Positions 1 to 64,000 of a stretch of DNA of 64,000 nt are shown here, piece by piece. The notes under the pieces are model-generated. The model made no database searches and was not told where the DNA came from. It saw nothing but the letters and a program-made list of their open reading frames with translations. Numbering within the stretch: position 1 is the first letter of the stretch; each line of letters opens with the position of its first letter. Origin of the DNA: Plantactinospora mayteni (lineage in GTDB: Bacteria; Actinomycetota; Actinomycetes; Mycobacteriales; Micromonosporaceae); assembly GCF_016862935.1 (NCBI RefSeq), contig NZ_BONX01000058.1, positions 1 to 64,000 on the forward strand, read 5' to 3'. The translations under genes and the position numbers were made by a program.

Positions 1-468
1 GCCGAGCCGACTCGATCATGAAATCGAACCGGACACGGTACCCAGAGCGCCCAGGCGCGTACCGGCGAACACGATCCGGCACCCGGCGCTCCGGCATGCG
101 CTGGAGTGCACCCGCTGACCGGTTCGCCGGTAGGAGCGCGGTCTGTGCCACGGCGAGTATCCCTGGCTGGACGCGTTCACGCTTGGGCAAGGTAACCGAA
201 CGCGCCGGCATCGCGGCCGACAACTCGCCCTGGTCGGGGGAGAACGCTGTAGCCGAGGCGGTGGCCGAGCTTGTCGAGAAGAGACTGGCAGCGTCCCGGC
301 GGCGCCAACACCCGAGCATCGACAACCAAGTCTCCCGGGTACGCCCGGCACCGGGCGTACCCGAGACGACACACCGGGATCCGATTTGCTGATCCGGCGG
401 CGTTTGGTCACCGACACGGCCGAATAGCGTCAGCGCTCGCCGCAAAGGTCGATCACGGTCTCCGCCGC
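1..468. other. no recognisable gene; contains a strong dyad
   Basis: Overlapping open frames exist on both strands, but their Arg/Pro/Ser-rich translations resemble no family I know. The only structure I see is the inverted repeat at 337-362. This may be the 3' side of a gene cut off by the window edge or a true intergenic region. Confidence 0.5.
337..362. repeat. 26-bp perfect dyad
   Basis: Arms gggtacgcccgg and ccgggcgtaccc are separated by only 2 nt. A further four pairs (tctc/gaga) form outside a 2-nt bulge. It could be an operator or a hairpin without a U-tract; it lies about 110 bp downstream of the stop of the SWIM gene. Confidence 0.6.
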
Positions 469-1458
469 CTACTCGGCCTGCTGTAGCCGCTCTGCGATCT
501 TGGCGGGGCCACGGACGTTTCTGTCACCGACGGAGGCATGCAGCTCGGCAACACCCGCCGGACCGAGCAGCGGAAGATAATCCTCCGGGCTGTCGAGGCA
601 CGAGGTGAACTCGGGCGCCGTAACGATCTCGGCCAGCCGGTCTCGCAGGTCGTCAGGGTCAGGTCGCAACGCTCCGCAGAGCCGGATGTGGGCCGCACGC
701 ACGGCGTCACCGATCTCTTCCGCCTCGTCTTCGTAGCCGTGGTGCGCGTCGTAGAGGTGACTGGCCAGGTCGTCCCAGACCTCAGCCGCATGCTCGACCA
801 CGTCAAGGGCACCGTCGGTGGCCGCGCGCTGAACGAGGAGTTCCAACTCGTCGACGATCCACTGACCGGCCTTCACGACATCGTGCAGTTCCCACTCCCC
901 TGCCGTCGCCTCGTTCGCCAGGTTGTCGATGGTCCGGCGTACGTTGGCCAACTCGGCGTCGGTCGGCGCCCCGAGCCGTCCGGCGTACGTCAGCAGTCGG
1001 GTTGCCAGGCGTCGGTCCTGTACCGCGTGCTCGGCGACCAGCATTGCCAGCCGACGGGCCGGTACGGTGGCCGCGATCTCGGCCAATCGGCGTACCTCGG
1101 GGTCGACCGCGAGCTGTGATGGTGGGGTGGCCGCCGATGCCCAGACGAAGTCGTCCCGGAGTGCGCCGAGGGTGAGCGCCACGGCGTGCACACAGAGCTC
1201 GTCGGGATCGGTCGGGTCGCCGCCACAGTCGCATTCGGCGGTGAACTCGCCGCCGACCACTCCCACCCACACCTCGTATCCGGGTTCACTCCCCCGATCG
1301 AGTACGCAGGAGGCTCCGCCTCCGAACGACGTAATCTCCCCCAGTCGTCCCGACTCCACCAGCGTTCCCGCGTCCTGAATGGTCGCGGGCGCCACGGCGT
1401 TGCGGATCGCGTCGATGTCCAGTCGCACAGCCACGCAGACATCTAACGGGATACGCAC
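469..1458 (-). CDS. SWIM zinc-finger domain protein
   Basis: A 329-residue protein. Around residues 75-95 it has a C-x-C-x9-C-x-H pattern (ECDCGG ... LCVH), the SWIM zinc-finger signature used for DNA or protein contacts. The rest is helical and acidic and resembles no enzyme. SWIM proteins of unknown partner are common in actinobacteria and are sometimes encoded beside SNF2 helicases, but none is present here. It ends 11 residues after the motif PAKIAERLQQ. The exact start is uncertain, since several upstream in-frame starts are possible. Function not assigned. Confidence 0.7.
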   Translation of the reverse strand: MRIPLDVCVAVRLDIDAIRNAVAPATIQDAGTLVESGRLGEITSFGGGASCVLDRGSEPGYEVWVGVVGGEFTAECDCGGDPTDPDELCVHAVALTLGALRDDFVWASAATPPSQLAVDPEVRRLAEIAATVPARRLAMLVAEHAVQDRRLATRLLTYAGRLGAPTDAELANVRRTIDNLANEATAGEWELHDVVKAGQWIVDELELLVQRAATDGALDVVEHAAEVWDDLASHLYDAHHGYEDEAEEIGDAVRAAHIRLCGALRPDPDDLRDRLAEIVTAPEFTSCLDSPEDYLPLLGPAGVAELHASVGDRNVRGPAKIAERLQQAE

Positions 1459-1611
1459 GGCCGGGTCGCGTCAGGGGTGGAACACGAACAGATCCGCAAG
1501 CTGCACCCCGACACGCCGATCCCCGCCGTACACCGTACCGACGCGTTGCGCGACCAGACCCGGCACCTGCGCGAGCGCTACCGTACTCACGGCACGACCC
1601 GCATCAGGAAC

Positions 1612-3579
1612 TCAGCGACGTTCCGGAGCGTCCGTGGGATTCAGCGCCGCGACGATCGCCTCGGCGGTACGCCGGCCCACCCCTGGCACCTCGGCGATCT
1701 CGTCGACCGTGGCCGCCGACAGCCGCTTGACCGAGCCGAAGTGCCGCAGCAGTGCCTTGCGGCGTACCTCGCCGAGGCCGGGGACCTGGTCGAGGCCGGA
1801 GACGGTCATCCGCTTGGAGCGGCGTTGCCGGTGGAACGTGATGGCGAACCGGTGCGCCTCGTCCCGGACCCGTTGCAGCAGATAGAGCCCTTCGGAGGTG
1901 CGCGGCAGGATCACCGGGAACTCGTCGCCGGGCAGCCACACCTCCTCCAGCCGCTTGGCCAGCCCGCAGAGCGCGATGTCGTCGATGCCCAGCTCGGCCA
2001 GCACCGCCGCGGCTGCGGCGACCTGGGGTTGCCCACCGTCCACCACCACGAGCTGCGGCGGGTACGCGAACTTGCGCGGTCGCCCGGTCGTCGGGTCGAT
2101 GCCGGGCCGGTCCGGGTCGGAGGCCATCTCGTCGCCGATCTCCCCGGTCTCGCCCCGGGCCTGGAGGTAGCGGGCGAACCGCCGGCGCAGCACTTCGGAG
2201 AGTGCCGACAGGTCGTCGGTGGCTCCGCGCACCACGAACCGCCGGTATTCGCTCTTGCGCGGCAGGCCGTCCTCGAAGACGACCATGCTGGCCACCACGT
2301 CGGTGCCCTGGATCTGCGACACGTCGTAGCACTCGATCCGCAGCGGCGCGGTACGCAGCCCGAGCGCCTCGGTGATCTCGTCCAGCGCCTCACTGCGGGT
2401 GGTCAGGTCACCGGCCCGGCGCAGCTTGTGCCGGGTCAGCGCCTCGGCGGCGTTGCGCGCCACGGTCTCCAGCAGCGCCTTCTTGTCACCGCGCTGCGGC
2501 ACCCGCAGGGCCACCTTGCTGCCCCGATGCGCCGACAGCCACTCGGCCAGCGCGTCGACGTCGGCCGGCAGCGCCGGCACCAGCAGCTCGCGGGGCACGT
2601 CCCCCTCCCCCTCTGCCCCGCCGTAGACCTGGGAGCAGAAGTGGTGCACGAGGTCTCCGGTGGTCAGGTCCTCGACCTTCTCCACCACCCAGCCGCGCTG
2701 GCCGCGTACCCGGCCGTCCCGGACGTGGAAGACCTGGACCGCCGCCTCCAGCGGATCCTCGGCGAACGCCACCACGTCGGCGTCGGTGCCGTCGCCGAAC
2801 ACCACGGTCTGCTTCTCCATCGCCCGGCGCAGCGCCACGATGTCGTCGCGCAGCCGGGCGGCCCGCTCGAACTCCAGCGCCTCGCTGGCCTCGCCCATCT
2901 CGCGTTCGAGCCGGCGGACCATCTGGTCGGTACGGCCGGCCATGAAGTCGCAGAACTCGTCGACGATCCGGCGGTGCTCGTCGGCCGAGGCCCGCCCGAC
3001 GCACGGTGCCGAGCACTTGCCGATGTCGCCGAGCAGGCACGGCCGGCCGATCTGCGCCTGCCGCCGGAACACCCCGGACGAGCAGGTCCGGGCCGGGAAG
3101 ACCCGGAGCAGCAGGTCCAGCGTCTCGCGGATCGCCCAGGCGTGCGAGTACGGCCCGAAGTAGCGCACCCCCTTGCGCTTGGCGCCCCGCATCACCTGGA
3201 GCCGGGGGAACTCCTCGTCCAGCGTCACCGCGAGATAGGGGTACGACTTGTCGTCCCGGTAGCGCACGTTGAACCGGGGGTCGTACTGCTTGATCCAGTT
3301 GTATTCGAGCTGGAGCGCCTCGACCTCGGTGCCGACGGTGACCCAGTCCACGCTGCCGGCGGTGGTGACCATCTGCTGGGTGCGCTGGTGCAGATTCCAC
3401 AGGTCGCCGAAGTAGGAATTGAGGCGGCTGCGCAGGCTCTTGGCCTTGCCGACATAGATCACCCGGCCGCTGGGATCCCAGAATCGGTATACGCCGGGCA
3501 GGTCGGGAATCGTGCCCGGTGCCGGGCGATAGGTAGCGGGGTCGGGCACGCCGACAAGCCTAGACCGAGCCTGGGACAT
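1612..3579 (-). CDS. uvrC: UvrC, excinuclease ABC subunit C
   Basis: Dual-incision nuclease of nucleotide excision repair; it acts on the UvrB-DNA complex and cuts both sides of the lesion. The N-terminal GIY-YIG domain is visible (LPGVYRF ... [14 protein letters not shown]), followed by a Cys-rich stretch ([13 protein letters not shown]), a UVR helix pair that binds UvrB ([18 protein letters not shown]), the RNase H-like domain ([20 protein letters not shown]) and C-terminal helix-hairpin-helix repeats ([28 protein letters not shown]). I start at ATG 3579; a GTG at 3549 ([12 protein letters not shown]) is also plausible. The longer upstream frame overlaps the Rieske gene and is unlikely. uvrA lies 0.6 kb away on the same strand. 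Confidence 0.96.
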
Positions 3580-3617
3580 CGCCTGGCGCGGCGACGGACA
3601 GTCGGCCGCGCCAGGCG

Positions 3618-3640
3618 CCTCAGGCTCAGGCTCAGGCTCA
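3618..3640. repeat. short tandem repeat, aggctc x3-4
   Basis: A 6-bp unit (aggctc) repeats head to tail in the gap between uvrC and the stop codon of the Rieske gene. It is a likely slippage site that would alter only the intergenic spacer and possibly the end of the Rieske gene. Confidence 0.6.
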
Positions 3641-4126
3641 GGCCAGGACGATGTTGTCCCCGTCGACCTTGACCTTCTTCTCGGCCAGCGGCTTGGTGGC
3701 CGGGCCACCCTTGACCGAGCCGTCCGCCACGGAGAACTTGCTGAAGTGGCAACTACAGTTGATCGTGCCCCCGTCCACGCCGGTCACCGGGCACTGCTGG
3801 TGGGTGCAGATCGAGCTGAACGCCTTGAACTCGCCCTCGGTCGGCTGGGTGACCACGACCTGCTGGTCAGCGATGATCTTGCCGCCGCCGACCGGGACCT
3901 CACTCTTCTTGGCCAGCGCCGCGGCGCCGCCACCCTCGGCCGGAGCGCTCGCCGAACCGGTGGGGGCCGGAGCGCCGCCGGCCGACGGGCTGCTTCCGGT
4001 GCCGTCGAGCGCGTCGTCGTCGCCGGTGCCGCACGCGGCCAACACCACGGACACGCCCACCGCCCCCGCACCCGCCAACAGCGCCCGTCGGGTCTGCGTG
4101 CCCGGCCCGGTCAGTTCGTCACTCAT
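3638..4126 (-). CDS. Rieske [2Fe-2S] Tat lipoprotein
   Basis: A 162-residue exported iron-sulfur protein. The N-terminus carries a twin-arginine motif ([10 protein letters not shown]) and ends in a lipobox (VVLAAC), so Tat export and lipidation are expected. A Pro/Ala/Gly-rich linker (about residues 38-70) leads to the Rieske fold with cluster ligands in CTHQQC and CSCH (two Cys, two His). Small stand-alone proteins of this type probably pass electrons at the outer membrane face; the partner is unknown. It lies between uvrC and uvrA on the same strand, but nothing links it to DNA repair. Confidence 0.9.
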
Positions 4127-4221
4127 ACCTAGCCTTCCTATTCGGCGCCGCGCTCCTGGTCGTCCGCGGCCACGCCCGAAGACACGGATATATCCACCAA
4201 CCGGTTCAACCGGGTCCGGTG

Positions 4222-7200
4222 TCAGGACTTCCCGGTACGCCGGCTCTTCGCCGGCCCGGTCTTCGCGGCCGTGGTCTTGGCCGTGGCATCCGCCCGGGCG
4301 GCGCCGCCCTTCACCGTACCGTCGCCGGCCCGGCCGCTGCCCGCCTTCGCGGTGCCGTCACCGGCCTTGACCGCGCCGCCGTTTGCCCTGGTCGCGCCGC
4401 TGTTGACCGGCGCGCTCCCGGTGGCCTTCGCGGTGCCGCCGCTGGCCTTCGCGGTGCTGGCCCTCGCGGTGCCGTTGGCCTTGGCGGTGCCGTTGGCCTT
4501 GGCGGCCCGGGTGGTCGCCGCGCTCGCTCCCCGGGCCAGGCCGGTCAGCCCGAGCACCGGCCGGAGGAACTGCCCGGTGTGACTCTCCGGCACCTCCGCC
4601 AGCTCTTCCGGGGTACCGGCGGCCAGCACCGTGCCGCCCCGGTGCCCGCCCTCCGGGCCCATGTCGACCAGCCAGTCGGCCGTCTTGATCACATCGAGGT
4701 TGTGCTCGATGACGATCACCGTGTTGCCCTTGTCGACCAGGCTGTCCAGCACCCCGAGCAGCTTGCGGATGTCCTCGAAGTGCAGCCCGGTGGTCGGCTC
4801 GTCGAGCACGTACACCGTGCGTCCGGTGGAGCGCTTCTGCAACTCGGAGGCGAGCTTGACCCGCTGCGCCTCTCCACCGGAGAGGGTCGGCGCCGGCTGG
4901 CCGAGCCGGACATAGCCGAGGCCCACGTCGACCAGGGTCTTCAGGTGCCGGTGGATGGCCGGGATCGCCGAGAAGAACTCGGCCGCCTCCTCGATCGGCA
5001 TCTCCAGGATGTCGGAGACCGTCCGTCCCTTGTAGTGCACCTCCAGGGTCTCCCGGTTGTAGCGGGCACCCTTGCAGACCTCGCACGGCACGTAGACGTC
5101 CGGCAGGAAGTTCATCTCGATCTTGATCGTGCCGTCGCCGCTGCACGCCTCGCACCGGCCGCCCTTGACGTTGAACGAGAACCGGCCCGGCCCGTACCCC
5201 CGGACCTTCGCCTCGGTGGTCTCGGCGAAGAGCTTGCGGACGTGGTCCCAGACCCCGGTGTACGTCGCCGGGTTGGACCTCGGGGTACGCCCGATCGGCG
5301 ACTGGTCGACCCCGACCACCTTGTCGACGTTCTCCAGTCCGGTGATCCGGGTGTGCCGGCCGGGCACCAGCCGGGCCCCGTTGATCTGGTTGGCGAGTAC
5401 GGCGTAGAGGATGTCGTTGACCAGGGTCGACTTGCCCGAGCCGCTGACCCCGGTGACCGCGATGAACTGGCCGAGCGGGAACGACACGGTCAGGTTCCGC
5501 AGGTTGTGCTCCCGTGCCCCCTGCACCACCAGTTCCCGGCCCGGCGTCTGCGGCCGGCGCCCCTTCGGCGTCGGGATCGACCTGCGCCCGGAGAGGTACG
5601 CCCCGGTCACCGACTCGGTGTTGGCCAGCAGCTCCGGCACCGAACCGCTGTGCACGATCTTGCCGCCGTGCTCGCCGGCCCCCGGCCCGATGTCGACGAT
5701 CCAGTCGGCCGTCCGGATGGTGTCCTCGTCGTGCTCGACCACGATCAGCGTGTTGCCCAGCCCCTTGAGCCGGACCAGCGTCTCGATCAGCCGGTGGTTG
5801 TCCCGCTGGTGCAGCCCGATCGACGGCTCGTCCAGCACGTAGAGCACGCCGACCAGGCCGGAGCCGATCTGGGTGGCGAGCCGGATCCGCTGCGCCTCGC
5901 CGCCGGAGAGCGTGCCGGCCGGCCGGTCCAGCGACAGGTAGTCGAGGCCGACGTCGACCAGGAAGCGCAGCCGGGCGTTGATCTCCTTGAGCACCCGCTC
6001 GGCGATCATCTTCTGCCGGTCGGTGAGGGTCATCCCGGCGAGCAGTTCCGCGCACTCACCGACCGAGAGCGCGCAGACCTCGGCGATGTTCCGGCCGCCG
6101 AGGGTGACCGCCAGCACCTCGGGCTTGAGCCGGCTGCCCCGGCAGACCGGGCAGGGCACGTCCCGCATGTAGCCCTCGTACTTGTCGCGGGACCAGTCCG
6201 ACTCGGTGTCGTTGTGCCGCCGCTCGACCCACTGCACCGCGCCCTCGAAGCCGGTGTAGTAGGAGCGCTCGCGGCCGTACTTGTTGCGGTAGCGCACGTG
6301 CACCTGGTCGCCCGAGCCGTGCAGGATGGTCTTCTGCGCCCGGGACGAGAGCGCCCGCCACGGGGTGTCGAGGTCGAAGTGCTCGGCCTCGCCCAGCGCC
6401 TGCAACAGGCGGAGGAAATATTCCTGGGTCTGCCCGCCGGACCACGGCTGGACGGCACCCTCACGCAGCGTCCGCTCCCCGTCCGGGATGATCAGGTCGG
6501 CGTCGACCTCCTTCTTGGTGCCCAGTCCGGTGCACTCGGGGCAGGCGCCGTACGGGGCGTTGAAGGAGAAGACCCGGGGCTCCAGGTCCTCGATCGCCAG
6601 CGGGTGGTCGTTGGGGCAGGCCAGGTGCTCGGAGTAGCGCCGCTCCCGCTGCGGGTCGTCCTCGGGCAGGTCGACGAAGTCGAGCAGTACCAGCCCGCCG
6701 GAGAGGCCGAGCGTGGCCTCGACCGAGTCGGTGAGCCGCTGCTTGGCGCTCGCCTTGACGGTGAGCCGGTCCACCACCACCTCAATGGTGTGCTTCTCCT
6801 GCTTCTTCAGCTTGGGCGGCTCGGTCAGCGGATAGACCACCCCGTCGACCCGGGCCCGGGCGTAGCCCTTGGCCTGGAGTTCGGCGAAGAGGTCGACGTA
6901 TTCCCCCTTGCGGCCTCGGATCACCGGGGCCAGCACCATGAACCGGGTGCCCTCGTCCATCGCCAGCACCCGGTCGACGATCTGCTGCGGGCTCTGCCTG
7001 GAGATCTTCTCGCCGCAGATCGGGCAGTGCGGCTCGCCGACGCGGGCGAAGAGCAGCCGGAGATAGTCGTAGACCTCGGTGATGGTGCCGACGGTGGAGC
7101 GCGGGTTGCGCGAGGTGGACTTCTGGTCGATCGAGACGGCCGGGCTCAGCCCCTCGATGAAGTCGACGTCCGGCTTGTCCATCTGGCCGAGGAACTGCCG

Positions 7201-7386
7201 GGCGTACGACGACAGTGACTCGACGTAACGCCGCTGCCCCTCGGCGAAAATGGTGTCGAAGGCCAGACTGGATTTACCGGAACCGGAGAGCCCGGTGAAG
7301 ACGATCATGGCGTCGCGCGGCAGGTCGAGGTTGACGTCGCGCAGGTTGTGTTCACGCGCGCCACGGATGATCAGTCGGTCGGCCAC
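4222..7386 (-). CDS. uvrA: UvrA, excinuclease ABC subunit A
   Basis: DNA-damage recognition ATPase of nucleotide excision repair, a dimer that loads UvrB. Two ABC modules are visible: Walker [11 protein letters not shown] (about residue 33) and [10 protein letters not shown] (about 645), with signatures [12 protein letters not shown] and [12 protein letters not shown]. Zinc-binding cysteines are seen in [17 protein letters not shown] and CEACSGDG ... CEVCKG. Everything up to about residue 945 matches the family. The last 100 or so residues are an Ala/Gly/Lys/Thr/Asn low-complexity tail with repeats such as [12 protein letters not shown], ending in basic AKSRRTGKS. Usual UvrA length is about 940-1000 residues, so this tail is extra. 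Confidence 0.97.
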
Positions 7387-7529
7387 TGTCCGCGCACTCC
7401 CGAGGAGAAAAGATATGTTCTGTCCGATTTATCGGCGCAGAGGAGCGCCTCGGCAACTCTAGCCCCGGCGTATGACAGTTTTCCGCACCGGCAGATTCCC
7501 GCAGGTCAACGCCCCCGGGCCCCGGCAGC

Positions 7530-8600
7530 TCAACGCCCCGGGCCGCCCCGACTCCGCTGCTCCTTGCGAATCCGCCTCCCTTTGTACCGCTCCTCCGCCG
7601 CCAACCGCGCGTCCCGCCGGTGTGTCTCGTACGCCACCTCGCGCTGGAGCTTCTGCCAACTCGCCCAGCGCCGAGGGCTCAGCTCGCCGGTCTCCAGCGC
7701 GGCCTGGACCGCGCACCCCGGCTCGCCCCGGTGCCCGCAGTCGGCGAACCGGCAGGCCGCGACGAGTGCCGCCACGTCGGCGAACGCCCGGTCCAGCCCG
7801 ACCGCCGCGTCGAGCAGCCCGACCGCCCGTACCCCCGGGGTGTCCAGCACCGCGCCGCCGCCCGGGATCGGGATCAGTTGCCGGTGCGTGGTGGTGTGCC
7901 GGCCCTTGCCGTCCACCCCGCGTACCCCCTGGGTGGTCATCACCGTCGCGCCGGCCAGCGCGTTCACCAGCGTCGACTTGCCGGCACCGGACGGTCCGAG
8001 CAACGCCAGCGTGCGGCCGGCGGCTATCCACGGACGCAGCCCGGCCAGCCCGGTCCCGCGCTGGGCACTCACCGGCAGCACCTCGACGCCCGGCGCCACC
8101 TGGCTGAGCTGCTTGGCCACCGCCACCGGATCGGCGACCAGGTCACACTTGGTGAGTACCACCAGCGGGGTGGCGCCGGACTCCCAGGCCAGCGCGAGCA
8201 GCCGCTCGATCCGGGCCACGTCCGGCGACGGATGCAGCGGCTCGATCACCGCCGCCGCGTCGACGTTGGCCGCCAGCACCTGGCCGGTCGAGTCCTTGTC
8301 GGCGGTACGCCGCACGATCGCGGTACGCCGGGGCAGCACCGCCTCCACGGTGAGCCGCCGGTCCGGCCAGTCCCGGACCAGCACCCAGTCCCCCGCACAC
8401 GGCAGGTTGACCGCATCCCGGGCCGCCGCGACCATGACGCCGCCGCCGAGACTGGCCCGAACCGGGCCGTGTGTACCGAGCACCGTGCAGATTCCCCGGT
8501 CGGCCCGGACCACCCGCCCGGGCCGTAGTTCGTCGCCGCGTTCCGGGTACGCCGCGGCCAGTGACGCGTCCCAGCCGAGGGACGCGAGGTCGAAGGTCAT
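7530..8600 (-). CDS. rsgA: RsgA, ribosome small-subunit GTPase
   Basis: Circularly permuted GTPase that helps late maturation of the 30S subunit. An N-terminal OB-like part comes first, then G4 (LTKCDL), G5 (PVSAQ), G1 (GPSGAGKSTL), a switch region (GKGRHTTTHRQ) and G3 (DTPG), the order that defines the family. The C-terminal zinc knuckle is CRFADCGHRGEPGC. It ends in a basic helix. 356 residues is the normal actinobacterial length. It diverges from the gene at 8809 across a 208-bp gap. Confidence 0.95.
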   Translation of the reverse strand: MTFDLASLGWDASLAAAYPERGDELRPGRVVRADRGICTVLGTHGPVRASLGGGVMVAAARDAVNLPCAGDWVLVRDWPDRRLTVEAVLPRRTAIVRRTADKDSTGQVLAANVDAAAVIEPLHPSPDVARIERLLALAWESGATPLVVLTKCDLVADPVAVAKQLSQVAPGVEVLPVSAQRGTGLAGLRPWIAAGRTLALLGPSGAGKSTLVNALAGATVMTTQGVRGVDGKGRHTTTHRQLIPIPGGGAVLDTPGVRAVGLLDAAVGLDRAFADVAALVAACRFADCGHRGEPGCAVQAALETGELSPRRWASWQKLQREVAYETHRRDARLAAEERYKGRRIRKEQRSRGGPGR

Positions 8601-8808
8601 GTCAACCCTTGTCGTCAGGAGTGGAATTCAGCAGTCGAATCCAGAAGTGGAAACGGTGGCCCCGCGCACGGCGACCGGCATGCATCCCACCTCCTCACGC
8701 CTTGCGGGTACGACCTCGACGGTAGGTGCTGGCCCGACCGAACCGAAAGCCAATTCCGGCCCACCGGTGTGCGGACGGTCCGGTCGTCGAGCGCTATCGT
8801 CGTGAGTC

Positions 8809-9564
8809 GTGACAATCGACCCACTCGCGCTGCTGCCCGAGGTGAACCGGGCGACGGACCGGCTGTTCCGGACCGTGGACGGGCTCGACGACGCGGCGAT
8901 CGGCGAGCCGTCCCTGCTTCCCGGCTGGACCCGGGGACACGTGCTCACCCATCTCGCCCGGAACGCCGACGGCTTTGTCAACCTGCTGACCTCGGTGCGT
9001 ACCGGCGAGGAGATCCCGCAGTACCCGAGCTTGGCGGTCCGGAACGCGGACATCGCGGCCGGCGCGGCCCGGCCGGCCGCCGTCCACCTCGCCGACCTGC
9101 GGGCCAGCGCGGAGCGGTTCGCCGAGGCCGCCCGGGCGCTGTCGCCCGAGGGCTGGGCCGCACAGGTCCGCTCCACCCGGGGGATCCTGCCCGCCGCCGC
9201 CCTGACGTGGGGGCGGCTGCGCGAGGTGGAGGTGCACCACGTCGACCTCGCCGCCGGCTACCGGACCGCCGACTGGCCGGACGCGTTCGGCCAGCGGCTG
9301 CTGCACGAGGTGGTGCACCACCTGGCCGAGCGGGACGACCCACTCGCCCTGGTACTGCTGCCGGCCGAGACCGGGCAGCCCCTGACTATCAACAGCGGTC
9401 GGGGCCGGCCGGTCGGCATCCCGGCCTCGGAGAGCGGCCCGGAACTGCGCACCGTCGCCGGCCCGGCGCACGAGCTGGCCGGCTGGCTGACCGGCCGGAG
9501 CACCGGTACCGGCCTGGTCGTCACGCCCACCGGGCCACTGCCGGCACCGCCGGCCTGGATCTGA
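8809..9564 (+). CDS. maleylpyruvate isomerase family, mycothiol-dependent type
   Basis: A 251-residue DinB/MDMPI-fold protein starting at GTG. The four-helix bundle metal site is visible: a His in GHVLTHLARNAD and a Glu/His pair in REVEVHHVDL. The N-terminal LLPGWTRGHV motif is typical. Family members are thiol-dependent enzymes that use mycothiol for isomerisation or conjugation; the substrate cannot be told from sequence. It is followed after 46 bp by a metallo-beta-lactamase-fold hydrolase on the same strand, a frequent partner in thiol chemistry, so the two may form an operon. Confidence 0.88.
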   Translation: MTIDPLALLPEVNRATDRLFRTVDGLDDAAIGEPSLLPGWTRGHVLTHLARNADGFVNLLTSVRTGEEIPQYPSLAVRNADIAAGAARPAAVHLADLRASAERFAEAARALSPEGWAAQVRSTRGILPAAALTWGRLREVEVHHVDLAAGYRTADWPDAFGQRLLHEVVHHLAERDDPLALVLLPAETGQPLTINSGRGRPVGIPASESGPELRTVAGPAHELAGWLTGRSTGTGLVVTPTGPLPAPPAWI

Positions 9565-9610
9565 TCCGCCGACCGACCCTGCTTCGCCGACCCACTCGGA
9601 GGCACCCGAC

Positions 9611-10264
9611 ATGAGCTACACCGGAGACGTCGTCGCCGACGGCCCACCCGACGTACGCGAGCTGACCGGCCTCACCGTCAGCAAGCTCTCGGTCGGCCCG
9701 ATGGACAACAACGCGTACCTGCTGCGCTGCAACTCCACCGGAGACCAGGTGTTGGTCGACGCGGCCAACGAGGCGCCCCGGCTGCTGGAGTTGGTCGGCG
9801 ACGGTGGCCTGGCCGCCGTGGTCACCACGCACCGGCACATGGACCACTGGGTCGCCCTGGAGGAGGTGGTGGCCAGCACCGGGGCCCGGTCGCTGGTACA
9901 CGCCGCCGACGCGGACGGGCTGCCGATCCCCTCCGAGCCGCTCGCCGACGGCGACCGGGTCCGGGTCGGCGACTGCGAACTCGAAGTGATCCACATCGTC
10001 GGGCACACCCCGGGGTCCGTCGCGCTGCTCTATCGGGACGAGATCGACGGTACGCACCTCTTCACCGGGGACTCGCTGTTTCCGGGCGGGGTGGGCAACA
10101 CCGACCGTGACCCGGTGCGGTTCGGTTCGCTGATCGACGACGTGGAGCAGAAGATCTTCGACCGGCTGCCGGACGAGACCTGGTTCTATCCGGGTCACGG
10201 CCGGGACAGCACGCTCGGCGCCGAGCGGCCGTCGCTGCCGGAGTGGCGCGCCCGGGGCTGGTGA
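9611..10264 (+). CDS. MBL-fold metallo-hydrolase, glyoxalase II type
   Basis: A 217-residue metallo-beta-lactamase-fold hydrolase. The zinc motif THRHMDHW (T-H-x-H-x-D-H), the second His in IVGHTPGS, the bridging Asp in FTGDSLF and the last His in YPGHG are all present and correctly spaced. Such small stand-alone members hydrolyse thioesters or related bonds. It has a good RBS (ggaggcac) 8 nt before its ATG. Position right after an MDMPI-family gene suggests a mycothiol-linked detoxification step (inference). Confidence 0.88.
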   Translation: MSYTGDVVADGPPDVRELTGLTVSKLSVGPMDNNAYLLRCNSTGDQVLVDAANEAPRLLELVGDGGLAAVVTTHRHMDHWVALEEVVASTGARSLVHAADADGLPIPSEPLADGDRVRVGDCELEVIHIVGHTPGSVALLYRDEIDGTHLFTGDSLFPGGVGNTDRDPVRFGSLIDDVEQKIFDRLPDETWFYPGHGRDSTLGAERPSLPEWRARGW

Positions 10265-10315
10265 ACCCGGTCCCCTCGGGACGCGTCGACGCTTGGCCGG
10301 GTTGGCTAATGAGTG

Positions 10316-10329
10316 TAGCTTTAAAGCTA
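10316..10329 (+). promoter_or_regulatory. palindrome at the start of the hydrolase gene
   Basis: The 14-bp perfect palindrome tagctttaaagcta ends on the first base of the start codon at 10329. No Shine-Dalgarno sequence is visible, so the mRNA may be leaderless with a -10-like TA-rich element here, or the palindrome may bind a repressor. Confidence 0.45.
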
Positions 10330-11132
10330 TGACTGACGTCCGCTACCTTCGCCGCCCGGAGGGGCGGATCGCGTACGACCTGTGGGACGGTGACGGTCCG
10401 CTGGTGATCTGCGCATCGGGGATGGGCGAGCTGCGCCAGTCGTACCGGCTGCTCGCGCCGAAGCTGGTCGAGGCGGGCTACCGGGTGGCCGTCATGGACA
10501 TCCGGGGGCACGGCGACAGCGACGCCAGCTTCTCGGCGTACGACGACGTCGCGCTCGCCAGCGACCTGCTCGCGCTCATGGACGAACTCGGCGGGTCGGC
10601 GTACCTGGTCGGCAACTCCATGGGTGCCGGAGCCGCCGTGATCGCCGCCGCCGACGCCCCGGCGAAGGTACGCGGCCTCGCCCTGCTCGGCCCGTTCGTC
10701 CGGAATCCCGCCGGAGCCGCCGTACTGAACCTGCTGTTCCGGATCATGCTCGTCCGGCCCTGGGGCCCGGCGGCCTTCCTCGGCTACTACCCGAAATGGC
10801 TGCCCGGCACCAAGCCCGAGGGGTACGAGCAGCACCTCGCCCGGGTCCGCGACAACCTGCGCCGGCCCGGGCACTGGCGGGCCTTCGTGCGGACCACCCG
10901 CACCTCGCACGAGCCGGCCCGGCGACGGCTGCCCGAGGTGTCGGCCCCCGCCGTCGTGGTGATGGGCGCCGCCGACGTGGACTGGAAGGACCCGGCGGCC
11001 GAGGCCCACTGGATCGGCGAACAACTCGGTGCCGAGGTGGTGCTGGCCCCCGGAGTGGGTCACTTCCCGCAGGCCCAGGCACCCGACGCGGTGGCGGCCG
11101 TGGTGACCCGTCTGGTCGAACGGGTCCGCTGA
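10329..11132 (+). CDS. alpha/beta-fold hydrolase
   Basis: A 267-residue alpha/beta hydrolase. The nucleophile elbow is GNSMGA (Ser about residue 88), the oxyanion region is CASGMGEL, the acid is probably Asp in GAADVDWKDP and the catalytic His is in GVGHFPQ. A longer frame starting 36 bp upstream exists, but the chosen ATG begins the conserved part (MTDVRYLRRPEGRIAYDLW). Substrate unknown; the family includes esterases, haloperoxidases and C-C hydrolases. It is the last gene before the promoter and leader of the tRNA array. Confidence 0.85.
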   Translation: MTDVRYLRRPEGRIAYDLWDGDGPLVICASGMGELRQSYRLLAPKLVEAGYRVAVMDIRGHGDSDASFSAYDDVALASDLLALMDELGGSAYLVGNSMGAGAAVIAAADAPAKVRGLALLGPFVRNPAGAAVLNLLFRIMLVRPWGPAAFLGYYPKWLPGTKPEGYEQHLARVRDNLRRPGHWRAFVRTTRTSHEPARRRLPEVSAPAVVVMGAADVDWKDPAAEAHWIGEQLGAEVVLAPGVGHFPQAQAPDAVAAVVTRLVERVR

Positions 11133-11243
11133 GTCTCCGGTGTGGACCATGCCAGCAGCGGTGTTCCCCGGTGCCGGCAATGCCACCGAGCAGGCATTTT
11201 CCGGCATGGCGACCGATGGTCCGGCGGAAAAGCCGAAAAGATG

Positions 11244-11272
11244 TTGCTCCGTGCCGGGGCGGCCCCTACCGT
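11244..11272 (+). promoter_or_regulatory. sigma70-type promoter ahead of the tRNA array leader
   Basis: ttgctc (-35) and taccgt (-10) are separated by 17 bp. Transcription would start near 11280 and read the 42-codon ORF, the terminator and, on read-through, the tRNA array. Confidence 0.5.
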
Positions 11273-11333
11273 AGTTACCACAGCGATCAACAGAACCGAC
11301 ACCGAATCGACAGCGAACGACAGGGAGCATCCG

Positions 11334-11462
11334 ATGTTGTGGCAGGCCTCATCGCGAGCGTGGCGGCAGCAGCCGTACGCCTCGGCGGGCTACGCCATGC
11401 CCGGGCGCCCCGTCCACCTAAGCGCCGGCGAATGTGCCGAGCTGGGCGGCTGGCGGACGTAA
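11334..11462 (+). CDS. 42-residue small protein or leader peptide
   Basis: A short ORF with a good RBS (cagggagc, 7 nt before ATG), a promoter upstream and an intrinsic terminator 20 bp after its stop. The peptide is MLWQASSRAWRQQPY... and contains three Trp residues (positions 3, 10 and 40), among only 42. The first tRNA after the terminator is Trp(CCA). This layout could be a leader-peptide attenuator, but it could also be a free-standing small protein. I recognise no family. It was too short for a usual ORF cutoff. Confidence 0.5.
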   Translation: MLWQASSRAWRQQPYASAGYAMPGRPVHLSAGECAELGGWRT

Positions 11463-11481
11463 CGCGACTCCACTCGCGTCT

Positions 11482-11522
11482 ACGCCGCCCTCCCAGACCC
11501 GGGACCGGGCGGCGTTTCTTTT
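11482..11522 (+). terminator. intrinsic terminator between leader ORF and array
   Basis: Stem acgccgccc / gggcggcgt (9 bp) with a 16-nt loop, followed by ttctttt. The array's first tRNA begins 24 bp later, so transcription of the array must read through or begin after it. Confidence 0.8.
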
Positions 11523-11545
11523 GCCCACACGGGTCCTCACCACAC

Positions 11546-11618
11546 AGGGGTGTGGCGCAACTGGCAGCGCAGCGGCCTCCAAATCCGAAGGTTGCAGGTT
11601 CGAGTCCTGTCACCCCTG
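11546..11618 (+). tRNA. tRNA-Trp (CCA)
   Basis: Acceptor aggggtg/cacccct, discriminator G, T arm gcagg-ttcgagt-cctgt. Loop ctCCAaa. The anticodon stem is weak: only three central pairs form, with mismatches at 27-43 and 31-39. Confidence 0.85.
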
Positions 11619-11665
11619 CTTATTCCCCCGACCTCGGCCGGCGGGACCGGTACCACGTTGAAAAC

Positions 11666-11682
11666 TCCACAGTGGATGGCAT
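11666..11682 (+). repeat. left copy of a 17-bp inverted repeat bracketing the array
   Basis: tccacagtggatggcat; its exact reverse complement is at 15467-15483, nearly 3.8 kb away. The copies lie just inside the first and the last tRNA genes. Confidence 0.75.
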
Positions 11683-11689
11683 TGATGAT

Positions 11690-11724
11690 GCCCGGCCGGC
11701 GCCGTACCACCGTGCCGGCCGGGC
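11690..11724 (+). terminator. GC hairpin between tRNA-Trp and tRNA-Pro
   Basis: Arms gcccggccggc and gccggccgggc form an 11-bp stem with a 13-nt loop. No U-tract follows, so this may be a processing or pausing hairpin. Confidence 0.5.
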
Positions 11725-11728
11725 GGAT

Positions 11729-11801
11729 CCGGGGCGAGGGAGACGGCTGACCCGCCTGTTTTGGGTACAGGAGACACCGAGTTCGATTCTCGGGTCCCGG
11801 A
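11729..11801 (+). tRNA. tRNA-Pro (TGG)
   Basis: Acceptor ccggggc/gtcccgg with one G.U, discriminator A. Anticodon stem cctgt/acagg is perfect, with loop ttTGGgt. The D stem is only 3 bp and position 8 is G instead of U. Confidence 0.75.
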
Positions 11802-11831
11802 CGCTGAATCTGGGGCGGCAGCGCCCCGCCC

Positions 11832-11904
11832 GGACCGTTGGAGTAGTGGTTATCTCGCCAGACTCTCACTCTGGAGAAGGCCGGTTCGATTCCGGCACGG
11901 TCTA
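11832..11904 (+). tRNA. tRNA-Glu (CTC)
   Basis: Acceptor ggaccgt/acggtct, anticodon stem ccaga/tctgg, loop ctCTCac, T arm gccgg-ttcgatt-ccggc, discriminator A. A standard cloverleaf. Confidence 0.92.
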
Positions 11905-11915
11905 CGCACGACATC

Positions 11916-11986
11916 GCGGCCATAGCTCAACGGCAGAGCGCCTGGCTTCCACCCAGAGGACCGGAGTTCGATTCTCCGTGGCCGCT
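11916..11986 (+). tRNA. tRNA-Gly (TCC)
   Basis: Acceptor gcggcca/tggccgc, discriminator U as expected for Gly, loop ctTCCac, T arm cggag-ttcgatt-ctccg. The 27-43 pair is a C.A mismatch. Confidence 0.9.
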
Positions 11987-11999
11987 CGGCAGGACCCGT

Positions 12000-12083
12000 C
12001 GGGGAATGGTGTAACTGGCAACATGCCCGGCTTTGAACCGGGAGACGGTAACGCTCGTGCTGGTTCGAATCCAGCTTCCCCGG
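12000..12083 (+). tRNA. tRNA-Gln (TTG) with a long variable arm
   Basis: Acceptor cggggaa/ttccccg, anticodon stem cccgg/ccggg, loop ctTTGaa, T arm gctgg-ttcgaat-ccagc. The 5' half is a typical Gln body (ggggaatggtgtaa). The variable region is 16 nt and can fold on acg/cgt, as in Leu/Ser/Tyr tRNAs, which is not normal for Gln. It is the only array member followed directly by cca (12084-12086). Confidence 0.82.
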
Positions 12084-12089
12084 CCACCC

Positions 12090-12163
12090 GCTCCGGTAGC
12101 CCAACGGCAGGAGGCAGCGCGCTCAAAACGCGCACAGTGTGCGTTCGAATCGCACCCGGAGCA
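12090..12163 (+). tRNA. tRNA-Leu-like (CAA), short variable arm
   Basis: Acceptor gctccgg/ccggagc, anticodon stem gcgcg/cgcgc, loop ctCAAaa, variable region acagt, T arm gtgcg-ttcgaat-cgcac, discriminator A. It shares the D arm (tagcccaacggcag) and variable region with the tRNA at 57473 and appears derived from that type. Confidence 0.75.
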
Positions 12164-12172
12164 TTTTCCCAT

Positions 12173-12245
12173 GCGGCTGTAGCGCAGTTGGTAGCGCGCC
12201 ACCTTGCCATGGTGGAGGTCCCGGGTTCAAATCCCGGTAGCCGCT
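12173..12245 (+). tRNA. tRNA-Gly (GCC)
   Basis: Acceptor gcggctg/tagccgc, anticodon stem ccacc/ggtgg, loop ttGCCat, T arm cccgg-gttcaaa-tcccgg region intact, discriminator U. A standard cloverleaf. Confidence 0.93.
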
Positions 12246-12248
12246 CCG

Positions 12249-12300
12249 AGCACCGTGATGAGAGTTCCGTGACGGTGCTTCCTGACGAGAGTTCCGTGAC
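12249..12300 (+). repeat. direct repeat and hairpin ahead of the HNH gene
   Basis: gagagttccgtgac occurs at 12260-12273 and 12287-12300. agcaccgt/acggtgct (12249-12256, 12272-12279) forms an 8-bp stem around the first copy. It lies in the 79-bp leader of the HNH gene, so it may control its expression or mark an insertion joint. Confidence 0.5.
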
Positions 12301-12324
12301 ATCGACGAGAGAAGGGGGTATCCG

Positions 12325-12765
12325 GTGGACGTCCTGGTCATCAACGCCGACCTCGGCCCGCTCCACCGGGTCAGTCTCCGGCACGCCGTACGGATGCTGG
12401 TCCGGCGGGTCGCCGAGGTGCACGAGGCCGTACCGGACCGGCTGATCGGGGTCTACCCGGTGCCGACGGTCGTCCGACTGGTCAAGTACGTCGTCACCAG
12501 GTGGCGCTTCAGCTCGGGACCGGCCTGGTCCCGGTCGGGTGTGCTCACCCGGGACGGGCGCCGGTGCGGCTACTGCGGCGGTCACGCGAGCACCGTCGAC
12601 CACATCCTGCCCCGCTCCCGCGGTGGCCGGAACACCTGGACCAACACCGTCGCCTCCTGCGACGGCTGCAATCAGCGCAAGGCAGACCGCACCCCCGCCG
12701 AGGCGGGCATGGTGCTGCGGTCGGCGGCGACGGTACCCGGTTGGGCCGCGCTGACCCGGCGCTGA
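12325..12765 (+). CDS. HNH endonuclease domain protein
   Basis: A 146-residue protein starting at GTG with RBS agaaggggg 7 nt upstream. The C-terminal half has the HNH nuclease core: CGYCGG (first Cys pair), the catalytic stretch VDHILPRSRGGRNTWTNTVASC with His in DHILP and Asn in RNTWTN, then CDGCNQRKADRTPAEAG. The N-terminal half (MDVLVINADLGPLHRVSLR) is typical of small actinobacterial HNH proteins. It sits inside the tRNA array, between Gly(GCC) and Gln(CTG), with a hairpin directly after its stop codon. It may be a homing-type or mobilising nuclease for the array, or a defence nuclease; neither role is shown. Confidence 0.85.
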   Translation: MDVLVINADLGPLHRVSLRHAVRMLVRRVAEVHEAVPDRLIGVYPVPTVVRLVKYVVTRWRFSSGPAWSRSGVLTRDGRRCGYCGGHASTVDHILPRSRGGRNTWTNTVASCDGCNQRKADRTPAEAGMVLRSAATVPGWAALTRR

Positions 12766-12766
12766 C

Positions 12767-12798
12767 GGCGGCCGGCGGATTCTCCCCCGCCGGCCGCC
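12767..12798 (+). terminator. hairpin after the HNH gene
   Basis: ggcggccggcgg/ccgccggccgcc is a 12-bp stem with an 8-nt loop. It begins 2 nt after the stop codon and ends 2 nt before the next tRNA. There is no U-tract; it may act as terminator or as a barrier that separates mRNA from tRNA processing. Confidence 0.6.
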
Positions 12799-12800
12799 AT

Positions 12801-12871
12801 TCCCGGATCGTCCAACGGTAGGACATCTGATTCTGGCTCAGAAAATCGAGGTTCGAATCCTTGTCCGGGAG
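12801..12871 (+). tRNA. tRNA-Gln (CTG)
   Basis: Acceptor tcccgga/tccggga, D stem gtcc/ggac, anticodon stem tctga/tcaga, loop ttCTGgc, discriminator G. The T stem has one G.U. Confidence 0.9.
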
Positions 12872-12877
12872 CGCGAT

Positions 12878-12952
12878 GCCCTCGTGGCCCAATTGGTAGA
12901 GGCGCCAGGTCGAGAGCCTGGTCACGTGCGCGTTCGAATCGCGCCGAGGGCA
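12878..12952 (+). tRNA. tRNA-Leu-like (GAG), C33, short variable arm
   Basis: Acceptor gccctcg/cgagggc, anticodon stem ccagg/cctgg perfect, loop tcGAGag with C at position 33, T arm gcgcg-ttcgaat-cgcgc perfect, discriminator A. The variable region is short, unlike usual Leu tRNAs. Confidence 0.75.
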
Positions 12953-12956
12953 CTTC

Positions 12957-13025
12957 GGGGTGGGTGCTGGTGCACAGTGTTGCCTTGCAAGCTGCGCGTG
13001 CGCGGTTCGATCCCGCGTCACTCCA
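12957..13025 (+). tRNA. tRNA-Ala-like (TGC) with contracted D arm
   Basis: Acceptor ggggtgg/tcactcc includes the G3.U70 pair that AlaRS reads. Loop ctTGCaa; the anticodon stem has a U.U mismatch at 29-41; T arm cgcgg-ttcgatc-ccgcg is perfect. Positions 8-26 comprise only 15 nt, so the D loop is about 4 nt. Total 69 nt. Confidence 0.7.
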
Positions 13026-13117
13026 CTGAACCTTCTTCAACTCGAACCGCAGCGCTCACACACCGCGTCCGACCCTGCGGTCTGACGGACCGCAAGGGGC
13101 GGTTGAAAAGGTTCACT
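13025..13117 (+). repeat. 93-bp inverted-repeat element, copy A
   Basis: Ends are actgaacctt and aaggttcact (9 of 10 complementary). Inner arms ttcaac/gttgaa pair, and the core has stem tgcggtc/gaccgca around a 5-nt loop. A second copy is at 60221-60316 with similar core (acaccg.gtccgacc.tgcggtc) and compensatory changes in the arms. The first base is also the discriminator of the Ala tRNA. Confidence 0.75.
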
Positions 13118-13120
13118 CAT

Positions 13121-13193
13121 GCCCGGGTAGCCCAACGGAAGAGGCCGCCGGCCCAGAACCGGTGCGTTGCAGGTTCGACTCCTGCTCCGGGTA
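13121..13193 (+). tRNA. tRNA-Leu-like (CAG), C33, short variable arm
   Basis: Acceptor gcccggg/tccgggt with two G.U, anticodon stem gccgg/ccggt, loop ccCAGaa with C33, T arm gcagg-ttcgact-cctgc, discriminator A, variable region 5 nt. Confidence 0.72.
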
Positions 13194-13216
13194 CGTACGC
13201 GCCGTCGGCGCGGTTC

Positions 13217-13302
13217 GGAAGGATGGCCGAGAGGTCCAAGGCGCCGCCCCGCTAAGGCGGACCGGCTCACACCCGGCGAGGGTTCGAATCCCTCTCCTTC
13301 CG
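13217..13302 (+). tRNA. tRNA-Ser (GCT), C33
   Basis: Acceptor ggaagga/tccttcc, anticodon stem ccgcc/ggcgg, loop ccGCTaa with C33, long variable arm with ccgg/ccgg pairing, T arm gaggg-ttcgaat-ccctc, discriminator G as usual for Ser. Confidence 0.85.
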
Positions 13303-13308
13303 CTTCAT

Positions 13309-13383
13309 GCCCTTGTAGCTCAGCGGATAGAGCGGCGGCCTACGAAGCCGTGTCGAGCGGAGGTTCGAATCCTCCCAGGGGTA
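13309..13383 (+). tRNA. tRNA-Arg (ACG)
   Basis: Acceptor gcccttg/caggggt with two G.U, anticodon stem gcggc/gccgt, loop ctACGaa, T arm ggagg-ttcgaat-cctcc, discriminator A. Confidence 0.9.
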
Positions 13384-13389
13384 CGACAT

Positions 13390-13460
13390 CGGGACGTGGC
13401 GCAGCTTGGTAGCGCGCCGCACTGGGGCGGAGGTCGTCGGTTCAAGTCCGGCCGTCCCGA
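13390..13460 (+). tRNA. tRNA-Pro-like (GGG) with compressed anticodon arm
   Basis: Acceptor cgggacg/cgtcccg and D arm gcgc/gcgc match tRNA-Pro. From position 27 to the T stem there are 19 nt instead of 22; only a 4-bp stem ccgc/gcgg closes a 6-nt loop actggg, so the anticodon arm is about 3 nt short. Confidence 0.65.
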
Positions 13461-13535
13461 CTGAACTCTTTCCACACCGGGTCGCCGTACCTGGCGACGA
13501 CGGCTATCGTCTGCCCGACGCTGACCGAAAGGATC

Positions 13536-14282
13536 ATGGTGCCGAATCCCACCGAACTGCACAAGGTCAATGCGCTGGTGCAGGGCTTCAAGCCGCAGGC
13601 CAAGCGGGAACTCACCGACGCACACCGGCGTACCCAGAAGGCACCCCCGCTCTCCGGCATCTCCCGGACCTACCAGCCGTTCGCCGACGACATCCGCGAG
13701 CAGTTGCCGCCGGAGTCGACCCGGGTGCAGTACACCGTCCAGGAGGTCCTCGACGAGGTCGCCGCCACCATGGGCCGGCTCTTCGACCTCCAGTTCCTCC
13801 AGGACACTGGCAACGCCACCGCCAAGGCCGACGTGGTGGTCGACGGCCGGACGCTGGTCCGGGAGGCACCGGTCACCTACCTGCTCTTCCTGGAGAAGCA
13901 GCTCGTCGACTTGCGTACCTTCGTCGACGGACTGGCCACCCTGGACGCGGCGGAGCGGTGGGAGTTCGACCCCGACCGCGGCTGCTACGCGAGTACGCCG
14001 AGCCAGACGCAGAAGATGCGCAAGGTGCACCGCAACCACGTGAAGGCCGAGGCGACCGAGAAGCACCCGGCGCAGGTCGAGGTCTACACCGAGGACGTAC
14101 CGGTGGGCACCTGGACCACGGTGAAGCTCTCCGGCGCCCTGCCGGCCGAGCGGGTCAAGGTGTTGCGCGGCCGGGTCGACAAGCTGCTGGAGGCGGTGAA
14201 GGTGGCCCGCGAGGAGGCGAACAGCAGCACCGTCGAGGACGACACCGTCGGCGACGAGGTGTTCGGCTACCTGTTCGGGTAG
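13536..14282 (+). CDS. 248-residue protein of unknown function inside the tRNA array
   Basis: Starts at ATG with RBS gaaagga 6 nt upstream. The protein is soluble, rich in charged residues, with no signal peptide or membrane segment. I see no motif I can assign. Notable stretches are the basic N-terminus (ELHKVNALVQGFKPQAKREL), SRTYQPFADDIREQLPPE, a basic patch around residues 160-180 (SQTQKMRKVHRNHVKAEATEKH) that could bind nucleic acid, and an acidic tail EDDTVGDEVFGYLFG. It lies between the compressed Pro tRNA and the permuted genes, followed by a hairpin. An RNA-binding or tRNA-related role is a guess from context and charge only. Confidence 0.75.
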   Translation: MVPNPTELHKVNALVQGFKPQAKRELTDAHRRTQKAPPLSGISRTYQPFADDIREQLPPESTRVQYTVQEVLDEVAATMGRLFDLQFLQDTGNATAKADVVVDGRTLVREAPVTYLLFLEKQLVDLRTFVDGLATLDAAERWEFDPDRGCYASTPSQTQKMRKVHRNHVKAEATEKHPAQVEVYTEDVPVGTWTTVKLSGALPAERVKVLRGRVDKLLEAVKVAREEANSSTVEDDTVGDEVFGYLFG

Positions 14283-14291
14283 TCTCCCAGG

Positions 14292-14314
14292 CACCCCCTG
14301 TGGAGCGGGGGGTG
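14292..14314 (+). terminator. hairpin after the 248-aa gene
   Basis: caccccc/gggggtg, a 7-bp stem with a 9-nt loop, 9 bp after the stop codon. No U-tract. Confidence 0.5.
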
Positions 14315-14359
14315 GCGCGAGATGCGTCGAGACTGAGGCTGACCTGTCAGACTCATCAA

Positions 14360-14444
14360 CGGTGACGGTTCCAGTGGAGGTTCGAATCCTCCCCTTGGCA
14401 CTTCGGGCCGAGGTAGCCCAACCGGCAGAGGCAGACCGGCACCG
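14360..14444 (+). tRNA. candidate permuted tRNA A, Leu-like (3' half before 5' half)
   Basis: The upstream half (14366-14400) holds anticodon-stem strand cggtt, variable ccagt, T arm ggagg-ttcgaat-cctcc, acceptor ccttggc and discriminator A. After 6 nt (cttcgg) the downstream half (14407-14438) holds acceptor gccgagg, ta, D arm gcc...ggc and stem strand gaccg. gccgagg pairs all seven bases of ccttggc, and gaccg pairs all five of cggtt. Flanks accg/cggt extend the helix. D arm and variable region match the short-arm Leu genes. The anticodon depends on how ends would be joined and is not determined. Confidence 0.7.
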
Positions 14445-14502
14445 AGCAGGCTGAGACTATCGCTCCAGGCTCAGCACCCCCACCGATCGCCAGATCTACC
14501 GA

Positions 14503-14602
14503 CCACGACAATCTCGACGGGATGCTGGTTCGAGTCCAGTCTGCCGCTCTCCCTGCGGCGGTCGCTTAATGGCAAAGCACGTCGAATGCAGGCTGATCGT
14601 GG
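14503..14602 (+). tRNA. candidate permuted tRNA B, Gly-like (3' half before 5' half)
   Basis: The upstream half (14515-14548) holds anticodon-stem strand cgacg, variable ggat, T arm gctgg-ttcgagt-ccagt, acceptor ctgccgc and discriminator U. After 6 nt (ctccct) the downstream half (14555-14584) holds acceptor gcggcgg, tc, D arm gctt...aagc and strand cgtcg. Acceptor 7/7 and anticodon stem 5/5 pair, plus an extra A-U. The outer flanks ccacga (14503-14508) and tcgtgg (14597-14602) also pair. GCGG acceptor start with U73 is the Gly pattern shared with the two intact Gly genes. Confidence 0.7.
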
Positions 14603-14641
14603 AGCTTAAACGCCGCTGGCGTGCGAACGGGTGGAACTTCA

Positions 14642-14674
14642 GGGCCCCCGGGGTCGGGCATACCCCGGGGGTCC
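14642..14674 (+). other. 13-bp GC hairpin before the 8/4 tRNA
   Basis: Left arm 14642-14654 (gggcccccggggt) pairs with 14662-14674 around loop cgggcat, with one G.U. It stands 11 bp before tRNA-Ser(TGA). It may stop transcription, pause it or separate the permuted genes from the following tRNA. Confidence 0.6.
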
Positions 14675-14685
14675 GCCAAACTCTC

Positions 14686-14768
14686 GGAAGGCGCCGCCCG
14701 GTGGCGGGCGACCGGTCTTGAAAACCGGGGTGTCGGCAACGGCAGGGGTTCGACTCCTCCGCTTTCCT
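14686..14768 (+). tRNA. tRNA-Ser-like (TGA) with 8/4 acceptor-T architecture (allo-tRNA type)
   Basis: The acceptor is 8 bp (ggaaggcg/cgctttcc) and the T stem 4 bp (gggg/cctc), total 12. The D arm is Sec-like: 5-bp stem ccgcc/ggcgg with tetraloop cggt. Anticodon stem ccggt/accgg, loop ctTGAaa, then a variable arm tgtc/ggca. tRNAs of 8/4 type are known from some bacteria and phages, mostly as Ser species. Discriminator is U rather than G. Confidence 0.8.
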
Positions 14769-14781
14769 CAACACATTTCAT

Positions 14782-14854
14782 ACGCCGCTAGCTCAATGGT
14801 CAGAGCAACGCACTCTTAATGCGTGGGTTCAGGGTTCGAGTCCCTGGCGGCGTA
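14782..14854 (+). tRNA. tRNA-Lys (CTT)
   Basis: Acceptor acgccgc/gcggcgt, D arm gctc/gagc, anticodon stem acgca/tgcgt, loop ctCTTaa, T arm caggg-ttcgagt-ccctg, discriminator A. A standard cloverleaf. Confidence 0.92.
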
Positions 14855-14856
14855 CT

Positions 14857-14928
14857 CGCGGGATGGCGCAGTGGTAGCGCGGCGGTCTCATAAACCGCAG
14901 GCCCCGGGTTCGACTCCCGGTCCCGCCC
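14857..14928 (+). tRNA. tRNA-Met (CAT) with unpaired first position
   Basis: Six acceptor pairs (gcggga/tcccgc) with a C.C mismatch at 1-72, an initiator-like feature. D arm gcgc/gcgc, anticodon stem gcggt/accgc, loop ctCATaa, T arm ccggg-ttcgact-cccgg. The three G-C pairs of true initiators in the anticodon stem are missing. Confidence 0.8.
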
Positions 14929-14930
14929 CC

Positions 14931-15003
14931 GTTCCGGTAGCTCAGTCGGGAGAGCATCGCGTCGACATCGCGAGGGTCGCTGGTTCGAGTCCAGCTCGGA
15001 ACA
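14931..15003 (+). tRNA. tRNA-Val (GAC), C33
   Basis: Acceptor gttccgg/tcggaac, anticodon stem tcgcg/cgcga, loop tcGACat with C33 in place of U33, T arm gctgg-ttcgagt-ccagc, discriminator A. Confidence 0.9.
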
Positions 15004-15010
15004 CGTACAT

Positions 15011-15084
15011 GGCGCCGTGGACGAGTGGCAAGAGTCGCCAGGCTTTCACCCTGGAGTTCGCGGGTTCGAATCCCGTCGGCGCTA
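15011..15084 (+). tRNA. tRNA-Glu (TTC)
   Basis: Acceptor ggcgccg/cggcgct, anticodon stem ccagg/cctgg, loop ctTTCac, T arm gcggg-ttcgaat-cccgt, discriminator A. Confidence 0.9.
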
Positions 15085-15109
15085 CTCCACTCCCCACCTG
15101 GGGAGCGAT

Positions 15110-15182
15110 ACCCGGATAGCTCAGTGGTGGCAGCGCCTCGTTCACACCGAGGAGGTCCCTGGTTCGATCCCAGGTCCGGGTA
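15110..15182 (+). tRNA. tRNA-Val (CAC)
   Basis: Acceptor acccgga/tccgggt, anticodon stem cctcg/cgagg, loop ttCACac, T arm cctgg-ttcgatc-ccagg, discriminator A. Confidence 0.92.
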
Positions 15183-15200
15183 CGGCCGAACGGCCACGAT

Positions 15201-15275
15201 GGTGACTGTAGCTCAGCCGGAAGAGCGCCGGACTGTGGATCCGGAGGTCGCAGGGTTCGAGTCCCGCCAGTCACC
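15201..15275 (+). tRNA. tRNA-His (GTG)
   Basis: G-1 (15201) is encoded and faces C73 (15275), the HisRS identity pair. Acceptor gtgactg/cagtcac, anticodon stem ccgga/tccgg, loop ctGTGga. The T stem is weak: only three of five pairs form. Confidence 0.85.
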
Positions 15276-15279
15276 CCAC

Positions 15280-15362
15280 GCGGGTGCGCCGACGCTGGAG
15301 AGTCGGGCCTGTCTGTAGAACAGGTGCTTCGCGCTGAGGAGGTTCGAGTCCTCCCACCCGCA
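15280..15362 (+). tRNA. tRNA-Tyr (GTA)
   Basis: Acceptor gcgggtg/cacccgc, anticodon stem cctgt/acagg, loop ctGTAga, long variable arm, T arm ggagg-ttcgagt-cctcc, discriminator A. Confidence 0.9.
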
Positions 15363-15392
15363 CGTCGAGCCCGGTCGTCGGGCACCTTCCTC

Positions 15393-15463
15393 GCCTCGTT
15401 TCGTCCCCGGTGGGGCGCCCCGCCTGCAAAGCGGGTGATGCGGGTTCGACTCCCGGCGAGGTC
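15393..15463 (+). tRNA. tRNA-Cys-like (GCA) with 4-bp T stem and Sec-like D arm
   Basis: Acceptor gcctcgt/gcgaggt, then a T stem of only four pairs (cggg/cccg). Anticodon stem cccgc/gcggg, loop ctGCAaa. The D arm is cccc/gggg closing loop ggt, like the 8/4 Ser gene and bacterial Sec tRNAs, not like normal Cys tRNA. Confidence 0.72.
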
Positions 15464-15466
15464 TCG

Positions 15467-15483
15467 ATGCCATCCACTGTGGA
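15467..15483 (+). repeat. right copy of the 17-bp inverted repeat bracketing the array
   Basis: atgccatccactgtgga is the exact reverse complement of 11666-11682. It ends 3 bp before the last tRNA gene. Confidence 0.75.
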
Positions 15484-15486
15484 CAC

Positions 15487-15560
15487 CATGGGCGCGGGCG
15501 TTGGCTGCTCGGCCGTCACTCATAATGACGGTGTGCCCGGTTCGACACCGGGGCCCATGA
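15487..15560 (+). tRNA. tRNA (CAT), Met or Ile2 type
   Basis: Acceptor catgggc/gcccatg, anticodon stem cgtca/tgacg extended by one pair, loop ctCATaa, T arm cccgg-ttcgaca-ccggg, discriminator A. The D stem is only 3 bp with an extra spacer before the anticodon stem. Whether it is Met or lysidine-modified Ile cannot be read from sequence. Confidence 0.78.
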
Positions 15561-15633
15561 CTTGCCGGCCGGCGGTGGTGGTGACGGGGGAACGCCGGCC
15601 GGCGCCCCACCACGTTCCAGCGCCGAGGCCGGC

Positions 15634-15885
15634 TCAGGTTCGAGGTGTCCGTCCGGCCCACCAGGCGCGTACGCCGAGTATGCCGACCGCGGTGCCGATC
15701 GCCAGGGACGCCCCGATCAGCAGCGCGTGCACCCACAGGAAGCTCGTCGGGCTGCCCTGCCCGATCTCGCCGGTCGACCAGGCTCGGGCGTCGTTCCAGA
15801 TCGCGACGGCGAACCGGGGCCAGATCACCCAGGTCCACACGCCGACCAGGATCAGGAAACCGGCCCAGCGCCGCGACAACACCAT
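15634..15885 (-). CDS. SCO4848-family small membrane protein
   Basis: An 83-residue protein with two membrane segments (FLILVGVWTWVIWPRF and LLIGASLAIGTAVGILGV) joined by a short polar loop (WNDARAWSTG). The start MVLSRRWAGFLIL matches the family; a longer in-frame start adds an unlikely 22-residue Ala/Gly-rich leader. The function of this actinobacterial family is not known. It is the first protein gene after the tRNA array and faces it tail to tail. Confidence 0.8.
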   Translation of the reverse strand: MVLSRRWAGFLILVGVWTWVIWPRFAVAIWNDARAWSTGEIGQGSPTSFLWVHALLIGASLAIGTAVGILGVRAWWAGRTPRT

Positions 15886-15951
15886 GGCAGCCCAGTATGC
15901 CAGCCGGGCAGGGCCGGCCCCGGCCGGTGACATCCCCCGGGCCGGTGTCAA

Positions 15952-16200
15952 CGCCGGTCGACGTTCCCGCCGGAGTCGACAGCCGGACCGGCGGACCGGT
16001 CACCCCCTGACCGGCCCGCCGGTCCGACCCGGCTACGCGACCACGCCCCCAACCGGCCGTTGCCCCGGCCCGTCCCGGCACCCCCGTGACCGCGATCCCC
16101 CCGGGGTGGCGCCGGCCAGCCACCCACAGCCGGCCGGCACCACCCGGTCACCCCCCGACCACCAGCCGCCCGGTCAGCCCCCCGACCACCGAGCCCACCT
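15952..16200. repeat. C-rich imperfect repeats between two membrane protein genes
   Basis: A stretch of about 250 bp with no gene. It contains several imperfect copies of ccggtca(c/g)ccccc(t/c)gacc, some forming short dyads (ccggtc/gaccgg). No promoter or RNA feature recognised. Confidence 0.5.
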
Positions 16201-16202
16201 GG

Positions 16203-16811
16203 TCAGCCCTGGACCGTCGAGGCGAGTCGGCGACGTACGCCGAGCAGGACGAGGCCGCCGAAGATCATCCCGAAGGCCACCGTGCCCAGCAGCGCGAACG
16301 ACTCGCCGGGCAGCAGCCCGCCGACCGACCGGGCCACGATGCCGAGCACCATGTAGAGCCCGGCCCAGAGCACCGCGCCGACCGCCGCGAAGCCCAGGAA
16401 CCGCCGGTACGACATCCGCAGCCCACCCGCCGCGAGCGGCAGCAGCGCGTTCAGTACCGGCAGGAAGGGCGCCACCATCACCATCCGGCCCCCGCCACTG
16501 CCGAGCATCCGTTCGGCAGCCGACCAGCGCGCCTCCCCAATCCACGCCCCGGTACGGCTGCGCCGCAACCGGGCGCCGAACCGCCGGCCAGCGAAGAAGG
16601 TGAGCGACCAGCCGCCGAGGCAGCCGCCGATCACCGCCAGGAACGCCCCCACACTGGCCGGCCGCCCGACCCCCACCGCGGCCAGTACCGCGACGTCGCC
16701 GGGCACGAGTACGCCGAGCAGCGGAATCGCGTCCAGCATCATGACACCGCCGAGCACCGCCAGGAAGACCCCCGGCGGCAGTTCCCCCACCTGATCCAGC
16801 CAGTCCGCCAC
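16203..16811 (-). CDS. DedA-family (VTT domain) membrane protein
   Basis: A 202-residue protein of the DedA/SNARE-associated superfamily, now viewed as lipid flippases or scramblases. It shows the two re-entrant motifs of the family: a first acidic/proline stretch (LDAIPLLGVLVPGDVAVL) and the second GxxxxR-type motif (PFLPVLNALLPLAAGGLRMSYRRF). There are about five hydrophobic segments and a basic C-terminus. Another DedA domain is encoded at 23540-24997, fused to a PAP2-like part. Confidence 0.85.
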   Translation of the reverse strand: MADWLDQVGELPPGVFLAVLGGVMMLDAIPLLGVLVPGDVAVLAAVGVGRPASVGAFLAVIGGCLGGWSLTFFAGRRFGARLRRSRTGAWIGEARWSAAERMLGSGGGRMVMVAPFLPVLNALLPLAAGGLRMSYRRFLGFAAVGAVLWAGLYMVLGIVARSVGGLLPGESFALLGTVAFGMIFGGLVLLGVRRRLASTVQG

Positions 16812-17032
16812 GTCAGGAACGTTACGGTCGGAACGGCCGCCCGGACATCCGGGTCGAGCCCTGGTAAGCGGCGTGGGCGACCCTGACTCGATCTAGGGGT
16901 GACTCCACCGTCCGGCGTAGGCCGGAGGTTTGTACGACTCCCGACTTCCGCCCGCACCGAGCACCTCGGGACGCTACTGTCGGTGACGTACAGGGCACGC
17001 CACGCACCGGGCGCGCCGCTAAGGAGACACCC

Positions 17033-17236
17033 ATGGCAAGCGGAACCGTCAAGTGGTTCAACTCGGAAAAGGGCTTCGGCTTCATCGAGCAGGACGGCGG
17101 AGGGCCGGACGTGTTCGTCCACTACTCCGCGATCGCGACGTCCGGCTACCGCGAGCTGAACGAGGGGCAGAAGGTCGATTTCGACGTGACCCAGGGCGAG
17201 AAGGGCCCGCAGGCGGCTAACGTCCAGCCGCGCTGA
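17033..17236 (+). CDS. cold-shock protein, CspA family
   Basis: A 67-residue single-stranded nucleic-acid chaperone. RNP1 (KGFGFI) and RNP2 (DVFVHY) are intact, and the sequence covers one cold-shock domain. RBS aaggag lies 8 nt before ATG. A 130-bp 5' region without another gene precedes it, which could be a regulatory leader. Its 3' end overlaps the convergent MFS gene by 20 bp. Confidence 0.95.
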
Positions 17237-18506
17237 CCAGCTCGGCACCGGCCGGGCCGGCCGGTGCCGGCAGCTCCGTGCCCTGCTGCGATTCGGGCAG
17301 GTCACGGCGCTTACGCAGCGGACCGGTCAGCAGGATCAGCCCGCTCAACGCCAGCCCGCCGGTGATGACCCACATCGCCGGGCGGAGGCCGAGCGCCGTA
17401 CCGAGGGCGCCGCCGAGCACGGCACCGAGCGGGAGGGTGCCGAGGTTGACCACCTGCATGGTCACGCTGACCCGGCCGAGCAGCCGGTGTGGCACGTACG
17501 CCTGGCGGAAGCCGGACTTGATCACGTTGCCGGCGACCACTCCGGTGCCGATCACCACTCCGGCCAGCACCAGCAGGCCGAGCCGGGCACCGGGGGCGGT
17601 CATCGGGATCAGCAGCGCGAACGGTTCCGCACCGAGGGCGCAGAGCAGCATCGCGCGGGCACTGCCGAGGCGCCGGGACAGCGTGGTGGCGATCGCGGCG
17701 CCGACGACCCCGCCGAGGCTCATCACGGCGACCAGGCCGCCGACCGTACCCGGGCCCAGCCCTACCTCGCGGACCAGGAAGACGACCAGGATCGCCTGGT
17801 AGCCGATCAGGCCGAGGTTGCTGGCCGCACCCCAGACGGCGATCACCCGCAGGTAGGGGTCGCGGGCGGTGAACCGTACCCCTTCGGCGATCTGCCGGCC
17901 GAGGCCCCCGGCGGGATCGGCGACCCGGCGTGGCTCCCTGCGCCGGATCGCCAGCAGGCAGGCGGCCGAGCCGAGGAAGCCGAGCACGTCCGCCAGCAGC
18001 GCGGTCGCCGCACCGACCAGGCTGGCCAGCAGGCCGGCCGCGCCCGGGCCGGCCACCTGGGCCACCGCCTCGGTGCCCTGGAGCTTCGCGTTTCCCTCGG
18101 CCAGGTCGGCCCGGTCCAGCAGGGTAGGCAGATAGACCTGGTACGCGGTGTTGAAGAAGACGCTCACCGTGCCGCCGGCCAGCGCGACGGCCAGCAGTTG
18201 CCCGATGGTGAGTACGTCGAGCCAGCCGGCGATCGGCACGCTGGCGAAGAGCAGCGCGGCGACCAGGTCGCAGGTCACCATCACCGGCCGACAGCGCAGC
18301 CGGTCCACCCAGGCGCCGGCCGGCAGTCCGATCAGCACCCAGGGCAGCCACGCGGCGGCGGTCAGCAGCGCCACCTGGAAGGTGCTGGCGCCGAGGGTGG
18401 CGACCGCGACCAGCGGCAGCGCCACGCTGGTGACGCTGGCGCCGAAGGTACTGCCGGCCTGGCCGATCCAGAGCAGCCGGAAGTCCCGTTGCCGGAGCAG
18501 GCTCAT
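17217..18506 (-). CDS. MFS transporter
   Basis: A 429-residue major-facilitator efflux-type protein with about 12 membrane helices. The start [26 protein letters not shown] is typical of the DHA3-like (enterobactin exporter/macrolide efflux) group, with the helix 2-3 loop motif [14 protein letters not shown] longer frame upstream is not supported. It lies 94 bp downstream of an ArsR-like regulator on the same strand, a common arrangement for regulated efflux. The substrate is unknown. Its last codons overlap cspA tail to tail. Confidence 0.9.
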
Positions 18507-18600
18507 CGCGTCTCCTCGCCTCGCTCGCCGGCGTCGTGGGTCCGCTGCGCCGACCCGGGCCGACTGACCGGGCTGGCGGACGGGCTCGCCGGGCCGGTTC

Positions 18601-19173
18601 TCACGGCTGGGCCGGGATGCCGTGGGCGAAGAAGAAGACCGGCTCGCGGGCCTGCCCGTCGTCGGGTAGCTCGCGGTCGGCCCACCGGGACAGCAGGGCG
18701 AGGAGTTCGGTCTCGAACTCGGCCAGTTCGGCCGGGGTGAGCCGCAGCCAGCGGTCGGTGGAGAACGGCGCCTCGTCCCAGGCGGCCCGCTCGTCGTCAC
18801 CGGCGGCGTGCCAGTCCCGGACCAGGCCGACCTGACGGTCCAGGTTGAGCGACACGGCGGCCTGCTGCACGGCCTCGCTGGCCGGATCATGGGCGAAGTC
18901 GGCGCTGGACCAGCGCAGTCCGGCCGAGACCAGCCGCCACCACCGTTCCCGGCGGTCCTTGGCCAGTTCAGGCGCCTCGGCCACCAGGTCGGCGGCGGCG
19001 AGCACCTTCAGGTGGTGACTGACGTTCGCCACCGCCTGCCCGGTGCGCTCGGCCAGCGTGCTGACCGTGGCCGGGCCGTGCACCTTGAGCACGTCCATCA
19101 GGCGGCGGCGGAGCGGATGGGACATCGCGGCCAGCACCCGGGAGTCGGTGATCTGGCGGACCTCTCTGTTCAT
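18601..19173 (-). CDS. ArsR-type winged-helix transcriptional regulator
   Basis: A 190-residue regulator. The N-terminal winged helix is clear: SHPLRRRLMDVL, TVSTLAERTGQAVANVSHHLKVLAAADLV (recognition helix VSHHLKVL). The C-terminal part (about residues 95-190) is a ligand or dimer domain found in ArsR-like regulators of MFS genes; no metal-binding Cys pair is seen. I chose ATG 19173 rather than an upstream start whose leader would contain the operator repeats. Four TGCA-type repeats spaced by 14 bp lie just upstream and are the likely operator. Confidence 0.87.
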   Translation of the reverse strand: MNREVRQITDSRVLAAMSHPLRRRLMDVLKVHGPATVSTLAERTGQAVANVSHHLKVLAAADLVAEAPELAKDRRERWWRLVSAGLRWSSADFAHDPASEAVQQAAVSLNLDRQVGLVRDWHAAGDDERAAWDEAPFSTDRWLRLTPAELAEFETELLALLSRWADRELPDDGQAREPVFFFAHGIPAQP

Positions 19174-19188
19174 GCCCCCAGGCTGACA

Positions 19189-19236
19189 TGCACAAGAGAG
19201 ATTGCACAAGAGCTATTGCACAACTACGGTTGCAGG
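19189..19236 (+). promoter_or_regulatory. four 14-bp-spaced repeats upstream of the ArsR-type gene
   Basis: tgcacaa occurs at 19189, 19203 and 19217, and tgcagg at 19231, exactly 14 bp apart. They begin 16 bp before the regulator's start codon on the minus strand, where its promoter should be. Confidence 0.65.
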
Positions 19237-19360
19237 TAGCCGCGCCGGTCGCGCTTTCCCCCGCTCGTGCGTCGCGCTGGTCGTGCTTCCCCCGCTCGTA
19301 CGCCGCCCCGGGTCGCCGCCGCGCTGTCCAGCGCCGACACATCCCCGTCGACGTCAATCT

Positions 19361-19380
19361 TTGTCAATACATAGTGACAA
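19361..19380. promoter_or_regulatory. GntR-type operator, inverted repeat
   Basis: ttgtca-N8-tgacaa is a perfect 6-bp dyad, 25 bp ahead of the GntR gene's ATG and in an AT-rich patch. It is probably the autoregulatory site. Confidence 0.65.
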
Positions 19381-19405
19381 CCTCACCTCAGCACGATGCC
19401 GTACG

Positions 19406-20182
19406 ATGACCGTCGTGGTCCTCGCGGGTGCACGCGGTGAGAAGGTCTCCCTGGACGGTGTCGTCATCGACCGGGACAGTCCGATGCCGCTCTACTTCCA
19501 GATCGCCCAGCAACTGGAGCAGGCGATCACCGCCGGCACGTTGCCGCCGGGCGGCCGGCTGGACAACGAGATCGAACTCGCCGACCAGCTCGCGGTCAGC
19601 CGACCGACCCTGCGCAAGGCGATCGAGACCCTGGTCCGGCAGGGGCTGCTGGTCCGCCGCCGGGGCCTGGGCACGGTGGTGATGGCCCGGCCGGTACGCC
19701 GGCCACTCGCGCTGACCAGCCTCTTCGACGACCTCGCCAGCGCCGGGCGGCGACCCTCGACCGAGGTGCTCCAGCTCGACCGGGTGCTGGCCGGTCCCGA
19801 CGAGGCGACCGCGCTCGGCGTGCCGGAGGGGACCGAGGTGATCGCCGTCGAACGGCTCCGCTCGGCCGACGGCCAGCCGCTCGCGGTGATGCGCAACTAC
19901 CTGCCGCCGGCACTGGTCAGCGTGGACCGGGCCGGGCTCGGCGAGCACGGTCTCTACCAGTTGCTCCGCCGCCAGGGCGTGACCCTGCAACTGGCCAACC
20001 AACAGGTGTCGGCCCGGCCGGCGCTGGCCCGGGAGGCCCGGCTGCTCGGGGTGTCCCGGGGCAGCACCGTGCTGACCATCCGGCGCACCACCTACGACTC
20101 CGCCGGCCGCGCCGTCGAATACGGCGCGCACGCCTACCTGGCGGCCCGCTACTCGGTGGAGATGACCCTGGTCACCCGCTGA
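19406..20182 (+). CDS. GntR-family regulator, HutC/UTRA type
   Basis: A 258-residue regulator. The N-terminal winged helix has the GntR pattern MPLYFQIAQQLEQAI, LPPGGRLDNEIELADQLAVSRPTLRKAI, LVRRRGLGTVV. The C-terminal UTRA ligand-binding domain follows (VPEGTEVIAVERLRSADGQPLAVMRNYLP, GSTVLTIRRTTYDSAGRAVEYG). UTRA domains bind sugars, amino-acid derivatives or similar small molecules. A putative operator precedes the gene. No target operon adjoins it, since the next gene downstream is an epimerase/dehydratase 233 bp away. Confidence 0.92.
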   Translation: MTVVVLAGARGEKVSLDGVVIDRDSPMPLYFQIAQQLEQAITAGTLPPGGRLDNEIELADQLAVSRPTLRKAIETLVRQGLLVRRRGLGTVVMARPVRRPLALTSLFDDLASAGRRPSTEVLQLDRVLAGPDEATALGVPEGTEVIAVERLRSADGQPLAVMRNYLPPALVSVDRAGLGEHGLYQLLRRQGVTLQLANQQVSARPALAREARLLGVSRGSTVLTIRRTTYDSAGRAVEYGAHAYLAARYSVEMTLVTR

Positions 20183-20415
20183 CCCCCGCAGCACACCGCC
20201 GACCGGCGACGGTCGGGCCGCCGGGCGTGACCACCCCGGGCAGTTTCCCCGGCGGCCAACCGGGTAGGCGCGGGGTCACCGCCGGCCGGCGGGCGATCCT
20301 CGACCGATCGACCGGGCTCGGACATCCGGTCGGCAGCACGCATCGACCGGCGGCACGGTTCGGCTGATAGCTGAAGCGCTCGCCGGGGTCGACGCGGCGG
20401 ATCTAGCGTGACGGT

Positions 20416-21471
20416 ATGGAGAAGCTCGCCCTGGTCGTCGGCGCCACCGGGCAGGTCGGCCGGGCCGCGGTCCGCGCCCTGGTCGCCGACGGCTGGCACG
20501 TCCGGGCCGCCGCCCGGGGCCTGCGGGCCGGAGCGCCCTGGCCGCCGGACTGGAACGTCGAACTGGTACCGCTGGACCGCGAGGACGACGCCGGGTTGGC
20601 GGTCGCGGTCGGCGACGGCTGTGACGTACTGGTGGACACCGTCGCGTACGACGCCCGGCACGCCCGCCAACTGCTCCTGCTCGCCGACCGGATCGGCTCG
20701 GCCGTGGTCGTCTCCACCGTCGCGGTCTACCAGGACGACGCGGGGCGGGCCTTCGGCGCCGAAGGGGTCCGGTTCCCGGTGCCGATCGCCGAGACCCAGC
20801 CGACCGTCGCGCCACTCGACGCGGACGCGAAGCCGGGTGGCGACACGTACGCGGCCGGCAAGGCGGCCCTGGAGCGCGAACTGCTCGCCGCCGGGGCGGT
20901 CCTGCCGACCACCCTGCTGCGGGCCGGTGCGATCCACGGGCCGCACACCGTGCACCCCCGCGAGTGGCACTTCGTCAAGCGCGCCCTGGACAACCGGCCG
21001 GTACGGGTGCTGGCGTACGCCGGGCAGAGCCGGTTCCACCCGGTCTCCACGGCCAACCTCGCCGAGTTGATCCGGCTCTCCGCCGCCGAGCCCGGGGCTC
21101 GGGTACTCAACGCCGGCGACCCGGAGCCGCCGACCGTACGCGAGATCGGCGCCGCCGTGCACGCGGTGCTGGACCACGGCGCGGAGGAGGTACTGATCGA
21201 CGGCCCCTCCCCGGCACCGCCGGTCGGCGAGACGCCATGGTCGAGCCCGTATCCGGTGGTGCTGGACATGAGCCTGGCGGAACGCCAGCTCGGCTACCGT
21301 CCGGTGACCAGCTATCTCGACTCGCTGCCGGAGACCGTACGGTGGCTGGTGGACGCCGCGCACGGCCGGGACTGGCGGACGGTCTTTCCCGACCTCGCGC
21401 AGAACTACCGCACCGACTACTTCGACTACCTCGCCGAGGACGCCTGGCTGCGCCGCCGCACGCCCAACTGA
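20416..21471 (+). CDS. NAD-dependent epimerase/dehydratase family protein
   Basis: A 351-residue Rossmann-fold extended SDR. The NAD site is VVGATGQVGRAA, and the catalytic pair Tyr-x3-Lys is in TYAAGKAALE. FHPVSTANLAELI and VLNAGDPEPPTV are typical of the group that resembles isoflavone reductase or sugar epimerases. Substrate unknown. It ends in a region of 24-bp tandem repeats that cross its stop codon (21454-21530). Confidence 0.87.
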   Translation: MEKLALVVGATGQVGRAAVRALVADGWHVRAAARGLRAGAPWPPDWNVELVPLDREDDAGLAVAVGDGCDVLVDTVAYDARHARQLLLLADRIGSAVVVSTVAVYQDDAGRAFGAEGVRFPVPIAETQPTVAPLDADAKPGGDTYAAGKAALERELLAAGAVLPTTLLRAGAIHGPHTVHPREWHFVKRALDNRPVRVLAYAGQSRFHPVSTANLAELIRLSAAEPGARVLNAGDPEPPTVREIGAAVHAVLDHGAEEVLIDGPSPAPPVGETPWSSPYPVVLDMSLAERQLGYRPVTSYLDSLPETVRWLVDAAHGRDWRTVFPDLAQNYRTDYFDYLAEDAWLRRRTPN

Positions 21472-21530
21472 CCGGGCCGCCGCACGCCCGGCTGACTGCG
21501 CCGCCGCACGCCCGCTCGACCGGGCCGCCG
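21454..21530. repeat. imperfect 24-bp tandem repeat, about 3 copies
   Basis: The unit cgccgcacgcccnnctgacnggg is repeated across the 3' end of the epimerase gene and the following gap. Confidence 0.55.
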
Positions 21531-21603
21531 GGACATCCCGCCGCCCAGGGCGCCCACAGTGGACGGATGGACGGGCTGGCGGAGTCGGACGGACGGGCCC
21601 GAG

Positions 21604-22476
21604 TCAGGTGGTCGCGGTGAGTTTGGCGGCCAGCTCGCCGATCCGGTCGCCGAACGCCGCGCGCAGTGCGGTCGCCGCGTCGTCGAGGTCCTTCGAGCCC
21701 AGCCCGTTGAGCACGCCGTCGATGATCTGCTGTTCGTCGACCCAGTCCTTGCCGAGCATGGTCATCTGGTTCGCCTTGACCTCGGTCAGGATCCCCTCGA
21801 TGTTGTAGAAATGCTGCCGGATGTCGGTACGCCCGCTGCCGTCCGGCTTCTGCGCGCCGTGCCAGAGCAGGTAGTTGTTGTCCTTGGCGAACTTGAGCAG
21901 TTGCTCCTGCTCCTGATCGGACAGTGCCGGCATGATGTTCTCCCCTCCGGACGATGCGGCGACGTCGCGCCGGAACTGGTTCATGTTGAAGCTCGGGTCG
22001 GTCTTGACGCTCGGGTGCCCGTAGCCGGCCGGTTGGTGCTCCTTGTGGCCGGCGATCCCCCAACCGGTACGGTCGCGCAGCGCCCGGACGCCGCGCACGT
22101 AGGAGTCGTACTGCCGGTTGGTCCAGGGCTCGCCGAGGGCGTGCTGCGCCTCGATGCCGATCAGGCCGGAGTTGCCGACTCCCTTGAACGGCCCGGCCCA
22201 GCCGACCCGGACGTGGTTGCACCGGCCGGAGGCGATCACGTGCCAGTGCCCGGTACGGGAGAGGTAGAGCTGGGCTATCGGCGGCGGCGCCGTCGCGGAG
22301 CCGTGCAGCAGGACGTATATCTCGCCGGCGTCGGTGGAGCGCAGTGAGCCGCGGGTCTCGTGGCACATGATCCCGTGTGGATCGAAGGAGGTGGAGCCGC
22401 GACTTCGCCAACCGCCGACCTCGTGCACGGTGAGACCGGCGGACCGGAGCACGTCGGCGAGCCACAGCAGTCGCAT
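21604..22476 (-). CDS. N-acetylmuramoyl-L-alanine amidase (phage-lysin-like)
   Basis: A 290-residue protein with an N-terminal amidase_2/PGRP fold: HGIMCHETRGS (first His ligand), LYLSRTGHWHVIASG, GIEAQHAL, and AGHKEHQPAGYGHPSVKTDP carrying the second His and catalytic Lys-type residue. About 100 C-terminal residues are helical and resemble no cell-wall-binding repeat. No signal peptide is seen, as for phage endolysins or cytoplasmic recycling amidases. This type is common in actinobacterial chromosomes. No other phage genes are next to it. Confidence 0.83.
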   Translation of the reverse strand: MRLLWLADVLRSAGLTVHEVGGWRSRGSTSFDPHGIMCHETRGSLRSTDAGEIYVLLHGSATAPPPIAQLYLSRTGHWHVIASGRCNHVRVGWAGPFKGVGNSGLIGIEAQHALGEPWTNRQYDSYVRGVRALRDRTGWGIAGHKEHQPAGYGHPSVKTDPSFNMNQFRRDVAASSGGENIMPALSDQEQEQLLKFAKDNNYLLWHGAQKPDGSGRTDIRQHFYNIEGILTEVKANQMTMLGKDWVDEQQIIDGVLNGLGSKDLDDAATALRAAFGDRIGELAAKLTATT

Positions 22477-22627
22477 CGATCAGCCCTCCTGACTCGGAGG
22501 CAGGCGTTCACTACTGACCGTATCCGCGCCATCAACCGGAGTCCAGTCGTCCAAGCTGCCAATCTGACCAAAAGCAATGGTCAACCCACCCGAGGTCGGG
22601 AGGGGACCGGTTAGCCGGCCGCCGACC

Positions 22628-23491
22628 TCAGAAGGCCAGGCATTCACACTCCGTCATCAGCGCTCGGACGTTGCGGACGTACTGCGGGTTGGGGATCTTC
22701 AACCCGTCGTCGGTCACCACCGCCCCCGGCCCGAAGTTGTACGCCGAGATCACCGCGTTCAGCAGGCAGGAGTTGAGTTCGCTGGTGCAGTCGTCGGCGG
22801 AGACCCCGTAGTCGCTCTCGAAGAAGGCGTCCCCGATGTACTTGATCAGCCAGGCCAGGTAGTTCGCGCCGAGCGTGGCGTTGTCCCGGTAGGCGTCGAT
22901 GTCGTACGACTGGTCGAAGCGCTGGTTGACGAAGGCCGCGGTGTCCGGCATGACCTGCATCAGCCCCACCCCGCCGTCGCAGGCGATGATGTTCGACTGC
23001 CAGCCGCTCTCCTGCCAGGCGGTCGCCTTGACCAGGTCGACCGGCACCCGGATGCTCGGCGCCGAACTCGGCCAGTAGGTCCGGCCGGCCGCCTCGGTCA
23101 GCGCCTGCTTGACCTGGGCCCGGCTGGCCTGGGTCCCCTCGTAGCGCGGCTTGGTGCAGCCGGCCTCGGGCTTCGGCGGCGGCGGGGGCAGCTTCGTCTC
23201 GGTCGGCGGCTTCGGCACCTTGCGCGGCCCCGGCTTCTTGCTCGGGGTACGTTTCGGCGTCGCCGACGGCGTTGGCCGGACACCGAGCCCCGCCACGGCC
23301 GGCGGCTCCGGCTCGGTCGACGGCTCGCCGTCCGCGCCCGGCTCCGCGGCGCCGGACGGGTCGGTCTCCGCCGCGACCGTGGTCGTACCGCCCTCGCCTC
23401 CCGGCTCGCCGTTGGCGCAGCCGACCACGGCGGCGAGCGCCAGGACCACCACTCCCGACAGCAGCCCCGTCCTGCGTCGCCACTCAGTCAT
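22628..23491 (-). CDS. lytic transglycosylase lipoprotein
   Basis: A 287-residue exported SLT-type muramidase that cleaves peptidoglycan. It has a signal sequence ending in lipobox AVVGC, then a long Pro/Glu/Lys-rich linker (about residues 25-110) that spans the wall. The SLT domain contains TAWQESGWQS with the catalytic Glu, GGVGLMQVMPDTAAF and NYLAWLIKY, with paired Cys residues (DDCTSELNSC) likely forming a disulfide. An upstream start would place 13 residues before the signal and is unlikely. Confidence 0.9.
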   Translation of the reverse strand: MTEWRRRTGLLSGVVVLALAAVVGCANGEPGGEGGTTTVAAETDPSGAAEPGADGEPSTEPEPPAVAGLGVRPTPSATPKRTPSKKPGPRKVPKPPTETKLPPPPPKPEAGCTKPRYEGTQASRAQVKQALTEAAGRTYWPSSAPSIRVPVDLVKATAWQESGWQSNIIACDGGVGLMQVMPDTAAFVNQRFDQSYDIDAYRDNATLGANYLAWLIKYIGDAFFESDYGVSADDCTSELNSCLLNAVISAYNFGPGAVVTDDGLKIPNPQYVRNVRALMTECECLAF

Positions 23492-23539
23492 CGAGTCCCC
23501 CCAGATCTCCCGGCGCACCATAACAGGCACACCGACAGC

Positions 23540-24997
23540 TCAGGGGGCATCGACCACCCGGGTGGCCGGGGCGGTCTCCTCGCCTCCGGACGGCTCGGCC
23601 TCGCCTCCGGACGGCTCGGGCCGGTTTGCCGTCGACGGCCCGGCCGGGGCTCCGGCGGCGCGTACCGCGCGGTCCCGGGTCGCCCAGGCGACCATGAAGA
23701 CCGCGGTCCAGAGCACCCCGAGCAGCATCGAGGTGACCGTCTCGCTCGCCGAACTCCAGCCGACGTAGAGCCGGGCCGCCCCGACGGTCACCACCCCGAC
23801 CGCCGCCACCGTCCAGGCCGCCACCGCCATCGGCCAGCGGCTCTGCCGGGCCAGCAGCCAGGCCAGCGTGCAGAGGCTGGCCGCGACCACCGCGTTCTGG
23901 GCCGGCAGCAGCCGCACCGGCGCACCGCTGGTCGGCCCGGTGACGTCGCTGACCAGCAGCAACACCAGCAGCGGTACGAAGGCGCCGGCCGTACCGAGCA
24001 CGCTGAGCAGGTCGACCCGCCACGGTCGGGTACGCCAGCCGACCACCGCGGCGACCAGCGCCACCACCAGGATCAGCACCGGCCCGCGCAACGCGCCGAT
24101 CGCGCCGTGCGCCAACTCGGCCACCCCGTCGGTACGCCGGGACGCGAACCACTCCGCTATCGCGCTGTCGACCACCGACAGCCCGCTGTGCGTGATCACC
24201 AGGTCGAGCAGCCAGGCCAGGGTGAGCCCGGTCACGAAGAGCAGCGCCAACCCGGCGACCAGGTTCGCCAGCAGGGTCCAGCCCGGCCCGATGTGCATCG
24301 ACAACAGGAAGAACAGCACCCCGTACCGCCGGGCCAGCCAGCGCAGCGGCGGCCGGGCGATCGCCCGGGACAGCAGCGACCGCACCGGATCGGGGTTCCG
24401 GCCCAACCAGCGGCCGACCAGCACGATGGCCACGATGAAGACGATCAGCAGCAGTACGGCACCGGTCGCCCTGCCGAGGAAGTGGGAGACGGTCTCGTAC
24501 GACTCCCCGGCCAGATAGCCGGCCAGCACCGAGCCGCCGACCCAGGTCAGCACCCCGCCCAGGTTCCACGGCGCGAACCGCCGGTACGGCATCCCGGCAC
24601 TGCCGGCCAGCCGGGGCACCAGGGTCCGGGCGAAGGCCACCCAGCGGGCCGCGAAGACACCCCGCCCGCCCAGCCGGGCCAGCATCGCGTCCGCCCTCGC
24701 CCAGCGCTGCGCCCCGACCCGGCTCCCCCAGCGGCCGGCCCGGAGCCGGGGACCGTGCCGCCGCCCACTGCGGAACGCCAGCGCGTCGCCGACGACGGCT
24801 GCGAGAATCATCACCACCAGCGCCGGTCCGAGCCGCAGCATCCCGGTGTACGCGAGGAAGCCGACCAGCAGCAGGGTCGCCTCGGCCGGCATCACCAGGC
24901 CGACGATCAGCGCCGTCTCGGTGGCCACCAGCAGCGCGGCGGCCAGATAAACGAGCACCGGTGGCAACTCCCGCACCACCGTCAACACATCCTGCAC
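23540..24997 (-). CDS. DedA domain fused to a degenerate PAP2 phosphatase-like domain
   Basis: A 485-residue membrane protein. Residues about 1-195 are a DedA/VTT domain (VMPAEATLLLVGFLAYTG, RTLVPRLAGSAGMPYRRF). Residues about 225-440 have the PAP2 helical layout (DSAIAEWFASRRTDG and later helices). Active PAP2 enzymes need K-x6-RP, PSGH and SR-x5-H-x3-D. Here the second motif is PAQNAV and the third is AARLYVGWSSASE, lacking the catalytic His residues and Asp. So the second half probably binds or moves lipid rather than hydrolysing phosphate. DedA-PAP2 fusions themselves are known. Confidence 0.82.
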   Translation of the reverse strand: MQDVLTVVRELPPVLVYLAAALLVATETALIVGLVMPAEATLLLVGFLAYTGMLRLGPALVVMILAAVVGDALAFRSGRRHGPRLRAGRWGSRVGAQRWARADAMLARLGGRGVFAARWVAFARTLVPRLAGSAGMPYRRFAPWNLGGVLTWVGGSVLAGYLAGESYETVSHFLGRATGAVLLLIVFIVAIVLVGRWLGRNPDPVRSLLSRAIARPPLRWLARRYGVLFFLLSMHIGPGWTLLANLVAGLALLFVTGLTLAWLLDLVITHSGLSVVDSAIAEWFASRRTDGVAELAHGAIGALRGPVLILVVALVAAVVGWRTRPWRVDLLSVLGTAGAFVPLLVLLLVSDVTGPTSGAPVRLLPAQNAVVAASLCTLAWLLARQSRWPMAVAAWTVAAVGVVTVGAARLYVGWSSASETVTSMLLGVLWTAVFMVAWATRDRAVRAAGAPAGPSTANRPEPSGGEAEPSGGEETAPATRVVDAP

Positions 24998-25131
24998 GGC
25001 GACCCCCCGAACACCCCGGCCAGCATGCCAGCCGGGTGGGGTGATGGCACAGCTATTCCCGCCGAGAGCGGGGTTACCTCAGGGGGAACCCGGACGCCGG
25101 CCCGGATCCCGCAGGCGGGAGGATGGAGGGC

Positions 25132-27000
<1,869 letters not shown>

Positions 27001-27021
27001 GTCCGGTCGTACGCTGCGCAG

Positions 27022-27882
27022 ATGTCCTGGGACGCGCTCGAGGTCGAACTGGCCGCCGTCGCCGGTACCGTCTCGGTCTACGCGGGTCGGCTCGGCCGCC
27101 GGCCCGCGTACACCCGGCTGCCGGACGCACCGCACTACGCGGCCAGCACCATGAAGGTGGCCGTGCTGGCCGCGCTGCACCGGGTCGCCGAGGCCGGTGA
27201 GGTGGAACTGGACGCGCCGGTACCGGTGGTCAACGAGTTCGACTCGGCCCGCCCGGGCGCGGGCCGCTTCTCCTGCGCGGCGGACTACGACAACGACGAG
27301 GCGGTCTGGGCCCGGCTCGACGGCACCGCACCGCTGCGCTGGCTCGCCGAACGGATGATCGTCCGGTCCAGCAACCTCGCCACCAACCTGGTACTCGGGC
27401 ACGTCGGGCTGCCCGCCGTCGCCGAGGTCTGGGCCGACAGCGGTGCCCGGCACAGCCGTACCCAGCGGGGCATCGAGGACTTCGCCGCCCGGGACGCCGG
27501 GCTCGACAACCAGGTCACCGCCGCCGACCTGGCCCGGCTGCTCGGCGGGATCGCCCGGTCCCGGCTGGCCTCCCCCGGCACCTGTGCCGCGATGCTGGAC
27601 GTGCTGCTCGGCCAGGAGCGCGGGGAGGACCTGGCCGCCGGGCTGCCGCCGGGCACCCGGATCGCACACAAGAACGGCTGGGTACGCGGCATCCGGCACG
27701 GCGCCGGCATCGTCTTCCCGGACGACGCGCCCCCGTACGCCGTGGTGGTCTGCACCAGTGTGCCGCCGGACGCTGCCGGCGGGCCGTCCGGCGACGACCG
27801 GGACGAGCAGGCGCGTCGGCTGCTCGCCCGGGTCTCGGCCCTGGTCTGGGCCGCCCGGCACCGCCTGGGGACCGTCGACTGA
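27022..27882 (+). CDS. serine beta-lactamase-like hydrolase
   Basis: A 286-residue class A beta-lactamase/penicillin-binding fold. The Ser-x2-Lys motif is STMK, the second motif SSN (RSSNLATN) and the third KNG (AHKNGWVRG). No signal peptide is seen, so it is probably cytoplasmic or non-classically placed, unlike true resistance enzymes. It starts 21 bp after typA and is followed by a dipeptide epimerase and an NlpC/P60 peptidase, so a peptidase or esterase role in wall-peptide turnover is the best guess. Confidence 0.85.
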   Translation: MSWDALEVELAAVAGTVSVYAGRLGRRPAYTRLPDAPHYAASTMKVAVLAALHRVAEAGEVELDAPVPVVNEFDSARPGAGRFSCAADYDNDEAVWARLDGTAPLRWLAERMIVRSSNLATNLVLGHVGLPAVAEVWADSGARHSRTQRGIEDFAARDAGLDNQVTAADLARLLGGIARSRLASPGTCAAMLDVLLGQERGEDLAAGLPPGTRIAHKNGWVRGIRHGAGIVFPDDAPPYAVVVCTSVPPDAAGGPSGDDRDEQARRLLARVSALVWAARHRLGTVD

Positions 27883-27906
27883 TCCGACGGTCGATATGGT
27901 GCCCCC

Positions 27907-29001
27907 ATGTCGATCGCCTCGGTACGCACCCACCGGCTCTCCGCTCCGCTGCACACCCCGTTCGTGACCGCGCTGCGCCGCACCTCCACAGTAGAGACCC
28001 TCGTGGTGGAGGTGGTCGACGCGGACGGGCGGTCCGGATTCGGCGAGGCGCCGCAGGTGTGGCGGGTGACGGGTGCCTCGATCGGCGGTGCGCAGGCGTG
28101 TGTCGAGGAGGTGTTCGCCCCGCTGCTGACCCGGCGGGACCCGGACGACCTGGTGGCCCGGTGCGCGGAGGTACGCCGGGCGGTGGTCGGCAACGAGGCG
28201 GCGAAGGCGGCGGTGGACGTCGCCCTGCACGACCTGGCGGCCCGGCGGCTCGGCGTACCGCTGGTCCGGCTGCTCGGCGGGACGTCCCGGCGGGTACCCA
28301 CCGACGTCACCCTGTCGGCCGGGGACGCGGTCGAGTTGGCCGGGGCGGCGAAGCAGCGGGTCGCCGACGGTTTCGACGTACTCAAGGTGAAGGTCGGCAC
28401 GGACGCGGCGGGTGACCTGGCCCGGGTCCGTGCGGTGCGGGCCGCCGCCGGACCGCAGACCCGGATCCGGCTCGACGCCAACCAGGGCTGGACGCCCCGG
28501 GAGGCGGTCCGGGTGATCCGCGGTATCGAGGACGCCGGGCTCGACGTGGAGTTGGTGGAGCAGCCGGTGCACGCCCGGGATGTCGCCGGGCTGGCCTGGG
28601 TGGCCGACCGGGTGGACGTGCCGATCCTGGCCGACGAGTCGGTCTACGGGCTGCGCGACCTGGTCGAGGTGATCCAGCGGCGGGCCGCCGACATGGTGAA
28701 CGTGAAGCTGGCCAAGTGCGGTGGGCTGGGGCCGGCCCGGACGCTGCTGGAACTGGCCGCCGAGCACGGCCTCGGCACGCTGGTCGGCTCGATGATGGAG
28801 ACCCAGATCGGGCTCGGCGCGGCTGCCAGCCTGGTCGCCGCCCACGGCACCAGCGCCGTCCCGGACCTGGACGCCGCCTGGTGGCTGGCCTGGTCGCCGG
28901 TGCAGGGCGGCATCCGGTACGAGAATGCCGCCGTGGTGCTGCCCGACGCTCCCGGCCTCGGCGTCGCCGGCCTGCACCGGACCCCGCCGCCGACGCCCTG
29001 A
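27907..29001 (+). CDS. dipeptide epimerase, enolase superfamily
   Basis: A 364-residue muconate-lactonising-type enolase-superfamily enzyme. Visible features are the KVKVG general-base Lys pair, metal ligands in RLDANQGW, LVEQPV and ILADES, and the second Lys in VNVKLAKCGG. The pattern fits L-Ala-D/L-Glu epimerases, which convert the D-Glu of murein peptides to L-Glu. Its neighbour is an NlpC/P60 peptidase, as with YkfB-YkfC in Bacillus. It lies 24 bp after the beta-lactamase-like gene, in the same direction. Confidence 0.88.
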   Translation: MSIASVRTHRLSAPLHTPFVTALRRTSTVETLVVEVVDADGRSGFGEAPQVWRVTGASIGGAQACVEEVFAPLLTRRDPDDLVARCAEVRRAVVGNEAAKAAVDVALHDLAARRLGVPLVRLLGGTSRRVPTDVTLSAGDAVELAGAAKQRVADGFDVLKVKVGTDAAGDLARVRAVRAAAGPQTRIRLDANQGWTPREAVRVIRGIEDAGLDVELVEQPVHARDVAGLAWVADRVDVPILADESVYGLRDLVEVIQRRAADMVNVKLAKCGGLGPARTLLELAAEHGLGTLVGSMMETQIGLGAAASLVAAHGTSAVPDLDAAWWLAWSPVQGGIRYENAAVVLPDAPGLGVAGLHRTPPPTP

Positions 29002-29075
29002 CCCCGTCCCGCCACCCGCCGCCCGGTCGGACCCGGCCACCCCGCGCCAGAGTGAAGGCAACATTCAGTCACTTC

Positions 29076-29104
29076 TTGCAGTGTGGCGCTAACTTTCATA
29101 AGGT
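29076..29104 (+). promoter_or_regulatory. promoter of the C40 peptidase gene
   Basis: ttgcag and taaggt are separated by 17 bp in a local AT-rich patch. Start of transcription would be near 29111, 29 bp before the ATG. Confidence 0.5.
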
Positions 29105-29139
29105 TCGGGCGAGAGCGGGCGAGGACGGGTGGTACTTAC

Positions 29140-30066
29140 ATGGTGCTGCGCTCGGGGCACGAGGCCGTTGTCCGGGTCGCCGTCGCCACCCTGTGGGCGC
29201 GGCCCGAGGCCGTCCGCCCGGTGGACGGACCGGCGCTGTCCCGCCGGACCGACATCGCCGGCTGGATTTCCCGGATGACCGCCGACCAGCGGGTCGGCGA
29301 CTGCGTGCTCAGTCAGCTCCTGCTCGGCGAGCGGGTGCTGGTCGAGGAGGTCCGGCCGGACGGCTGGGTCCGGGTCGTCGCGGTGGAGCAGCCGGCGGCC
29401 AGGCTCGACCCTCGGGGTTATCCGGGCTGGCTCCCGCGCGAACAGCTCGCCGAGCCCGCCGAGCCGGCCCCGGCGCCGCCGGACCTGGTCGTCGCGGCGA
29501 CGGTCACCCGGCTGTACGACGCACCGTCCGGCGCGGTGATGCTGCCCGGCGTCATCCTCGGCACCCGGCTGACCAGCGCGGGACCGGCCCGCGCCGGCTG
29601 GCGGCCGGTCCGGGTCCCCGACCACGGGCAGCCGCTCTGGGCACCCGACACCCACCTCGCCCCGGCGCCGAGCCGGCCGCCCAGCGCGACCGAGGTGCTC
29701 ACGGTGGCCAGCCGGCTGCGGGACGTGGTCTATCTCTGGGGCGGTGTCTCGGCGTACGGCATCGACTGCTCCGGCCTCGTGCACCTGGCCTGGCGGCGCT
29801 TTGGCGTACGCCTGCCCAGGGACGCCGACGACCAGGCGGCGGCGACCGCCCCGGTACCGCTCGGCGCGGAACGCCCCGGCGACCTCTACTTCTTCGCCCG
29901 GCCCGGCCGACCGGTCCACCACATCGGGATCGTCACCGCCCGACCCGGGCCGGACGGCGGCCGGCGGATGCTGCACGCCTGCTACACCAAGCGGCGGGTC
30001 CTGGAGGAACCGATGCCCGCCGACCGGACCGCTACCCTGGTCGGCGCACACCGGGTCACTCCCTGA
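29140..30066 (+). CDS. C40-family (NlpC/P60) peptidase
   Basis: A 308-residue protein. The last 125 residues are an NlpC/P60 domain with catalytic Cys in GIDCSGLVHLAW, His in VHHIGIVTA and a third polar residue in MLHACYT. The first 180 residues have two SH3-like parts (VAVATLWARPEAVR ... PGWLP; VVAATVTRLYDAP ... PLWAP), the layout of YkfC, a gamma-D-Glu-diamino acid endopeptidase. No signal peptide, which fits cytoplasmic processing of imported or recycled murein peptides together with the epimerase upstream. It has its own promoter. Confidence 0.9.
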   Translation: MVLRSGHEAVVRVAVATLWARPEAVRPVDGPALSRRTDIAGWISRMTADQRVGDCVLSQLLLGERVLVEEVRPDGWVRVVAVEQPAARLDPRGYPGWLPREQLAEPAEPAPAPPDLVVAATVTRLYDAPSGAVMLPGVILGTRLTSAGPARAGWRPVRVPDHGQPLWAPDTHLAPAPSRPPSATEVLTVASRLRDVVYLWGGVSAYGIDCSGLVHLAWRRFGVRLPRDADDQAAATAPVPLGAERPGDLYFFARPGRPVHHIGIVTARPGPDGGRRMLHACYTKRRVLEEPMPADRTATLVGAHRVTP

Positions 30067-30087
30067 CCCGCCGCTGCGGTGGTTACC

Positions 30088-31080
30088 TCAGGCGACCGGC
30101 ACCTTCTCGGCTGATCGACGATCCCGGCCGGACTTGATCAGGCTGGCCACGGTCGCGACCGCCAGAGTGCCCAGGATGACCGTGAGGGAGAGCCAGATCG
30201 GGATGTGCGGCGCCCAACCGACCGGGTCGCCACCGTTGAGGAACGGCAGGTTGTTCCCGGCCAGTGCCTCCAGCACCAGCTTGACGCCGATGAAGCCGAG
30301 CACCACGGCGAGCCCGATGTTGAGGTAGACCAGCCGGTTGAGCAGCCCGCCGAGCAGGAAGTAGAGCTGCCGCAGCCCCATCAGCGCAAAGACGTTGGCC
30401 GTGAAGACCAGGTACGGCTCCTGGGTGATCCCGAAGATCGCCGGGATCGAGTCGAGCGCGAAGATCAGGTCGGTGGTGCCGATCGCGATCAGCACGATCA
30501 GCATCGGGGTGAAGAGCCGGCGGCCGTTCTCCTGCACGGTGAGCCGGGTGCCGGCGAAGTCCCGGGAGACCGGCAGGGCTCGCCGGCTCCAGCGGATCAG
30601 CAGGTTCTCCTTGAAGTCCTCCTCGTCCGGCTCACCCTGGCGGAAGAAGTTGATCGCCGTGTAGATGAGGAAGGCACCGAAGATGTAGAAGACCCAGGAG
30701 AACTGGTTGATCAGGGCCGCGCCGGCCGCGATGAAGCCACCGCGCATCACCAGCGCCAGCACGATGCCGATCAGCAGCACCTTCTGCTGGTACTGCCGAG
30801 GCACGCCGAACCTCGACATGATGATCACGAACACGAAGAGGTTGTCCACCGAGAGGCTGTACTCGGTGAGCCAACCGGTGTAGAACTCCCCGGCCACGGT
30901 GAAATTGGTGGTCAGGGCCAGGCCGGCTCCGAAGACGATGGCGAGGATCACGTAGAAGGCGACCCAGAGGCCGGACTCCTTCAGGCTCGGCTCGTGCGGT
31001 CGCCGGCCGATGATCACGAGATCTAGTAGCAGGATCGCGGTCAGTACGACCAGCGAGACGACCCATACCCAGGCGGACAC
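30088..31080 (-). CDS. TerC/Alx-family membrane protein, Mn2+ export type
   Basis: A 330-residue protein with about nine membrane helices. Conserved acidic sites are visible in EYSLSVDNLFVFV and GTTDLIFALDSIPAI, the hallmark TerC metal-path motifs. Start chosen at GTG 31080, which has GGAGGAG 9 nt upstream; upstream ATGs would place coding sequence through the riboswitch. A yybP-ykoY riboswitch lies in its leader, so a role in Mn2+ efflux or loading of exported proteins is well supported by family knowledge. Confidence 0.93.
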   Translation of the reverse strand: MSAWVWVVSLVVLTAILLLDLVIIGRRPHEPSLKESGLWVAFYVILAIVFGAGLALTTNFTVAGEFYTGWLTEYSLSVDNLFVFVIIMSRFGVPRQYQQKVLLIGIVLALVMRGGFIAAGAALINQFSWVFYIFGAFLIYTAINFFRQGEPDEEDFKENLLIRWSRRALPVSRDFAGTRLTVQENGRRLFTPMLIVLIAIGTTDLIFALDSIPAIFGITQEPYLVFTANVFALMGLRQLYFLLGGLLNRLVYLNIGLAVVLGFIGVKLVLEALAGNNLPFLNGGDPVGWAPHIPIWLSLTVILGTLAVATVASLIKSGRDRRSAEKVPVA

Positions 31081-31167
31081 GTTCAAGGCACTCCTCCGGC
31101 AGGCACGCGGCACCGCCGTCAGCACGTGGATGACGCGCGTCGGGCGGTGTAGACGATGGTGACTGTC

Positions 31168-31292
31168 GGAGGTCTCTTCCGCCATCGCCGTGCGGACCCG
31201 CCACGGCGACAACCTACGGTGCCGGGTCATCGTGCCGGTCTGCCGGCCGACGACCGTGTTGACGACACCGTCGCGAAGGAATACTCCCCTCC
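31168..31292 (-). ncRNA. yybP-ykoY (Mn2+) riboswitch in the terC leader
   Basis: On the minus strand the RNA starts with ggaggggagta, has gtcgtcaaca in the second arm and ggttgtc in the third, and ends with gaagagacctcc, whose last bases pair with the first ggagg. These are the conserved parts of the Mn2+-sensing yybP-ykoY RNA. It ends about 88 nt before the GTG start of terC. Confidence 0.85.
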
Positions 31293-31382
31293 TACAGAGC
31301 CATTGTTCACCATTCCCCGCCCGTTGCGCATCTCCCCCTGTCCGAGATGCTCGCGACCACCACCGCTAATCATCCTAGGAAC

Positions 31383-32657
31383 CTAGGGGCTAGGTCGGGG
31401 CACCAGCGGGTCGGCGAGGGGCCAACCCGCCGCCAGCACCCGGTCGCAGGCCAGGATCGCCGTACGCAGCCGGTCCGGAAGCGGGCCGGTGAGTTCGATC
31501 ACGGGTACCCCCGAGTCGGCCAACACCGTGCGAAACCGCTCGGTCATCCAGCCGCGCAGGTGCGCCCCGTCCCGCAGTCCGTCGTCGGTGAACGGCACCC
31601 CGTGGTGGTCGGTCAGCAGATAGAGATCGGGTCGACGGGCGGCGGCCCGCACCCGGGGCGAGGTCGAGCCGAGATACCGCTCCTCCCAGACCGCGGTGGC
31701 CCGGGCGTCGGTGTCGCAGAACAGCAGCGGTCCGCTCCGCCGGGCGGCGGCGTCCTCGGCGGCCTGCTGCTCCCGGACCACCGTCTCGAAGTCGGCCCGG
31801 TCCCACTCGACGTCGAAGATCGTCGCACCGGGCTCGGTACGCCGCAGCCGGGCCAGCTTGGCCACGGTGAGTTCCCGGCCGTACTCCGGTACCCAGCGGG
31901 TGCGGTAGTGCCCGGCCAGCGCCTCGGCGACCGTGGTGGTACCGGTGGACTCGGCGCCCACCACCACGATCCGGCGGACGAACCAGGCCCGGACCGGCGG
32001 GCTGAGCATCGCCCAGTGCGCCACCGGGTCGGCCCGGACCGCCGTGCCGGAGACCGGTACGACGGCCCGGGCCGGATCCACGGGTACGTCCACCGCGTCG
32101 AACCGGCGGGCCAACTCCGCGCCGTACGCCTCGGAGGAGAAGACCGCGTCGACCCGGGCCGGTCCGACCGCCGCCCGGAACACCGCACAGTGCGCGTCCC
32201 AGACGGCCGGATCGGCGTAGTCGACCGGATGGTCGTCGTACCGGCCGACGAACCGGACGTGCCGGTCGGCGGCGTGCACCTCACGTAACCAGTCCAGCCG
32301 CAGGTCCAGCGGGATCGACTCCCGCCGGGACGGCGCCACCACCACGGTGACGGCGGCGCACCGGCGGGCCGCCTCGGCGATCAACGCGTGGTGCCCGGCG
32401 TGTGGCGGATAGAACTTCCCCACCACCAGCCCGTGCCCGAACTCCGGCGGGCCAGCCGCCGCCGCCCCCGGATCCGCCGCCGCCCCCTCCGCCGGATCCC
32501 GCTCCGCCGTCGGATCCCGCTCCGCCGTCGGATCCCGCTCCGCCGTCCGCGCGGGCCGGGCGGGGGCGGGGAAGTTGCCGGTGTTCCGCGTGGTCGCCGG
32601 CGCCGCCCGCCCGGACCGCGGGGCGGCGGAAGGGTTGCCGGGGTTCCGCGCGGTCAC
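31383..32657 (-). CDS. nadR: NadR-like NMN adenylyltransferase / nicotinamide riboside kinase
   Basis: A 424-residue bifunctional NAD salvage enzyme without the helix-turn-helix of enterobacterial NadR. After a low-complexity leader of about 70 residues (repeated TAERDP), the nucleotidyltransferase domain begins with GLVVGKFYPPHAGHHALI (HxGH motif), and the kinase domain follows with GAESTGTTTVAEAL (P-loop) and WVPEYGREL. The GTG start overlaps the stop of pnuC by 4 bp, so the two are translationally coupled. They import nicotinamide riboside and turn it into NMN and NAD. Confidence 0.92.
   Translation of the reverse strand: MTARNPGNPSAAPRSGRAAPATTRNTGNFPAPARPARTAERDPTAERDPTAERDPAEGAAADPGAAAAGPPEFGHGLVVGKFYPPHAGHHALIAEAARRCAAVTVVVAPSRRESIPLDLRLDWLREVHAADRHVRFVGRYDDHPVDYADPAVWDAHCAVFRAAVGPARVDAVFSSEAYGAELARRFDAVDVPVDPARAVVPVSGTAVRADPVAHWAMLSPPVRAWFVRRIVVVGAESTGTTTVAEALAGHYRTRWVPEYGRELTVAKLARLRRTEPGATIFDVEWDRADFETVVREQQAAEDAAARRSGPLLFCDTDARATAVWEERYLGSTSPRVRAAARRPDLYLLTDHHGVPFTDDGLRDGAHLRGWMTERFRTVLADSGVPVIELTGPLPDRLRTAILACDRVLAAGWPLADPLVPRPSP
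32507..32561. repeat. 18-bp tandem repeat in the nadR leader, 3 copies
   Basis: The unit cggatcccgctccgccgt is repeated in frame and encodes TAERDP each time. Copy-number change would lengthen or shorten the leader without shifting the frame. Confidence 0.8.
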
Positions 32658-33313
32658 GGGGTGGCGGGGGCCGGGCCCGGCGCCACCGGCCGGGCGGCGG
32701 GGGCCGAGAGCCGGCGCAGGTCGGCCCGCCAGTTACGCAGCCCCAGCACGCAGAGCCCGAGGAAGACCGCGTACAGCCCGGCGGTGAGGTGCAGCCCCTT
32801 GTAGACGTAGAGCGGGATGTAGATCAGGTCGGCGGCGATCCAGATCCACCAGCTCTCCACCCGCTTGCGGCACTGGCCGTACGTCGCCATCAGGGAGAGC
32901 GCGGTGGTGACCGCGTCCGGCAGCGGCACGGTCGAGTCGGTCGCCCGGTCCAGCAGCAGCCAGAGCAGCAGCGTCAGTACCGCACCGGCGCCGACCAGCA
33001 CTGTCCACTCCCGACGATCGGTCCGGGCGACCACCAGGCGACTCCGCTCGGTACCGCCGAAGAGCCACGCCCACCAGCCGTAGAGGCCGAGTCCGACGTA
33101 GACGATCTGGAGCCCGGCGTCGGCGTACAGGCCGGCGGTCCAGAAGAGCACCATCAGCAGCAGCACGTTGGCGATGCCGATCGGCCAGTTCCACATCTTC
33201 TGCCGGGCCAGCAGCCAGACGTTGAGTACGCCGGTCACGAAGCCGAGCAGTTCGGCCCGGCTGGTCGGCGTACCCGCCACGGTGAACGCCGTACCGGTCA
33301 GCCAGTCGAGCAT
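32654..33313 (-). CDS. pnuC: PnuC nicotinamide riboside transporter
   Basis: A 219-residue facilitator with seven or so membrane helices. Typical motifs are LGFVTGVLNVWLLARQKMWNWPIGIAN, YVGLGLYGWWAW and WWIWIAADLIYIPLYVYKGL, which include the Trp/Asn/Gln residues that line the substrate path in the family. RBS GGGAGG is 7 nt before the ATG. It forms an operon with nadR, overlapping by 4 bp. Confidence 0.95.
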   Translation of the reverse strand: MLDWLTGTAFTVAGTPTSRAELLGFVTGVLNVWLLARQKMWNWPIGIANVLLLMVLFWTAGLYADAGLQIVYVGLGLYGWWAWLFGGTERSRLVVARTDRREWTVLVGAGAVLTLLLWLLLDRATDSTVPLPDAVTTALSLMATYGQCRKRVESWWIWIAADLIYIPLYVYKGLHLTAGLYAVFLGLCVLGLRNWRADLRRLSAPAARPVAPGPAPATP

Positions 33314-33419
33314 GGCGCACCTCCCGCAAGATCTTCCGGAGTTCCTACCGTAGGTACCGCCGGGCGGGACGGGTAGACCCCGATCGACCGGCCCGGCTCG
33401 TCCATGCCATGCTGCGATC

Positions 33420-33719
33420 ATGGTGCTGGAGGTTGCGCTGATCGAGGTAGTGGCCGGTCAGGAGGAGGCGTTCGCCGAGGCGTACGCCAAGGGTCACCCG
33501 ACGCTGGCCGGCACACCCGGATGCCGGTCGATCCGGATGACCCGGGGGATCGAGTCGCCGTCCCGGTTCGTGCTGCTGGTCGAGTGGGACTCGGTCGAGG
33601 CACACCAGGAGAACTTCCGGGCCACCGACCGGTTCACCACCTGGCGCTCGCTGATCGGCCCGTACTTCGCCGCCCCGCCGGTGGTCGAGCACTTCACCGA
33701 CGTACCGGCGTCGGCCTGA
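33420..33719 (+). CDS. antibiotic-biosynthesis-monooxygenase (ABM) fold protein
   Basis: A 99-residue dimeric alpha+beta barrel protein (LEVALIEVVAGQEEAFAEAY ... RFVLLVEWDSVEAHQENF ... PYFAAPPVVEHF). Members include heme-degrading IsdG-like enzymes, quinol monooxygenases and proteins with no known reaction. No Asn/Trp heme-oxygenase set can be recognised with certainty here. It stands alone between pnuC (divergent) and a decayed region. Confidence 0.85.
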   Translation: MVLEVALIEVVAGQEEAFAEAYAKGHPTLAGTPGCRSIRMTRGIESPSRFVLLVEWDSVEAHQENFRATDRFTTWRSLIGPYFAAPPVVEHFTDVPASA

Positions 33720-33791
33720 GCGCCGACTCGGCGAAACTGTCGTACGTCGTCGGTAGCGTCCCGGAAAGAGGACGTACCTGGGAGGCGGCGG

Positions 33792-34049
33792 ATGCATCGG
33801 CAGGGCGACATGCTGGTCGTTGCCGTCGGCCGTCCGGCAGGCGTCCTGGCTGTCCCCGTCGCGCGTGAGCGCGCTGGCCGCTGCCCTGTTGACCGGGAAG
33901 GTCCCGTCGACCGCCCCGAATCCCGGCTCCGCCGGCCCCGGCGGGTTCGGGGCCGCCGGGTCCGGCGGTTTAGCAGCAGCGGCCTGCCGGTCCGGCTCGA
34001 CCAACCCGCCGCCGAAGATCCGCAGGCTCGGGCGGTCCCTCGTTTCTGA
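33792..34049 (+). CDS. uncertain small ORF
   Basis: An 85-codon frame with a fair RBS (gggagg, 6 nt before ATG) and a hairpin 15 bp after its stop. The product is Arg/Pro-rich and resembles nothing I know. A second frame in the same stretch (33820-34059, 79 codons) is equally open. Either may be spurious. No other gene is visible from 33720 to 34129. Confidence 0.25.
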   Translation: MHRQGDMLVVAVGRPAGVLAVPVARERAGRCPVDREGPVDRPESRLRRPRRVRGRRVRRFSSSGLPVRLDQPAAEDPQARAVPRF

Positions 34050-34063
34050 AGCTCTGTAGGAGG

Positions 34064-34108
34064 ACGACAAGCCCCGGACCCTGCTGCGAGGGCCGGGGCT
34101 CTTGTCGT
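34064..34108. terminator. hairpin between convergent genes
   Basis: Two stacked 7-bp helices (acgacaa/ttgtcgt outside, gccccgg/ccggggc inside) separated by a 2-nt bulge, with a 15-nt loop. It stands 21 bp after the stop of the DUF397 gene, on its 3' side, and could serve both strands. Confidence 0.6.
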
Positions 34109-34129
34109 TGTGCGGCTCCCGTGGAGCCG

Positions 34130-34312
34130 TCAGCCGTGCTGCTTTGCCAGACTGACGAACGCCTGCCACGCGGCCGGGCCGAAGGCCAACGTTCCGCCGT
34201 CACGGTCCTTGGTGTCCCGGACGAGCACCCGGCCGGGAAGATTGGCGGCGACCTCGACGCACGCGCCGCCGTTCGTATTGCTGCGGGTCGACTTCCGCCA
34301 CATGGGGGTCAT
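34130..34312 (-). CDS. DUF397-domain protein
   Basis: A 60-residue protein with the DUF397 pattern MTPMWRKSTRSNTNGGACVEVA ... VLVRDTKDRDGGTLAFGPAAWQAFV. In actinobacteria it usually follows an XRE-type regulator with a DUF5753 domain, and the pair can act like a regulator and antagonist. Here the partner is a broken remnant (35826-36075) and a TnpB element sits exactly at this gene's start codon, so its native ribosome-binding site is lost. An ATG 24 bp upstream, inside the element's terminal repeat, could also be used. Confidence 0.85.
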   Translation of the reverse strand: MTPMWRKSTRSNTNGGACVEVAANLPGRVLVRDTKDRDGGTLAFGPAAWQAFVSLAKQHG

Positions 34313-34530
34313 AGTGCGGTGTCCACTAACGTTCACCGGGTTTCCGGTGGGTGTTGTGGATCCTCGCCGGTGACGGCGAGCGACTCCCCACCGGGTGGTT
34401 GGTGGGGCGGGCCACCGCTGGCCAACCGACCCTCGCGCCGTCCGTGGTGTTGTGGTGGGCGGCGGGGGTCACGTCGGGACCAGCCGGCACCGGGTAGGTG
34501 TCGGCCGGCTCGACGGTGCGTGATCACCCC
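34313..34530 (-). ncRNA. putative omegaRNA at the 3' end of tnpB (extent inferred)
   Basis: In TnpB systems the guide RNA scaffold overlaps the 3' end of tnpB and runs to the right end of the element. Here the frame continues about 65 codons past RuvC-III with a composition unlike the protein core, ending inside the terminal repeat. The flanking guide would then be the start of the DUF397 gene. Limits are inferred from family knowledge, not from a visible fold. Confidence 0.35.
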
Positions 34531-35763
34531 GACCGGCGTCGCGGCCGGATTGTGTGGGGTGGTGGGTCCGCCGCCCGGGGTGCGGGTGGCGATGATGGCC
34601 GCCGCGACCAGGTCACGATGGCCCGCAAACGTGCAGTGCCGGCAGGTGAGATTCCGGCCCCGGGGTTTCGGTATCCGCCGGCCGCAGGCCGGACAGGTCG
34701 ACGACGTCCCCCGCTCATCGACCAGGTCGACCCTGATCCCAGCCAGGGTGGCCTTGTCGTGGAGGATGCGGATGAGGTGGCCGATCTGCCACTGCCGCAA
34801 CCGCAGGTTGTGCCGCCGCCCCGCGTTGAGGTCGAGGACACCACGCGGGTCACCGACCCGCAGTACACCGACTTGGTGGGTGACGGCCCAGCCGATCACG
34901 GTCTTGGCGGCTTCGTGCTGGGCCTGCCGGACCCGACGCCGATGCCGGCCCTCCACCGCACGGGCCCGGCGTCGGTAGCGGCGCCACCGCCGTGACCCGC
35001 GTTGTCCTTTCGCGGGTGCTCGGCGGGCGACTGCACGGCGGCGCTGCTTCGTGTCCGACAGGTGTTGGCGGTGTTCGGCCCGGATCGCCCGCCCCGACAC
35101 CAACAACGCCTGCCCGCCGGGGCCGGCGACCGCGTACGGATGGATCACCCCCAGATCCACCCCCGCCACCCGCCCCAGGTCCGGACCCTCACCGGCCGGA
35201 TACTCCGACATCGGGACCTCGGCGGTCACGTCCAGAAACAGCCGACCGGCCTCGGACAGCAGGGTGACCGACCGGACCTGATCGGCCGGGTACGGCAGGT
35301 GCCGGGCGAGCCGTAGCCACAACGGGCCTGTGCCCCTGGCGGTCGGGACCCGCACCCGACGGTCGTCGAGGGTGAACGTGCCGTGATACCAGCGCACCGG
35401 CATCAGGAACCGGCGACGACGCGGAAACCGGACCGACACGTCACCATCTCTGCGGCGTTTCGCCGCCGCGAACCAGGCATCGGAGAACCGCCGCAACACC
35501 GACCGGGCACCCGTGGAGTCCAGATCCCCGAACGTCCCCGGACCGGCAGCCGCCAACTCCCGACACAACTCCTGATAACCCACCAACGGCGCATCCCGAC
35601 GGACCCGACGCCACGCGTTCACCTCCAACACACACGCCCACACATCCCCCGCCGACCGGAGCAGACCAAAACACCGCCGCCGCTGACCGACCGTCAACCG
35701 CAACCCCACCCGCGCAGTCCGATACACCACCACAGGAGCGGCCGGATCCCGACGACGAGGCAT
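34333..35763 (-). CDS. tnpB: TnpB-family RNA-guided nuclease
   Basis: A 476-residue protein of the TnpB family, ancestors of Cas12. An N-terminal helical part (TARVGLRLTVGQRRRCFGLL) precedes the RuvC core: RuvC-I GVDLGVIHPYAV (Asp), RuvC-II at VLRVGDPRGVLDL, the zinc ribbon CPACGRRI ... LTCRHC, and RuvC-III GHRDLVAAAI (Asp). The RuvC-II position reads GDPRG rather than the usual E-x-L, as in some subgroups. About 65 residues follow the last motif, rich in Pro/Gly/Arg, and run into the terminal repeat; this stretch probably overlaps the omegaRNA gene. Start at ATG 35763. Confidence 0.88.
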   Translation of the reverse strand: MPRRRDPAAPVVVYRTARVGLRLTVGQRRRCFGLLRSAGDVWACVLEVNAWRRVRRDAPLVGYQELCRELAAAGPGTFGDLDSTGARSVLRRFSDAWFAAAKRRRDGDVSVRFPRRRRFLMPVRWYHGTFTLDDRRVRVPTARGTGPLWLRLARHLPYPADQVRSVTLLSEAGRLFLDVTAEVPMSEYPAGEGPDLGRVAGVDLGVIHPYAVAGPGGQALLVSGRAIRAEHRQHLSDTKQRRRAVARRAPAKGQRGSRRWRRYRRRARAVEGRHRRRVRQAQHEAAKTVIGWAVTHQVGVLRVGDPRGVLDLNAGRRHNLRLRQWQIGHLIRILHDKATLAGIRVDLVDERGTSSTCPACGRRIPKPRGRNLTCRHCTFAGHRDLVAAAIIATRTPGGGPTTPHNPAATPVGVITHRRAGRHLPGAGWSRRDPRRPPQHHGRREGRLASGGPPHQPPGGESLAVTGEDPQHPPETR

Positions 35764-35825
35764 GACCCAAAGCCAACCCGACGGGTACGACAGAAACCAG
35801 GCGAACGCTACTGGCCACCGCACTA

Positions 35826-36075
35826 GCTGCTCGTCGGCCTGGTCCCCGTTGAGCAGTCCGGCTCGCAGGACGGCCCGCGTACGCCTCGGTCTGAAGTAAG
35901 CCGGGAACGAAGTTGGGCTCACGCCATCGCAGTGACGAAGCTTCGCGTTCGATCTCCGGCCATGGCTGGAACCACTCCGGCGCCCCCTCTTCCGCGCTTT
36001 GGCAGCCAACTTCTGCACGAGTTCGCCGGACTCCAGCACTCCGTCGAGCTGCTCTGCCGTATCCGGCATCGGCAC
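35826..36075 (-). pseudogene. XRE/DUF5753 regulator fragment, frameshifted and truncated
   Basis: Three frames must be joined to read the DUF5753 domain: PDTAEQLDGVLESGELVQKLAAKAR, then GAPEWFQPWPEIEREASSLRWREPNFVPGLLQTEAYA, then RAVLRAGLLNGDQADEQL. One base appears lost near 35985 and two near 35879. The helix-turn-helix N-terminus and the C-terminus are missing; the fragment stops at the end of the TnpB element. Confidence 0.75.
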
Positions 36076-36101
36076 CTGCCGACGGTGGCGGTGGTCGGCG
36101 C

Positions 36102-36516
36102 GTTCTCCACCGCCATCGGCACCGCCCCGAACCGGGCACCGAAGCCGGCGAGCAGGTCGAACATCGCGGTCAACTCGGCCGCGTCCAGATAGGTCGGGGT
36201 GCCGCCGCCGACCGCCACCCGGGGCGTACCCGACGCCGTCGCCGAGCGCCTCCCGGACCCGCTCGGCCTGCCGGGCCACCTGGTCGAGATAGCCGCGTAC
36301 CTGCTCGGCGGGCGGGTTCGAGCGGCGGAACAGGTTGCAGAAGCCGCAGCGCATCTCGCAGAACGGCACGTGCAGGTAGCGGAAGAGGGCGTCCCGCCGC
36401 TCCCCCGCCCAGACCTCGCGCAGCGCCGGGCGCGGACGCAGCGGCCGGTACGCCGTCTTGTGCGGGTACGCGTACAGATAGCCCTGGAACGGCGACCCGT
36501 CCAGCGAGCCGGTCAC
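36102..36516 (-). pseudogene. STM4012-family radical SAM protein, truncated and frameshifted
   Basis: The start matches STM4012-type radical SAM proteins: GYLYAYPHKTAYRPLRPRPALREVW, then YLHVPFCEMRCGFCNLF with the CxxxCxxC [4Fe-4S] motif. Near 36220 the frame shifts; the other frame continues with MAVGGGTPTYLDAAELTAMFDLLAGFGARFG and then ends near 36102, where regulator debris begins. About two thirds of the protein are lost, so it cannot be active. Confidence 0.8.
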
Positions 36517-36609
36517 CCCGACCGCACCTTTCCCCCTCCCCTCGCGGTCCGGCTTCGCCGCAGATGGAAGTCGGCGCGCATCCGCCGCACGGTTCAGGTG
36601 GAAGAACGT

Positions 36610-37446
36610 TCACTGTTCCGCCCCGGGCCAGTCGCCGGGCTTGCCCCAGTCGCCCGGTTCGAGGACGAACTGCCCGTACGGCACCGTCCACACCACCTCG
36701 TGACCGTGCCGGTGACCGCTGTGCCCCTCCTCGCCGTACGCCGTGCCGTGGTCGGAGCAGAGCAGCACCAGGCAGGGCCGATCCCGGGAGGTGGCCAGGG
36801 CGAAGAGCCGCCCGATGTGCCGGTCGACGTACTCCAGCGCGGCGGCGTGACTCTCCCGGGTGTCCCGGTCGGCGCCGGACAGGTAGTGCCGGTTCGGCTG
36901 GTGGATCGCGGCGACGTTGACGAAGAGGAAGAGGGGCCGCTCCTCCGGCACCGTCGGCAGCACGGTGGCGATCCGGTCGAGCTGCGCCTCGAAACAGCGC
37001 GGTGCGGAGACGCCGAACTCCGGCTCCCAGTGCGCCTCGGCGAAGAGGGCCGGCAGCACGCCACCCAGCGGGGACTTGCCGTTGAAGAAGCCGACCCCGC
37101 CGACGCAGACGGTGTGGTAGCCGGCCCCGGCGAGTGCGCGTACCACGTCCGGGGCGTCGAAGGCCCAGGTCTGCTCACCGGTGGTCTCGCTGCCCGGGAA
37201 GGCCGCCGCGAAGAGTCGGGTGTGCTGGCCGGGTGTGGTCGGTGTGGGCAGGAAACCGGCGAAGAACGCCTGGTGCGCCGCGTACGTGAAGCTGGCCGGA
37301 CTGTGCCGGCGCTCCCAGAGCCCACCCGGCAACGCGCGGACCAGGTTCGGCGTACGCCCGGCCGCGGCCAACTCCTCGGCCACGTCGTGGCGGAGTGTGT
37401 CCAGGGTGACGAACAACAGGTCGTGGCTGCCAATTAGCTCCTTCAT
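36610..37446 (-). CDS. STM4013/SEN3800-family sulfatase-like hydrolase
   Basis: A 278-residue alkaline-phosphatase/sulfatase-superfamily protein. The start DLLFVTLDTLRHDVA holds the first metal Asp and the Thr nucleophile position, and LCSDHGTAYGEEGHSGHRHGHEV holds later metal ligands (Asp, His). It belongs to the STM4011-STM4015 cluster, whose function is not known. The ATG overlaps the stop of the gene upstream (ATGA). It appears intact although the genes around it are damaged. Confidence 0.85.
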   Translation of the reverse strand: MKELIGSHDLLFVTLDTLRHDVAEELAAAGRTPNLVRALPGGLWERRHSPASFTYAAHQAFFAGFLPTPTTPGQHTRLFAAAFPGSETTGEQTWAFDAPDVVRALAGAGYHTVCVGGVGFFNGKSPLGGVLPALFAEAHWEPEFGVSAPRCFEAQLDRIATVLPTVPEERPLFLFVNVAAIHQPNRHYLSGADRDTRESHAAALEYVDRHIGRLFALATSRDRPCLVLLCSDHGTAYGEEGHSGHRHGHEVVWTVPYGQFVLEPGDWGKPGDWPGAEQ

Positions 37447-37940
37447 GCTGCCCTACCCACCTTTCTGTCACGTCCCGGGTTCTCATGCCGCCCGGTGCCA
37501 GCGTCGCCCGCTCGCTGGGGCCCCCACCTGGCAGGCCCGGCTGTCGATTCCGCCGCCACCGTCGACGCCGACGCGACTGCCGTGCCGAGCCTGACCGTCG
37601 ACTCTGGATCGGGCATCGACTCCACTGCCGCTGTAGGCGCCGCCGCCACCACCGCCACCGCGACCGCCACCGCCGATGCCGGCTCGGCTGCGGTGCCGAG
37701 TCCTGTCGTCGACTCCGGATCGGCAAGCGACTCCAGCAGGTTCGGCGCGGCGGCCCGCCACCGGTCGAACCGGCCGGTCCGCAGCGCGTGCAACTCGGCC
37801 GCGTAACTGTCCCGGCCGGCCGGGTCGGAGAGGCCCGGCAGCAGGTCACCGAAGGCGTTCACCTCGGCGGCGGCCCGGAACAGCGTCACCCGACGGTTCT
37901 CCGGGTTGCCGACGACCACCAGCGGGGCCCTGCCAGTCAT
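37443..37940 (-). pseudogene. STM4014-like gene remnant with low-complexity tail
   Basis: The first residues, RAPLVVVGNPENRRVTLFRAAA, match the start of STM4014 proteins, which are normally about twice this length. The following text (VNAFGDLLPGLSDPAGRDSYAAELHALRTGRFDRWRAAAPNL) may be a fused piece of another part of the gene. The last 90 residues are Ala/Ser/Val-rich with an internal duplication (DPESTTGLGTAAEPASA, DPESTVRLGTAVASAS). The stop overlaps the STM4013 start. I treat it as degraded, but it could still be translated. Confidence 0.55.
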
Positions 37941-37956
37941 CCGTCGATCATGCCAG

Positions 37957-38760
37957 TCACTCGTCGACGGCCACGTACCGGTCACCGTCCCGGTCGGCGC
38001 GTTGCACGTCGGAGAGGTCCACCTCGACGCCGGGCAACTCGGCCACGAGCCGATCGGCCAACTCGCCGCTGAGATAGTGGTGATGCGGATCGAGCCGGCG
38101 CAGATGCGTCAACGGCTGCCCCGCCAACAACGCCGCCGCCCCCTCATCCGACAGAACCCCCAACGACAGATCCAACTCCCGCAACCGCGCCACCACCGGC
38201 GCACCCGCCACCGCCGCCGCCACCTGATCCGCGATCTCCGCATTACGCAAACCCAACGACACCAACGACGGCAACCGCGCCCCACCCAGAATCGGCGCCA
38301 GATCCACCACAGTGGCGTCCCCGCCGTACTGGTCGGTGCCGAGCCACAGCTCCAGGTGCGCCAGCGCCGGCAGATCACACTCGACGATCGCGCGGACCAC
38401 GTGCCCGGGCAGGCCACCGGCCTCGATCGCCAACTCACGCAGCGCGGTGTGCCGGGTCGGGGTGAGGGTCAGCCCTTCGGTCGCGCCCCGGATGCGCAGA
38501 ACCTCCAGTCCCGGGTACGCCGCCAACAGCGGGGCCGGGTCGGCCTGGGTGATCCAGGAGATCTCCGACTGCTCCATCACCATCTCGCCCATGAACAGCG
38601 CCGTCAACCCGCTCAGTCGCGGCGCCAGTCCGGCCAGCAGCTCGACGGGGGCGGCTTCCGCGTACGCCTCGCCCCAGTCGCCGACGACCGGACACAGCCG
38701 TACCGCCCGTCGTGCCGGCCGTTCCGCGGCGATTCCCGCTGGCCGGGACCGGGTGGATCG
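37957..38760 (-). pseudogene. STM4015-family leucine-rich-repeat protein, 5' truncated
   Basis: The frame reads VVGDWGEAYAEAAP ... TALFMGEMVMEQSEISWITQADPAPLLAAYPGLEVLRIRG and ends with leucine-rich repeats (HLELWLGTDQYGGD, SLGLRNAEIAD, LRELDLSLGVLSDEGAAALLAG, LRRLDPHHHYLS). These match STM4015 proteins. Upstream of VVGDWGE, the N-terminal 50 or so residues are missing and no start codon lies in frame before the divergent SDR gene; the first ATG is at 38607. The repeat region is intact. Confidence 0.7.
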
Positions 38761-38775
38761 GGTTGACTCTGCGAC

Positions 38776-39555
38776 ATGGAGGAACGCGTCGCGTTGATAA
38801 CCGGGGTCAGCCGCCGGATCGGGATCGCCGCCGCGCTCGCCCGGCGCTTCGCCGCCGCCGGCTACCGTCTACAACTGACCGGCCTGCCCGGGTACGACGA
38901 GGCGCAGCCGTACGGCGGCGATCCCGACGGCGTCCCCGGGCTGCTCGCCGAGCTGGCACAGGTGACCGGTGACCCTGACGTGGCCCGGTACCGGGCCGCC
39001 GACCTGACCTCGCCGACCGCCCCCGCCGAACTGGTCGAGACGGCGGTACGCACCCACGGCCGCCTCGACGTGCTGGTCGCGACGCACGCCTACTCGACAC
39101 ACACCCCGCTGGGCAAGCTCGACGCGGACGAGATCGACCGGCACCTCGTCGTCAACGTGCGGGCGACCCTGCTGCTGGCCGAGGCGTTCGCGGCGGCCTT
39201 CGACGCCGGCTCCGGAGGCCGGCTGGTGCTCTTCTCCAGCGGACAACGACTCGGCCCGATGCCCGGCGAGCTGGCGTACGCGGCCAGCAAGGCCGGGGTG
39301 GAGAACCTGACCCGGCAGTTGAGTCCACTGCTGATCCCGAGGGGCATCACGGTGAACTGCGTCAACCCCGGCCCCACCGACACCGGGTACGCCTCGCCGG
39401 CAACCCTGGCGGCGGTCGGTCAACTGTTTCCGGGTGGCGAGTGGGGCCGGCCGGACGACGCCGCCCGACTCGTCGAGTGGCTCTGCTCGCGGGACGGGCG
39501 CTGGATCACCGGCCAGGTGATCGACTCCGAGGGCGGCTTCAACCGGTACACCTGA
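38776..39555 (+). CDS. SDR-family oxidoreductase
   Basis: A 259-residue short-chain dehydrogenase. Cofactor motif ITGVSRRIGIAAALA, an Asn in VVNVRATLLLAEAF, catalytic Ser in LVLFSSGQ, and Tyr-x3-Lys in YAASKAG. GPTDTGY and ITGQVIDSEGGF are usual. Sequence resembles the 3-oxoacyl reductase branch, but the substrate is unknown. The gene starts divergently at the broken 5' end of the STM4015 gene, so its promoter lies in the debris. Confidence 0.9.
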   Translation: MEERVALITGVSRRIGIAAALARRFAAAGYRLQLTGLPGYDEAQPYGGDPDGVPGLLAELAQVTGDPDVARYRAADLTSPTAPAELVETAVRTHGRLDVLVATHAYSTHTPLGKLDADEIDRHLVVNVRATLLLAEAFAAAFDAGSGGRLVLFSSGQRLGPMPGELAYAASKAGVENLTRQLSPLLIPRGITVNCVNPGPTDTGYASPATLAAVGQLFPGGEWGRPDDAARLVEWLCSRDGRWITGQVIDSEGGFNRYT

Positions 39556-39589
39556 GTCACGCCCGGCCGGCCGCGACCCGGCCTCCGGG

Positions 39590-41701
39590 TCAGTTGACCC
39601 CGGCCGCGTCCATGCCGCGCAGTTCCTTCTTCAGCTCGGAGACCTCGTCACGGATCCGGGCGGCCAGCTCGAACTGCAACTCGCGGGCGGCGGCGAGCAT
39701 CTGGTCGTTGAGTTCCTGGATGAGCTGGGCCAGCTCGGCCCGGGCCATCCCCTCGCGGGCCGGCGCGGCACCGATCCGGCCCCGGCTGCGGGTCTCCGGC
39801 GTCGGCGCCTTGCCCCGGGACATCTGCCGCACCGCGCCGCCGACCCGGGTGGTGGCCCCCTCGGTGTCCTCGGCCTCCCGGTAGATGTCGTCCAGGATGT
39901 CGTGGATCTTCTTGCGCAGCGGCTCCGGGCTGATCCCGTTCGCCTCGTTGTGCGCGACCTGCTTGGCCCGGCGCCGGTTGGTCTCCTCGATCGCCTCGGC
40001 CATCGACGGGGTCATCTTGTCGGCGTACATGTGCACCTGCCCGGAGACGTTCCGGGCGGCCCGGCCGATGGTCTGGATCAGCGACCGGCCGCTGCGCAGG
40101 AAGCCCTCCTTGTCGGCGTCGAGGATCGCCACCAGCGACACCTCGGGCAGGTCCAGCCCCTCCCGGAGCAGGTTGATCCCGACGAGGACGTCGTAGTCGC
40201 CCTTGCGCAGCTCGCGCAGCAGCTCCACCCGGCGCAGCGTGTCGACCTCGGAGTGCAGGTAGCGGACCCGGATGCCGTGCTCCAACAGGTAGTCGGAGAG
40301 GTCCTCGGCCATCTTCTTGGTCAGCGTGGTGACCAGGACCCGCTCGTCCCGCTCGGTACGCAGCTTGATCTCGTGCATCAGGTCGTCGATCTGCCCCTTG
40401 GTGGGCTTGACCACCACCTCGGGGTCGACCAGGCCGGTCGGTCGGATCACCTGCTCGACCACCTCGCCCTGGGCCTGCTCCAGCTCCCACGGGCCGGGGG
40501 TGGCGGAGAGGAAGACCATCTGGCCGACCCGGTCCAGGAACTCGTCGAAGCGCAGCGGCCGGTTGTCGGCGGCGCTGGGCAGCCGGAAACCGTGGTCGAT
40601 CAGCATCCGTTTGCGGGAGGCGTCGCCCTCGTACATGCCGCCGATCTGCGGGATGGTGACGTGCGACTCGTCGACCACGGTCAGGTAGTCGTCGGGGAAG
40701 TAGTCCAGCAGACAGTGCGGCGCGCTGCCCGGCGACCGGCCGTCGATGTGCATCGAGTAGTTCTCGATGCCGGAGCAGAAGCCGACCTGGCGCATCATCT
40801 CCACGTCGTAGCTGGTACGCATCCGCAGCCGCTGCGCCTCCAGCAGCTTGCCCTGCCGCTCCAGCTCGGCCAGCCGCTCGGCCAACTCTGCCTCGATGCC
40901 GGCGAGCGCCCGCTCCATCCGTTCCGGCCCGGCCGTGTAGTGGGTGGCCGGGAAGATCAACAGGTGGTCGACCTCGCGGACCACCTCGCCGGTCAGCGGG
41001 TGCAGGTAGTAGAGCTTCTCCACCTCGTCGCCGAAGAACTCGATCCGGAGCGCCAGCTCCTCGTACGCCGGAATGATCTCCAGCGTGTCGCCCCGGACCC
41101 GGAAGGTGCCCCGGTTGAACGCCATGTCGTTGCGGGTGTATTGCACGTCGACCAGCCGGCGGAGCAGCTTGTCCCGTTCGACCTCCTGGCCGACGTGGAT
41201 CCGCACCGACCGGTCCAGGTATTCCTGCGGGGTGCCCAGGCCGTAGATCGCCGACACGGTGGCGACCACCACCACGTCCCGGCGGGTCAGCAGGGACATC
41301 GTGGTCGCGTGCCGCAGCCGCTCGACCTCCTCGTTGACCGAGGAGTCCTTCTCGATGTAGGTGTCGGTCTGCGGGATGTAGGCCTCGGGCTGGTAGTAGT
41401 CGTAGTAGGAGACGAAGTATTCGACGGCGTTGTTCGGCAGCAGCTCGCTGAACTCCTTGGCGAGCTGGGCGCAGAGGGTCTTGTTGGGTGCCAGCACCAG
41501 GGTGGGGCGCTGCATCCGCTCGATCAGCCAGGCGGCGGTCGCGCTCTTGCCGGTGCCGGTGGCGCCGAGCAGCACGTTGTGCCGCTCGCCCCGGCGCACC
41601 CGCCGCTCCAGCTCGTCGATGGCGGTCGGCTGGTCACCCGAGGGCTGGAACTCGGAGATCACCTGGAAGCGGCCGTCGAGCCGCGGAATGTCGAGCGCCA
41701 T
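39590..41701 (-). CDS. uvrB: UvrB, excinuclease ABC subunit B
   Basis: The 703-residue DNA-damage-verifying helicase-like subunit of nucleotide excision repair. Walker [14 protein letters not shown], beta-hairpin region [26 protein letters not shown]-type [11 protein letters not shown], helicase motifs [16 protein letters not shown] and QTIGRAARN, and the C-terminal UVR domain that binds UvrC ([31 protein letters not shown]). Start at ATG 41701 ([25 protein letters not shown]); 25 upstream in-frame residues are not conserved. Confidence 0.97.
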
Positions 41702-42066
41702 GACCTCAACCGTACGCCGACGGTGTGACAAGCCGCCGGGCCACGGTGGGTACACGATCGGCTTCGATATCGTCATTGTGTGTAAAAGATCACCGCGCTA
41801 CCGTTCTAGGGTAGGCCGCTCGCGGCGGCCGACCGGGTCTGCGACACCAAGCCGCCACACCGGCTGTGTCGCATCCGGCGCAGGGGTTGCAGCCCCGGCC
41901 AAGGCCGGCGAGCGCACCGATGTGGTCGCGCGAAGGCGCAGACCGGCCGCCGCGAGCGCCCTTTGCGTCCCTTCCCCGGCCGCCCGTCCCTTCTCCGGCC
42001 ACCCATCGCGCCGTCGCCGCCCGCCCCTGTCCGCACTGCTTCTCGACCTGCGGCCCTCCGGTGCGC
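41702..42066. other. uvrB upstream region, 365 bp without a gene
   Basis: The part at 41755-41810 is AT-rich for this genome (tatcgtcattgtgtgtaaaa) and probably holds the uvrB promoter on the minus strand. I found no clear gaac-N4-gttc SOS box. The remainder is C-rich with no supported gene. Confidence 0.5.
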
Positions 42067-43269
42067 CTACGTCCCCTCCTCCGGTGGCGCCGGCCGCCAG
42101 GCACCGGCCGCCGCCCACTCCTCGGCATATCCGTGCTCCAGGTCGAACCACGGCTCCTTCGCCTCGGCGTAGGCGTCGAGATCCGGGCCGGCCGCCGCCA
42201 GCCGCCGTTTCACGGCCAGGTAGTCGGCCCGGCGCTCCGGGTCGGCCCGCAGGTGGTCGCGCATCAGCAGGGCGAAGCGCCAGCCGGGCGAGCCGATCTC
42301 CCGGACGTGCAGGTTGACCAGCCGGCCCGGGTCCGCGCCGCCGTGCAGCCGCTTCTCCCACCGGGCGGTGTCGCCCGGATAGCGCGCGTTGTCCCACCAC
42401 CGCCCGGGACAGCGCGGGAACCCGGCGTCGGCGAGCCGGTCGGCCAGTTCGTCGGCCTCGGCCAGCGAGGCGACGCCCAACTGGAGGTCGACGATGTCCT
42501 TGGCCACCAACCCGGGCACCGAGGTCGACCCGATGTGGTCGACGCGTACCTCGGCCGGGGCGGCGGCGTGCCGGATCCGGGCGGCCAGCCGACGGTACTG
42601 GGCCGGCCAGCTCGGATCGGGCTCGACCAGTCGCGCCTCGGTCGCCCGTACCGGCCGGCGCTCCCGGACGTTCCGTTCGTACGGCGTCAGCCGGTCCCGC
42701 CACAGCGCGTCCACCACGGCGTGCAGCTCAGCCAGCTCACCGTCGTTGTCCAGCAGTACGTCGGCGGCAGCCGCCCGCCGCTCGTCGTCGGCCTGGGCCC
42801 GGATCCGCTGCGTCGCCTGCTCGGCGGTCATCCCACGGTCCCGGACCAGCCGCCCGACCCGGGTCGCCTCGGTGGCCCGCACCACCAGCACCAGGTGGTA
42901 CGTCGGGGCGAGCCCCACCTCGACCAGCAGCGGTACGTCGTTGACCACGATCGCGTCCGGAGCCGCACCGTGGACCAGTTCGGCGCTGCGCCGGCGTACC
43001 CGGGGATGGATGATCGCCTCCAGCCTGGCTCGCGCCGACGGGTCGGCGAAGACGATCTCGCCGAGCGCCGTCCGGTCCAGGCTGCCGTCCGCCGCGCACA
43101 CCCGGGCGCCGAACTCGGCCACCACCTCCCGCAACCCGTCGGTACCGGGCGCGACCACCTCCCGGGCGATCCGGTCGGAGTCGACCACCACCGCACCGAG
43201 GCCGGCCAGCCGGGCCGCCACGACGCTCTTCCCCGACCCGATCCCACCGGTGAGTCCGACCTTCAGCAC
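42067..43269 (-). CDS. coaE: dephospho-CoA kinase fused to a GrpB/UPF0157 domain
   Basis: A 400-residue protein. Residues 1-200 are CoaE, the last step of coenzyme A synthesis: P-loop VGLTGGIGSGKSVVA, VVDSDRIAREVV, IIHPRVRRR, VNDVPLLVEVGL. Residues about 225-395 form a GrpB-like nucleotidyltransferase-fold domain (VEPDPSWPAQYRRLAARI, DHIGSTSVPGLVAKDIVDLQ). This fusion is common in actinobacteria. Start is GTG 43269 (VLKVGLTGG). A longer upstream frame encodes only low-complexity repeats. Confidence 0.94.
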   Translation of the reverse strand: MLKVGLTGGIGSGKSVVAARLAGLGAVVVDSDRIAREVVAPGTDGLREVVAEFGARVCAADGSLDRTALGEIVFADPSARARLEAIIHPRVRRRSAELVHGAAPDAIVVNDVPLLVEVGLAPTYHLVLVVRATEATRVGRLVRDRGMTAEQATQRIRAQADDERRAAAADVLLDNDGELAELHAVVDALWRDRLTPYERNVRERRPVRATEARLVEPDPSWPAQYRRLAARIRHAAAPAEVRVDHIGSTSVPGLVAKDIVDLQLGVASLAEADELADRLADAGFPRCPGRWWDNARYPGDTARWEKRLHGGADPGRLVNLHVREIGSPGWRFALLMRDHLRADPERRADYLAVKRRLAAAGPDLDAYAEAKEPWFDLEHGYAEEWAAAGAWRPAPPEEGT

Positions 43270-43333
43270 CGGTCCAGTCAACCCGATCGGCGGCCCCCCG
43301 CCAAGATCTTCGGATCCCGCGACCCGTTCGGGC

Positions 43334-43408
43334 CGCCCCGGCGGTAGAGCCGCCCCCGGCAGTAGAGGAGCCGCCCTCGGCAGTAGAGCCGCCCTCGGCG
43401 GTAGAGCG
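43334..43408. repeat. tandem repeat, about 18 bp x4, between rpsA and coaE
   Basis: The unit gccgccctcggcagtaga recurs with small changes in the gap upstream of coaE. Confidence 0.65.
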
Positions 43409-43424
43409 GTCCGGAGAAAGGGGA

Positions 43425-43469
43425 AGGCCCGCTTCCCGGGCCGGTCGAACCGGTCCTGGAAGCGGGCCT
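43425..43469 (-). terminator. rpsA terminator hairpin
   Basis: aggcccgcttcc/ggaagcgggcct is a 12-bp stem enclosing a smaller hairpin (ccggt/accgg). On the minus strand a pyrimidine run (ccttcccctttct) follows. It starts 24 bp after the rpsA stop. Confidence 0.7.
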
Positions 43470-43492
43470 CCGCCGCGTGTGCTACCCGTCGA

Positions 43493-45007
43493 CTACTTGC
43501 CGCCGGCGAGCTTCTCCCGCAGTGCGGCGAGCGCCTCGTCGGTGGCCAGCGTGCCGGCCGGCTCCTCCGCCTGACGGGCCGGAGCGGTGCTGGTGGACGA
43601 GGTGCCACCGCCGCCACCGCCACCGCCACCGGCGCCAGCGGTCGCCGCGGCCGGGTTGGCCGCAGCCTCGGCGTCGGCCGCCCGAGAGTTCTGCACCTGC
43701 TTGGTGTGCGCCTCCCAGCGGGTACGCGCCTCGGCGTACTGCGTCTCCCAGGTCTCCCGCTGCTTGTCGAAGCCCTCGAGCCACTCCCCGGTCTCCGGGT
43801 CGAAGCCCTCCGGGTAGATGTAGTTGCCCTCGGTGTCGTAGGTCGCGGTCATGCCGTAGAGGGTCGGGTCGAAGTGCTCCTCGCCCTCGACGAAGCCCTC
43901 GTTGGCCTGCTTGAGCGAGAGCGAGATCCGCCGCCGCTCCAGGTCGATGTCGATGACCTTGACCATGACGTCCGAGCCGACCTGGACGACCTGCTCCGGG
44001 ATCTCCACGTGGCGCTCGGCCAGCTCGGAGATGTGCACCAGGCCCTCGATGCCGTCGTCGACCCGGACGAACGCACCGAACGGCACCAGCTTGGTGACCT
44101 TACCCGGCACGATCTGCTGGATCGCGTGGGTACGGGCGAACTGGCGCCACGGGTCCTCCTGGGTCGCCTTCAGCGACAGCGAGACCCGCTCGCGGTCGAG
44201 GTCGACGTCCAGCACCTCGACCTCGACCTCCTGGCCGACCTCGACGACCTCGGACGGGTGGTCGATGTGCTTCCAGGAGAGCTCGGAGACGTGCACCAGG
44301 CCGTCCACGCCGCCAAGGTCGACGAAGGCGCCGAAGTTGACGATCGAGGAGACGACGCCCTTGCGGACCTGCCCCTTCTGGAGCTTGTTGAGGAACTCGG
44401 TGCGTACCTCGGACTGGGTCTGCTCCAGCCAGGCCCGGCGGGACAGCACCACGTTGTTGCGGTTCTTGTCCAGCTCGATGATCTTGGCTTCGAGCTCCCG
44501 GCCGACGTACGGCTGGAGGTCCCGCACCCGACGCATCTCGACCAGGGAGGCGGGCAGGAAGCCGCGCAGCCCGATGTCCAGGATGAGGCCGCCCTTGACC
44601 ACCTCGATGACGGAGCCGCGGACGACGCCGTCCTCGTCCTTGATCTTCTCGATCGTGCCCCAGGCGCGCTCGTACTGGGCCCGCTTCTTCGAGAGGATCA
44701 GCCGCCCCTCCTTGTCCTCCTTCTGGAGGACGAGGGCCTCGATGTGGTCACCGACCGACACCACCTCGGCGGGGTCGACGTCGTGCTTGATCGACAACTC
44801 GCGCGAGGGGATGACGCCCTCGGTCTTGTAGCCGATGTCGAGCAGGACCTCGTCCCGATCGACCTTGACGACGGTGCCTTCGACAATGTCGCCGTCGTTG
44901 AAGTACTTGATGGTCTCGTCGATCGCGGCGAGGAAAGCTTCCTCGGAACCGAGGTCGTCGACGGTGACCTTGGTGGCGCTCGAGGGGGCCTCGATGCTGC
45001 TCGTCAT
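43493..45007 (-). CDS. rpsA: 30S ribosomal protein S1
   Basis: A 504-residue protein that binds mRNA on the small subunit. Four S1 domains are visible by their starts: GDIVEGTVVKVDRDEVLLDIGYKTEG, DGVVRGSVIEVVKGGLILDIGLRGFLP, GQVRKGVVSSIVNFGAFVDLGGVDGLVHVSEL and PGKVTKLVPFGAFVRVDDGIEGLVHISEL. The C-terminus is a Gly-rich tail (AGAGGGGGGGGG). This matches the actinobacterial form. Its neighbour coaE is the usual one. Confidence 0.97.
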   Translation of the reverse strand: MTSSIEAPSSATKVTVDDLGSEEAFLAAIDETIKYFNDGDIVEGTVVKVDRDEVLLDIGYKTEGVIPSRELSIKHDVDPAEVVSVGDHIEALVLQKEDKEGRLILSKKRAQYERAWGTIEKIKDEDGVVRGSVIEVVKGGLILDIGLRGFLPASLVEMRRVRDLQPYVGRELEAKIIELDKNRNNVVLSRRAWLEQTQSEVRTEFLNKLQKGQVRKGVVSSIVNFGAFVDLGGVDGLVHVSELSWKHIDHPSEVVEVGQEVEVEVLDVDLDRERVSLSLKATQEDPWRQFARTHAIQQIVPGKVTKLVPFGAFVRVDDGIEGLVHISELAERHVEIPEQVVQVGSDVMVKVIDIDLERRRISLSLKQANEGFVEGEEHFDPTLYGMTATYDTEGNYIYPEGFDPETGEWLEGFDKQRETWETQYAEARTRWEAHTKQVQNSRAADAEAAANPAAATAGAGGGGGGGGGTSSTSTAPARQAEEPAGTLATDEALAALREKLAGGK

Positions 45008-45415
45008 GTGGGCGGTTGCTCCGGTCGGATGGATGTCACAGCAGGTTTGTGTCGCGGTGACCCGTTTACGCCTGCGGATCCGTCGTCGGGTGCCCCGGGC
45101 GACCGCTGCTCCGATCGCTGGGATGTATCCGACGACCGCGGACCTGCTCCCTGCCGAGGCACACGATCCGCGAGCGCATCGAACAGCTTACCGTGTGCAT
45201 TACCACAGCGTGCAAGCCCTCCCCGCACGTGATGAGATCCGCTGTCCACTGCTCGGGAAGTGGTCGCCAAGGTGCCGTGATCCGCGCCGGGAGAGCACCT
45301 TACCCCGCACCGGAGTCGGCGAACGGCAACCGGACCGCACGGAAACCGCCGGTGGCGCCGGCGTGGCCGGCACCCGACCGGCACCGGCGCCGGTCCGGGG
45401 CACTAGCGTGGCGGG
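45008..45415. other. 408-bp divergent gap between rpsA and a methyltransferase gene
   Basis: This must hold the rpsA promoter and leader (minus strand) and the promoter of the methyltransferase gene. No gene, RNA family or clear operator recognised. Confidence 0.5.
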
Positions 45416-46261
45416 GTGCACGAGAACACCCTGGCCGAGGTGGCCGAGGACGACCCGCCCGGAGTGCTCCGGCGGCCGGTCAGCGACGGGGAGAGCCGGC
45501 GGGCCAACCGCCGCTGGTGGGACGCGGACGCCGACGACTACCAGGCCGAGCACGGGGCGTTCCTGGGCCAGGCGGACTTCGTCTGGTGCCCGGAGGGGCT
45601 GCGCGAGGCCGACGCCCGGCTGCTCGGCGAACTGGCCGACCGGCGGGTGCTCGAACTCGGCTGCGGCGCGGCCTCGGCGGCCCGCTGGCTGGCCACCGAG
45701 GGCGCCCGGCCGGTCGGACTCGACCTCTCCGCCGGCATGTTGCGGCACGCCGCACTCGGGGCCACCACCTCCGGGGTACGCGTGCCGCTGGTCCAGGCCG
45801 ACGCCCTCGCGCTGCCGTTCCGGGCGGCCAGCTTCGACATCGTCTGTACGGCCTTCGGCGCGATCCCGTTCGTGGCCGACTCGGCGGCGGCACTGCGCGA
45901 GGTCTACCGGGTACTCCGCCCCGGCGGCCGGTGGGTGTTCTCGGTCACCCACCCGATGCGGTGGATCTTCCTGGACGACCCGGGCGAGGGCGGTCTGGTC
46001 GCCACGCACTCCTACTTCGACCGCCGCCCCTACGTCGAGCAGGACGCCACCGGCACCCCCAGCTACGTCGAGCAGCACCGCACCCTCGGCGACCGGATAC
46101 GCGAGATCGTCGGCGCCGGCTTCGTGCTGCGCGACGTGGTGGAGCCGGAGTGGCCGGCCGGACACGAGCAGATCTGGGGTCAGTGGAGCCCGCTGCGCGG
46201 CCGGCTCTTCCCCGGCACCGCCATCTTCGTCTGCGACAAACCGGCCGGCACGCCCGCCTAG
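45416..46261 (+). CDS. class I SAM-dependent methyltransferase
   Basis: A 281-residue protein starting at GTG. Motif I is VLELGCGAASAARWLA, followed by VGLDLSAGML, QADALALPF and the post-motif FDIVCTAFGAIPFV, then EVYRVLRPGGRWVFS. This is the UbiE/methyltransferase-11 type. The N-terminal NRRWWDADADDYQAEHGAFLG is a feature of a widespread actinobacterial group. Substrate unknown. Confidence 0.88.
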   Translation: MHENTLAEVAEDDPPGVLRRPVSDGESRRANRRWWDADADDYQAEHGAFLGQADFVWCPEGLREADARLLGELADRRVLELGCGAASAARWLATEGARPVGLDLSAGMLRHAALGATTSGVRVPLVQADALALPFRAASFDIVCTAFGAIPFVADSAAALREVYRVLRPGGRWVFSVTHPMRWIFLDDPGEGGLVATHSYFDRRPYVEQDATGTPSYVEQHRTLGDRIREIVGAGFVLRDVVEPEWPAGHEQIWGQWSPLRGRLFPGTAIFVCDKPAGTPA

Positions 46262-46289
46262 CATCGGCCCGGCTCACTATGCGGAACCG

Positions 46290-46549
46290 GTGAGCGCCGA
46301 GCCGGCCGCCAACCTGCCCAAACCCTGGCAGCCGGACCCGGTCCGGCAGCGCCGGGCGGGCTACCGACTGGAGGACCTCCTGCGCCTCCCCCCGGACGCC
46401 CCGCGCGTCGAACTCCTCGACGGAGTTCTGCACGTGGTCCCCGCCCCCACCCTCGGCCATCAGCACATTTCGGGTCTGCTCCGCCGTTGGCTCGGCGACC
46501 ATGCACCCCGTTCCCGATCAAGCTGCCGATCGGCGACATCACCCCGTAA
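46290..46549 (+). pseudogene. Uma2-family endonuclease remnant with internal deletion
   Basis: The first frame starts at GTG and gives GYRLEDLLRLPPDAPRVELLDGVLHVVPAPTLGHQHISGLLRRWL, the N-terminus of Uma2 (DUF820) proteins. After HAP, near 46508, similarity stops. A different frame then gives PFPIKLPIGDITP and a stop, which is the usual Uma2 C-terminus. About 100 residues, including the catalytic core, are missing. Confidence 0.75.
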
Positions 46550-46611
46550 GTCCCCTTCCGGCCCCGGAGAGCGCACCGGTTATCGCCCCGGCCAGTCGGG
46601 TAGTCCGCCGT

Positions 46612-46824
46612 ATGCCAGAGCGGAGGAAGCTGCGCAGGGGCGACCGGGTGAGTTGGCGTAGCCACGGGTCCCGGGCGTACGGCACGGTCCAGGAGGAGAT
46701 CACCGAACGGACGTACGCCGGGAAGCGCACCGTCGCCGCGTCCGAGGAGGATCCGCAGTACCGGGTCCGCACCGACGAGGGGCGGGACGCGGTACACCGG
46801 CCGGAGGCGTTGTTCGATGAGTAG
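46612..46824 (+). CDS. DUF2945 (HVA1 TUDOR-like) protein
   Basis: A 70-residue protein: RRGDRVSWRSHGSRAYGTVQEEITERTYAGKRTVAASEEDPQYRVRTDEGRDAVHRPEALF, which matches the DUF2945 pattern. A small SH3/Tudor-like barrel is likely. It overlaps the next gene by 8 bp (ATGAG type), and this pair occurs together in many actinobacteria. Function unknown. Confidence 0.88.
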   Translation: MPERRKLRRGDRVSWRSHGSRAYGTVQEEITERTYAGKRTVAASEEDPQYRVRTDEGRDAVHRPEALFDE

Positions 46825-47251
46825 TCGGGACGACGACGGTCGGGACACCGTTCGGGAGTTCCGGGACGCGGTGAACATGAACCCGGGCGAGTTGGGCAGG
46901 TGGCTGGCCACCGACGACTCGAAGGCGGTGGGTTGGCGCCGGGGCGGCCGGGGCGGCGAGTCGGTCGGGCACCAGTCCGGTCGGCGGATCGTCGACCTGC
47001 TGCGCAAGCGGGCGAACCAGTTCACCGATCGGGACTTCGCACACATGCGCAAGGTCGTCGGGTACGTCCGGCGGCACATGGCCCAGCGCCCGGCCGGCGA
47101 CGTACGCAACACCAGGTGGCGCCACTCGCTGATGAACTGGGGCCACGACCCGCTCAAGGCGCCGCTGCCGGCGGTCGGCGGACCGTCCCGGAAGGCCCGG
47201 CAACGGCACCGGGAGGCCGAGCGCTCCTCGGCCCGGAACCGGCGCCGCTGA
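46817..47251 (+). CDS. DUF3140 protein
   Basis: A 144-residue protein with the DUF3140 pattern: VREFRDAVNMNPGELGRWLATDDSKAVGW, GHQSGRRIVDLLRKRANQFTDRDFAHMRKVVGYVRRHMAQRP, NTRWRHSLMNWGHDPLK. The C-terminus is strongly basic (KARQRHREAERSSARNRRR), suggesting nucleic-acid contact. It is coupled by overlap to the DUF2945 gene. Confidence 0.88.
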   Translation: MSSRDDDGRDTVREFRDAVNMNPGELGRWLATDDSKAVGWRRGGRGGESVGHQSGRRIVDLLRKRANQFTDRDFAHMRKVVGYVRRHMAQRPAGDVRNTRWRHSLMNWGHDPLKAPLPAVGGPSRKARQRHREAERSSARNRRR

Positions 47252-47362
47252 CGCCCGACGCCGGCCCGGCCCGGCCGAGATGGTGACGGTGGCGGCGGTG
47301 GAGATGCCGTCCAGCGCCGTCAGCGCCGCGCCCAGGTGCCCACCGGACCCTGGGCGACGCGG

Positions 47363-50050
47363 TCAGTGGTCGGCGCTGTTCCAGTCGGAACCGACGCCGA
47401 CGGAGACCTCCAGCGGCACGGCCAGCGGGTAGGCGCCGCCCATCTCACGCCGGACCAGTGCCTCCAGATCGGCCCGCTCGCCGGGCGCCACCTCGAAGAC
47501 GAGTTCGTCGTGCACCTGGAGCAGCATCCGGGAGCGCAGGTCGGCGCCGCGCAGCGCGGTGTCGACCTGCAGCATCGCCACCTTGATGATGTCGGCGGCC
47601 GAGCCCTGGATCGGGGCGTTCAACGCCATCCGCTCGGCCATCTCCCGACGCTGCCGGTTGTCGCTGACCAGGTCGGGCAGGTAGCGCCGACGGCCGAGGA
47701 TGGTCTCGGTGTAGCCGTCCTTGACCGCCTTCTTCACCACCGACTGGAGGTAGTCCCGGACTCCGCCGAAGCGGCTGAAGTATTCCTCCATCAGCGTACG
47801 GGCCTCGTCGGCGGCGATCCCGAGCTGCTGGCCGAGGCCGAACGCGCTCAGCCCGTACGCCAGGCCGTAGTTCATCGCCTTGATCTTGCGCCGCTGGTCC
47901 GGGCTGACCTCGGCCACCGACACCCCGAAGACCGAGGACGCGGTCGCGGCGTGGAAGTCGGCGCCGGAGTTGAACGCCTCGATCAGCGCGGCGTCGCCGG
48001 AGAGGTGCGCCATGATCCGCATCTCGATCTGGCTGTAGTCGGCGGTGAGCAGGCAGTCGTAGCCGGGGCCGACCACGAAGGCGCGGCGGATCCGCCGGCC
48101 CTCCTCGGTGCGGATCGGGATGTTCTGCAGGTTGGGGTCGGTGGAGGAGAGCCGGCCGGTCGCCGCCACCGTCTGGTGGAACGTGGTGTGGATCCGGCCG
48201 TCGTCGGAGACCGACTTGAGCAGGCCGTCGACGGTGGACTTGAGCCGGGCCACGTCGCGGTGCCGGAGCAGGTGCTCCAGCAGCGGATGCGGCTGCTGCG
48301 CGTAGAGCCATTGCAGGGCGTCGGCGTCGGTGGTGTAGCCGGTCTTGATCTTCTTGGTCTTGGGCAGGCCCAGCTCGGTGAAGAGGATCTCCTGCAACTG
48401 CTTGGGCGAGCCGAGGTTGAACTCCCGCCCGATCACCCCGTACGCCGCCTGGGCCACCGCCTTCACCTCGCCGGCGAAGTGCGCCTCCAGCTCCGACAGG
48501 TAGTCGGTGTCGGCGGCGATGCCGATCCGCTCCATCGCGCCGAGCACCTCGACCAGGGGCTGCTCCACCTCGCCGAGGAGTCGGGCGGACTGCTCGCCGT
48601 CCCGGGACAGCTCGGCGGCGATGGCGTCGGCCAGGTCCAGGGTGGCCCGGGCCCGGAGCATCAGGTTCTGCTCGACCTCGCTGTCGTTGCCGAGGCCGTC
48701 GAAGGCGAGCTGGCCGGTCTCCGGCGCGTCGACCTTCAACTCCCGGTGCAGGTAGCGCAGCGCCAGGTCGGTCAGGTCGTAGGAGCGTTGGTCGGGCCGG
48801 GCCAGGTAGGCGGCGAGCGCGGTGTCCCGGGCCACCCCGCGCAGCGTCCAGCCGTGCGCGGCGAAGGCGAGCTGCGCCGGCTTGCTGTCGTGCAGCACCT
48901 TGGGCCGTTCCGGGTCGGCAAGCCAGTCGGCCACCGCCGCCTCGTCGGTCGGCACCAGGTCGGCCGGGTCGAACCAGCCGGCCACCCCGGTCGCGGTGGC
49001 CAGCGCGACGCCGGTCAACGCACCGGTGCCCCGGCCGAACGAGCCGGCGACCGCGATCCCGACCGGCGTGCCGGGCAGTACGTGCTCGGCGAGCCAGCCG
49101 GCCACCTCACCGGTCGGCAGGACCTTGCCGGCCAGGTCGAACCCGGCCTCGGCCTCCGGCTCCACCGCGTCCAGGTATTGGTAGAGCCGGTCCCGCAGGA
49201 TGCGGAACTCCAGGGTGTCGAAGACCTGGTGCACCGCCTCCCGGTCCCAGCCGGGCCAGCGGGTGTCCTCGGCGTGCAGCGGCAGCTCCACATCGGAGAC
49301 CAGGCAGTTGATGTCGTAGTTCCGGATCACGTCGGCGAGCCGCTCGCGCAGGCTGTCGCCGGCCTTGCCCTTGATCTCGTCGGCCCGGGCGACCACACCC
49401 TCGACGCCGCCGTATTGCAGGATCCACTTCGCGGCCGTCTTCGGGCCCACCCCGGGCACGCCGGGGAGGTTGTCGCTGGTCTCGCCGACCAGCGCGGCCA
49501 GGTCGCGGTATTGCTCCGGGCCGACACCGTAGCGCTCGGTGATCGCCGCCCGGTCCATCCGGGCCAGGTCGGAGACGCCCTTGCGGGGGTAGAGCACGGT
49601 GATCCGGTCGTCGACGAGCTGGAACGCGTCCCGGTCACCGGTGCAGATCAGCACCTCCATGCCGGCGTCCCGGCCCTGGTGGGCGAGGGTGGCGAGCAGG
49701 TCGTCGGCCTCGTAGCCCGGCTTCTCCACCGAGGGCACCCGGAGCGCGGCCAGCACCTCCTTGACCAGGCTGACCTGGCCGGCGAACTCGCCCGGCGTCT
49801 CGGAGCGGCCGGCCTTGTATTCGGCGTAGCGCTCGGTGCGGAAGGACCGCCGGGAGACGTCGAAGGCCACCACGATGTGCGTGGGGCGCTCGTCGCGGAG
49901 CACGTTGATCAGCATCGAGGTGAAGCCGTAGACCGCGTTGGTCGGCTGCCCGGTCGTGGTGGAGAAGTTTTCCACCGGCAGGGCGAAGAACGCCCGGTAT
50001 GCGAGCGAATGACCGTCGAGCAGCAGCAGGCGCGGCGTGGAGGCTGTCAC
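47363..50050 (-). CDS. polA: DNA polymerase I
   Basis: An 895-residue repair and Okazaki-fragment polymerase. The N-terminal 5'-3' exonuclease (LLLLDGHSLAYRAFFAL, YKAGR, EADDLLATLA, CTGDRDAFQLV, GVPGVGPKTAAKWI) is intact. The middle 3'-5' exonuclease-like domain lacks the DxE pair, as in other actinobacteria. The polymerase domain has DYSQIEMRIMAHLSGD, RRKIKAMNYGLAYG and LQVHDELVFE. Start GTG 50050 begins VTASTPRLLLLDGHS. Confidence 0.97.
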   Translation of the reverse strand: MTASTPRLLLLDGHSLAYRAFFALPVENFSTTTGQPTNAVYGFTSMLINVLRDERPTHIVVAFDVSRRSFRTERYAEYKAGRSETPGEFAGQVSLVKEVLAALRVPSVEKPGYEADDLLATLAHQGRDAGMEVLICTGDRDAFQLVDDRITVLYPRKGVSDLARMDRAAITERYGVGPEQYRDLAALVGETSDNLPGVPGVGPKTAAKWILQYGGVEGVVARADEIKGKAGDSLRERLADVIRNYDINCLVSDVELPLHAEDTRWPGWDREAVHQVFDTLEFRILRDRLYQYLDAVEPEAEAGFDLAGKVLPTGEVAGWLAEHVLPGTPVGIAVAGSFGRGTGALTGVALATATGVAGWFDPADLVPTDEAAVADWLADPERPKVLHDSKPAQLAFAAHGWTLRGVARDTALAAYLARPDQRSYDLTDLALRYLHRELKVDAPETGQLAFDGLGNDSEVEQNLMLRARATLDLADAIAAELSRDGEQSARLLGEVEQPLVEVLGAMERIGIAADTDYLSELEAHFAGEVKAVAQAAYGVIGREFNLGSPKQLQEILFTELGLPKTKKIKTGYTTDADALQWLYAQQPHPLLEHLLRHRDVARLKSTVDGLLKSVSDDGRIHTTFHQTVAATGRLSSTDPNLQNIPIRTEEGRRIRRAFVVGPGYDCLLTADYSQIEMRIMAHLSGDAALIEAFNSGADFHAATASSVFGVSVAEVSPDQRRKIKAMNYGLAYGLSAFGLGQQLGIAADEARTLMEEYFSRFGGVRDYLQSVVKKAVKDGYTETILGRRRYLPDLVSDNRQRREMAERMALNAPIQGSAADIIKVAMLQVDTALRGADLRSRMLLQVHDELVFEVAPGERADLEALVRREMGGAYPLAVPLEVSVGVGSDWNSADH

Positions 50051-50173
50051 GATAGGCGACTCTAGTCCGAACCCCCGACAGTCCACCCACCGCCGGGCCG
50101 CCCGACGGCCGCCCGGGACGCGCCGGGCCGGCCACCCGCCGAGGGCACTGGGCGCTGGCCAGCGGAGACGCGG

Positions 50174-50205
50174 AAGCCCCGGTCCGGAGAACCGGACCGG
50201 GGCTT
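50174..50205. terminator. bidirectional hairpin between the liv operon and polA
   Basis: aagccccggtccgg/ccggaccggggctt is a perfect 14-bp stem with tetraloop agaa. It lies 14 bp after the livF stop on the minus strand. No U-run follows. Confidence 0.7.
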
Positions 50206-50218
50206 GCCGGGTACGGGA

Positions 50219-50929
50219 TCAGGCGACCCCGAGGTATGCCTCCTTGACCGCCGGGTCGTGCAGGAGTTCCTGGCCGGTGCCCTCCTTGACGATCCGGCCG
50301 GTCTCCAGCACGTAACCCCGGTGTGCCCGGGAGAGCGCCTGCTGGGCGTTCTGCTCCACCAGCAGCACCGTGGTGCCCTGCTGGTTGATCTCCGTCACGA
50401 TGTCGAAGATCTGCTTGATCACCAGCGGGGCCAGCCCCATCGACGGCTCGTCCAGCAGCAGCAGCTTCGGCCGGCTCATCAGGGCCCGGCCCACCGCCAG
50501 CATCTGCTGCTCGCCACCGGAGAGCGTGCCGCCGGCCTGCTTGCGCCGCTCGGCCAGCCGGGGGAAGAGCCCGAACACCCGCTCCAGGTCGGCGGCGATC
50601 CCGGCGGAGTCCCGCCGGGTGTACGCCCCCATGTCCAGGTTCTCCAGCACCGTCATGCCGGGGAAGATCTGCCGGCCCTCCGGGGACTGGCAGAGCCCCC
50701 GGCCCACCCGCAGGTCGGCCCGGAGTCGGCTGATGTCCTCACCGGCGAACCGGATCGCTCCACCGGCCAGCGCCCGGATGCCGGAGATGGCCCGCATCGT
50801 GGTGGTCTTGCCGGCACCGTTGGCACCGATCAGGGCCACGATCTCGCCCTCGTCGACGTGCAGGCTGATCCCGTGCAGGGCTTCGATCCGCCCGTACGCC
50901 ACCGTGACGTTGTCGAGTTCAAGCAGCAT
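50219..50929 (-). CDS. livF: branched-chain amino acid ABC transporter ATP-binding protein LivF
   Basis: A 236-residue ATPase. Walker A GANGAGKTTT, signature LSGGEQQMLAVGRAL, Walker B LLLLDEPSMGLAPLV, and the LivF-type end YVLETGRIVKEGTGQELL. It is the last gene of the liv operon, overlapping livG by 11 bp. With LivG it powers uptake of leucine, isoleucine and valine or related amino acids. Confidence 0.95.
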   Translation of the reverse strand: MLLELDNVTVAYGRIEALHGISLHVDEGEIVALIGANGAGKTTTMRAISGIRALAGGAIRFAGEDISRLRADLRVGRGLCQSPEGRQIFPGMTVLENLDMGAYTRRDSAGIAADLERVFGLFPRLAERRKQAGGTLSGGEQQMLAVGRALMSRPKLLLLDEPSMGLAPLVIKQIFDIVTEINQQGTTVLLVEQNAQQALSRAHRGYVLETGRIVKEGTGQELLHDPAVKEAYLGVA

Positions 50930-51860
50930 CGACGGACTCCCCCAGGTACGCGGCGATCACCCGCGGGTCTCGGCTAACCTCGTCCGGCGACCCCTCGGCG
51001 ATCTTGGTGCCGAACTCCAGCACCACGACCCGGTCGGTGACGCCCATGACCAGCCGCATGTCGTGCTCGATCAGCAGCACGGTGTGGCCCCGGTCGCGGA
51101 TCTGCCGGATGAGCTTGAGCAGTTGCTCCTTCTCCGCCGGGTTGAACCCGGCGGCCGGCTCGTCCAGGCAGATCAGCTTCGGTTCGGTGGCCAGCGCCCG
51201 GGCGATCTCCAGCCGGCGCTGGTCGCCGTAGGAGAGGTTGCGGGCCACCTCGTTCGCCCGGCCCTGGATGCCGACGAAGCGGAGCAGCTCCAGCGACTTC
51301 TTCTCGGCCGCCCGTTCCTCCAGGATGTGCCGGGAGAGCCCGAAGATCTGGGCGCAGCTGCGGCGTACCTGCTGCCAGGTCCGCAGCAGGCCAGCCTCGG
51401 AGGTGACCTGCGGCAGCTCCTCCGGCTTGGGCCTGACCCGGTAGAGCCGGAAGAGCGCACCGACCACGCTGGTCTTGTGCCGGGAGTCCGTCCCGACCAT
51501 GACGTTCTCCAGCGCCGTCATCTCGGGAAAGAGCCGGATGTTCTGGAAGGTACGCGAGATGCCCATCCGGCTGATCTCCGGCGGCTTCCGGCCGCTGACC
51601 CGGGCACCGGCGAAGCGCACCTGGCCCGAGGTCGGCTTGAACACCCCGGTCATGACGTTGAAGCAGGTGGTCTTGCCCGCGCCGTTCGGCCCGATCAGCC
51701 CGAGGATCTCACCCTCGTGGATCTGGAAGCTGACCTCGTTGAGCGCGACCACGCCGCCGAAGCGGAGCACGACCTGGTCGATCTCGAGCAGCAATCGGCG
51801 TGGCCCGGGCTGGCTGGGGATCACCGGCTCACGGGACTCCGTCGAGGTCGTCTCAGACAC
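50919..51860 (-). CDS. livG: branched-chain amino acid ABC transporter ATP-binding protein LivG
   Basis: A 313-residue ATPase. Walker A GPNGAGKTTCFNVM, signature LSYGDQRRLEIARAL, Walker B LICLDEPAAGFNP, and the typical LivG end VVLEFGTKIAEGSPDEVSRDPRVIAAYLGE. I use GTG 51860, which overlaps the end of livM by 8 bp; a longer start would overlap it more. Confidence 0.95.
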   Translation of the reverse strand: MSETTSTESREPVIPSQPGPRRLLLEIDQVVLRFGGVVALNEVSFQIHEGEILGLIGPNGAGKTTCFNVMTGVFKPTSGQVRFAGARVSGRKPPEISRMGISRTFQNIRLFPEMTALENVMVGTDSRHKTSVVGALFRLYRVRPKPEELPQVTSEAGLLRTWQQVRRSCAQIFGLSRHILEERAAEKKSLELLRFVGIQGRANEVARNLSYGDQRRLEIARALATEPKLICLDEPAAGFNPAEKEQLLKLIRQIRDRGHTVLLIEHDMRLVMGVTDRVVVLEFGTKIAEGSPDEVSRDPRVIAAYLGESVDAA

Positions 51861-53001
51861 TGACCTTCGCCTCCTTCGCCCGGTCCTGTAGTTCACGGGC
51901 ACGCCGCCGGCTCGGGATCAGACCCTGTGGCCGCAGGACCATCACCACCACCATCGCGAAGCCGAACGCCACCCACCGGTAGTCGCTGACGAACCGGAAC
52001 CGCTCCGGAAGGTACGCGAGCAGCACCGCGCCGAACGCGACCCCCACCATGTTGCCCGAACCGCCGACCACCACCATCGCGACGAAGAGGATCGAGAGGG
52101 TGGCGTTGAACTGGCTCGGGTCGATGAAGGCGTTCCGGCTGGCGAAGAGGAAGCCGGAGAGGCCGCCGAGCGCCGCACCGATGGCGAAGGCCCAGAGCTT
52201 GAACTTGAAGCCGTTCACGCCCATCACCGCAGCGGCGTCCTCGTCCTCCCGGATCGCCAGCCAGGAGCGGCCGACCCGGCTGTTCTCCAGCCGGCGGACG
52301 GCGAAGACCATCAGCAGTACGACGGTGATCGCCAGCCAGTACCAGGGCTTGAGGTCCTGGAGGCCGAAGATCTGGTTGTCCGCGGACGGTGCGCCCTCCG
52401 GCCCGGGGATCGCGGAGATCCCGGCGGCGCCGTTGGTGACCCCAGTGAGGTTACGGGCGACGATCCGGATGATCTCGCCGAAGCCGAGCGTGACGATGGC
52501 CAGGTAGTCACCGCGCAGCCGCAGCGTCGGCCAGCCCAGGATCACCCCGGAGGTGAGGCTGAGCGCGATCGCCAGCGGGATGCAGATCGCCCACGCCACC
52601 GCCCAGGTGGGCTCCAGTTCGAAGGTCCGCTGCATCCACTTGACCACCGGCGAGTTCGTCGAGCCGAACAGCGCCACGCTGTAGGCGCCGATCGCGAAGA
52701 ACCCGATGTAGCCCAGGTCGAGCAGGCCGGCCAGCCCGACCACCACGTTCAGGCCGATCGCGACCAGTACGTAGATGGCGCAGGTGAAGAGCACGCCCGC
52801 CCAGCTGTTGCCACCGTCGATCGAGTCGGTGCGCAGCCAGGTCAGGCCGGGGACGCCCAGCAGGGGAAGGTAGTAGAGGATGGCGATGAACGCGGTGACA
52901 CCGATCAGCCGCTGCCAGGCCGGCAGCGCGGCCCAGCGGTCGGCGATCCCGGAGAGCGCGGCACGCCGGCGGGCCTCGGTGGCCCGGAGCTTGTTCATCA
53001 T
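51853..53001 (-). CDS. livM: branched-chain amino acid ABC transporter permease LivM
   Basis: A 382-residue membrane protein with about ten helices. The family motif GLNVVVGLAGLLDLGYIGFFAIGAYS and the cytoplasmic loop GRSWLAIREDEDAAAVMGVNGFKFKLWAF (EAA-like coupling site) are present. It starts with two ATG codons overlapping the livH stop. Confidence 0.95.
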   Translation of the reverse strand: MMNKLRATEARRRAALSGIADRWAALPAWQRLIGVTAFIAILYYLPLLGVPGLTWLRTDSIDGGNSWAGVLFTCAIYVLVAIGLNVVVGLAGLLDLGYIGFFAIGAYSVALFGSTNSPVVKWMQRTFELEPTWAVAWAICIPLAIALSLTSGVILGWPTLRLRGDYLAIVTLGFGEIIRIVARNLTGVTNGAAGISAIPGPEGAPSADNQIFGLQDLKPWYWLAITVVLLMVFAVRRLENSRVGRSWLAIREDEDAAAVMGVNGFKFKLWAFAIGAALGGLSGFLFASRNAFIDPSQFNATLSILFVAMVVVGGSGNMVGVAFGAVLLAYLPERFRFVSDYRWVAFGFAMVVVMVLRPQGLIPSRRRARELQDRAKEAKVSV

Positions 53002-53981
53002 GCGCGGGCCCTCCCCAGCGACTCGCCGAGCAGACCGGTCGGCCGGAACATCAGCACGACGATGAGCACCACGAACGCCACCACGTCCTCCCAGGCCGAG
53101 GTGTAGAGCGTGGCGGCGTAGACCTCGACCAGGCCGAGGAAGAGGCCGCCGAGCAGGGCACCCCGGAGGTTGCCGATGCCGCCGAGCACCGCGGCGGTGA
53201 ACGCCTTGAGGCCGAGGACGAAGCCGAGACTGCTCTGGGTGAAGCCGAATCGGACGCTCCAGAGCAGCGCCGCGGCGCCGGCCATCACCCCGCCCAGCAC
53301 GAAGATGAGCATGATGACCCGGTCCTGGTTTACCCCCATCAGGGCGGCCGTCTCCGGGTTCTGGGCCACCGCCCGCACGCCGCGACCGTATCTGGTCCGG
53401 TTGATGAACCAGTCCAGCATCGCCATCATCAGCAGGGCGGAGAAGAAGACGATCGCCTGCACGTTGGTGATCGAGGTGTCCCCGATGGTGATCAGCGGCT
53501 TCTGCTCGATGATCGTCGGCATACCGACGATCTGGCGCTCCCGACCGAACAGCGTGGGGAAGACGCCGCCGACGAGGCGCGGCAGCAGCAGGCCGAGGAT
53601 CTCCACCAGCACCAGCGAGAGGCCGATCGCGGTGATCAGGAAGACCAGTGGTGGCGCGTTGCGGCGACGCAACGGTCGGTACGCGATGCGTTCGAGCGCC
53701 AGCGCGGTGCCGCCGGAGGCGACCGCAGCGGCGATCAGACCGATGAGCAGGAAGAGGATCGCCTGCCCGGCCCCGGGGCGGTCCTGCATCCCGAAGGCCG
53801 TCCACGCGCCGAGGACCGCGAAGGTACCCACCACGAAGACCTCGGAGTGGGCAAAGTTGATCAGCCGGAGTACGCCGTAGACCAGGGTGTAACCGAGGGC
53901 GATCAACGCATAGATCGCGCCCTTGGAGAGACCGTCGACGGTGTGCTGGCCGAAGTGGCCGAATAGTTCGTCGAAGTTCAC
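52998..53981 (-). CDS. livH: branched-chain amino acid ABC transporter permease LivH
   Basis: A 327-residue membrane protein with about eight helices. LSKGAIYALIALGYTLVYGVLRLINFAHSEVF and RYGRGVRAVAQNPETAALMGVNQDRVIMLIF are typical LivH features. I choose GTG 53981, which has AAGGAG 6 nt upstream; an ATG 15 bp earlier lacks an RBS. It is separated from livK by a strong hairpin. Confidence 0.93.
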   Translation of the reverse strand: MNFDELFGHFGQHTVDGLSKGAIYALIALGYTLVYGVLRLINFAHSEVFVVGTFAVLGAWTAFGMQDRPGAGQAILFLLIGLIAAAVASGGTALALERIAYRPLRRRNAPPLVFLITAIGLSLVLVEILGLLLPRLVGGVFPTLFGRERQIVGMPTIIEQKPLITIGDTSITNVQAIVFFSALLMMAMLDWFINRTRYGRGVRAVAQNPETAALMGVNQDRVIMLIFVLGGVMAGAAALLWSVRFGFTQSSLGFVLGLKAFTAAVLGGIGNLRGALLGGLFLGLVEVYAATLYTSAWEDVVAFVVLIVVLMFRPTGLLGESLGRARA

Positions 53982-54000
53982 AAAAGCTCCTTGCATCGAG

Positions 54001-54027
54001 CGCGGCCGGGGGGATCACCCCCGGCCG
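54001..54027. promoter_or_regulatory. intercistronic hairpin between livK and livH
   Basis: gcggccggggg/cccccggccgc is an 11-bp stem with loop gatca. In such positions hairpins often protect the upstream message and reduce downstream expression, giving more binding protein than permease. Confidence 0.65.
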
Positions 54028-54045
54028 CCCCCAAAAAGAACCCGG

Positions 54046-55194
54046 TCAGCTGATCTTGAGCTCCTGCAACGCAGTAATCTGCTTGTTCTTCACCTCGTAC
54101 GCCCAGATCACGACCTTGGTCGGGTCCACGTCGCCCTTGTCGTCGAACTTGATGTACTTCGAGACGCCCTGCTTGTCGTAGGACTTCACGAACGCCAGGA
54201 TGTCGGCCCGGGTCTGCTTGCCCGCGTCGAACGCGTCCAGGTAGACCTTGGCACCGTCGTAGCCCTCGGCGCCGTACGAACCCGGCGCGATGCCGAATTC
54301 CTTCTGGTAGTCCGCCGAGAAGGTGCCGCCGGCCTTGTCGGCGGGGAGGCACGGGCAGGTGATGATCGCGCCCTCGGCACCGCCGGCCGCACCCTCGGGG
54401 AACGCCGGGTCGTAGAGACCGTCCGGACCGATGAACTTCGCGGTCACGCCCGCGGCACGCATCTGCTTGACCAGCGGAGCGGCCTCACGGGTGTAGCCGC
54501 CGTAGAACAGGTGGTCGGCGCCACTGCTCTTGATCTTGGATACGGTGGCGTCGAACTGCGACTGCTTCTCCTGGATCTTGTCGGTGGCCACCACCAGCGG
54601 GCCGAGCGCCTTCCCGAGTTCGGCGGTGATGCCCGCGCCGTACGCGCTGCCGTCGTCGACGACGAAGACCTTCTGCGCGTTCTGGCCCTTGAGGAAGGTC
54701 GCCACCGCGGCGGCCTGGGTGCCGTCGTGGCCGACGACCCGGAAGAACGAGGTGTTGCCCTTCTGGGTCAGGTCGATCCGGGTGGCCGACGGGCTCACCA
54801 TCGCCAGGCCGGCGGCCTGGTAGACCGGCATCGTCGCGTCGCTCTCACCCGAGAAGTGCCCACCGATCACGCCGAGGAACGACGCGTCGCCCGCGATCTG
54901 GCTCGCGAACGGGGTGGCAACGGCGGGGTCGCCCTGGGTGTCGAATTCCTGCAGGGTGACCTCGCAGTCCGGCTTCGCCGCGTTGTGCTGCTTGACGGCG
55001 AGCTTGGCGCCGTTCAGCGACGGGATGACCAGACCCGCGTTGTCACCGGTGAACGCACCGAAGATCGCGATCTTGCCGCCACAGGCCTCAGCCTCGCTGC
55101 TGTCGCCGCCGCCCGAGTCCTGGCAGCCGGCCGCAGCCACCATCACCGCCGCCAGGGCGGCGGTGCTCAGCGCCCGTACATACTTACGCCTCAC
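54046..55194 (-). CDS. livK: branched-chain amino acid ABC transporter substrate-binding lipoprotein
   Basis: A 382-residue binding protein. It starts at GTG with RBS AAGGAG, has a signal peptide ending in lipobox VAAAGC, then a periplasmic-binding fold type I: IAIFGAFTGDNAGL, NGAKLAVKQHNAA, VIGGHFSGESDATMPVYQAAGLAMVSPSATR, ADHLFYGGYTREAAPLVKQM. It is the first gene of the liv operon and captures the substrate outside the membrane. Confidence 0.95.
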   Translation of the reverse strand: MRRKYVRALSTAALAAVMVAAAGCQDSGGGDSSEAEACGGKIAIFGAFTGDNAGLVIPSLNGAKLAVKQHNAAKPDCEVTLQEFDTQGDPAVATPFASQIAGDASFLGVIGGHFSGESDATMPVYQAAGLAMVSPSATRIDLTQKGNTSFFRVVGHDGTQAAAVATFLKGQNAQKVFVVDDGSAYGAGITAELGKALGPLVVATDKIQEKQSQFDATVSKIKSSGADHLFYGGYTREAAPLVKQMRAAGVTAKFIGPDGLYDPAFPEGAAGGAEGAIITCPCLPADKAGGTFSADYQKEFGIAPGSYGAEGYDGAKVYLDAFDAGKQTRADILAFVKSYDKQGVSKYIKFDDKGDVDPTKVVIWAYEVKNKQITALQELKIS

Positions 55195-55481
55195 GGCTCC
55201 TTGACCTCCTCAAGATGCAGGCGACGATGGCCTGGTGGCGGGCGTACCGGGATCGGCCCACCCACCGCCGGACGATTAGCGTCCACCTGCGTTACGGCTC
55301 GTGATGGCGGAGCGTACCGAGGCTTATTCGGTCAAGGAAAGGTCTGACGGCCGGGCTTGCCAAACCGTTACGAACACGTGCACGCCCATGACCACAGCCG
55401 TAACAAGCGAGTCCGGCTTCGCCCCTTATCCGGCCTGCTGTCCGAGTCTCCTCCGCACCCGGAACCTGAGGCCGCGCGGCC
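55195..55481. other. upstream region of the liv operon
   Basis: 287 bp with no gene. The promoter of the liv operon must lie here on the minus strand, but no convincing -35/-10 pair was found. It ends in the large palindrome at 55458-55493. Confidence 0.5.
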
Positions 55482-55493
55482 TCAGGTTCCGGG
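55458..55493. terminator. perfect 36-bp palindrome at the 3' end of a lipoprotein gene
   Basis: An 18-bp arm (starting cccggaacctgagg) is followed directly by its complement, with no spacer. It overlaps the stop codon of the minus-strand gene at 55482. It lacks a U-run but should form a strong cruciform or hairpin. Confidence 0.65.
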
Positions 55494-56657
55494 GGTCAGC
55501 CGGGTGGCGAAGACCGCTCCCTCCCGGCCGTCGTCCACCGCCAGCAGCACCTGGTCGCCGACCGCGAAGACGCTCACGTCCCGGGCCGCGCCGGCCGGCA
55601 TCGACACCGGCCCGGTCACCGGCCGCCAGGTACGCCCGCCGTCGGCGCCGGACCAGAGCGAGTACGACGACCCGTCGGAGACGACCGCGAGCAGCCGGTC
55701 CCCGGCCACGGTCAGCGCGCCAATGGCCGGGGCTCCGGCGGAACCGTGCGTGCCGAACGCGCCGGTCGACTCCCAGCCCTGCGGGCCGCGCCGCCAGACA
55801 CCGAACTCCTTGCCCCGCAGCCCCACCGCCACCGGTGTCCCGGCCAGCACCACGACCCGCTGGAGTTCCTCGTACGCCTCGGTCGCCGGCACCGGGTCCC
55901 GCTGCCAGGTCCGGCCGTCCGGAGAGGTCCAGGCGAGCGGGTCGCGGTCGATCCGGCCGCCGGGCGGCAGGATGCCACCGACCATCAGCCAGCCCTGCTC
56001 GGTCGCCACCGCGTCGAAGCCCCAGGTCGTGCCCCGGCCGTCGGTGACCAGCTCCGGCACGCCCTCCATGATCTCGAACTCGGCCGCGTCGGCGGAGACC
56101 CAGGACGCCACCCCGCTGGACCGGTTGCCGGTGATCAGGTAGCCCCGGGGACCGGCGACCAGCCGGGCCACGTTCACCGCCGTCGGACCGCCGTACAGCT
56201 CGAACCGGGCCTCGACCTCGACCAGGGAGCCGTCGGGACGCTGCTGCCAACTGCTCGCCCGGGGATTGCCGTGCGCGCCGCCCGGCTTGTCACCGAGGAT
56301 CGCGACCCGGCCGTCTCGGCAGGCCGCCGAGTAGAGCACGCTGCGCCGCCCGTAGTAGCCCTTCGGCTCCAGCGTCGTCGCCGTCCAGGTCGCCCCGTCG
56401 GTGCTGGTCCAGGCCGCCGGTCGGGTCTCCCCCGCTCCGCCGCCGACCCCGCCGGCCAGATACCACCGGCCGTCGCAGCCGGTGACGTCCCGCACCATCG
56501 GCCGGCCGGGCGTGCCGGCCGGCGCGGGCAGGGTCAGCCGCTGCCACTGTGGCCGGACCGGCTCGGGCGGCGGCTCCGGCGCGGGCTCCGAACAGCCGGC
56601 GCTGAGTAACACGGCCGCAAGGAGTGTGGCGCCGACGCCACGCCGTCCGGGAAACAT
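55482..56657 (-). CDS. lipoprotein with BNR/Asp-box-type beta-propeller repeats
   Basis: A 391-residue exported protein. It has a signal peptide and lipobox (LLSAGC), a Pro-rich spacer, then repeats with the Asp-box pattern S-x-D-G-x-T-W: TSTDGATW, TSPDGRTW and GADGGRTW. Asp-box propellers occur in sialidases, photosystem assembly factors and binding proteins. No catalytic Arg triad of sialidases is seen, so a binding or structural role is more likely. It stands alone. Confidence 0.8.
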   Translation of the reverse strand: MFPGRRGVGATLLAAVLLSAGCSEPAPEPPPEPVRPQWQRLTLPAPAGTPGRPMVRDVTGCDGRWYLAGGVGGGAGETRPAAWTSTDGATWTATTLEPKGYYGRRSVLYSAACRDGRVAILGDKPGGAHGNPRASSWQQRPDGSLVEVEARFELYGGPTAVNVARLVAGPRGYLITGNRSSGVASWVSADAAEFEIMEGVPELVTDGRGTTWGFDAVATEQGWLMVGGILPPGGRIDRDPLAWTSPDGRTWQRDPVPATEAYEELQRVVVLAGTPVAVGLRGKEFGVWRRGPQGWESTGAFGTHGSAGAPAIGALTVAGDRLLAVVSDGSSYSLWSGADGGRTWRPVTGPVSMPAGAARDVSVFAVGDQVLLAVDDGREGAVFATRLTPGT

Positions 56658-56768
56658 CGCCCGAGTCTAAGCCCGGAGTACGACGCCGTGGGCCCCTCGA
56701 TCGACTCCGGGAGGGCCCGCGCCGGCTCGCCTGGCAGGTCGGGAGGATCGGCCGATCGGGCCGGAAAC

Positions 56769-57386
56769 TCAGCCTGCCTCGGCCGGCTCGGCGCCGGTGC
56801 CCTCGGCCAGGATCCGCTCGGCCACCTCGCGCATCGTCATCCGGTGGTCCATCGCGGTGCGCTGGATCCACTTGAACGCCTGCGGCTCGGTCATCCCGTA
56901 GGTCGTCATCAGTGCGCCCTTGGCCCGCTCCACCGTCTTGCGGATCTCCAGGCGGTCGGTCAGGCCGGCCACCTCGGCCTCCAGGGCGGCGATCTCCGAG
57001 TAGCGCGACAGCGCGATCTCGATCGCCGGCACCAGGTCGCTCTTCTGGAACGGCTTGACCAGGTACGCCATCGCGCCGGCCGCCCGGGCCCGCTCCACCA
57101 GGTCCCGCTGGCTGAACGCGGTGAGGATGACCACCGGGGCGATCCGGCCACCGGCGATCCGCTCCGCGGCGGCCAACCCATCCATGATGGGCATCTTGAT
57201 GTCGAGGATGACGAGGTCGGGCTTCAACTCCTCGGCGAGGCGCACCGCGGTCTCGCCGTCGCCCGCCTCCCCGACCACGTCGTAGCCCTCCTCGACCAGC
57301 ATCTCGGCCAGGTCCAGCCGGATGAGCGCCTCGTCCTCGGCGATCAACACCCGCCTACGCTCGGTACCAGCCTGAATGTCGGCCAC
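56769..57386 (-). CDS. pdtaR: PdtaR-type response regulator with ANTAR RNA-binding domain
   Basis: A 205-residue regulator starting at GTG. The receiver domain has the acidic pair in RVLIAEDEALIRLD, the phospho-acceptor Asp in LVILDIKMPIMDG, Thr in VILTAFS and Lys in YLVKPFQKSD. The C-terminal ANTAR domain (AKGALMTTYGMTEPQAFKWIQRTAMDHRMTMREVAERIL) binds paired-hairpin RNAs to block termination. In mycobacteria PdtaR pairs with kinase PdtaS. Its place next to tRNA-Leu and polA is conserved. Confidence 0.95.
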   Translation of the reverse strand: MADIQAGTERRRVLIAEDEALIRLDLAEMLVEEGYDVVGEAGDGETAVRLAEELKPDLVILDIKMPIMDGLAAAERIAGGRIAPVVILTAFSQRDLVERARAAGAMAYLVKPFQKSDLVPAIEIALSRYSEIAALEAEVAGLTDRLEIRKTVERAKGALMTTYGMTEPQAFKWIQRTAMDHRMTMREVAERILAEGTGAEPAEAG

Positions 57387-57472
57387 GAGCCCCTACCCCC
57401 AACTACATTTCCGACACCTGCCCAGCCGGGTGTCGCCGCCCTCAGCGTAGTGGGTAGTCTTATCGACACCAG

Positions 57473-57545
57473 GCCCCTGTAGCCCAACGGCAGAGGCGCG
57501 ATTCTCAAAAGATCGACAGTGTGGGTTCGAATCCCACCGGGGGCA
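57473..57545 (+). tRNA. tRNA-Leu (CAA), short variable arm
   Basis: Acceptor gcccctg/cgggggc with one G.U, D stem gcc/ggc, anticodon stem cgatt/gatcg, loop ctCAAaa, variable region acagt, T arm gtggg-ttcgaat-cccac, discriminator A. It lies at the pdtaR locus, so it may be the lineage's normal Leu(CAA). The array's Leu genes share its D arm and variable region. Confidence 0.9.
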
Positions 57546-57613
57546 CTCCACATATACCTGTTTTCCCTGGTCACAGGCTTGATCAAGATGGCGAACGCCG
57601 AGAGTGGCCCGGC

Positions 57614-58099
57614 CTACGACGTTTGCCCTCCGGTGGAGGCTGAGGTCTGAGCGGCGTGGTGCAGGGCGCGCAGTTCCCGGATGGCGGTGACGGCACGTGG
57701 TCCGTCGAAGACCTGGATCGCGAGCAGGTGCACGGATTCACCGTTGCTGACCAGTAGCGACGCCCAGGGTCGGTTGCGTTTGAACTCGACGGCGGTGACG
57801 GCGGTCCAGGGCAGGGTGAGGTCCCGGTGGAAGCCGCGTACCCGTACGGCCTGTGAGTCGGCGTCGACGCGTAACCGGAGCGGGAGCAGGGCCAGGAGGG
57901 CGACGATCGGGCCCATTCCCATCAGCGCCCACTTGTCTTCCTCGGTGAGGGCGCCGCCGTTGCTGACGGTGCCGCTGAGGGTGGCGCCCCACCAGATGTA
58001 GGCCAGCAGGATCAGCGGGGAGGCGACGACGGCGGCTTGCCGCATGCGATGTGGCCGGGCGGTCAGCGACGGCGTGAGCCGCGATGGTTCTCTGTCCAC
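57614..58099 (-). CDS. membrane protein with PH-like domain
   Basis: A 161-residue protein with two membrane helices (AAVVASPLILLAYIWWG and MGMGPIVALLALLPL) followed by a PH-like fold common in actinobacteria: RLRVDADSQAVRVRGFHRDLTLPWTAVTAVEFKRNRPWASLLVSNGESVHLLAIQVFDG. Start at GTG 58099 with GGAG 8 nt upstream. Function unknown. Confidence 0.8.
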   Translation of the reverse strand: MDREPSRLTPSLTARPHRMRQAAVVASPLILLAYIWWGATLSGTVSNGGALTEEDKWALMGMGPIVALLALLPLRLRVDADSQAVRVRGFHRDLTLPWTAVTAVEFKRNRPWASLLVSNGESVHLLAIQVFDGPRAVTAIRELRALHHAAQTSASTGGQTS

Positions 58100-58153
58100 G
58101 GGGACTCCAAGGGGTTCTCGGCGCGGCCGGATTCGACCGGGCGTGCATGGCGG

Positions 58154-58207
58154 GTTCGGGGTGGTGGTGGCCTGTTGCCCGTTCGGGGTGGTGGTGGCCT
58201 GTTGCCC
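58154..58207. repeat. 27-bp tandem duplication
   Basis: Two adjacent identical units starting ttcggggtggtggtgg lie in the gap between the PH-domain gene and ccsB. Confidence 0.8.
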
Positions 58208-58288
58208 GGGCCGGTGCACCAGACGGGTCGGTGCGGTGACAACGGGTGGGGCGTGGCCGACCTCCGGGTGGGCGGTCGCATGCGGGGT

Positions 58289-59230
58289 TCAGGCGCCCGC
58301 GTAGGAGTGCAGACCGGCGATGACCAGGTTGACGGCGAACAGGTTGAACATCATCGTGGCCCAGCCGGCGATGGCGAGCCACGCCGTCGTCGTACGGCGC
58401 ACACTGGCGGTCGCGCGGGCGTGTAGGTAGGCGGCGTAGCTGACCCAGGAGATGAATGCCCAGGTCTCCTTCGGATCCCAGCCCCAGTACCGGCCCCAGG
58501 ACGCCTCGGCCCAGATCGCGCCGGCGATGACGGCGAAGGTCCAGATCGGGAAGGCGAACGCGTGCAGCCGGAACGTCAGGCGTTCCAGTGCCGCCGGGGC
58601 GGGCAGTCGGCGTGCCAGTGTGCTGACGAGCCCGCCCGGCCGGGCGGGGCGTACGGCGATGAGGTAGGCCGTCGCGGTGACGAAGCCGAGCAGGAACACC
58701 CCGCTGGCCAGAGCCGCGGTGCTGACATGGATCTTCAGCCAGGTCGAGTTGAGAGCGGGTACGAGGGGACCGGCTGGGGTGTAGACGCGAAGTCCGGCCA
58801 GCCCCAGCAGGATCAGGGTGCTGGTCGCGACGTAGAGCCCGAGGGGCTGTAGTTCGGGCCGCTGTCTGAGCACGGCCAGCCAGGCCAGTACGCCGGCGAG
58901 GGTGACCGCGAGGATGAACTCGTACATGTTGCCCCACGGCACGCGTTCGGCGGCGAGTCCGCGGGTGGTGAGGGCGCCGGCCTGGGCGAGCGCGGCGGCG
59001 ATGGTGGCCACCACTGCCACGCCGCCGGCCCACCGCTGGACGGGGGCGGCCTCGCGGGTGACGGGACCGACGGTGTCGCCCGAGGTCGCGGGATCACCGG
59101 CTGCCCCCACGGTCAGGAGTCGTCGGTGCGGCGCCCGGACGTTGACCGCGTACGCGGCGGCGTAGCCGATCATGGCGACGAGGTGGCAGAAGAGCGATAC
59201 GACGAACAGTTGGTCGGACAACTGGGCCAT
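58289..59230 (-). CDS. ccsB: CcsB, cytochrome c biogenesis protein
   Basis: A 313-residue membrane protein with about eight helices. The heme-handling WWD-type motif WGRYWGWDPKETWAF and flanking His residues (KIHVSTAAL, LHAFAFP) are present, as in System II (CcsBA) apparatus. It moves heme across the membrane for attachment to apocytochrome c. CcsA/CcdA/ResB partners are not nearby, so this may be a second copy tied to the oxidase-related genes that follow. Confidence 0.92.
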   Translation of the reverse strand: MAQLSDQLFVVSLFCHLVAMIGYAAAYAVNVRAPHRRLLTVGAAGDPATSGDTVGPVTREAAPVQRWAGGVAVVATIAAALAQAGALTTRGLAAERVPWGNMYEFILAVTLAGVLAWLAVLRQRPELQPLGLYVATSTLILLGLAGLRVYTPAGPLVPALNSTWLKIHVSTAALASGVFLLGFVTATAYLIAVRPARPGGLVSTLARRLPAPAALERLTFRLHAFAFPIWTFAVIAGAIWAEASWGRYWGWDPKETWAFISWVSYAAYLHARATASVRRTTTAWLAIAGWATMMFNLFAVNLVIAGLHSYAGA

Positions 59231-59282
59231 TATCGGGGCCCTCCGACTGCTCGCCCGGCTTCGGGAGTCTGTTGGCTGGGCA

Positions 59283-59507
59283 TCAGTACTCCACCTCCGC
59301 CGGATAGCCGGCCAGGGCGAGCACGGTCGTGAGCTGTGTGGGGTCGCAGGTGTCGCCGTCGGCGTCCACCACGCAGCGGCCGGCCTGGGCCGAGGCGTGT
59401 GCGTAGTACACGCCCGGTACCTCCTCCAGCTTGGCGGTTACCAGTGCCGCGTCCACCGCGTTCTCCAAACCGACGACTAGCAGGTGATAGGTGATGCTGT
59501 TACTCAT
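59283..59507 (-). CDS. small HMA-fold-like protein without CxxC
   Basis: A 74-residue protein with a ferredoxin-like pattern: YHLLVVGLENAVDAALVTAKLEEVPGVYYAHASAQAGRCVVDADGDTCDPTQLTTVLALAGYPAEVEY. The spacing resembles heavy-metal-associated domains (as in CopZ), but the metal-binding CxxC is absent; two single Cys remain. It starts 52 bp upstream of ccsB's own gap and is read in the same direction. Metal binding is doubtful. Confidence 0.65.
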   Translation of the reverse strand: MSNSITYHLLVVGLENAVDAALVTAKLEEVPGVYYAHASAQAGRCVVDADGDTCDPTQLTTVLALAGYPAEVEY

Positions 59508-59695
59508 GAGATGGGCTTTCCTCAGCAGGACAGGGAAGCGAGGCGCGGCAGCGGCGCCACAGGCGGTACGAGAGGGCAGGGCCGGACGTTCAGCGACGTG
59601 GCGATCGCCGGCCCCGGGTGACTGGCGCGAGTCGACGGACACTCAGGCTGTCCGGGCGGCCTCGACCGGGCCGGGCGGACGGCTGCGACGGTGAC

Positions 59696-60163
59696 CTATG
59701 TGCGCGAGACGCCCAGTTGAGCCAAGAGCGGCGTGCTCCCCCACGGGCGAGCGGCAGACCGACCCAGCCGGAGTCGTGTCGTGGGTGGCTGGCTCGGGCC
59801 TGCGGTCCGCACGCCCGCGAGGATGATCCCCAGAGTGGTCACCAGCAGCACGCAGATCCCGAGGAGGGCATCCGCGACACCGCCGTGGCCTGCGGTCGGA
59901 CCCGTGCCGGCGAGGACTGTCGCGGGCTGCGCGACCGTGTCCGTGACGGCGCCGGCGAGCGGCTGCCCGGCGGATTCGAGTTGTTCCCGGGAGGGCCCGT
60001 TGGCGTTGGTGGTGCCCCCGCCGACGCCATCCACCGTCACTGCGGTGGCAAGTCCGATGACGCACTGCCCGCCGTGCAACCACACCATTGCCAGGGCGGC
60101 GACGACGGCGATCAGAACGGGCAGTCGCCTGCCGGCGTTGCGCTGCTCGCCGTACCCGGACAC
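59696..60163 (-). CDS. small membrane protein, DUF6153-like
   Basis: A 155-residue protein starting at GTG 60163. One N-terminal membrane helix (VLIAVVAALAMVWLHGGQCVIGLA), a Thr/Gly/Ala-rich external loop, a second helix (LLGICVLLVTTLGIILAGV) and a basic tail. HGGQC near the first helix resembles DUF6153 proteins found beside copper genes, but I am not certain. The neighbouring gene encodes CopD-CtaG. Confidence 0.6.
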   Translation of the reverse strand: MSGYGEQRNAGRRLPVLIAVVAALAMVWLHGGQCVIGLATAVTVDGVGGGTTNANGPSREQLESAGQPLAGAVTDTVAQPATVLAGTGPTAGHGGVADALLGICVLLVTTLGIILAGVRTAGPSQPPTTRLRLGRSAARPWGSTPLLAQLGVSRT

Positions 60164-60220
60164 GCGGCAACGATACCGTGCGACGTATCCCGGGCTGCCA
60201 CGACCCACATCGGCGTGACG

Positions 60221-60316
60221 ACTGAACTCCATCCCACCTGGACCGCGCGGCGCTCGTACACCGTGTCCGACCTTGCGGTCCCGCTGACCGCAAGCGGAGG
60301 TGGGACAAGGTTCGCT
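60221..60316 (+). repeat. 96-bp inverted-repeat element, copy B
   Basis: It begins actgaac and ends gttcgct. Inner arms tcccacct/aggtggga pair, and the core stem ttgcggtc/gaccgcaa closes a 5-nt loop. Core sequence matches copy A at 13025-13117, while the arm sequences differ but still pair. It lies directly after the stop codon of the CopD-CtaG gene. Confidence 0.75.
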
Positions 60317-60318
60317 GT

Positions 60319-62454
60319 TCAAGGTCGCGGGGGTTGGTCGGGGCCGTGGGAGGCGCTGGCGGGGTTGCCGGCACGGCCGTCGCGGGCGGCGAGTTCGGCG
60401 AGCATCCGGTTGTAGGCGGCGAGCGCCTCGTCTTCGCGTCCTTCGGCCTCGGCCCGGTCTGCGGCCCGGTCGAGCCGGCGCTGTTCCCGCTCGTCGGCTC
60501 GGGCCCACTGTCGGAACAGCGCGCCGAGGACGACGACACCGGGGATCTCGCCGAAGGACCAGGCGATCCCGCCGGCGGTGTGTTGGTCGTCCAGCGGCGT
60601 CGGCCCCCACGGCCGGGCCAGCACGGTGAACCAGTCGGGCGCCAGCAGCGCGGTGGACTGCATCACCGCCACTCCGAAGAAGGCGTGCAGGACCATGGCC
60701 ACCACGACCAGCAGCATCCGCACCGGGTAGCCGACCCGGCGCGGCGCCGGGTCGGTGCCGATCACCACCCAGAAGAACAGGTAACCGGTACCGACGAAGT
60801 GGCCCAACATCAGCAGGTGCGCGGCGTGGGACCGCAGGGCGAGTTCGTACAGGCCGGTGAAGTACATCGCGTAGATGCTGGCCACGAAGAGGACCAGCGC
60901 CACGACCGGCTGGGTCAGCGTCGCCGTCACCCGGGAGTGCAGGACGGCGAGCAGCCATTCACGCGGCCCTGGCCAGGCGGGGTCGGTCGAGGCGGGCAGG
61001 GCGCGCAGGGCGAGGGTGACCGGGGCGGAGAGCACCAGCAGGATCGGGGCGATCATCATCAGCATCAGGTGCTGCACCATGTGCACGCTGAACAGGACCG
61101 GGGCGTACCGGGCCAGGCCGGAGGACGTGGCCAGCACGATCACGGCCAGGCCGGCCAGGAACGTGGCGACCCGCGCGACCGGCCAGGCGTCACCGCGTCG
61201 GCGCAGCCGCCACACCCCGGCCAGGTACAGGACGGTGGCGATCAGCGCGCCGGTGATGGCCAGTGGCTCGGGCAGCCAGTCGGCGACCAGCCGGGCCGGG
61301 CTCATCGGCGCGGGCATCGGATAGCCGAGCAGCGCCTGAGCGACACTCTCACCACCATCATCGGTCGGTGGCGGTGGCGTACGGGACAGCGCCACCCCGG
61401 CACCGACCGCGACCGCGAACAGCAGCACCTCCAGCCCGGCGGTGACCGCGAACCTGCGACGATCACCGGCGACCAGGGCCGGAATCGCCGCCCGACGCTG
61501 CCACCACCCCGCCGCCGCGATCCCGGCCAGGACCACCACCTTGACGAGGACGAGCTGCCCGTAGCGGGTGTCCCACACGGCGGCGAGGTCAGGCACCCGG
61601 ACGGCCGCCGACACCAGCCCGGAGCCGGCGACCAGGATCAGACACAGTGCGGCCAGCGGGGAGAACCGACGTACGGCAACCGCCAACTGCTCGGTCGGAG
61701 CCCGGCCGGTCAACGCCAACGCGAACAGTCCGCCCGCCCAGACCGTGACCGGCACGACGTGCAGCAACAGTCCGGAGACGGCCACCTGGTGGTTGCTGGC
61801 GGCGGCAGCGTGACCGGTGAACACTGGCGGAACGACGGCGAGCACCGCCAGCAGCATCGCCCCGGCCGCCACCCGCGGACTCAGCGTCACCCGGCAGATC
61901 ACGAACACCGCACCGGCCAGTACGGCCGACAGTCCGAGCGCCTGGCCGAGGCTGATGGTCGTCGCGAAGTTGACCAGGGACCGAAGCCCACCGACCTGGC
62001 CGAGCGGCATGCCGAGCAGGTCGGCCAGCGTGTAGGCCAACTCGACGAGGCTGAACAGGCACCAGAGCAGAGCGGCCCAGCCGGCGGCGCGAATGCGCCG
62101 GTAGCCGGTCGCCGACAGCCGACCGGCCTGCCGAGGCGAGAGCACCACCGCGGCCAACAGCAGCCCGACGGTGGCCACCGCGCAGACCTGCGCACCGAGC
62201 TTTGCGGCGGGCAGCGCCCACACCGTCACCCAACCGGGGTCGGGCAGGCCGGGCACCCTCTCGGTGCCCAGGATGCCCGCGTACCAGGAGAGGCCGACCA
62301 TCGCCGCGGCGGCGACAGCCGATCCGCCGCCGACCAGCAGACCCGCGGCCCGCCAGCGGACCGGGCCGGTCACCACACGCCCCGCCGACGTTGCCGTGGC
62401 GGGACGCCCACTACGAAGGCCACCGCCACCACCGCCACCAGACGAAGTCCTCAT
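60319..62454 (-). CDS. CopD-CtaG fusion, copper import / cytochrome oxidase assembly
   Basis: A 711-residue membrane protein. The N-terminal half is CopD-like (about residues 30-330: SLVNFATTISLGQALG, VVPPVFTGHAAAASNHQVAVSGLLLHVVPVTVWAGGLFAL with conserved His). The C-terminal half is a caa3-type CtaG domain (VLFSVHMVQHLMLMMIAPILLVL, GTGYLFFWVVIGTDP, HAFFGVAVM). Together they handle copper for cytochrome oxidase. A Gly-rich run follows the start; an acidic/basic tail (REQRRLDRAADRAEAEGRED) ends the protein. Start chosen at ATG 62454. Confidence 0.92.
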   Translation of the reverse strand: MRTSSGGGGGGGLRSGRPATATSAGRVVTGPVRWRAAGLLVGGGSAVAAAAMVGLSWYAGILGTERVPGLPDPGWVTVWALPAAKLGAQVCAVATVGLLLAAVVLSPRQAGRLSATGYRRIRAAGWAALLWCLFSLVELAYTLADLLGMPLGQVGGLRSLVNFATTISLGQALGLSAVLAGAVFVICRVTLSPRVAAGAMLLAVLAVVPPVFTGHAAAASNHQVAVSGLLLHVVPVTVWAGGLFALALTGRAPTEQLAVAVRRFSPLAALCLILVAGSGLVSAAVRVPDLAAVWDTRYGQLVLVKVVVLAGIAAAGWWQRRAAIPALVAGDRRRFAVTAGLEVLLFAVAVGAGVALSRTPPPPTDDGGESVAQALLGYPMPAPMSPARLVADWLPEPLAITGALIATVLYLAGVWRLRRRGDAWPVARVATFLAGLAVIVLATSSGLARYAPVLFSVHMVQHLMLMMIAPILLVLSAPVTLALRALPASTDPAWPGPREWLLAVLHSRVTATLTQPVVALVLFVASIYAMYFTGLYELALRSHAAHLLMLGHFVGTGYLFFWVVIGTDPAPRRVGYPVRMLLVVVAMVLHAFFGVAVMQSTALLAPDWFTVLARPWGPTPLDDQHTAGGIAWSFGEIPGVVVLGALFRQWARADEREQRRLDRAADRAEAEGREDEALAAYNRMLAELAARDGRAGNPASASHGPDQPPRP

Positions 62455-62530
62455 TACCCGTGCTACCCCCGGCCACTTTCTACGCCATGCCATCGGAGGG
62501 TCGCCGGGTGGGCGCGCCGGGTTCCCCTTG

Positions 62531-63613
62531 TCACCCCAACGTGTCAGCCGACACACCCGCATCCCGAGCCACGATCGTCCGCGCCAGCCGGTACGCGTCC
62601 CGGTCCACCCCGTCCAGCAGTGCCGAACCGCGCTGCGACTGCCACGGCAGGCCCACGAAGTACAGCCCCGGCACCGCCGTCACACCACGCCGGTGCTCCG
62701 GCCGGCCAGCGGCGTCCAGTACCGGCAGCCGCAGCCACGGATAGTGCGGACGGTAGCCGGTCGCCCACACCACCGCCGCCACCGCCAGCCGCTGCCCACC
62801 GTCGAAGCACAGCCACCGACCGTTGGCGTCGACGGCCTGCGGCACCAGTCGCACCCGCCCCGCACGGACCAGCCGACCCACGTCGGTGCCGATCACCGGC
62901 TCGCCCCGGCGGCGCAACAACCGGCCCCGCCACGATCCGGTCGGGGCGTGCAACAGGCCCGGCCGGTGCAGCCACCAGAACACGTCCCGGCCCAGGATCC
63001 GCTGCGGCAGGTACGGCTGCGCCCGGCCGGCCAGCACCACGTCCCGCCCTGCGGCGACCAACTCGGCGGCGATCTGCACCCCAGAGTTCCCCCGGCCGAC
63101 CACCACGATCGGTCCGCCGGCCGGCACCTGCGCCGGATTGCGGTAGTCATGGCTGTGGACCTGTACCACCCCCGCGTCCAACCGCGCGGCGAACGCCGGC
63201 CGCACCGGCTCCTGGAACGGCCCCGTCGCCACCACCACCTGCCCCGCAGTCCAGCTCCGGCCACCCGATGTGACCAGCGTGAACCCGTCGCCGGACTCTG
63301 CTGCGGCCAGTTCGGTCACCTCGACACCCACCTCGACCGGCGCGCCGACCTGCGCGGCGTACGCGGCCAGGTAGTCGGCCACCTCGTCCTTACCCGGATG
63401 CCGGTCGCCGGACCCGGGAAACGGCAGGCCACGAAGCTGGCTGTAGCGCGCCGGGGTGAACAGCCGCAACGAGTCCCACCGGCACCGCCACGAGTCACCC
63501 ACCCGCTCGGCCCGGTCGAAGAGCGTCACCCGCAGTCCACTGCCCCGTAGGTGACCGGCGATCGCCAGACCAGCCTGCCCGGCCCCGATCACCGCCACGT
63601 CAAGCCGCACCAC
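62531..63613 (-). CDS. flavoprotein monooxygenase, ArsO/YUC-like
   Basis: A 360-residue FAD/NAD(P)H enzyme starting at GTG. FAD motif VAVIGAGQAGLAIAGHL, NAD(P)H motif IVVVGRGNSGVQIAAEL, and the ATGYRPHYPWL motif typical of flavin monooxygenases. LSxLFTPARYSQLRGLPFPG is a feature of the group that includes ArsO in actinobacterial arsenic clusters. It is followed by a CDF transporter on the same strand. Substrate not determined. Confidence 0.87.
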   Translation of the reverse strand: MVRLDVAVIGAGQAGLAIAGHLRGSGLRVTLFDRAERVGDSWRCRWDSLRLFTPARYSQLRGLPFPGSGDRHPGKDEVADYLAAYAAQVGAPVEVGVEVTELAAAESGDGFTLVTSGGRSWTAGQVVVATGPFQEPVRPAFAARLDAGVVQVHSHDYRNPAQVPAGGPIVVVGRGNSGVQIAAELVAAGRDVVLAGRAQPYLPQRILGRDVFWWLHRPGLLHAPTGSWRGRLLRRRGEPVIGTDVGRLVRAGRVRLVPQAVDANGRWLCFDGGQRLAVAAVVWATGYRPHYPWLRLPVLDAAGRPEHRRGVTAVPGLYFVGLPWQSQRGSALLDGVDRDAYRLARTIVARDAGVSADTLG

Positions 63614-63646
63614 ACACCTCCTCGACAGTGCGCTCCCGCACCGGCG

Positions 63647-64000
63647 TCAGCTCGGCGTACAACAGCCGTCCCCCGCACAGTCCGCGGTCGCGGTTCTGGT
63701 GACCGGTGCGCAGCAGACATCACCCCGCCATGCCTCCCGGCCCTCCTTGACCGCCACCCCCGCGATGACCAATGCCGCCACCGGATCAGCCCACGACCAG
63801 CCGAACAGACTGTTCACGCCCAGACCGACCAGCAGCACCGCGGAGAGATACGTGCAGAGCAGCGTCTGCTTCGAGTCCGCCACCGCCGACCGCGAACCAA
63901 GCTCCCGGCCCGCCCGCCGCTGCGCGTACGACAGCCCGGGCATCACCGCCAGCGACGCGGCAGCCAGCACCAGTCCCACACTCGAGTGCTCCGCCTCGGC
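63647..64000 (-). CDS. CDF-type cation transporter, 5' end outside the window
   Basis: The C-terminal 117 residues of a cation diffusion facilitator-like protein; the frame is open to the window edge. Visible are AEAEHSSVGLVLAAASLAVMP, AVADSKQTLLCTYLSAVLLVGLG and WADPVAALVIAGVAVKEG, conserved in this group. The tail is Cys-rich (DVCCAPVTRTATADCAGDGCCTPS, six Cys in 24 residues), likely binding metal. Start lies upstream of position 64000. Confidence 0.87.
   Translation of the reverse strand, partial: AEAEHSSVGLVLAAASLAVMPGLSYAQRRAGRELGSRSAVADSKQTLLCTYLSAVLLVGLGVNSLFGWSWADPVAALVIAGVAVKEGREAWRGDVCCAPVTRTATADCAGDGCCTPS

Follow-up and report, generated by a model that had tools for sequence, protein, structure and literature searches.

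Two permuted tRNA-like modules in a structured RNA beside the DUF7873 gene of Plantactinospora mayteni, its relatives, and phages

Introduction

In permuted two-piece tmRNA, the acceptor end of the tRNA-like part is split by a removable linker, and the tRNA-like domain has no D stem. Permuted tRNA genes of algae and archaea carry the 3' half upstream of the 5' half, with a short linker in between; for Thermofilum pendens, two permuted tRNAs with encoded CCA are described in the available part of one report (PMC3978253). The Y RNA YrlA tethers Rsr, the Ro60 orthologue, to PNPase: Rsr is held by a stem, whereas PNPase is bound by a tRNA-like domain on which DusA and TruB introduce modifications, according to the accessible text of PMC8394870; an excerpt of another paper suggests YrlA as a possible competitive inhibitor of an anticodon nuclease (PMC7790460). 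GOLLD and ROOL are large structured RNAs of phages and prophages that are often located near tRNA islands, as stated in the accessible portion of PMC12286853.

We analyzed a stretch of 64,000 nucleotides from P. mayteni (contig NZ_BONX01000058.1, positions 1 to 64,000; hereafter the window), in which an earlier note had described two independent, adjacent permuted tRNA genes, A and B. The independence of the two does not hold, because both are modules of one structured noncoding RNA of ~380 nt (about 14292 to 14673). Like the permuted tRNA genes of algae and archaea, this RNA has 3' halves upstream of 5' halves and short linkers; however, it lacks a junction from which an anticodon loop could be restored, its outer ends are embedded in a larger RNA, and its hosts are bacteria and phages. 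With two-piece tmRNA it shares an acceptor end interrupted by a linker, and weak beta_tmRNA matches are found in four phage loci, but it differs in having two such ends and in retaining the D stems, which are paired in 100% (A) and 96.9% (B) of alignment cells. It is smaller than GOLLD and ROOL and is linked to DUF7873; neither of these two RNAs is among the nine Rfam matches up to an E value of 10 at 14270 to 14700, nor was either found in the phage loci. The closest likeness is to YrlA, whose Rfam consensus alignment displays the same permuted series of T arm, short-looped acceptor hairpin, and D arm, carried by a stem. Unlike YrlA, the window RNA has two modules in ~380 nt together with a conserved core and a long arm, the linkers of many relatives carry CCA, the partner gene is DUF7873 rather than TROVE, and the scores stay below the Rfam cutoff. 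We propose, with good confidence, that the whole is an RNA with two YrlA-type tRNA mimics that is linked to DUF7873 and forms a ribonucleoprotein. No paper on such an RNA was found among the titles and abstract starts of the permuted tRNA, tRNA array, and phage tRNA-like literature, in a collection with few subscription papers and preprints.

Results

Architecture of the RNA

In the alignment, the unit is ordered as 5' hairpin, CTGA-rich strand, module A, core, module B, 3' strand, and 3' hairpin (Table 1), and the core between A and B is highly conserved. Judged from the aligned sequences, a long conserved arm is capped by module B. A second arm is probably capped by module A; the base of this module finds its partner strand in the core, and the pairing is resolved in part only. 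The RNA is perhaps located on one transcript with the DUF7873 gene. A pattern search found neither promoter nor terminator patterns, and the folding energy of the single window RNA is unremarkable and uninformative (MFE z score of -0.97). A permuted group I intron in the flanks was rejected, as no intron family occurs among the Rfam matches up to an E value of 10, and the matches to SECIS_2 (other strand) and twister-sister, both with E values of about 0.03, look like chance.

Table 1. Coordinates of the RNA, its two modules, and the adjacent gene in the window
Feature	Position	Strand	Evidence
DUF7873 (PF25283) protein gene, 248 aa; proposed protein partner	13536..14282	+	Pfam E 5e-99
5' hairpin, ~10 nt past DUF7873 stop codon	14292..14314	+	Sequence; window MFE; similar position in many relatives
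5' strand of module A base (CTGA repeats)	14329..14355	+	Covarying pair 14354-14453; alignment
Module A, permuted tRNA-like domain	14365..14438	+	Covariation; permuted-module finder; YrlA match, 22.8 bits
A T arm	14376-14392		
A acceptor	14393-14399 with 14407-14413		
A base 73 and linker	14400-14406		
A D arm	14416-14432		
Conserved A-B core	14447..14506	+	Alignment; covariation
Long arm, 5' strands within core	14480-14484, 14488-14493, 14501-14504	+	
Module B, 3' half (base 73 included)	14515-14548	+	Sequence; permuted-module finder; covariation
B anticodon-like strand of 3' half, CGACG	14515-14519		
B T arm	14524-14540		
B acceptor strand CTGCCGC	14541-14547		
B base 73 = U	14548		
B linker between tRNA-like 3' and 5' ends	14549-14554	+	Sequence; permuted-module finder
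Module B, 5' half	14555-14584	+	Sequence; finder; covariation; YrlA match, 30.8 bits over 14502-14606
B acceptor strand GCGGCGG	14555-14561		
B T8 (D arm next)	14562		
B anticodon-like strand of 5' half, CGTCG	14580-14584		
Long arm, 3' strands (within 14602..14635)	14602-14605, 14616-14621, 14630-14634	+	Covariation
3' hairpin, probable RNA end, without T run	14643..14673	+	RNAalifold pairs

Pairing and conservation of the modules

At 14515 to 14584, the tRNA 3' half precedes the 5' half and is separated from it by 6 nt (14549 to 14554). The pairing claimed for B proved exact in both sequence and coordinates: all seven acceptor positions pair, one of them as G·U, and so do all five positions of the anticodon-like stem. 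Neither ARAGORN nor Rfam at its cutoffs reported a tRNA between 13461 and 14686. A permuted-module finder, which was designed after A and B were known, was applied to both strands of the whole 64 kb, where A and B were its sole matches, and to 200 first-order Markov simulations of the array (4.1 kb), where it matched nothing. Among the 19 window tRNAs of Rfam's list, acceptors matched at 7/7 positions in 8 of 342 ordered foreign pairs and in none of the 17 pairs of list neighbors.

The query 14290 to 14690 found matches in 32 of 101 genomes at an E value of ≤0.001 (own genome counted), although the weakest matches cover little sequence and possibly represent just arms of ordinary tRNAs; three Streptomyces plasmids are matched as well. 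Removal of near-duplicates reduced 126 loci with a profile match to 92, and 65 of these were aligned, with 12 close kin of retained rows and 15 divergent copies making up the 27 left out. The RNAalifold consensus of the 65 rows has 64 pairs, 52 of them with two-sided changes. In the structure tested on these rows, 97.1% of 2,969 cells are paired, and two-sided changes occur in 38 of its 46 pairs; the percentage describes two-module copies, because those lacking module A are among the 15 divergent ones left out, and the tested structure is somewhat favored by having been derived from the RNAalifold consensus of the same sequences. As controls, structures slid by 1 to 3 columns pair in 42 to 52% of cells, and none of 500 shuffles reaches the observed level.

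The acceptor helices are paired in 99.1% (B) and 98.9% (A) of cells over the 65 rows, and all seven pairs of each have two-sided changes. The same is true of every pair in the three long-arm helices (14501-14504/14602-14605, 14488-14493/14616-14621, and 14480-14484/14630-14634), with 87.6 to 95.5% of cells paired. In a structure-free covariation analysis (Neff of 35), the eight highest-ranking column pairs all fall in the T stems and acceptors of the two modules or in the long arm; the ninth, 14548-14658, misfits the structure. The weakest and least supported helix is the 5-bp anticodon-like stem of B, which is omitted by RNAalifold; even at 14518-14582, where its covariation is strongest, just 57% of rows have a canonical pair. 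By this comparison of sequences, the fold is conserved across actinobacteria and phages; the two halves of B do pair with each other, as had been claimed, and their permuted tRNA fold is genuine and maintained by selection.

These data bear directly on the idea that A and B are remnants of two different tRNA genes that pair by accident. The location within a tRNA array would suit such an origin, as would the false positives that the YrlA model gives across two adjacent intact tRNAs at three other loci (L149 to L151); however, the two-sided changes, covariation, and conservation contradict it, and the RNA is also found at loci without tRNA arrays. We consider accidental pairing of remnants extremely improbable.

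Comparison with permuted tRNA genes

The tRNA core positions T8, G10, A14, G19, T55, C56, and C61 are invariant in 65 of 65 rows in both modules. Module B is present in all 92 distinct copies, whereas no module A was found in 14; three of the latter do have it (L097, L098, and L124) and L065 was left uncounted, which leaves 10 of the 92 copies in which we read A as genuinely missing or substituted while the core persists. Module A is absent from L018, L025, L029, L092, L100, and L115. In a group of related copies (L102, L105, L106, and L119), a conserved-looking hairpin without a T loop takes the place of module A. The glycine pattern ascribed to B is not conserved, with U, G, and A at base 73 in 36, 21, and 8 of the 65 rows. 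The strict tRNA core, the variable base 73, the absence or replacement of A in some copies, and the continuation of the outer ends into the long-arm helices together indicate that selection maintains an L-shaped tRNA mimic and not a decoding tRNA.

If A and B were instead two genuine permuted tRNA genes, they would mature in the manner of those in red algae and Thermofilum: RNase P and RNase Z would excise the linkers, and the outer ends would be cut and joined at the anticodon loop to give translating tRNAs (Gly for B). The permuted order, the 7/7 acceptor pairing, and the full tRNA core agree with this, as does the CCA at positions 74 to 76 in many relatives. The outer "anticodon" ends, however, extend into conserved, covarying helices, and therefore they form no 7-nt anticodon loop when joined; no bulge-helix-bulge junction was seen by eye. 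The variability of base 73, the loss or replacement of A in copies that keep the core, and the inclusion of both modules in one DUF7873-linked RNA also speak against translating tRNAs. We regard functional permuted tRNA genes as very unlikely here, and the reading of B as a permuted glycine tRNA gene was abandoned in favor of a tRNA mimic.

Positions 74 to 76 are the site where tRNA genes encode their CCA tail. Among modules with perfect acceptors, CCA lies directly 3' of base 73, at exactly these positions, in 40 of 89 distinct viral, 8 of 16 phage, 36 of 90 family, and 17 of 110 named-genome modules; shifted by one base, it occurs in 1 of 88, 0 of 16, 0 of 86, and 3 of 108, respectively. In the window itself, CCA is encoded by neither module and by just 2 of the 19 intact tRNAs. 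The exact placement of CCA in the relatives makes processing of the linker plausible, and enzymes of the RNase P/Z type that normally mature tRNAs may excise it.

Linkage to the DUF7873 gene

A match to the RNA profile is located within 900 nt downstream of DUF7873 in 120 of 121 loci, which consist of the window, 23 loci found by RNA similarity, and 97 found by DUF7873 (some places included twice) and represent part of the family's DUF7873 matches. The exception, L112, has only a partial DUF7873, and no RNA was found there. In most loci, the match starts <100 nt from the gene. Among 396 genomes of the phylum, DUF7873 is present in 7, and the full-length core-plus-B model scores >75 bits in the same 7; all other matches to the model, in a search whose filters lose weak matches, score <47 bits and mostly cover the tRNA-like part only. 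In named genomes, the RNA lies beside DUF7873 in 79 of 80 loci, taken from at least 457 confirmed, with hosts that include Streptomyces, Nocardia, Actinomadura, Kitasatospora, Micromonospora, Plantactinospora, Kutzneria, and Glycomyces. In viral contigs, a near-full-length match is found beside DUF7873 in 74 of 80 loci kept of 235 confirmed, a few of which are near-identical; one of the other six is cut by the contig end. Overall, DUF7873 was detected in 73 of 50,697 phage records and in 109 of 300 genomes sampled from the window's family.

We also considered 12 phage loci, including those of Arthrobacter, Gordonia, Rhodococcus, Rhizobium, Klebsiella, Vibrio, and Pseudanabaena phages. Permuted modules with 7/7 acceptors lie within 750 nt past DUF7873 in 11 of them (two modules in 5, one in 6), and the Microcoleus phage has none, whereas the sequence profile matches 7 and misses 5; the modules therefore retain their pairing despite sequence divergence. 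Beside the RNA, a search for further protein families conserved across groups found none, and the largest clusters of neighboring genes resemble spurious frames over the RNA region or synteny within a single clade. At the level of sequence, the comparison across these sets establishes a tight linkage between the RNA and DUF7873.

Such proximity, with the RNA beginning ~10 nt past the stop codon, would also be expected of a cis-acting 3' untranslated region (UTR) element whose tRNA-like hairpins recruit RNase P and set or sense the stability of the DUF7873 mRNA, thereby regulating only its own gene. The conserved structure, however, is larger and deeper than a processing site requires, and two viral loci depart from this arrangement: L286 carries the RNA ~1.2 kb downstream of DUF7873 but on the other strand, and L308 has it just upstream of the gene. 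An element confined to own-gene regulation thus appears improbable to us compared with a linked RNA that acts as a partner of the protein.

Two further loci stand apart. In L161, from a contig filed as a Chloroflexi metagenome-assembled genome, DUF7873 is present and the RNA was not found by two models. In the Microcoleus phage (L129), a HEARO RNA (3396 to 3605) follows DUF7873, and more tRNA-like pieces occur at 5180 to 5360.

Relation to YrlA and Ro60

At a lax threshold, YrlA (RF02553) is the best Rfam match of module B (14502 to 14606; E value of 7e-5), and it also matches over A (14348 to 14462; E value of 0.015); its permuted module of T arm, acceptor hairpin, and D arm is present in both. 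The curated YrlA cutoff of 69 bits is reached by neither window module, nor in 19 relatives or 10 phage loci. Matches at an E value of ≤0.05 occur in 10 of the 19 relatives (28.9 to 43.1 bits; that of L014 at the far end of the element), and 5 of the 10 phage loci have a match in the RNA region (29.3 to 37.9 bits). Phage locus L122 has a second match of 25.7 bits, over a tmRNA and a tRNA. Each of the five best TROVE loci in related genomes has one YrlA-like match (34.9 to 45 bits), which precedes the TROVE match on the same strand; these YrlA-like matches also fall below the cutoff, and therefore sub-threshold scores look usual in this family.

In 300 genomes of the family, both DUF7873 and TROVE are found in 46, DUF7873 only in 63, TROVE only in 38, and neither in 153. 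The co-occurrence exceeds expectation (Fisher P value of 5e-5), with most TROVE matches covering just part of the profile, and the excess may be caused by shared lineages. For an ordinary YrlA acting with the Ro60 orthologue Rsr, this co-occurrence and the identical module topology would be fitting, and the scores of 30.8 and 22.8 bits are slightly under those of the matches near TROVE. However, the P. mayteni genome (99.97% complete) has no TROVE match in a search that did detect TROVE in a control genome, 63 of the 109 DUF7873-positive family genomes have none either, and two modules, a large core, and the linkage to DUF7873 set this RNA apart. Ro60 was accordingly rejected as the partner, and we judge that an ordinary YrlA-Rsr system is unlikely, the more probable partner of the YrlA-type mimics being DUF7873.

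The five TROVE loci (L134 to L138), four of which also hold intact tRNAs, present a parallel pair of protein and tRNA mimic. Two YrlA-like permuted modules are also found in L146 (1246 to 1570) and in L147, from genomes without a DUF7873 match; ACCA follows the acceptor strand of the first module in L146, and ARAGORN reported no tRNA in either stretch.

Discussion

The AlphaFold2 model of DUF7873 (pLDDT of 87.9, pTM of 0.74) had no match to solved structures at an E value of ≤0.001; the best Foldseek match in the PDB has an E value of 5e-3 and a TM score of 0.14. A similar fold, at a level that is not confident (TM scores of 0.45/0.60, E value of 0.028), is seen in BFVD entry A0A7M1RW91, an uncharacterized protein of the uncultured phage cr118_1. 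DUF7873 corresponded to no PADLOC family, and comparison with PHROGs and with PDB sequences gave only E values of ≥0.03 and ≥0.76, respectively. No literature naming DUF7873 was found in a search that left most subscription papers and preprints outside its scope.

By analogy with Ro60/Rsr on YrlA, DUF7873 would bind the conserved core and form a ribonucleoprotein. The two L-shaped mimics could then recruit tRNA-handling machinery such as RNase P, RNase Z or trimming nucleases, the CCA enzyme, and perhaps PNPase, and the recruited enzymes may open the linkers, leaving tRNA-like acceptor ends. Phages frequently carry the RNA-DUF7873 pair, and tRNA genes often surround it in them, as they do in the window; given this, its likeliest use might be to tether enzymes that bind or cut tRNA or to act as a decoy for them, which we put forward only tentatively. 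A comparably speculative proposal is that of a phage-spread ribonucleoprotein class in which the linkers are excised, so that two real CCA ends without anticodons would arise and could be charged or serve as decoys. If true, the ribonucleoprotein could trap tRNA-cutting defense enzymes, or feed or block charging. Apart from that proposal, the linkage provides DUF7873 with a clear candidate RNA partner, Y RNA-like tRNA mimicry is extended to systems without a detected Ro60, and the encoded CCA makes bacterial processing of permuted tRNA ends directly testable.

A tRNA array as a constant setting of the RNA was rejected, as any tRNA within 4 kb occurs in 20 of the 80 named-genome loci and three or more occur in only 1 of 80. 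In the viral loci, any tRNA is found within 3 kb in 40 of 80, and three or more are found in 23 of 80. The locus of Gordonia phage Phendrix (L122, 1069 to 1597) includes an Rfam tmRNA match that is absent from the feature table of the record. Within the tRNA array of the window, an HNH endonuclease reading frame is located at 12325 to 12765; in the available part of PMC9569102, tRNA clusters of mycobacteria are reported to be accompanied by an HNH gene resembling it.
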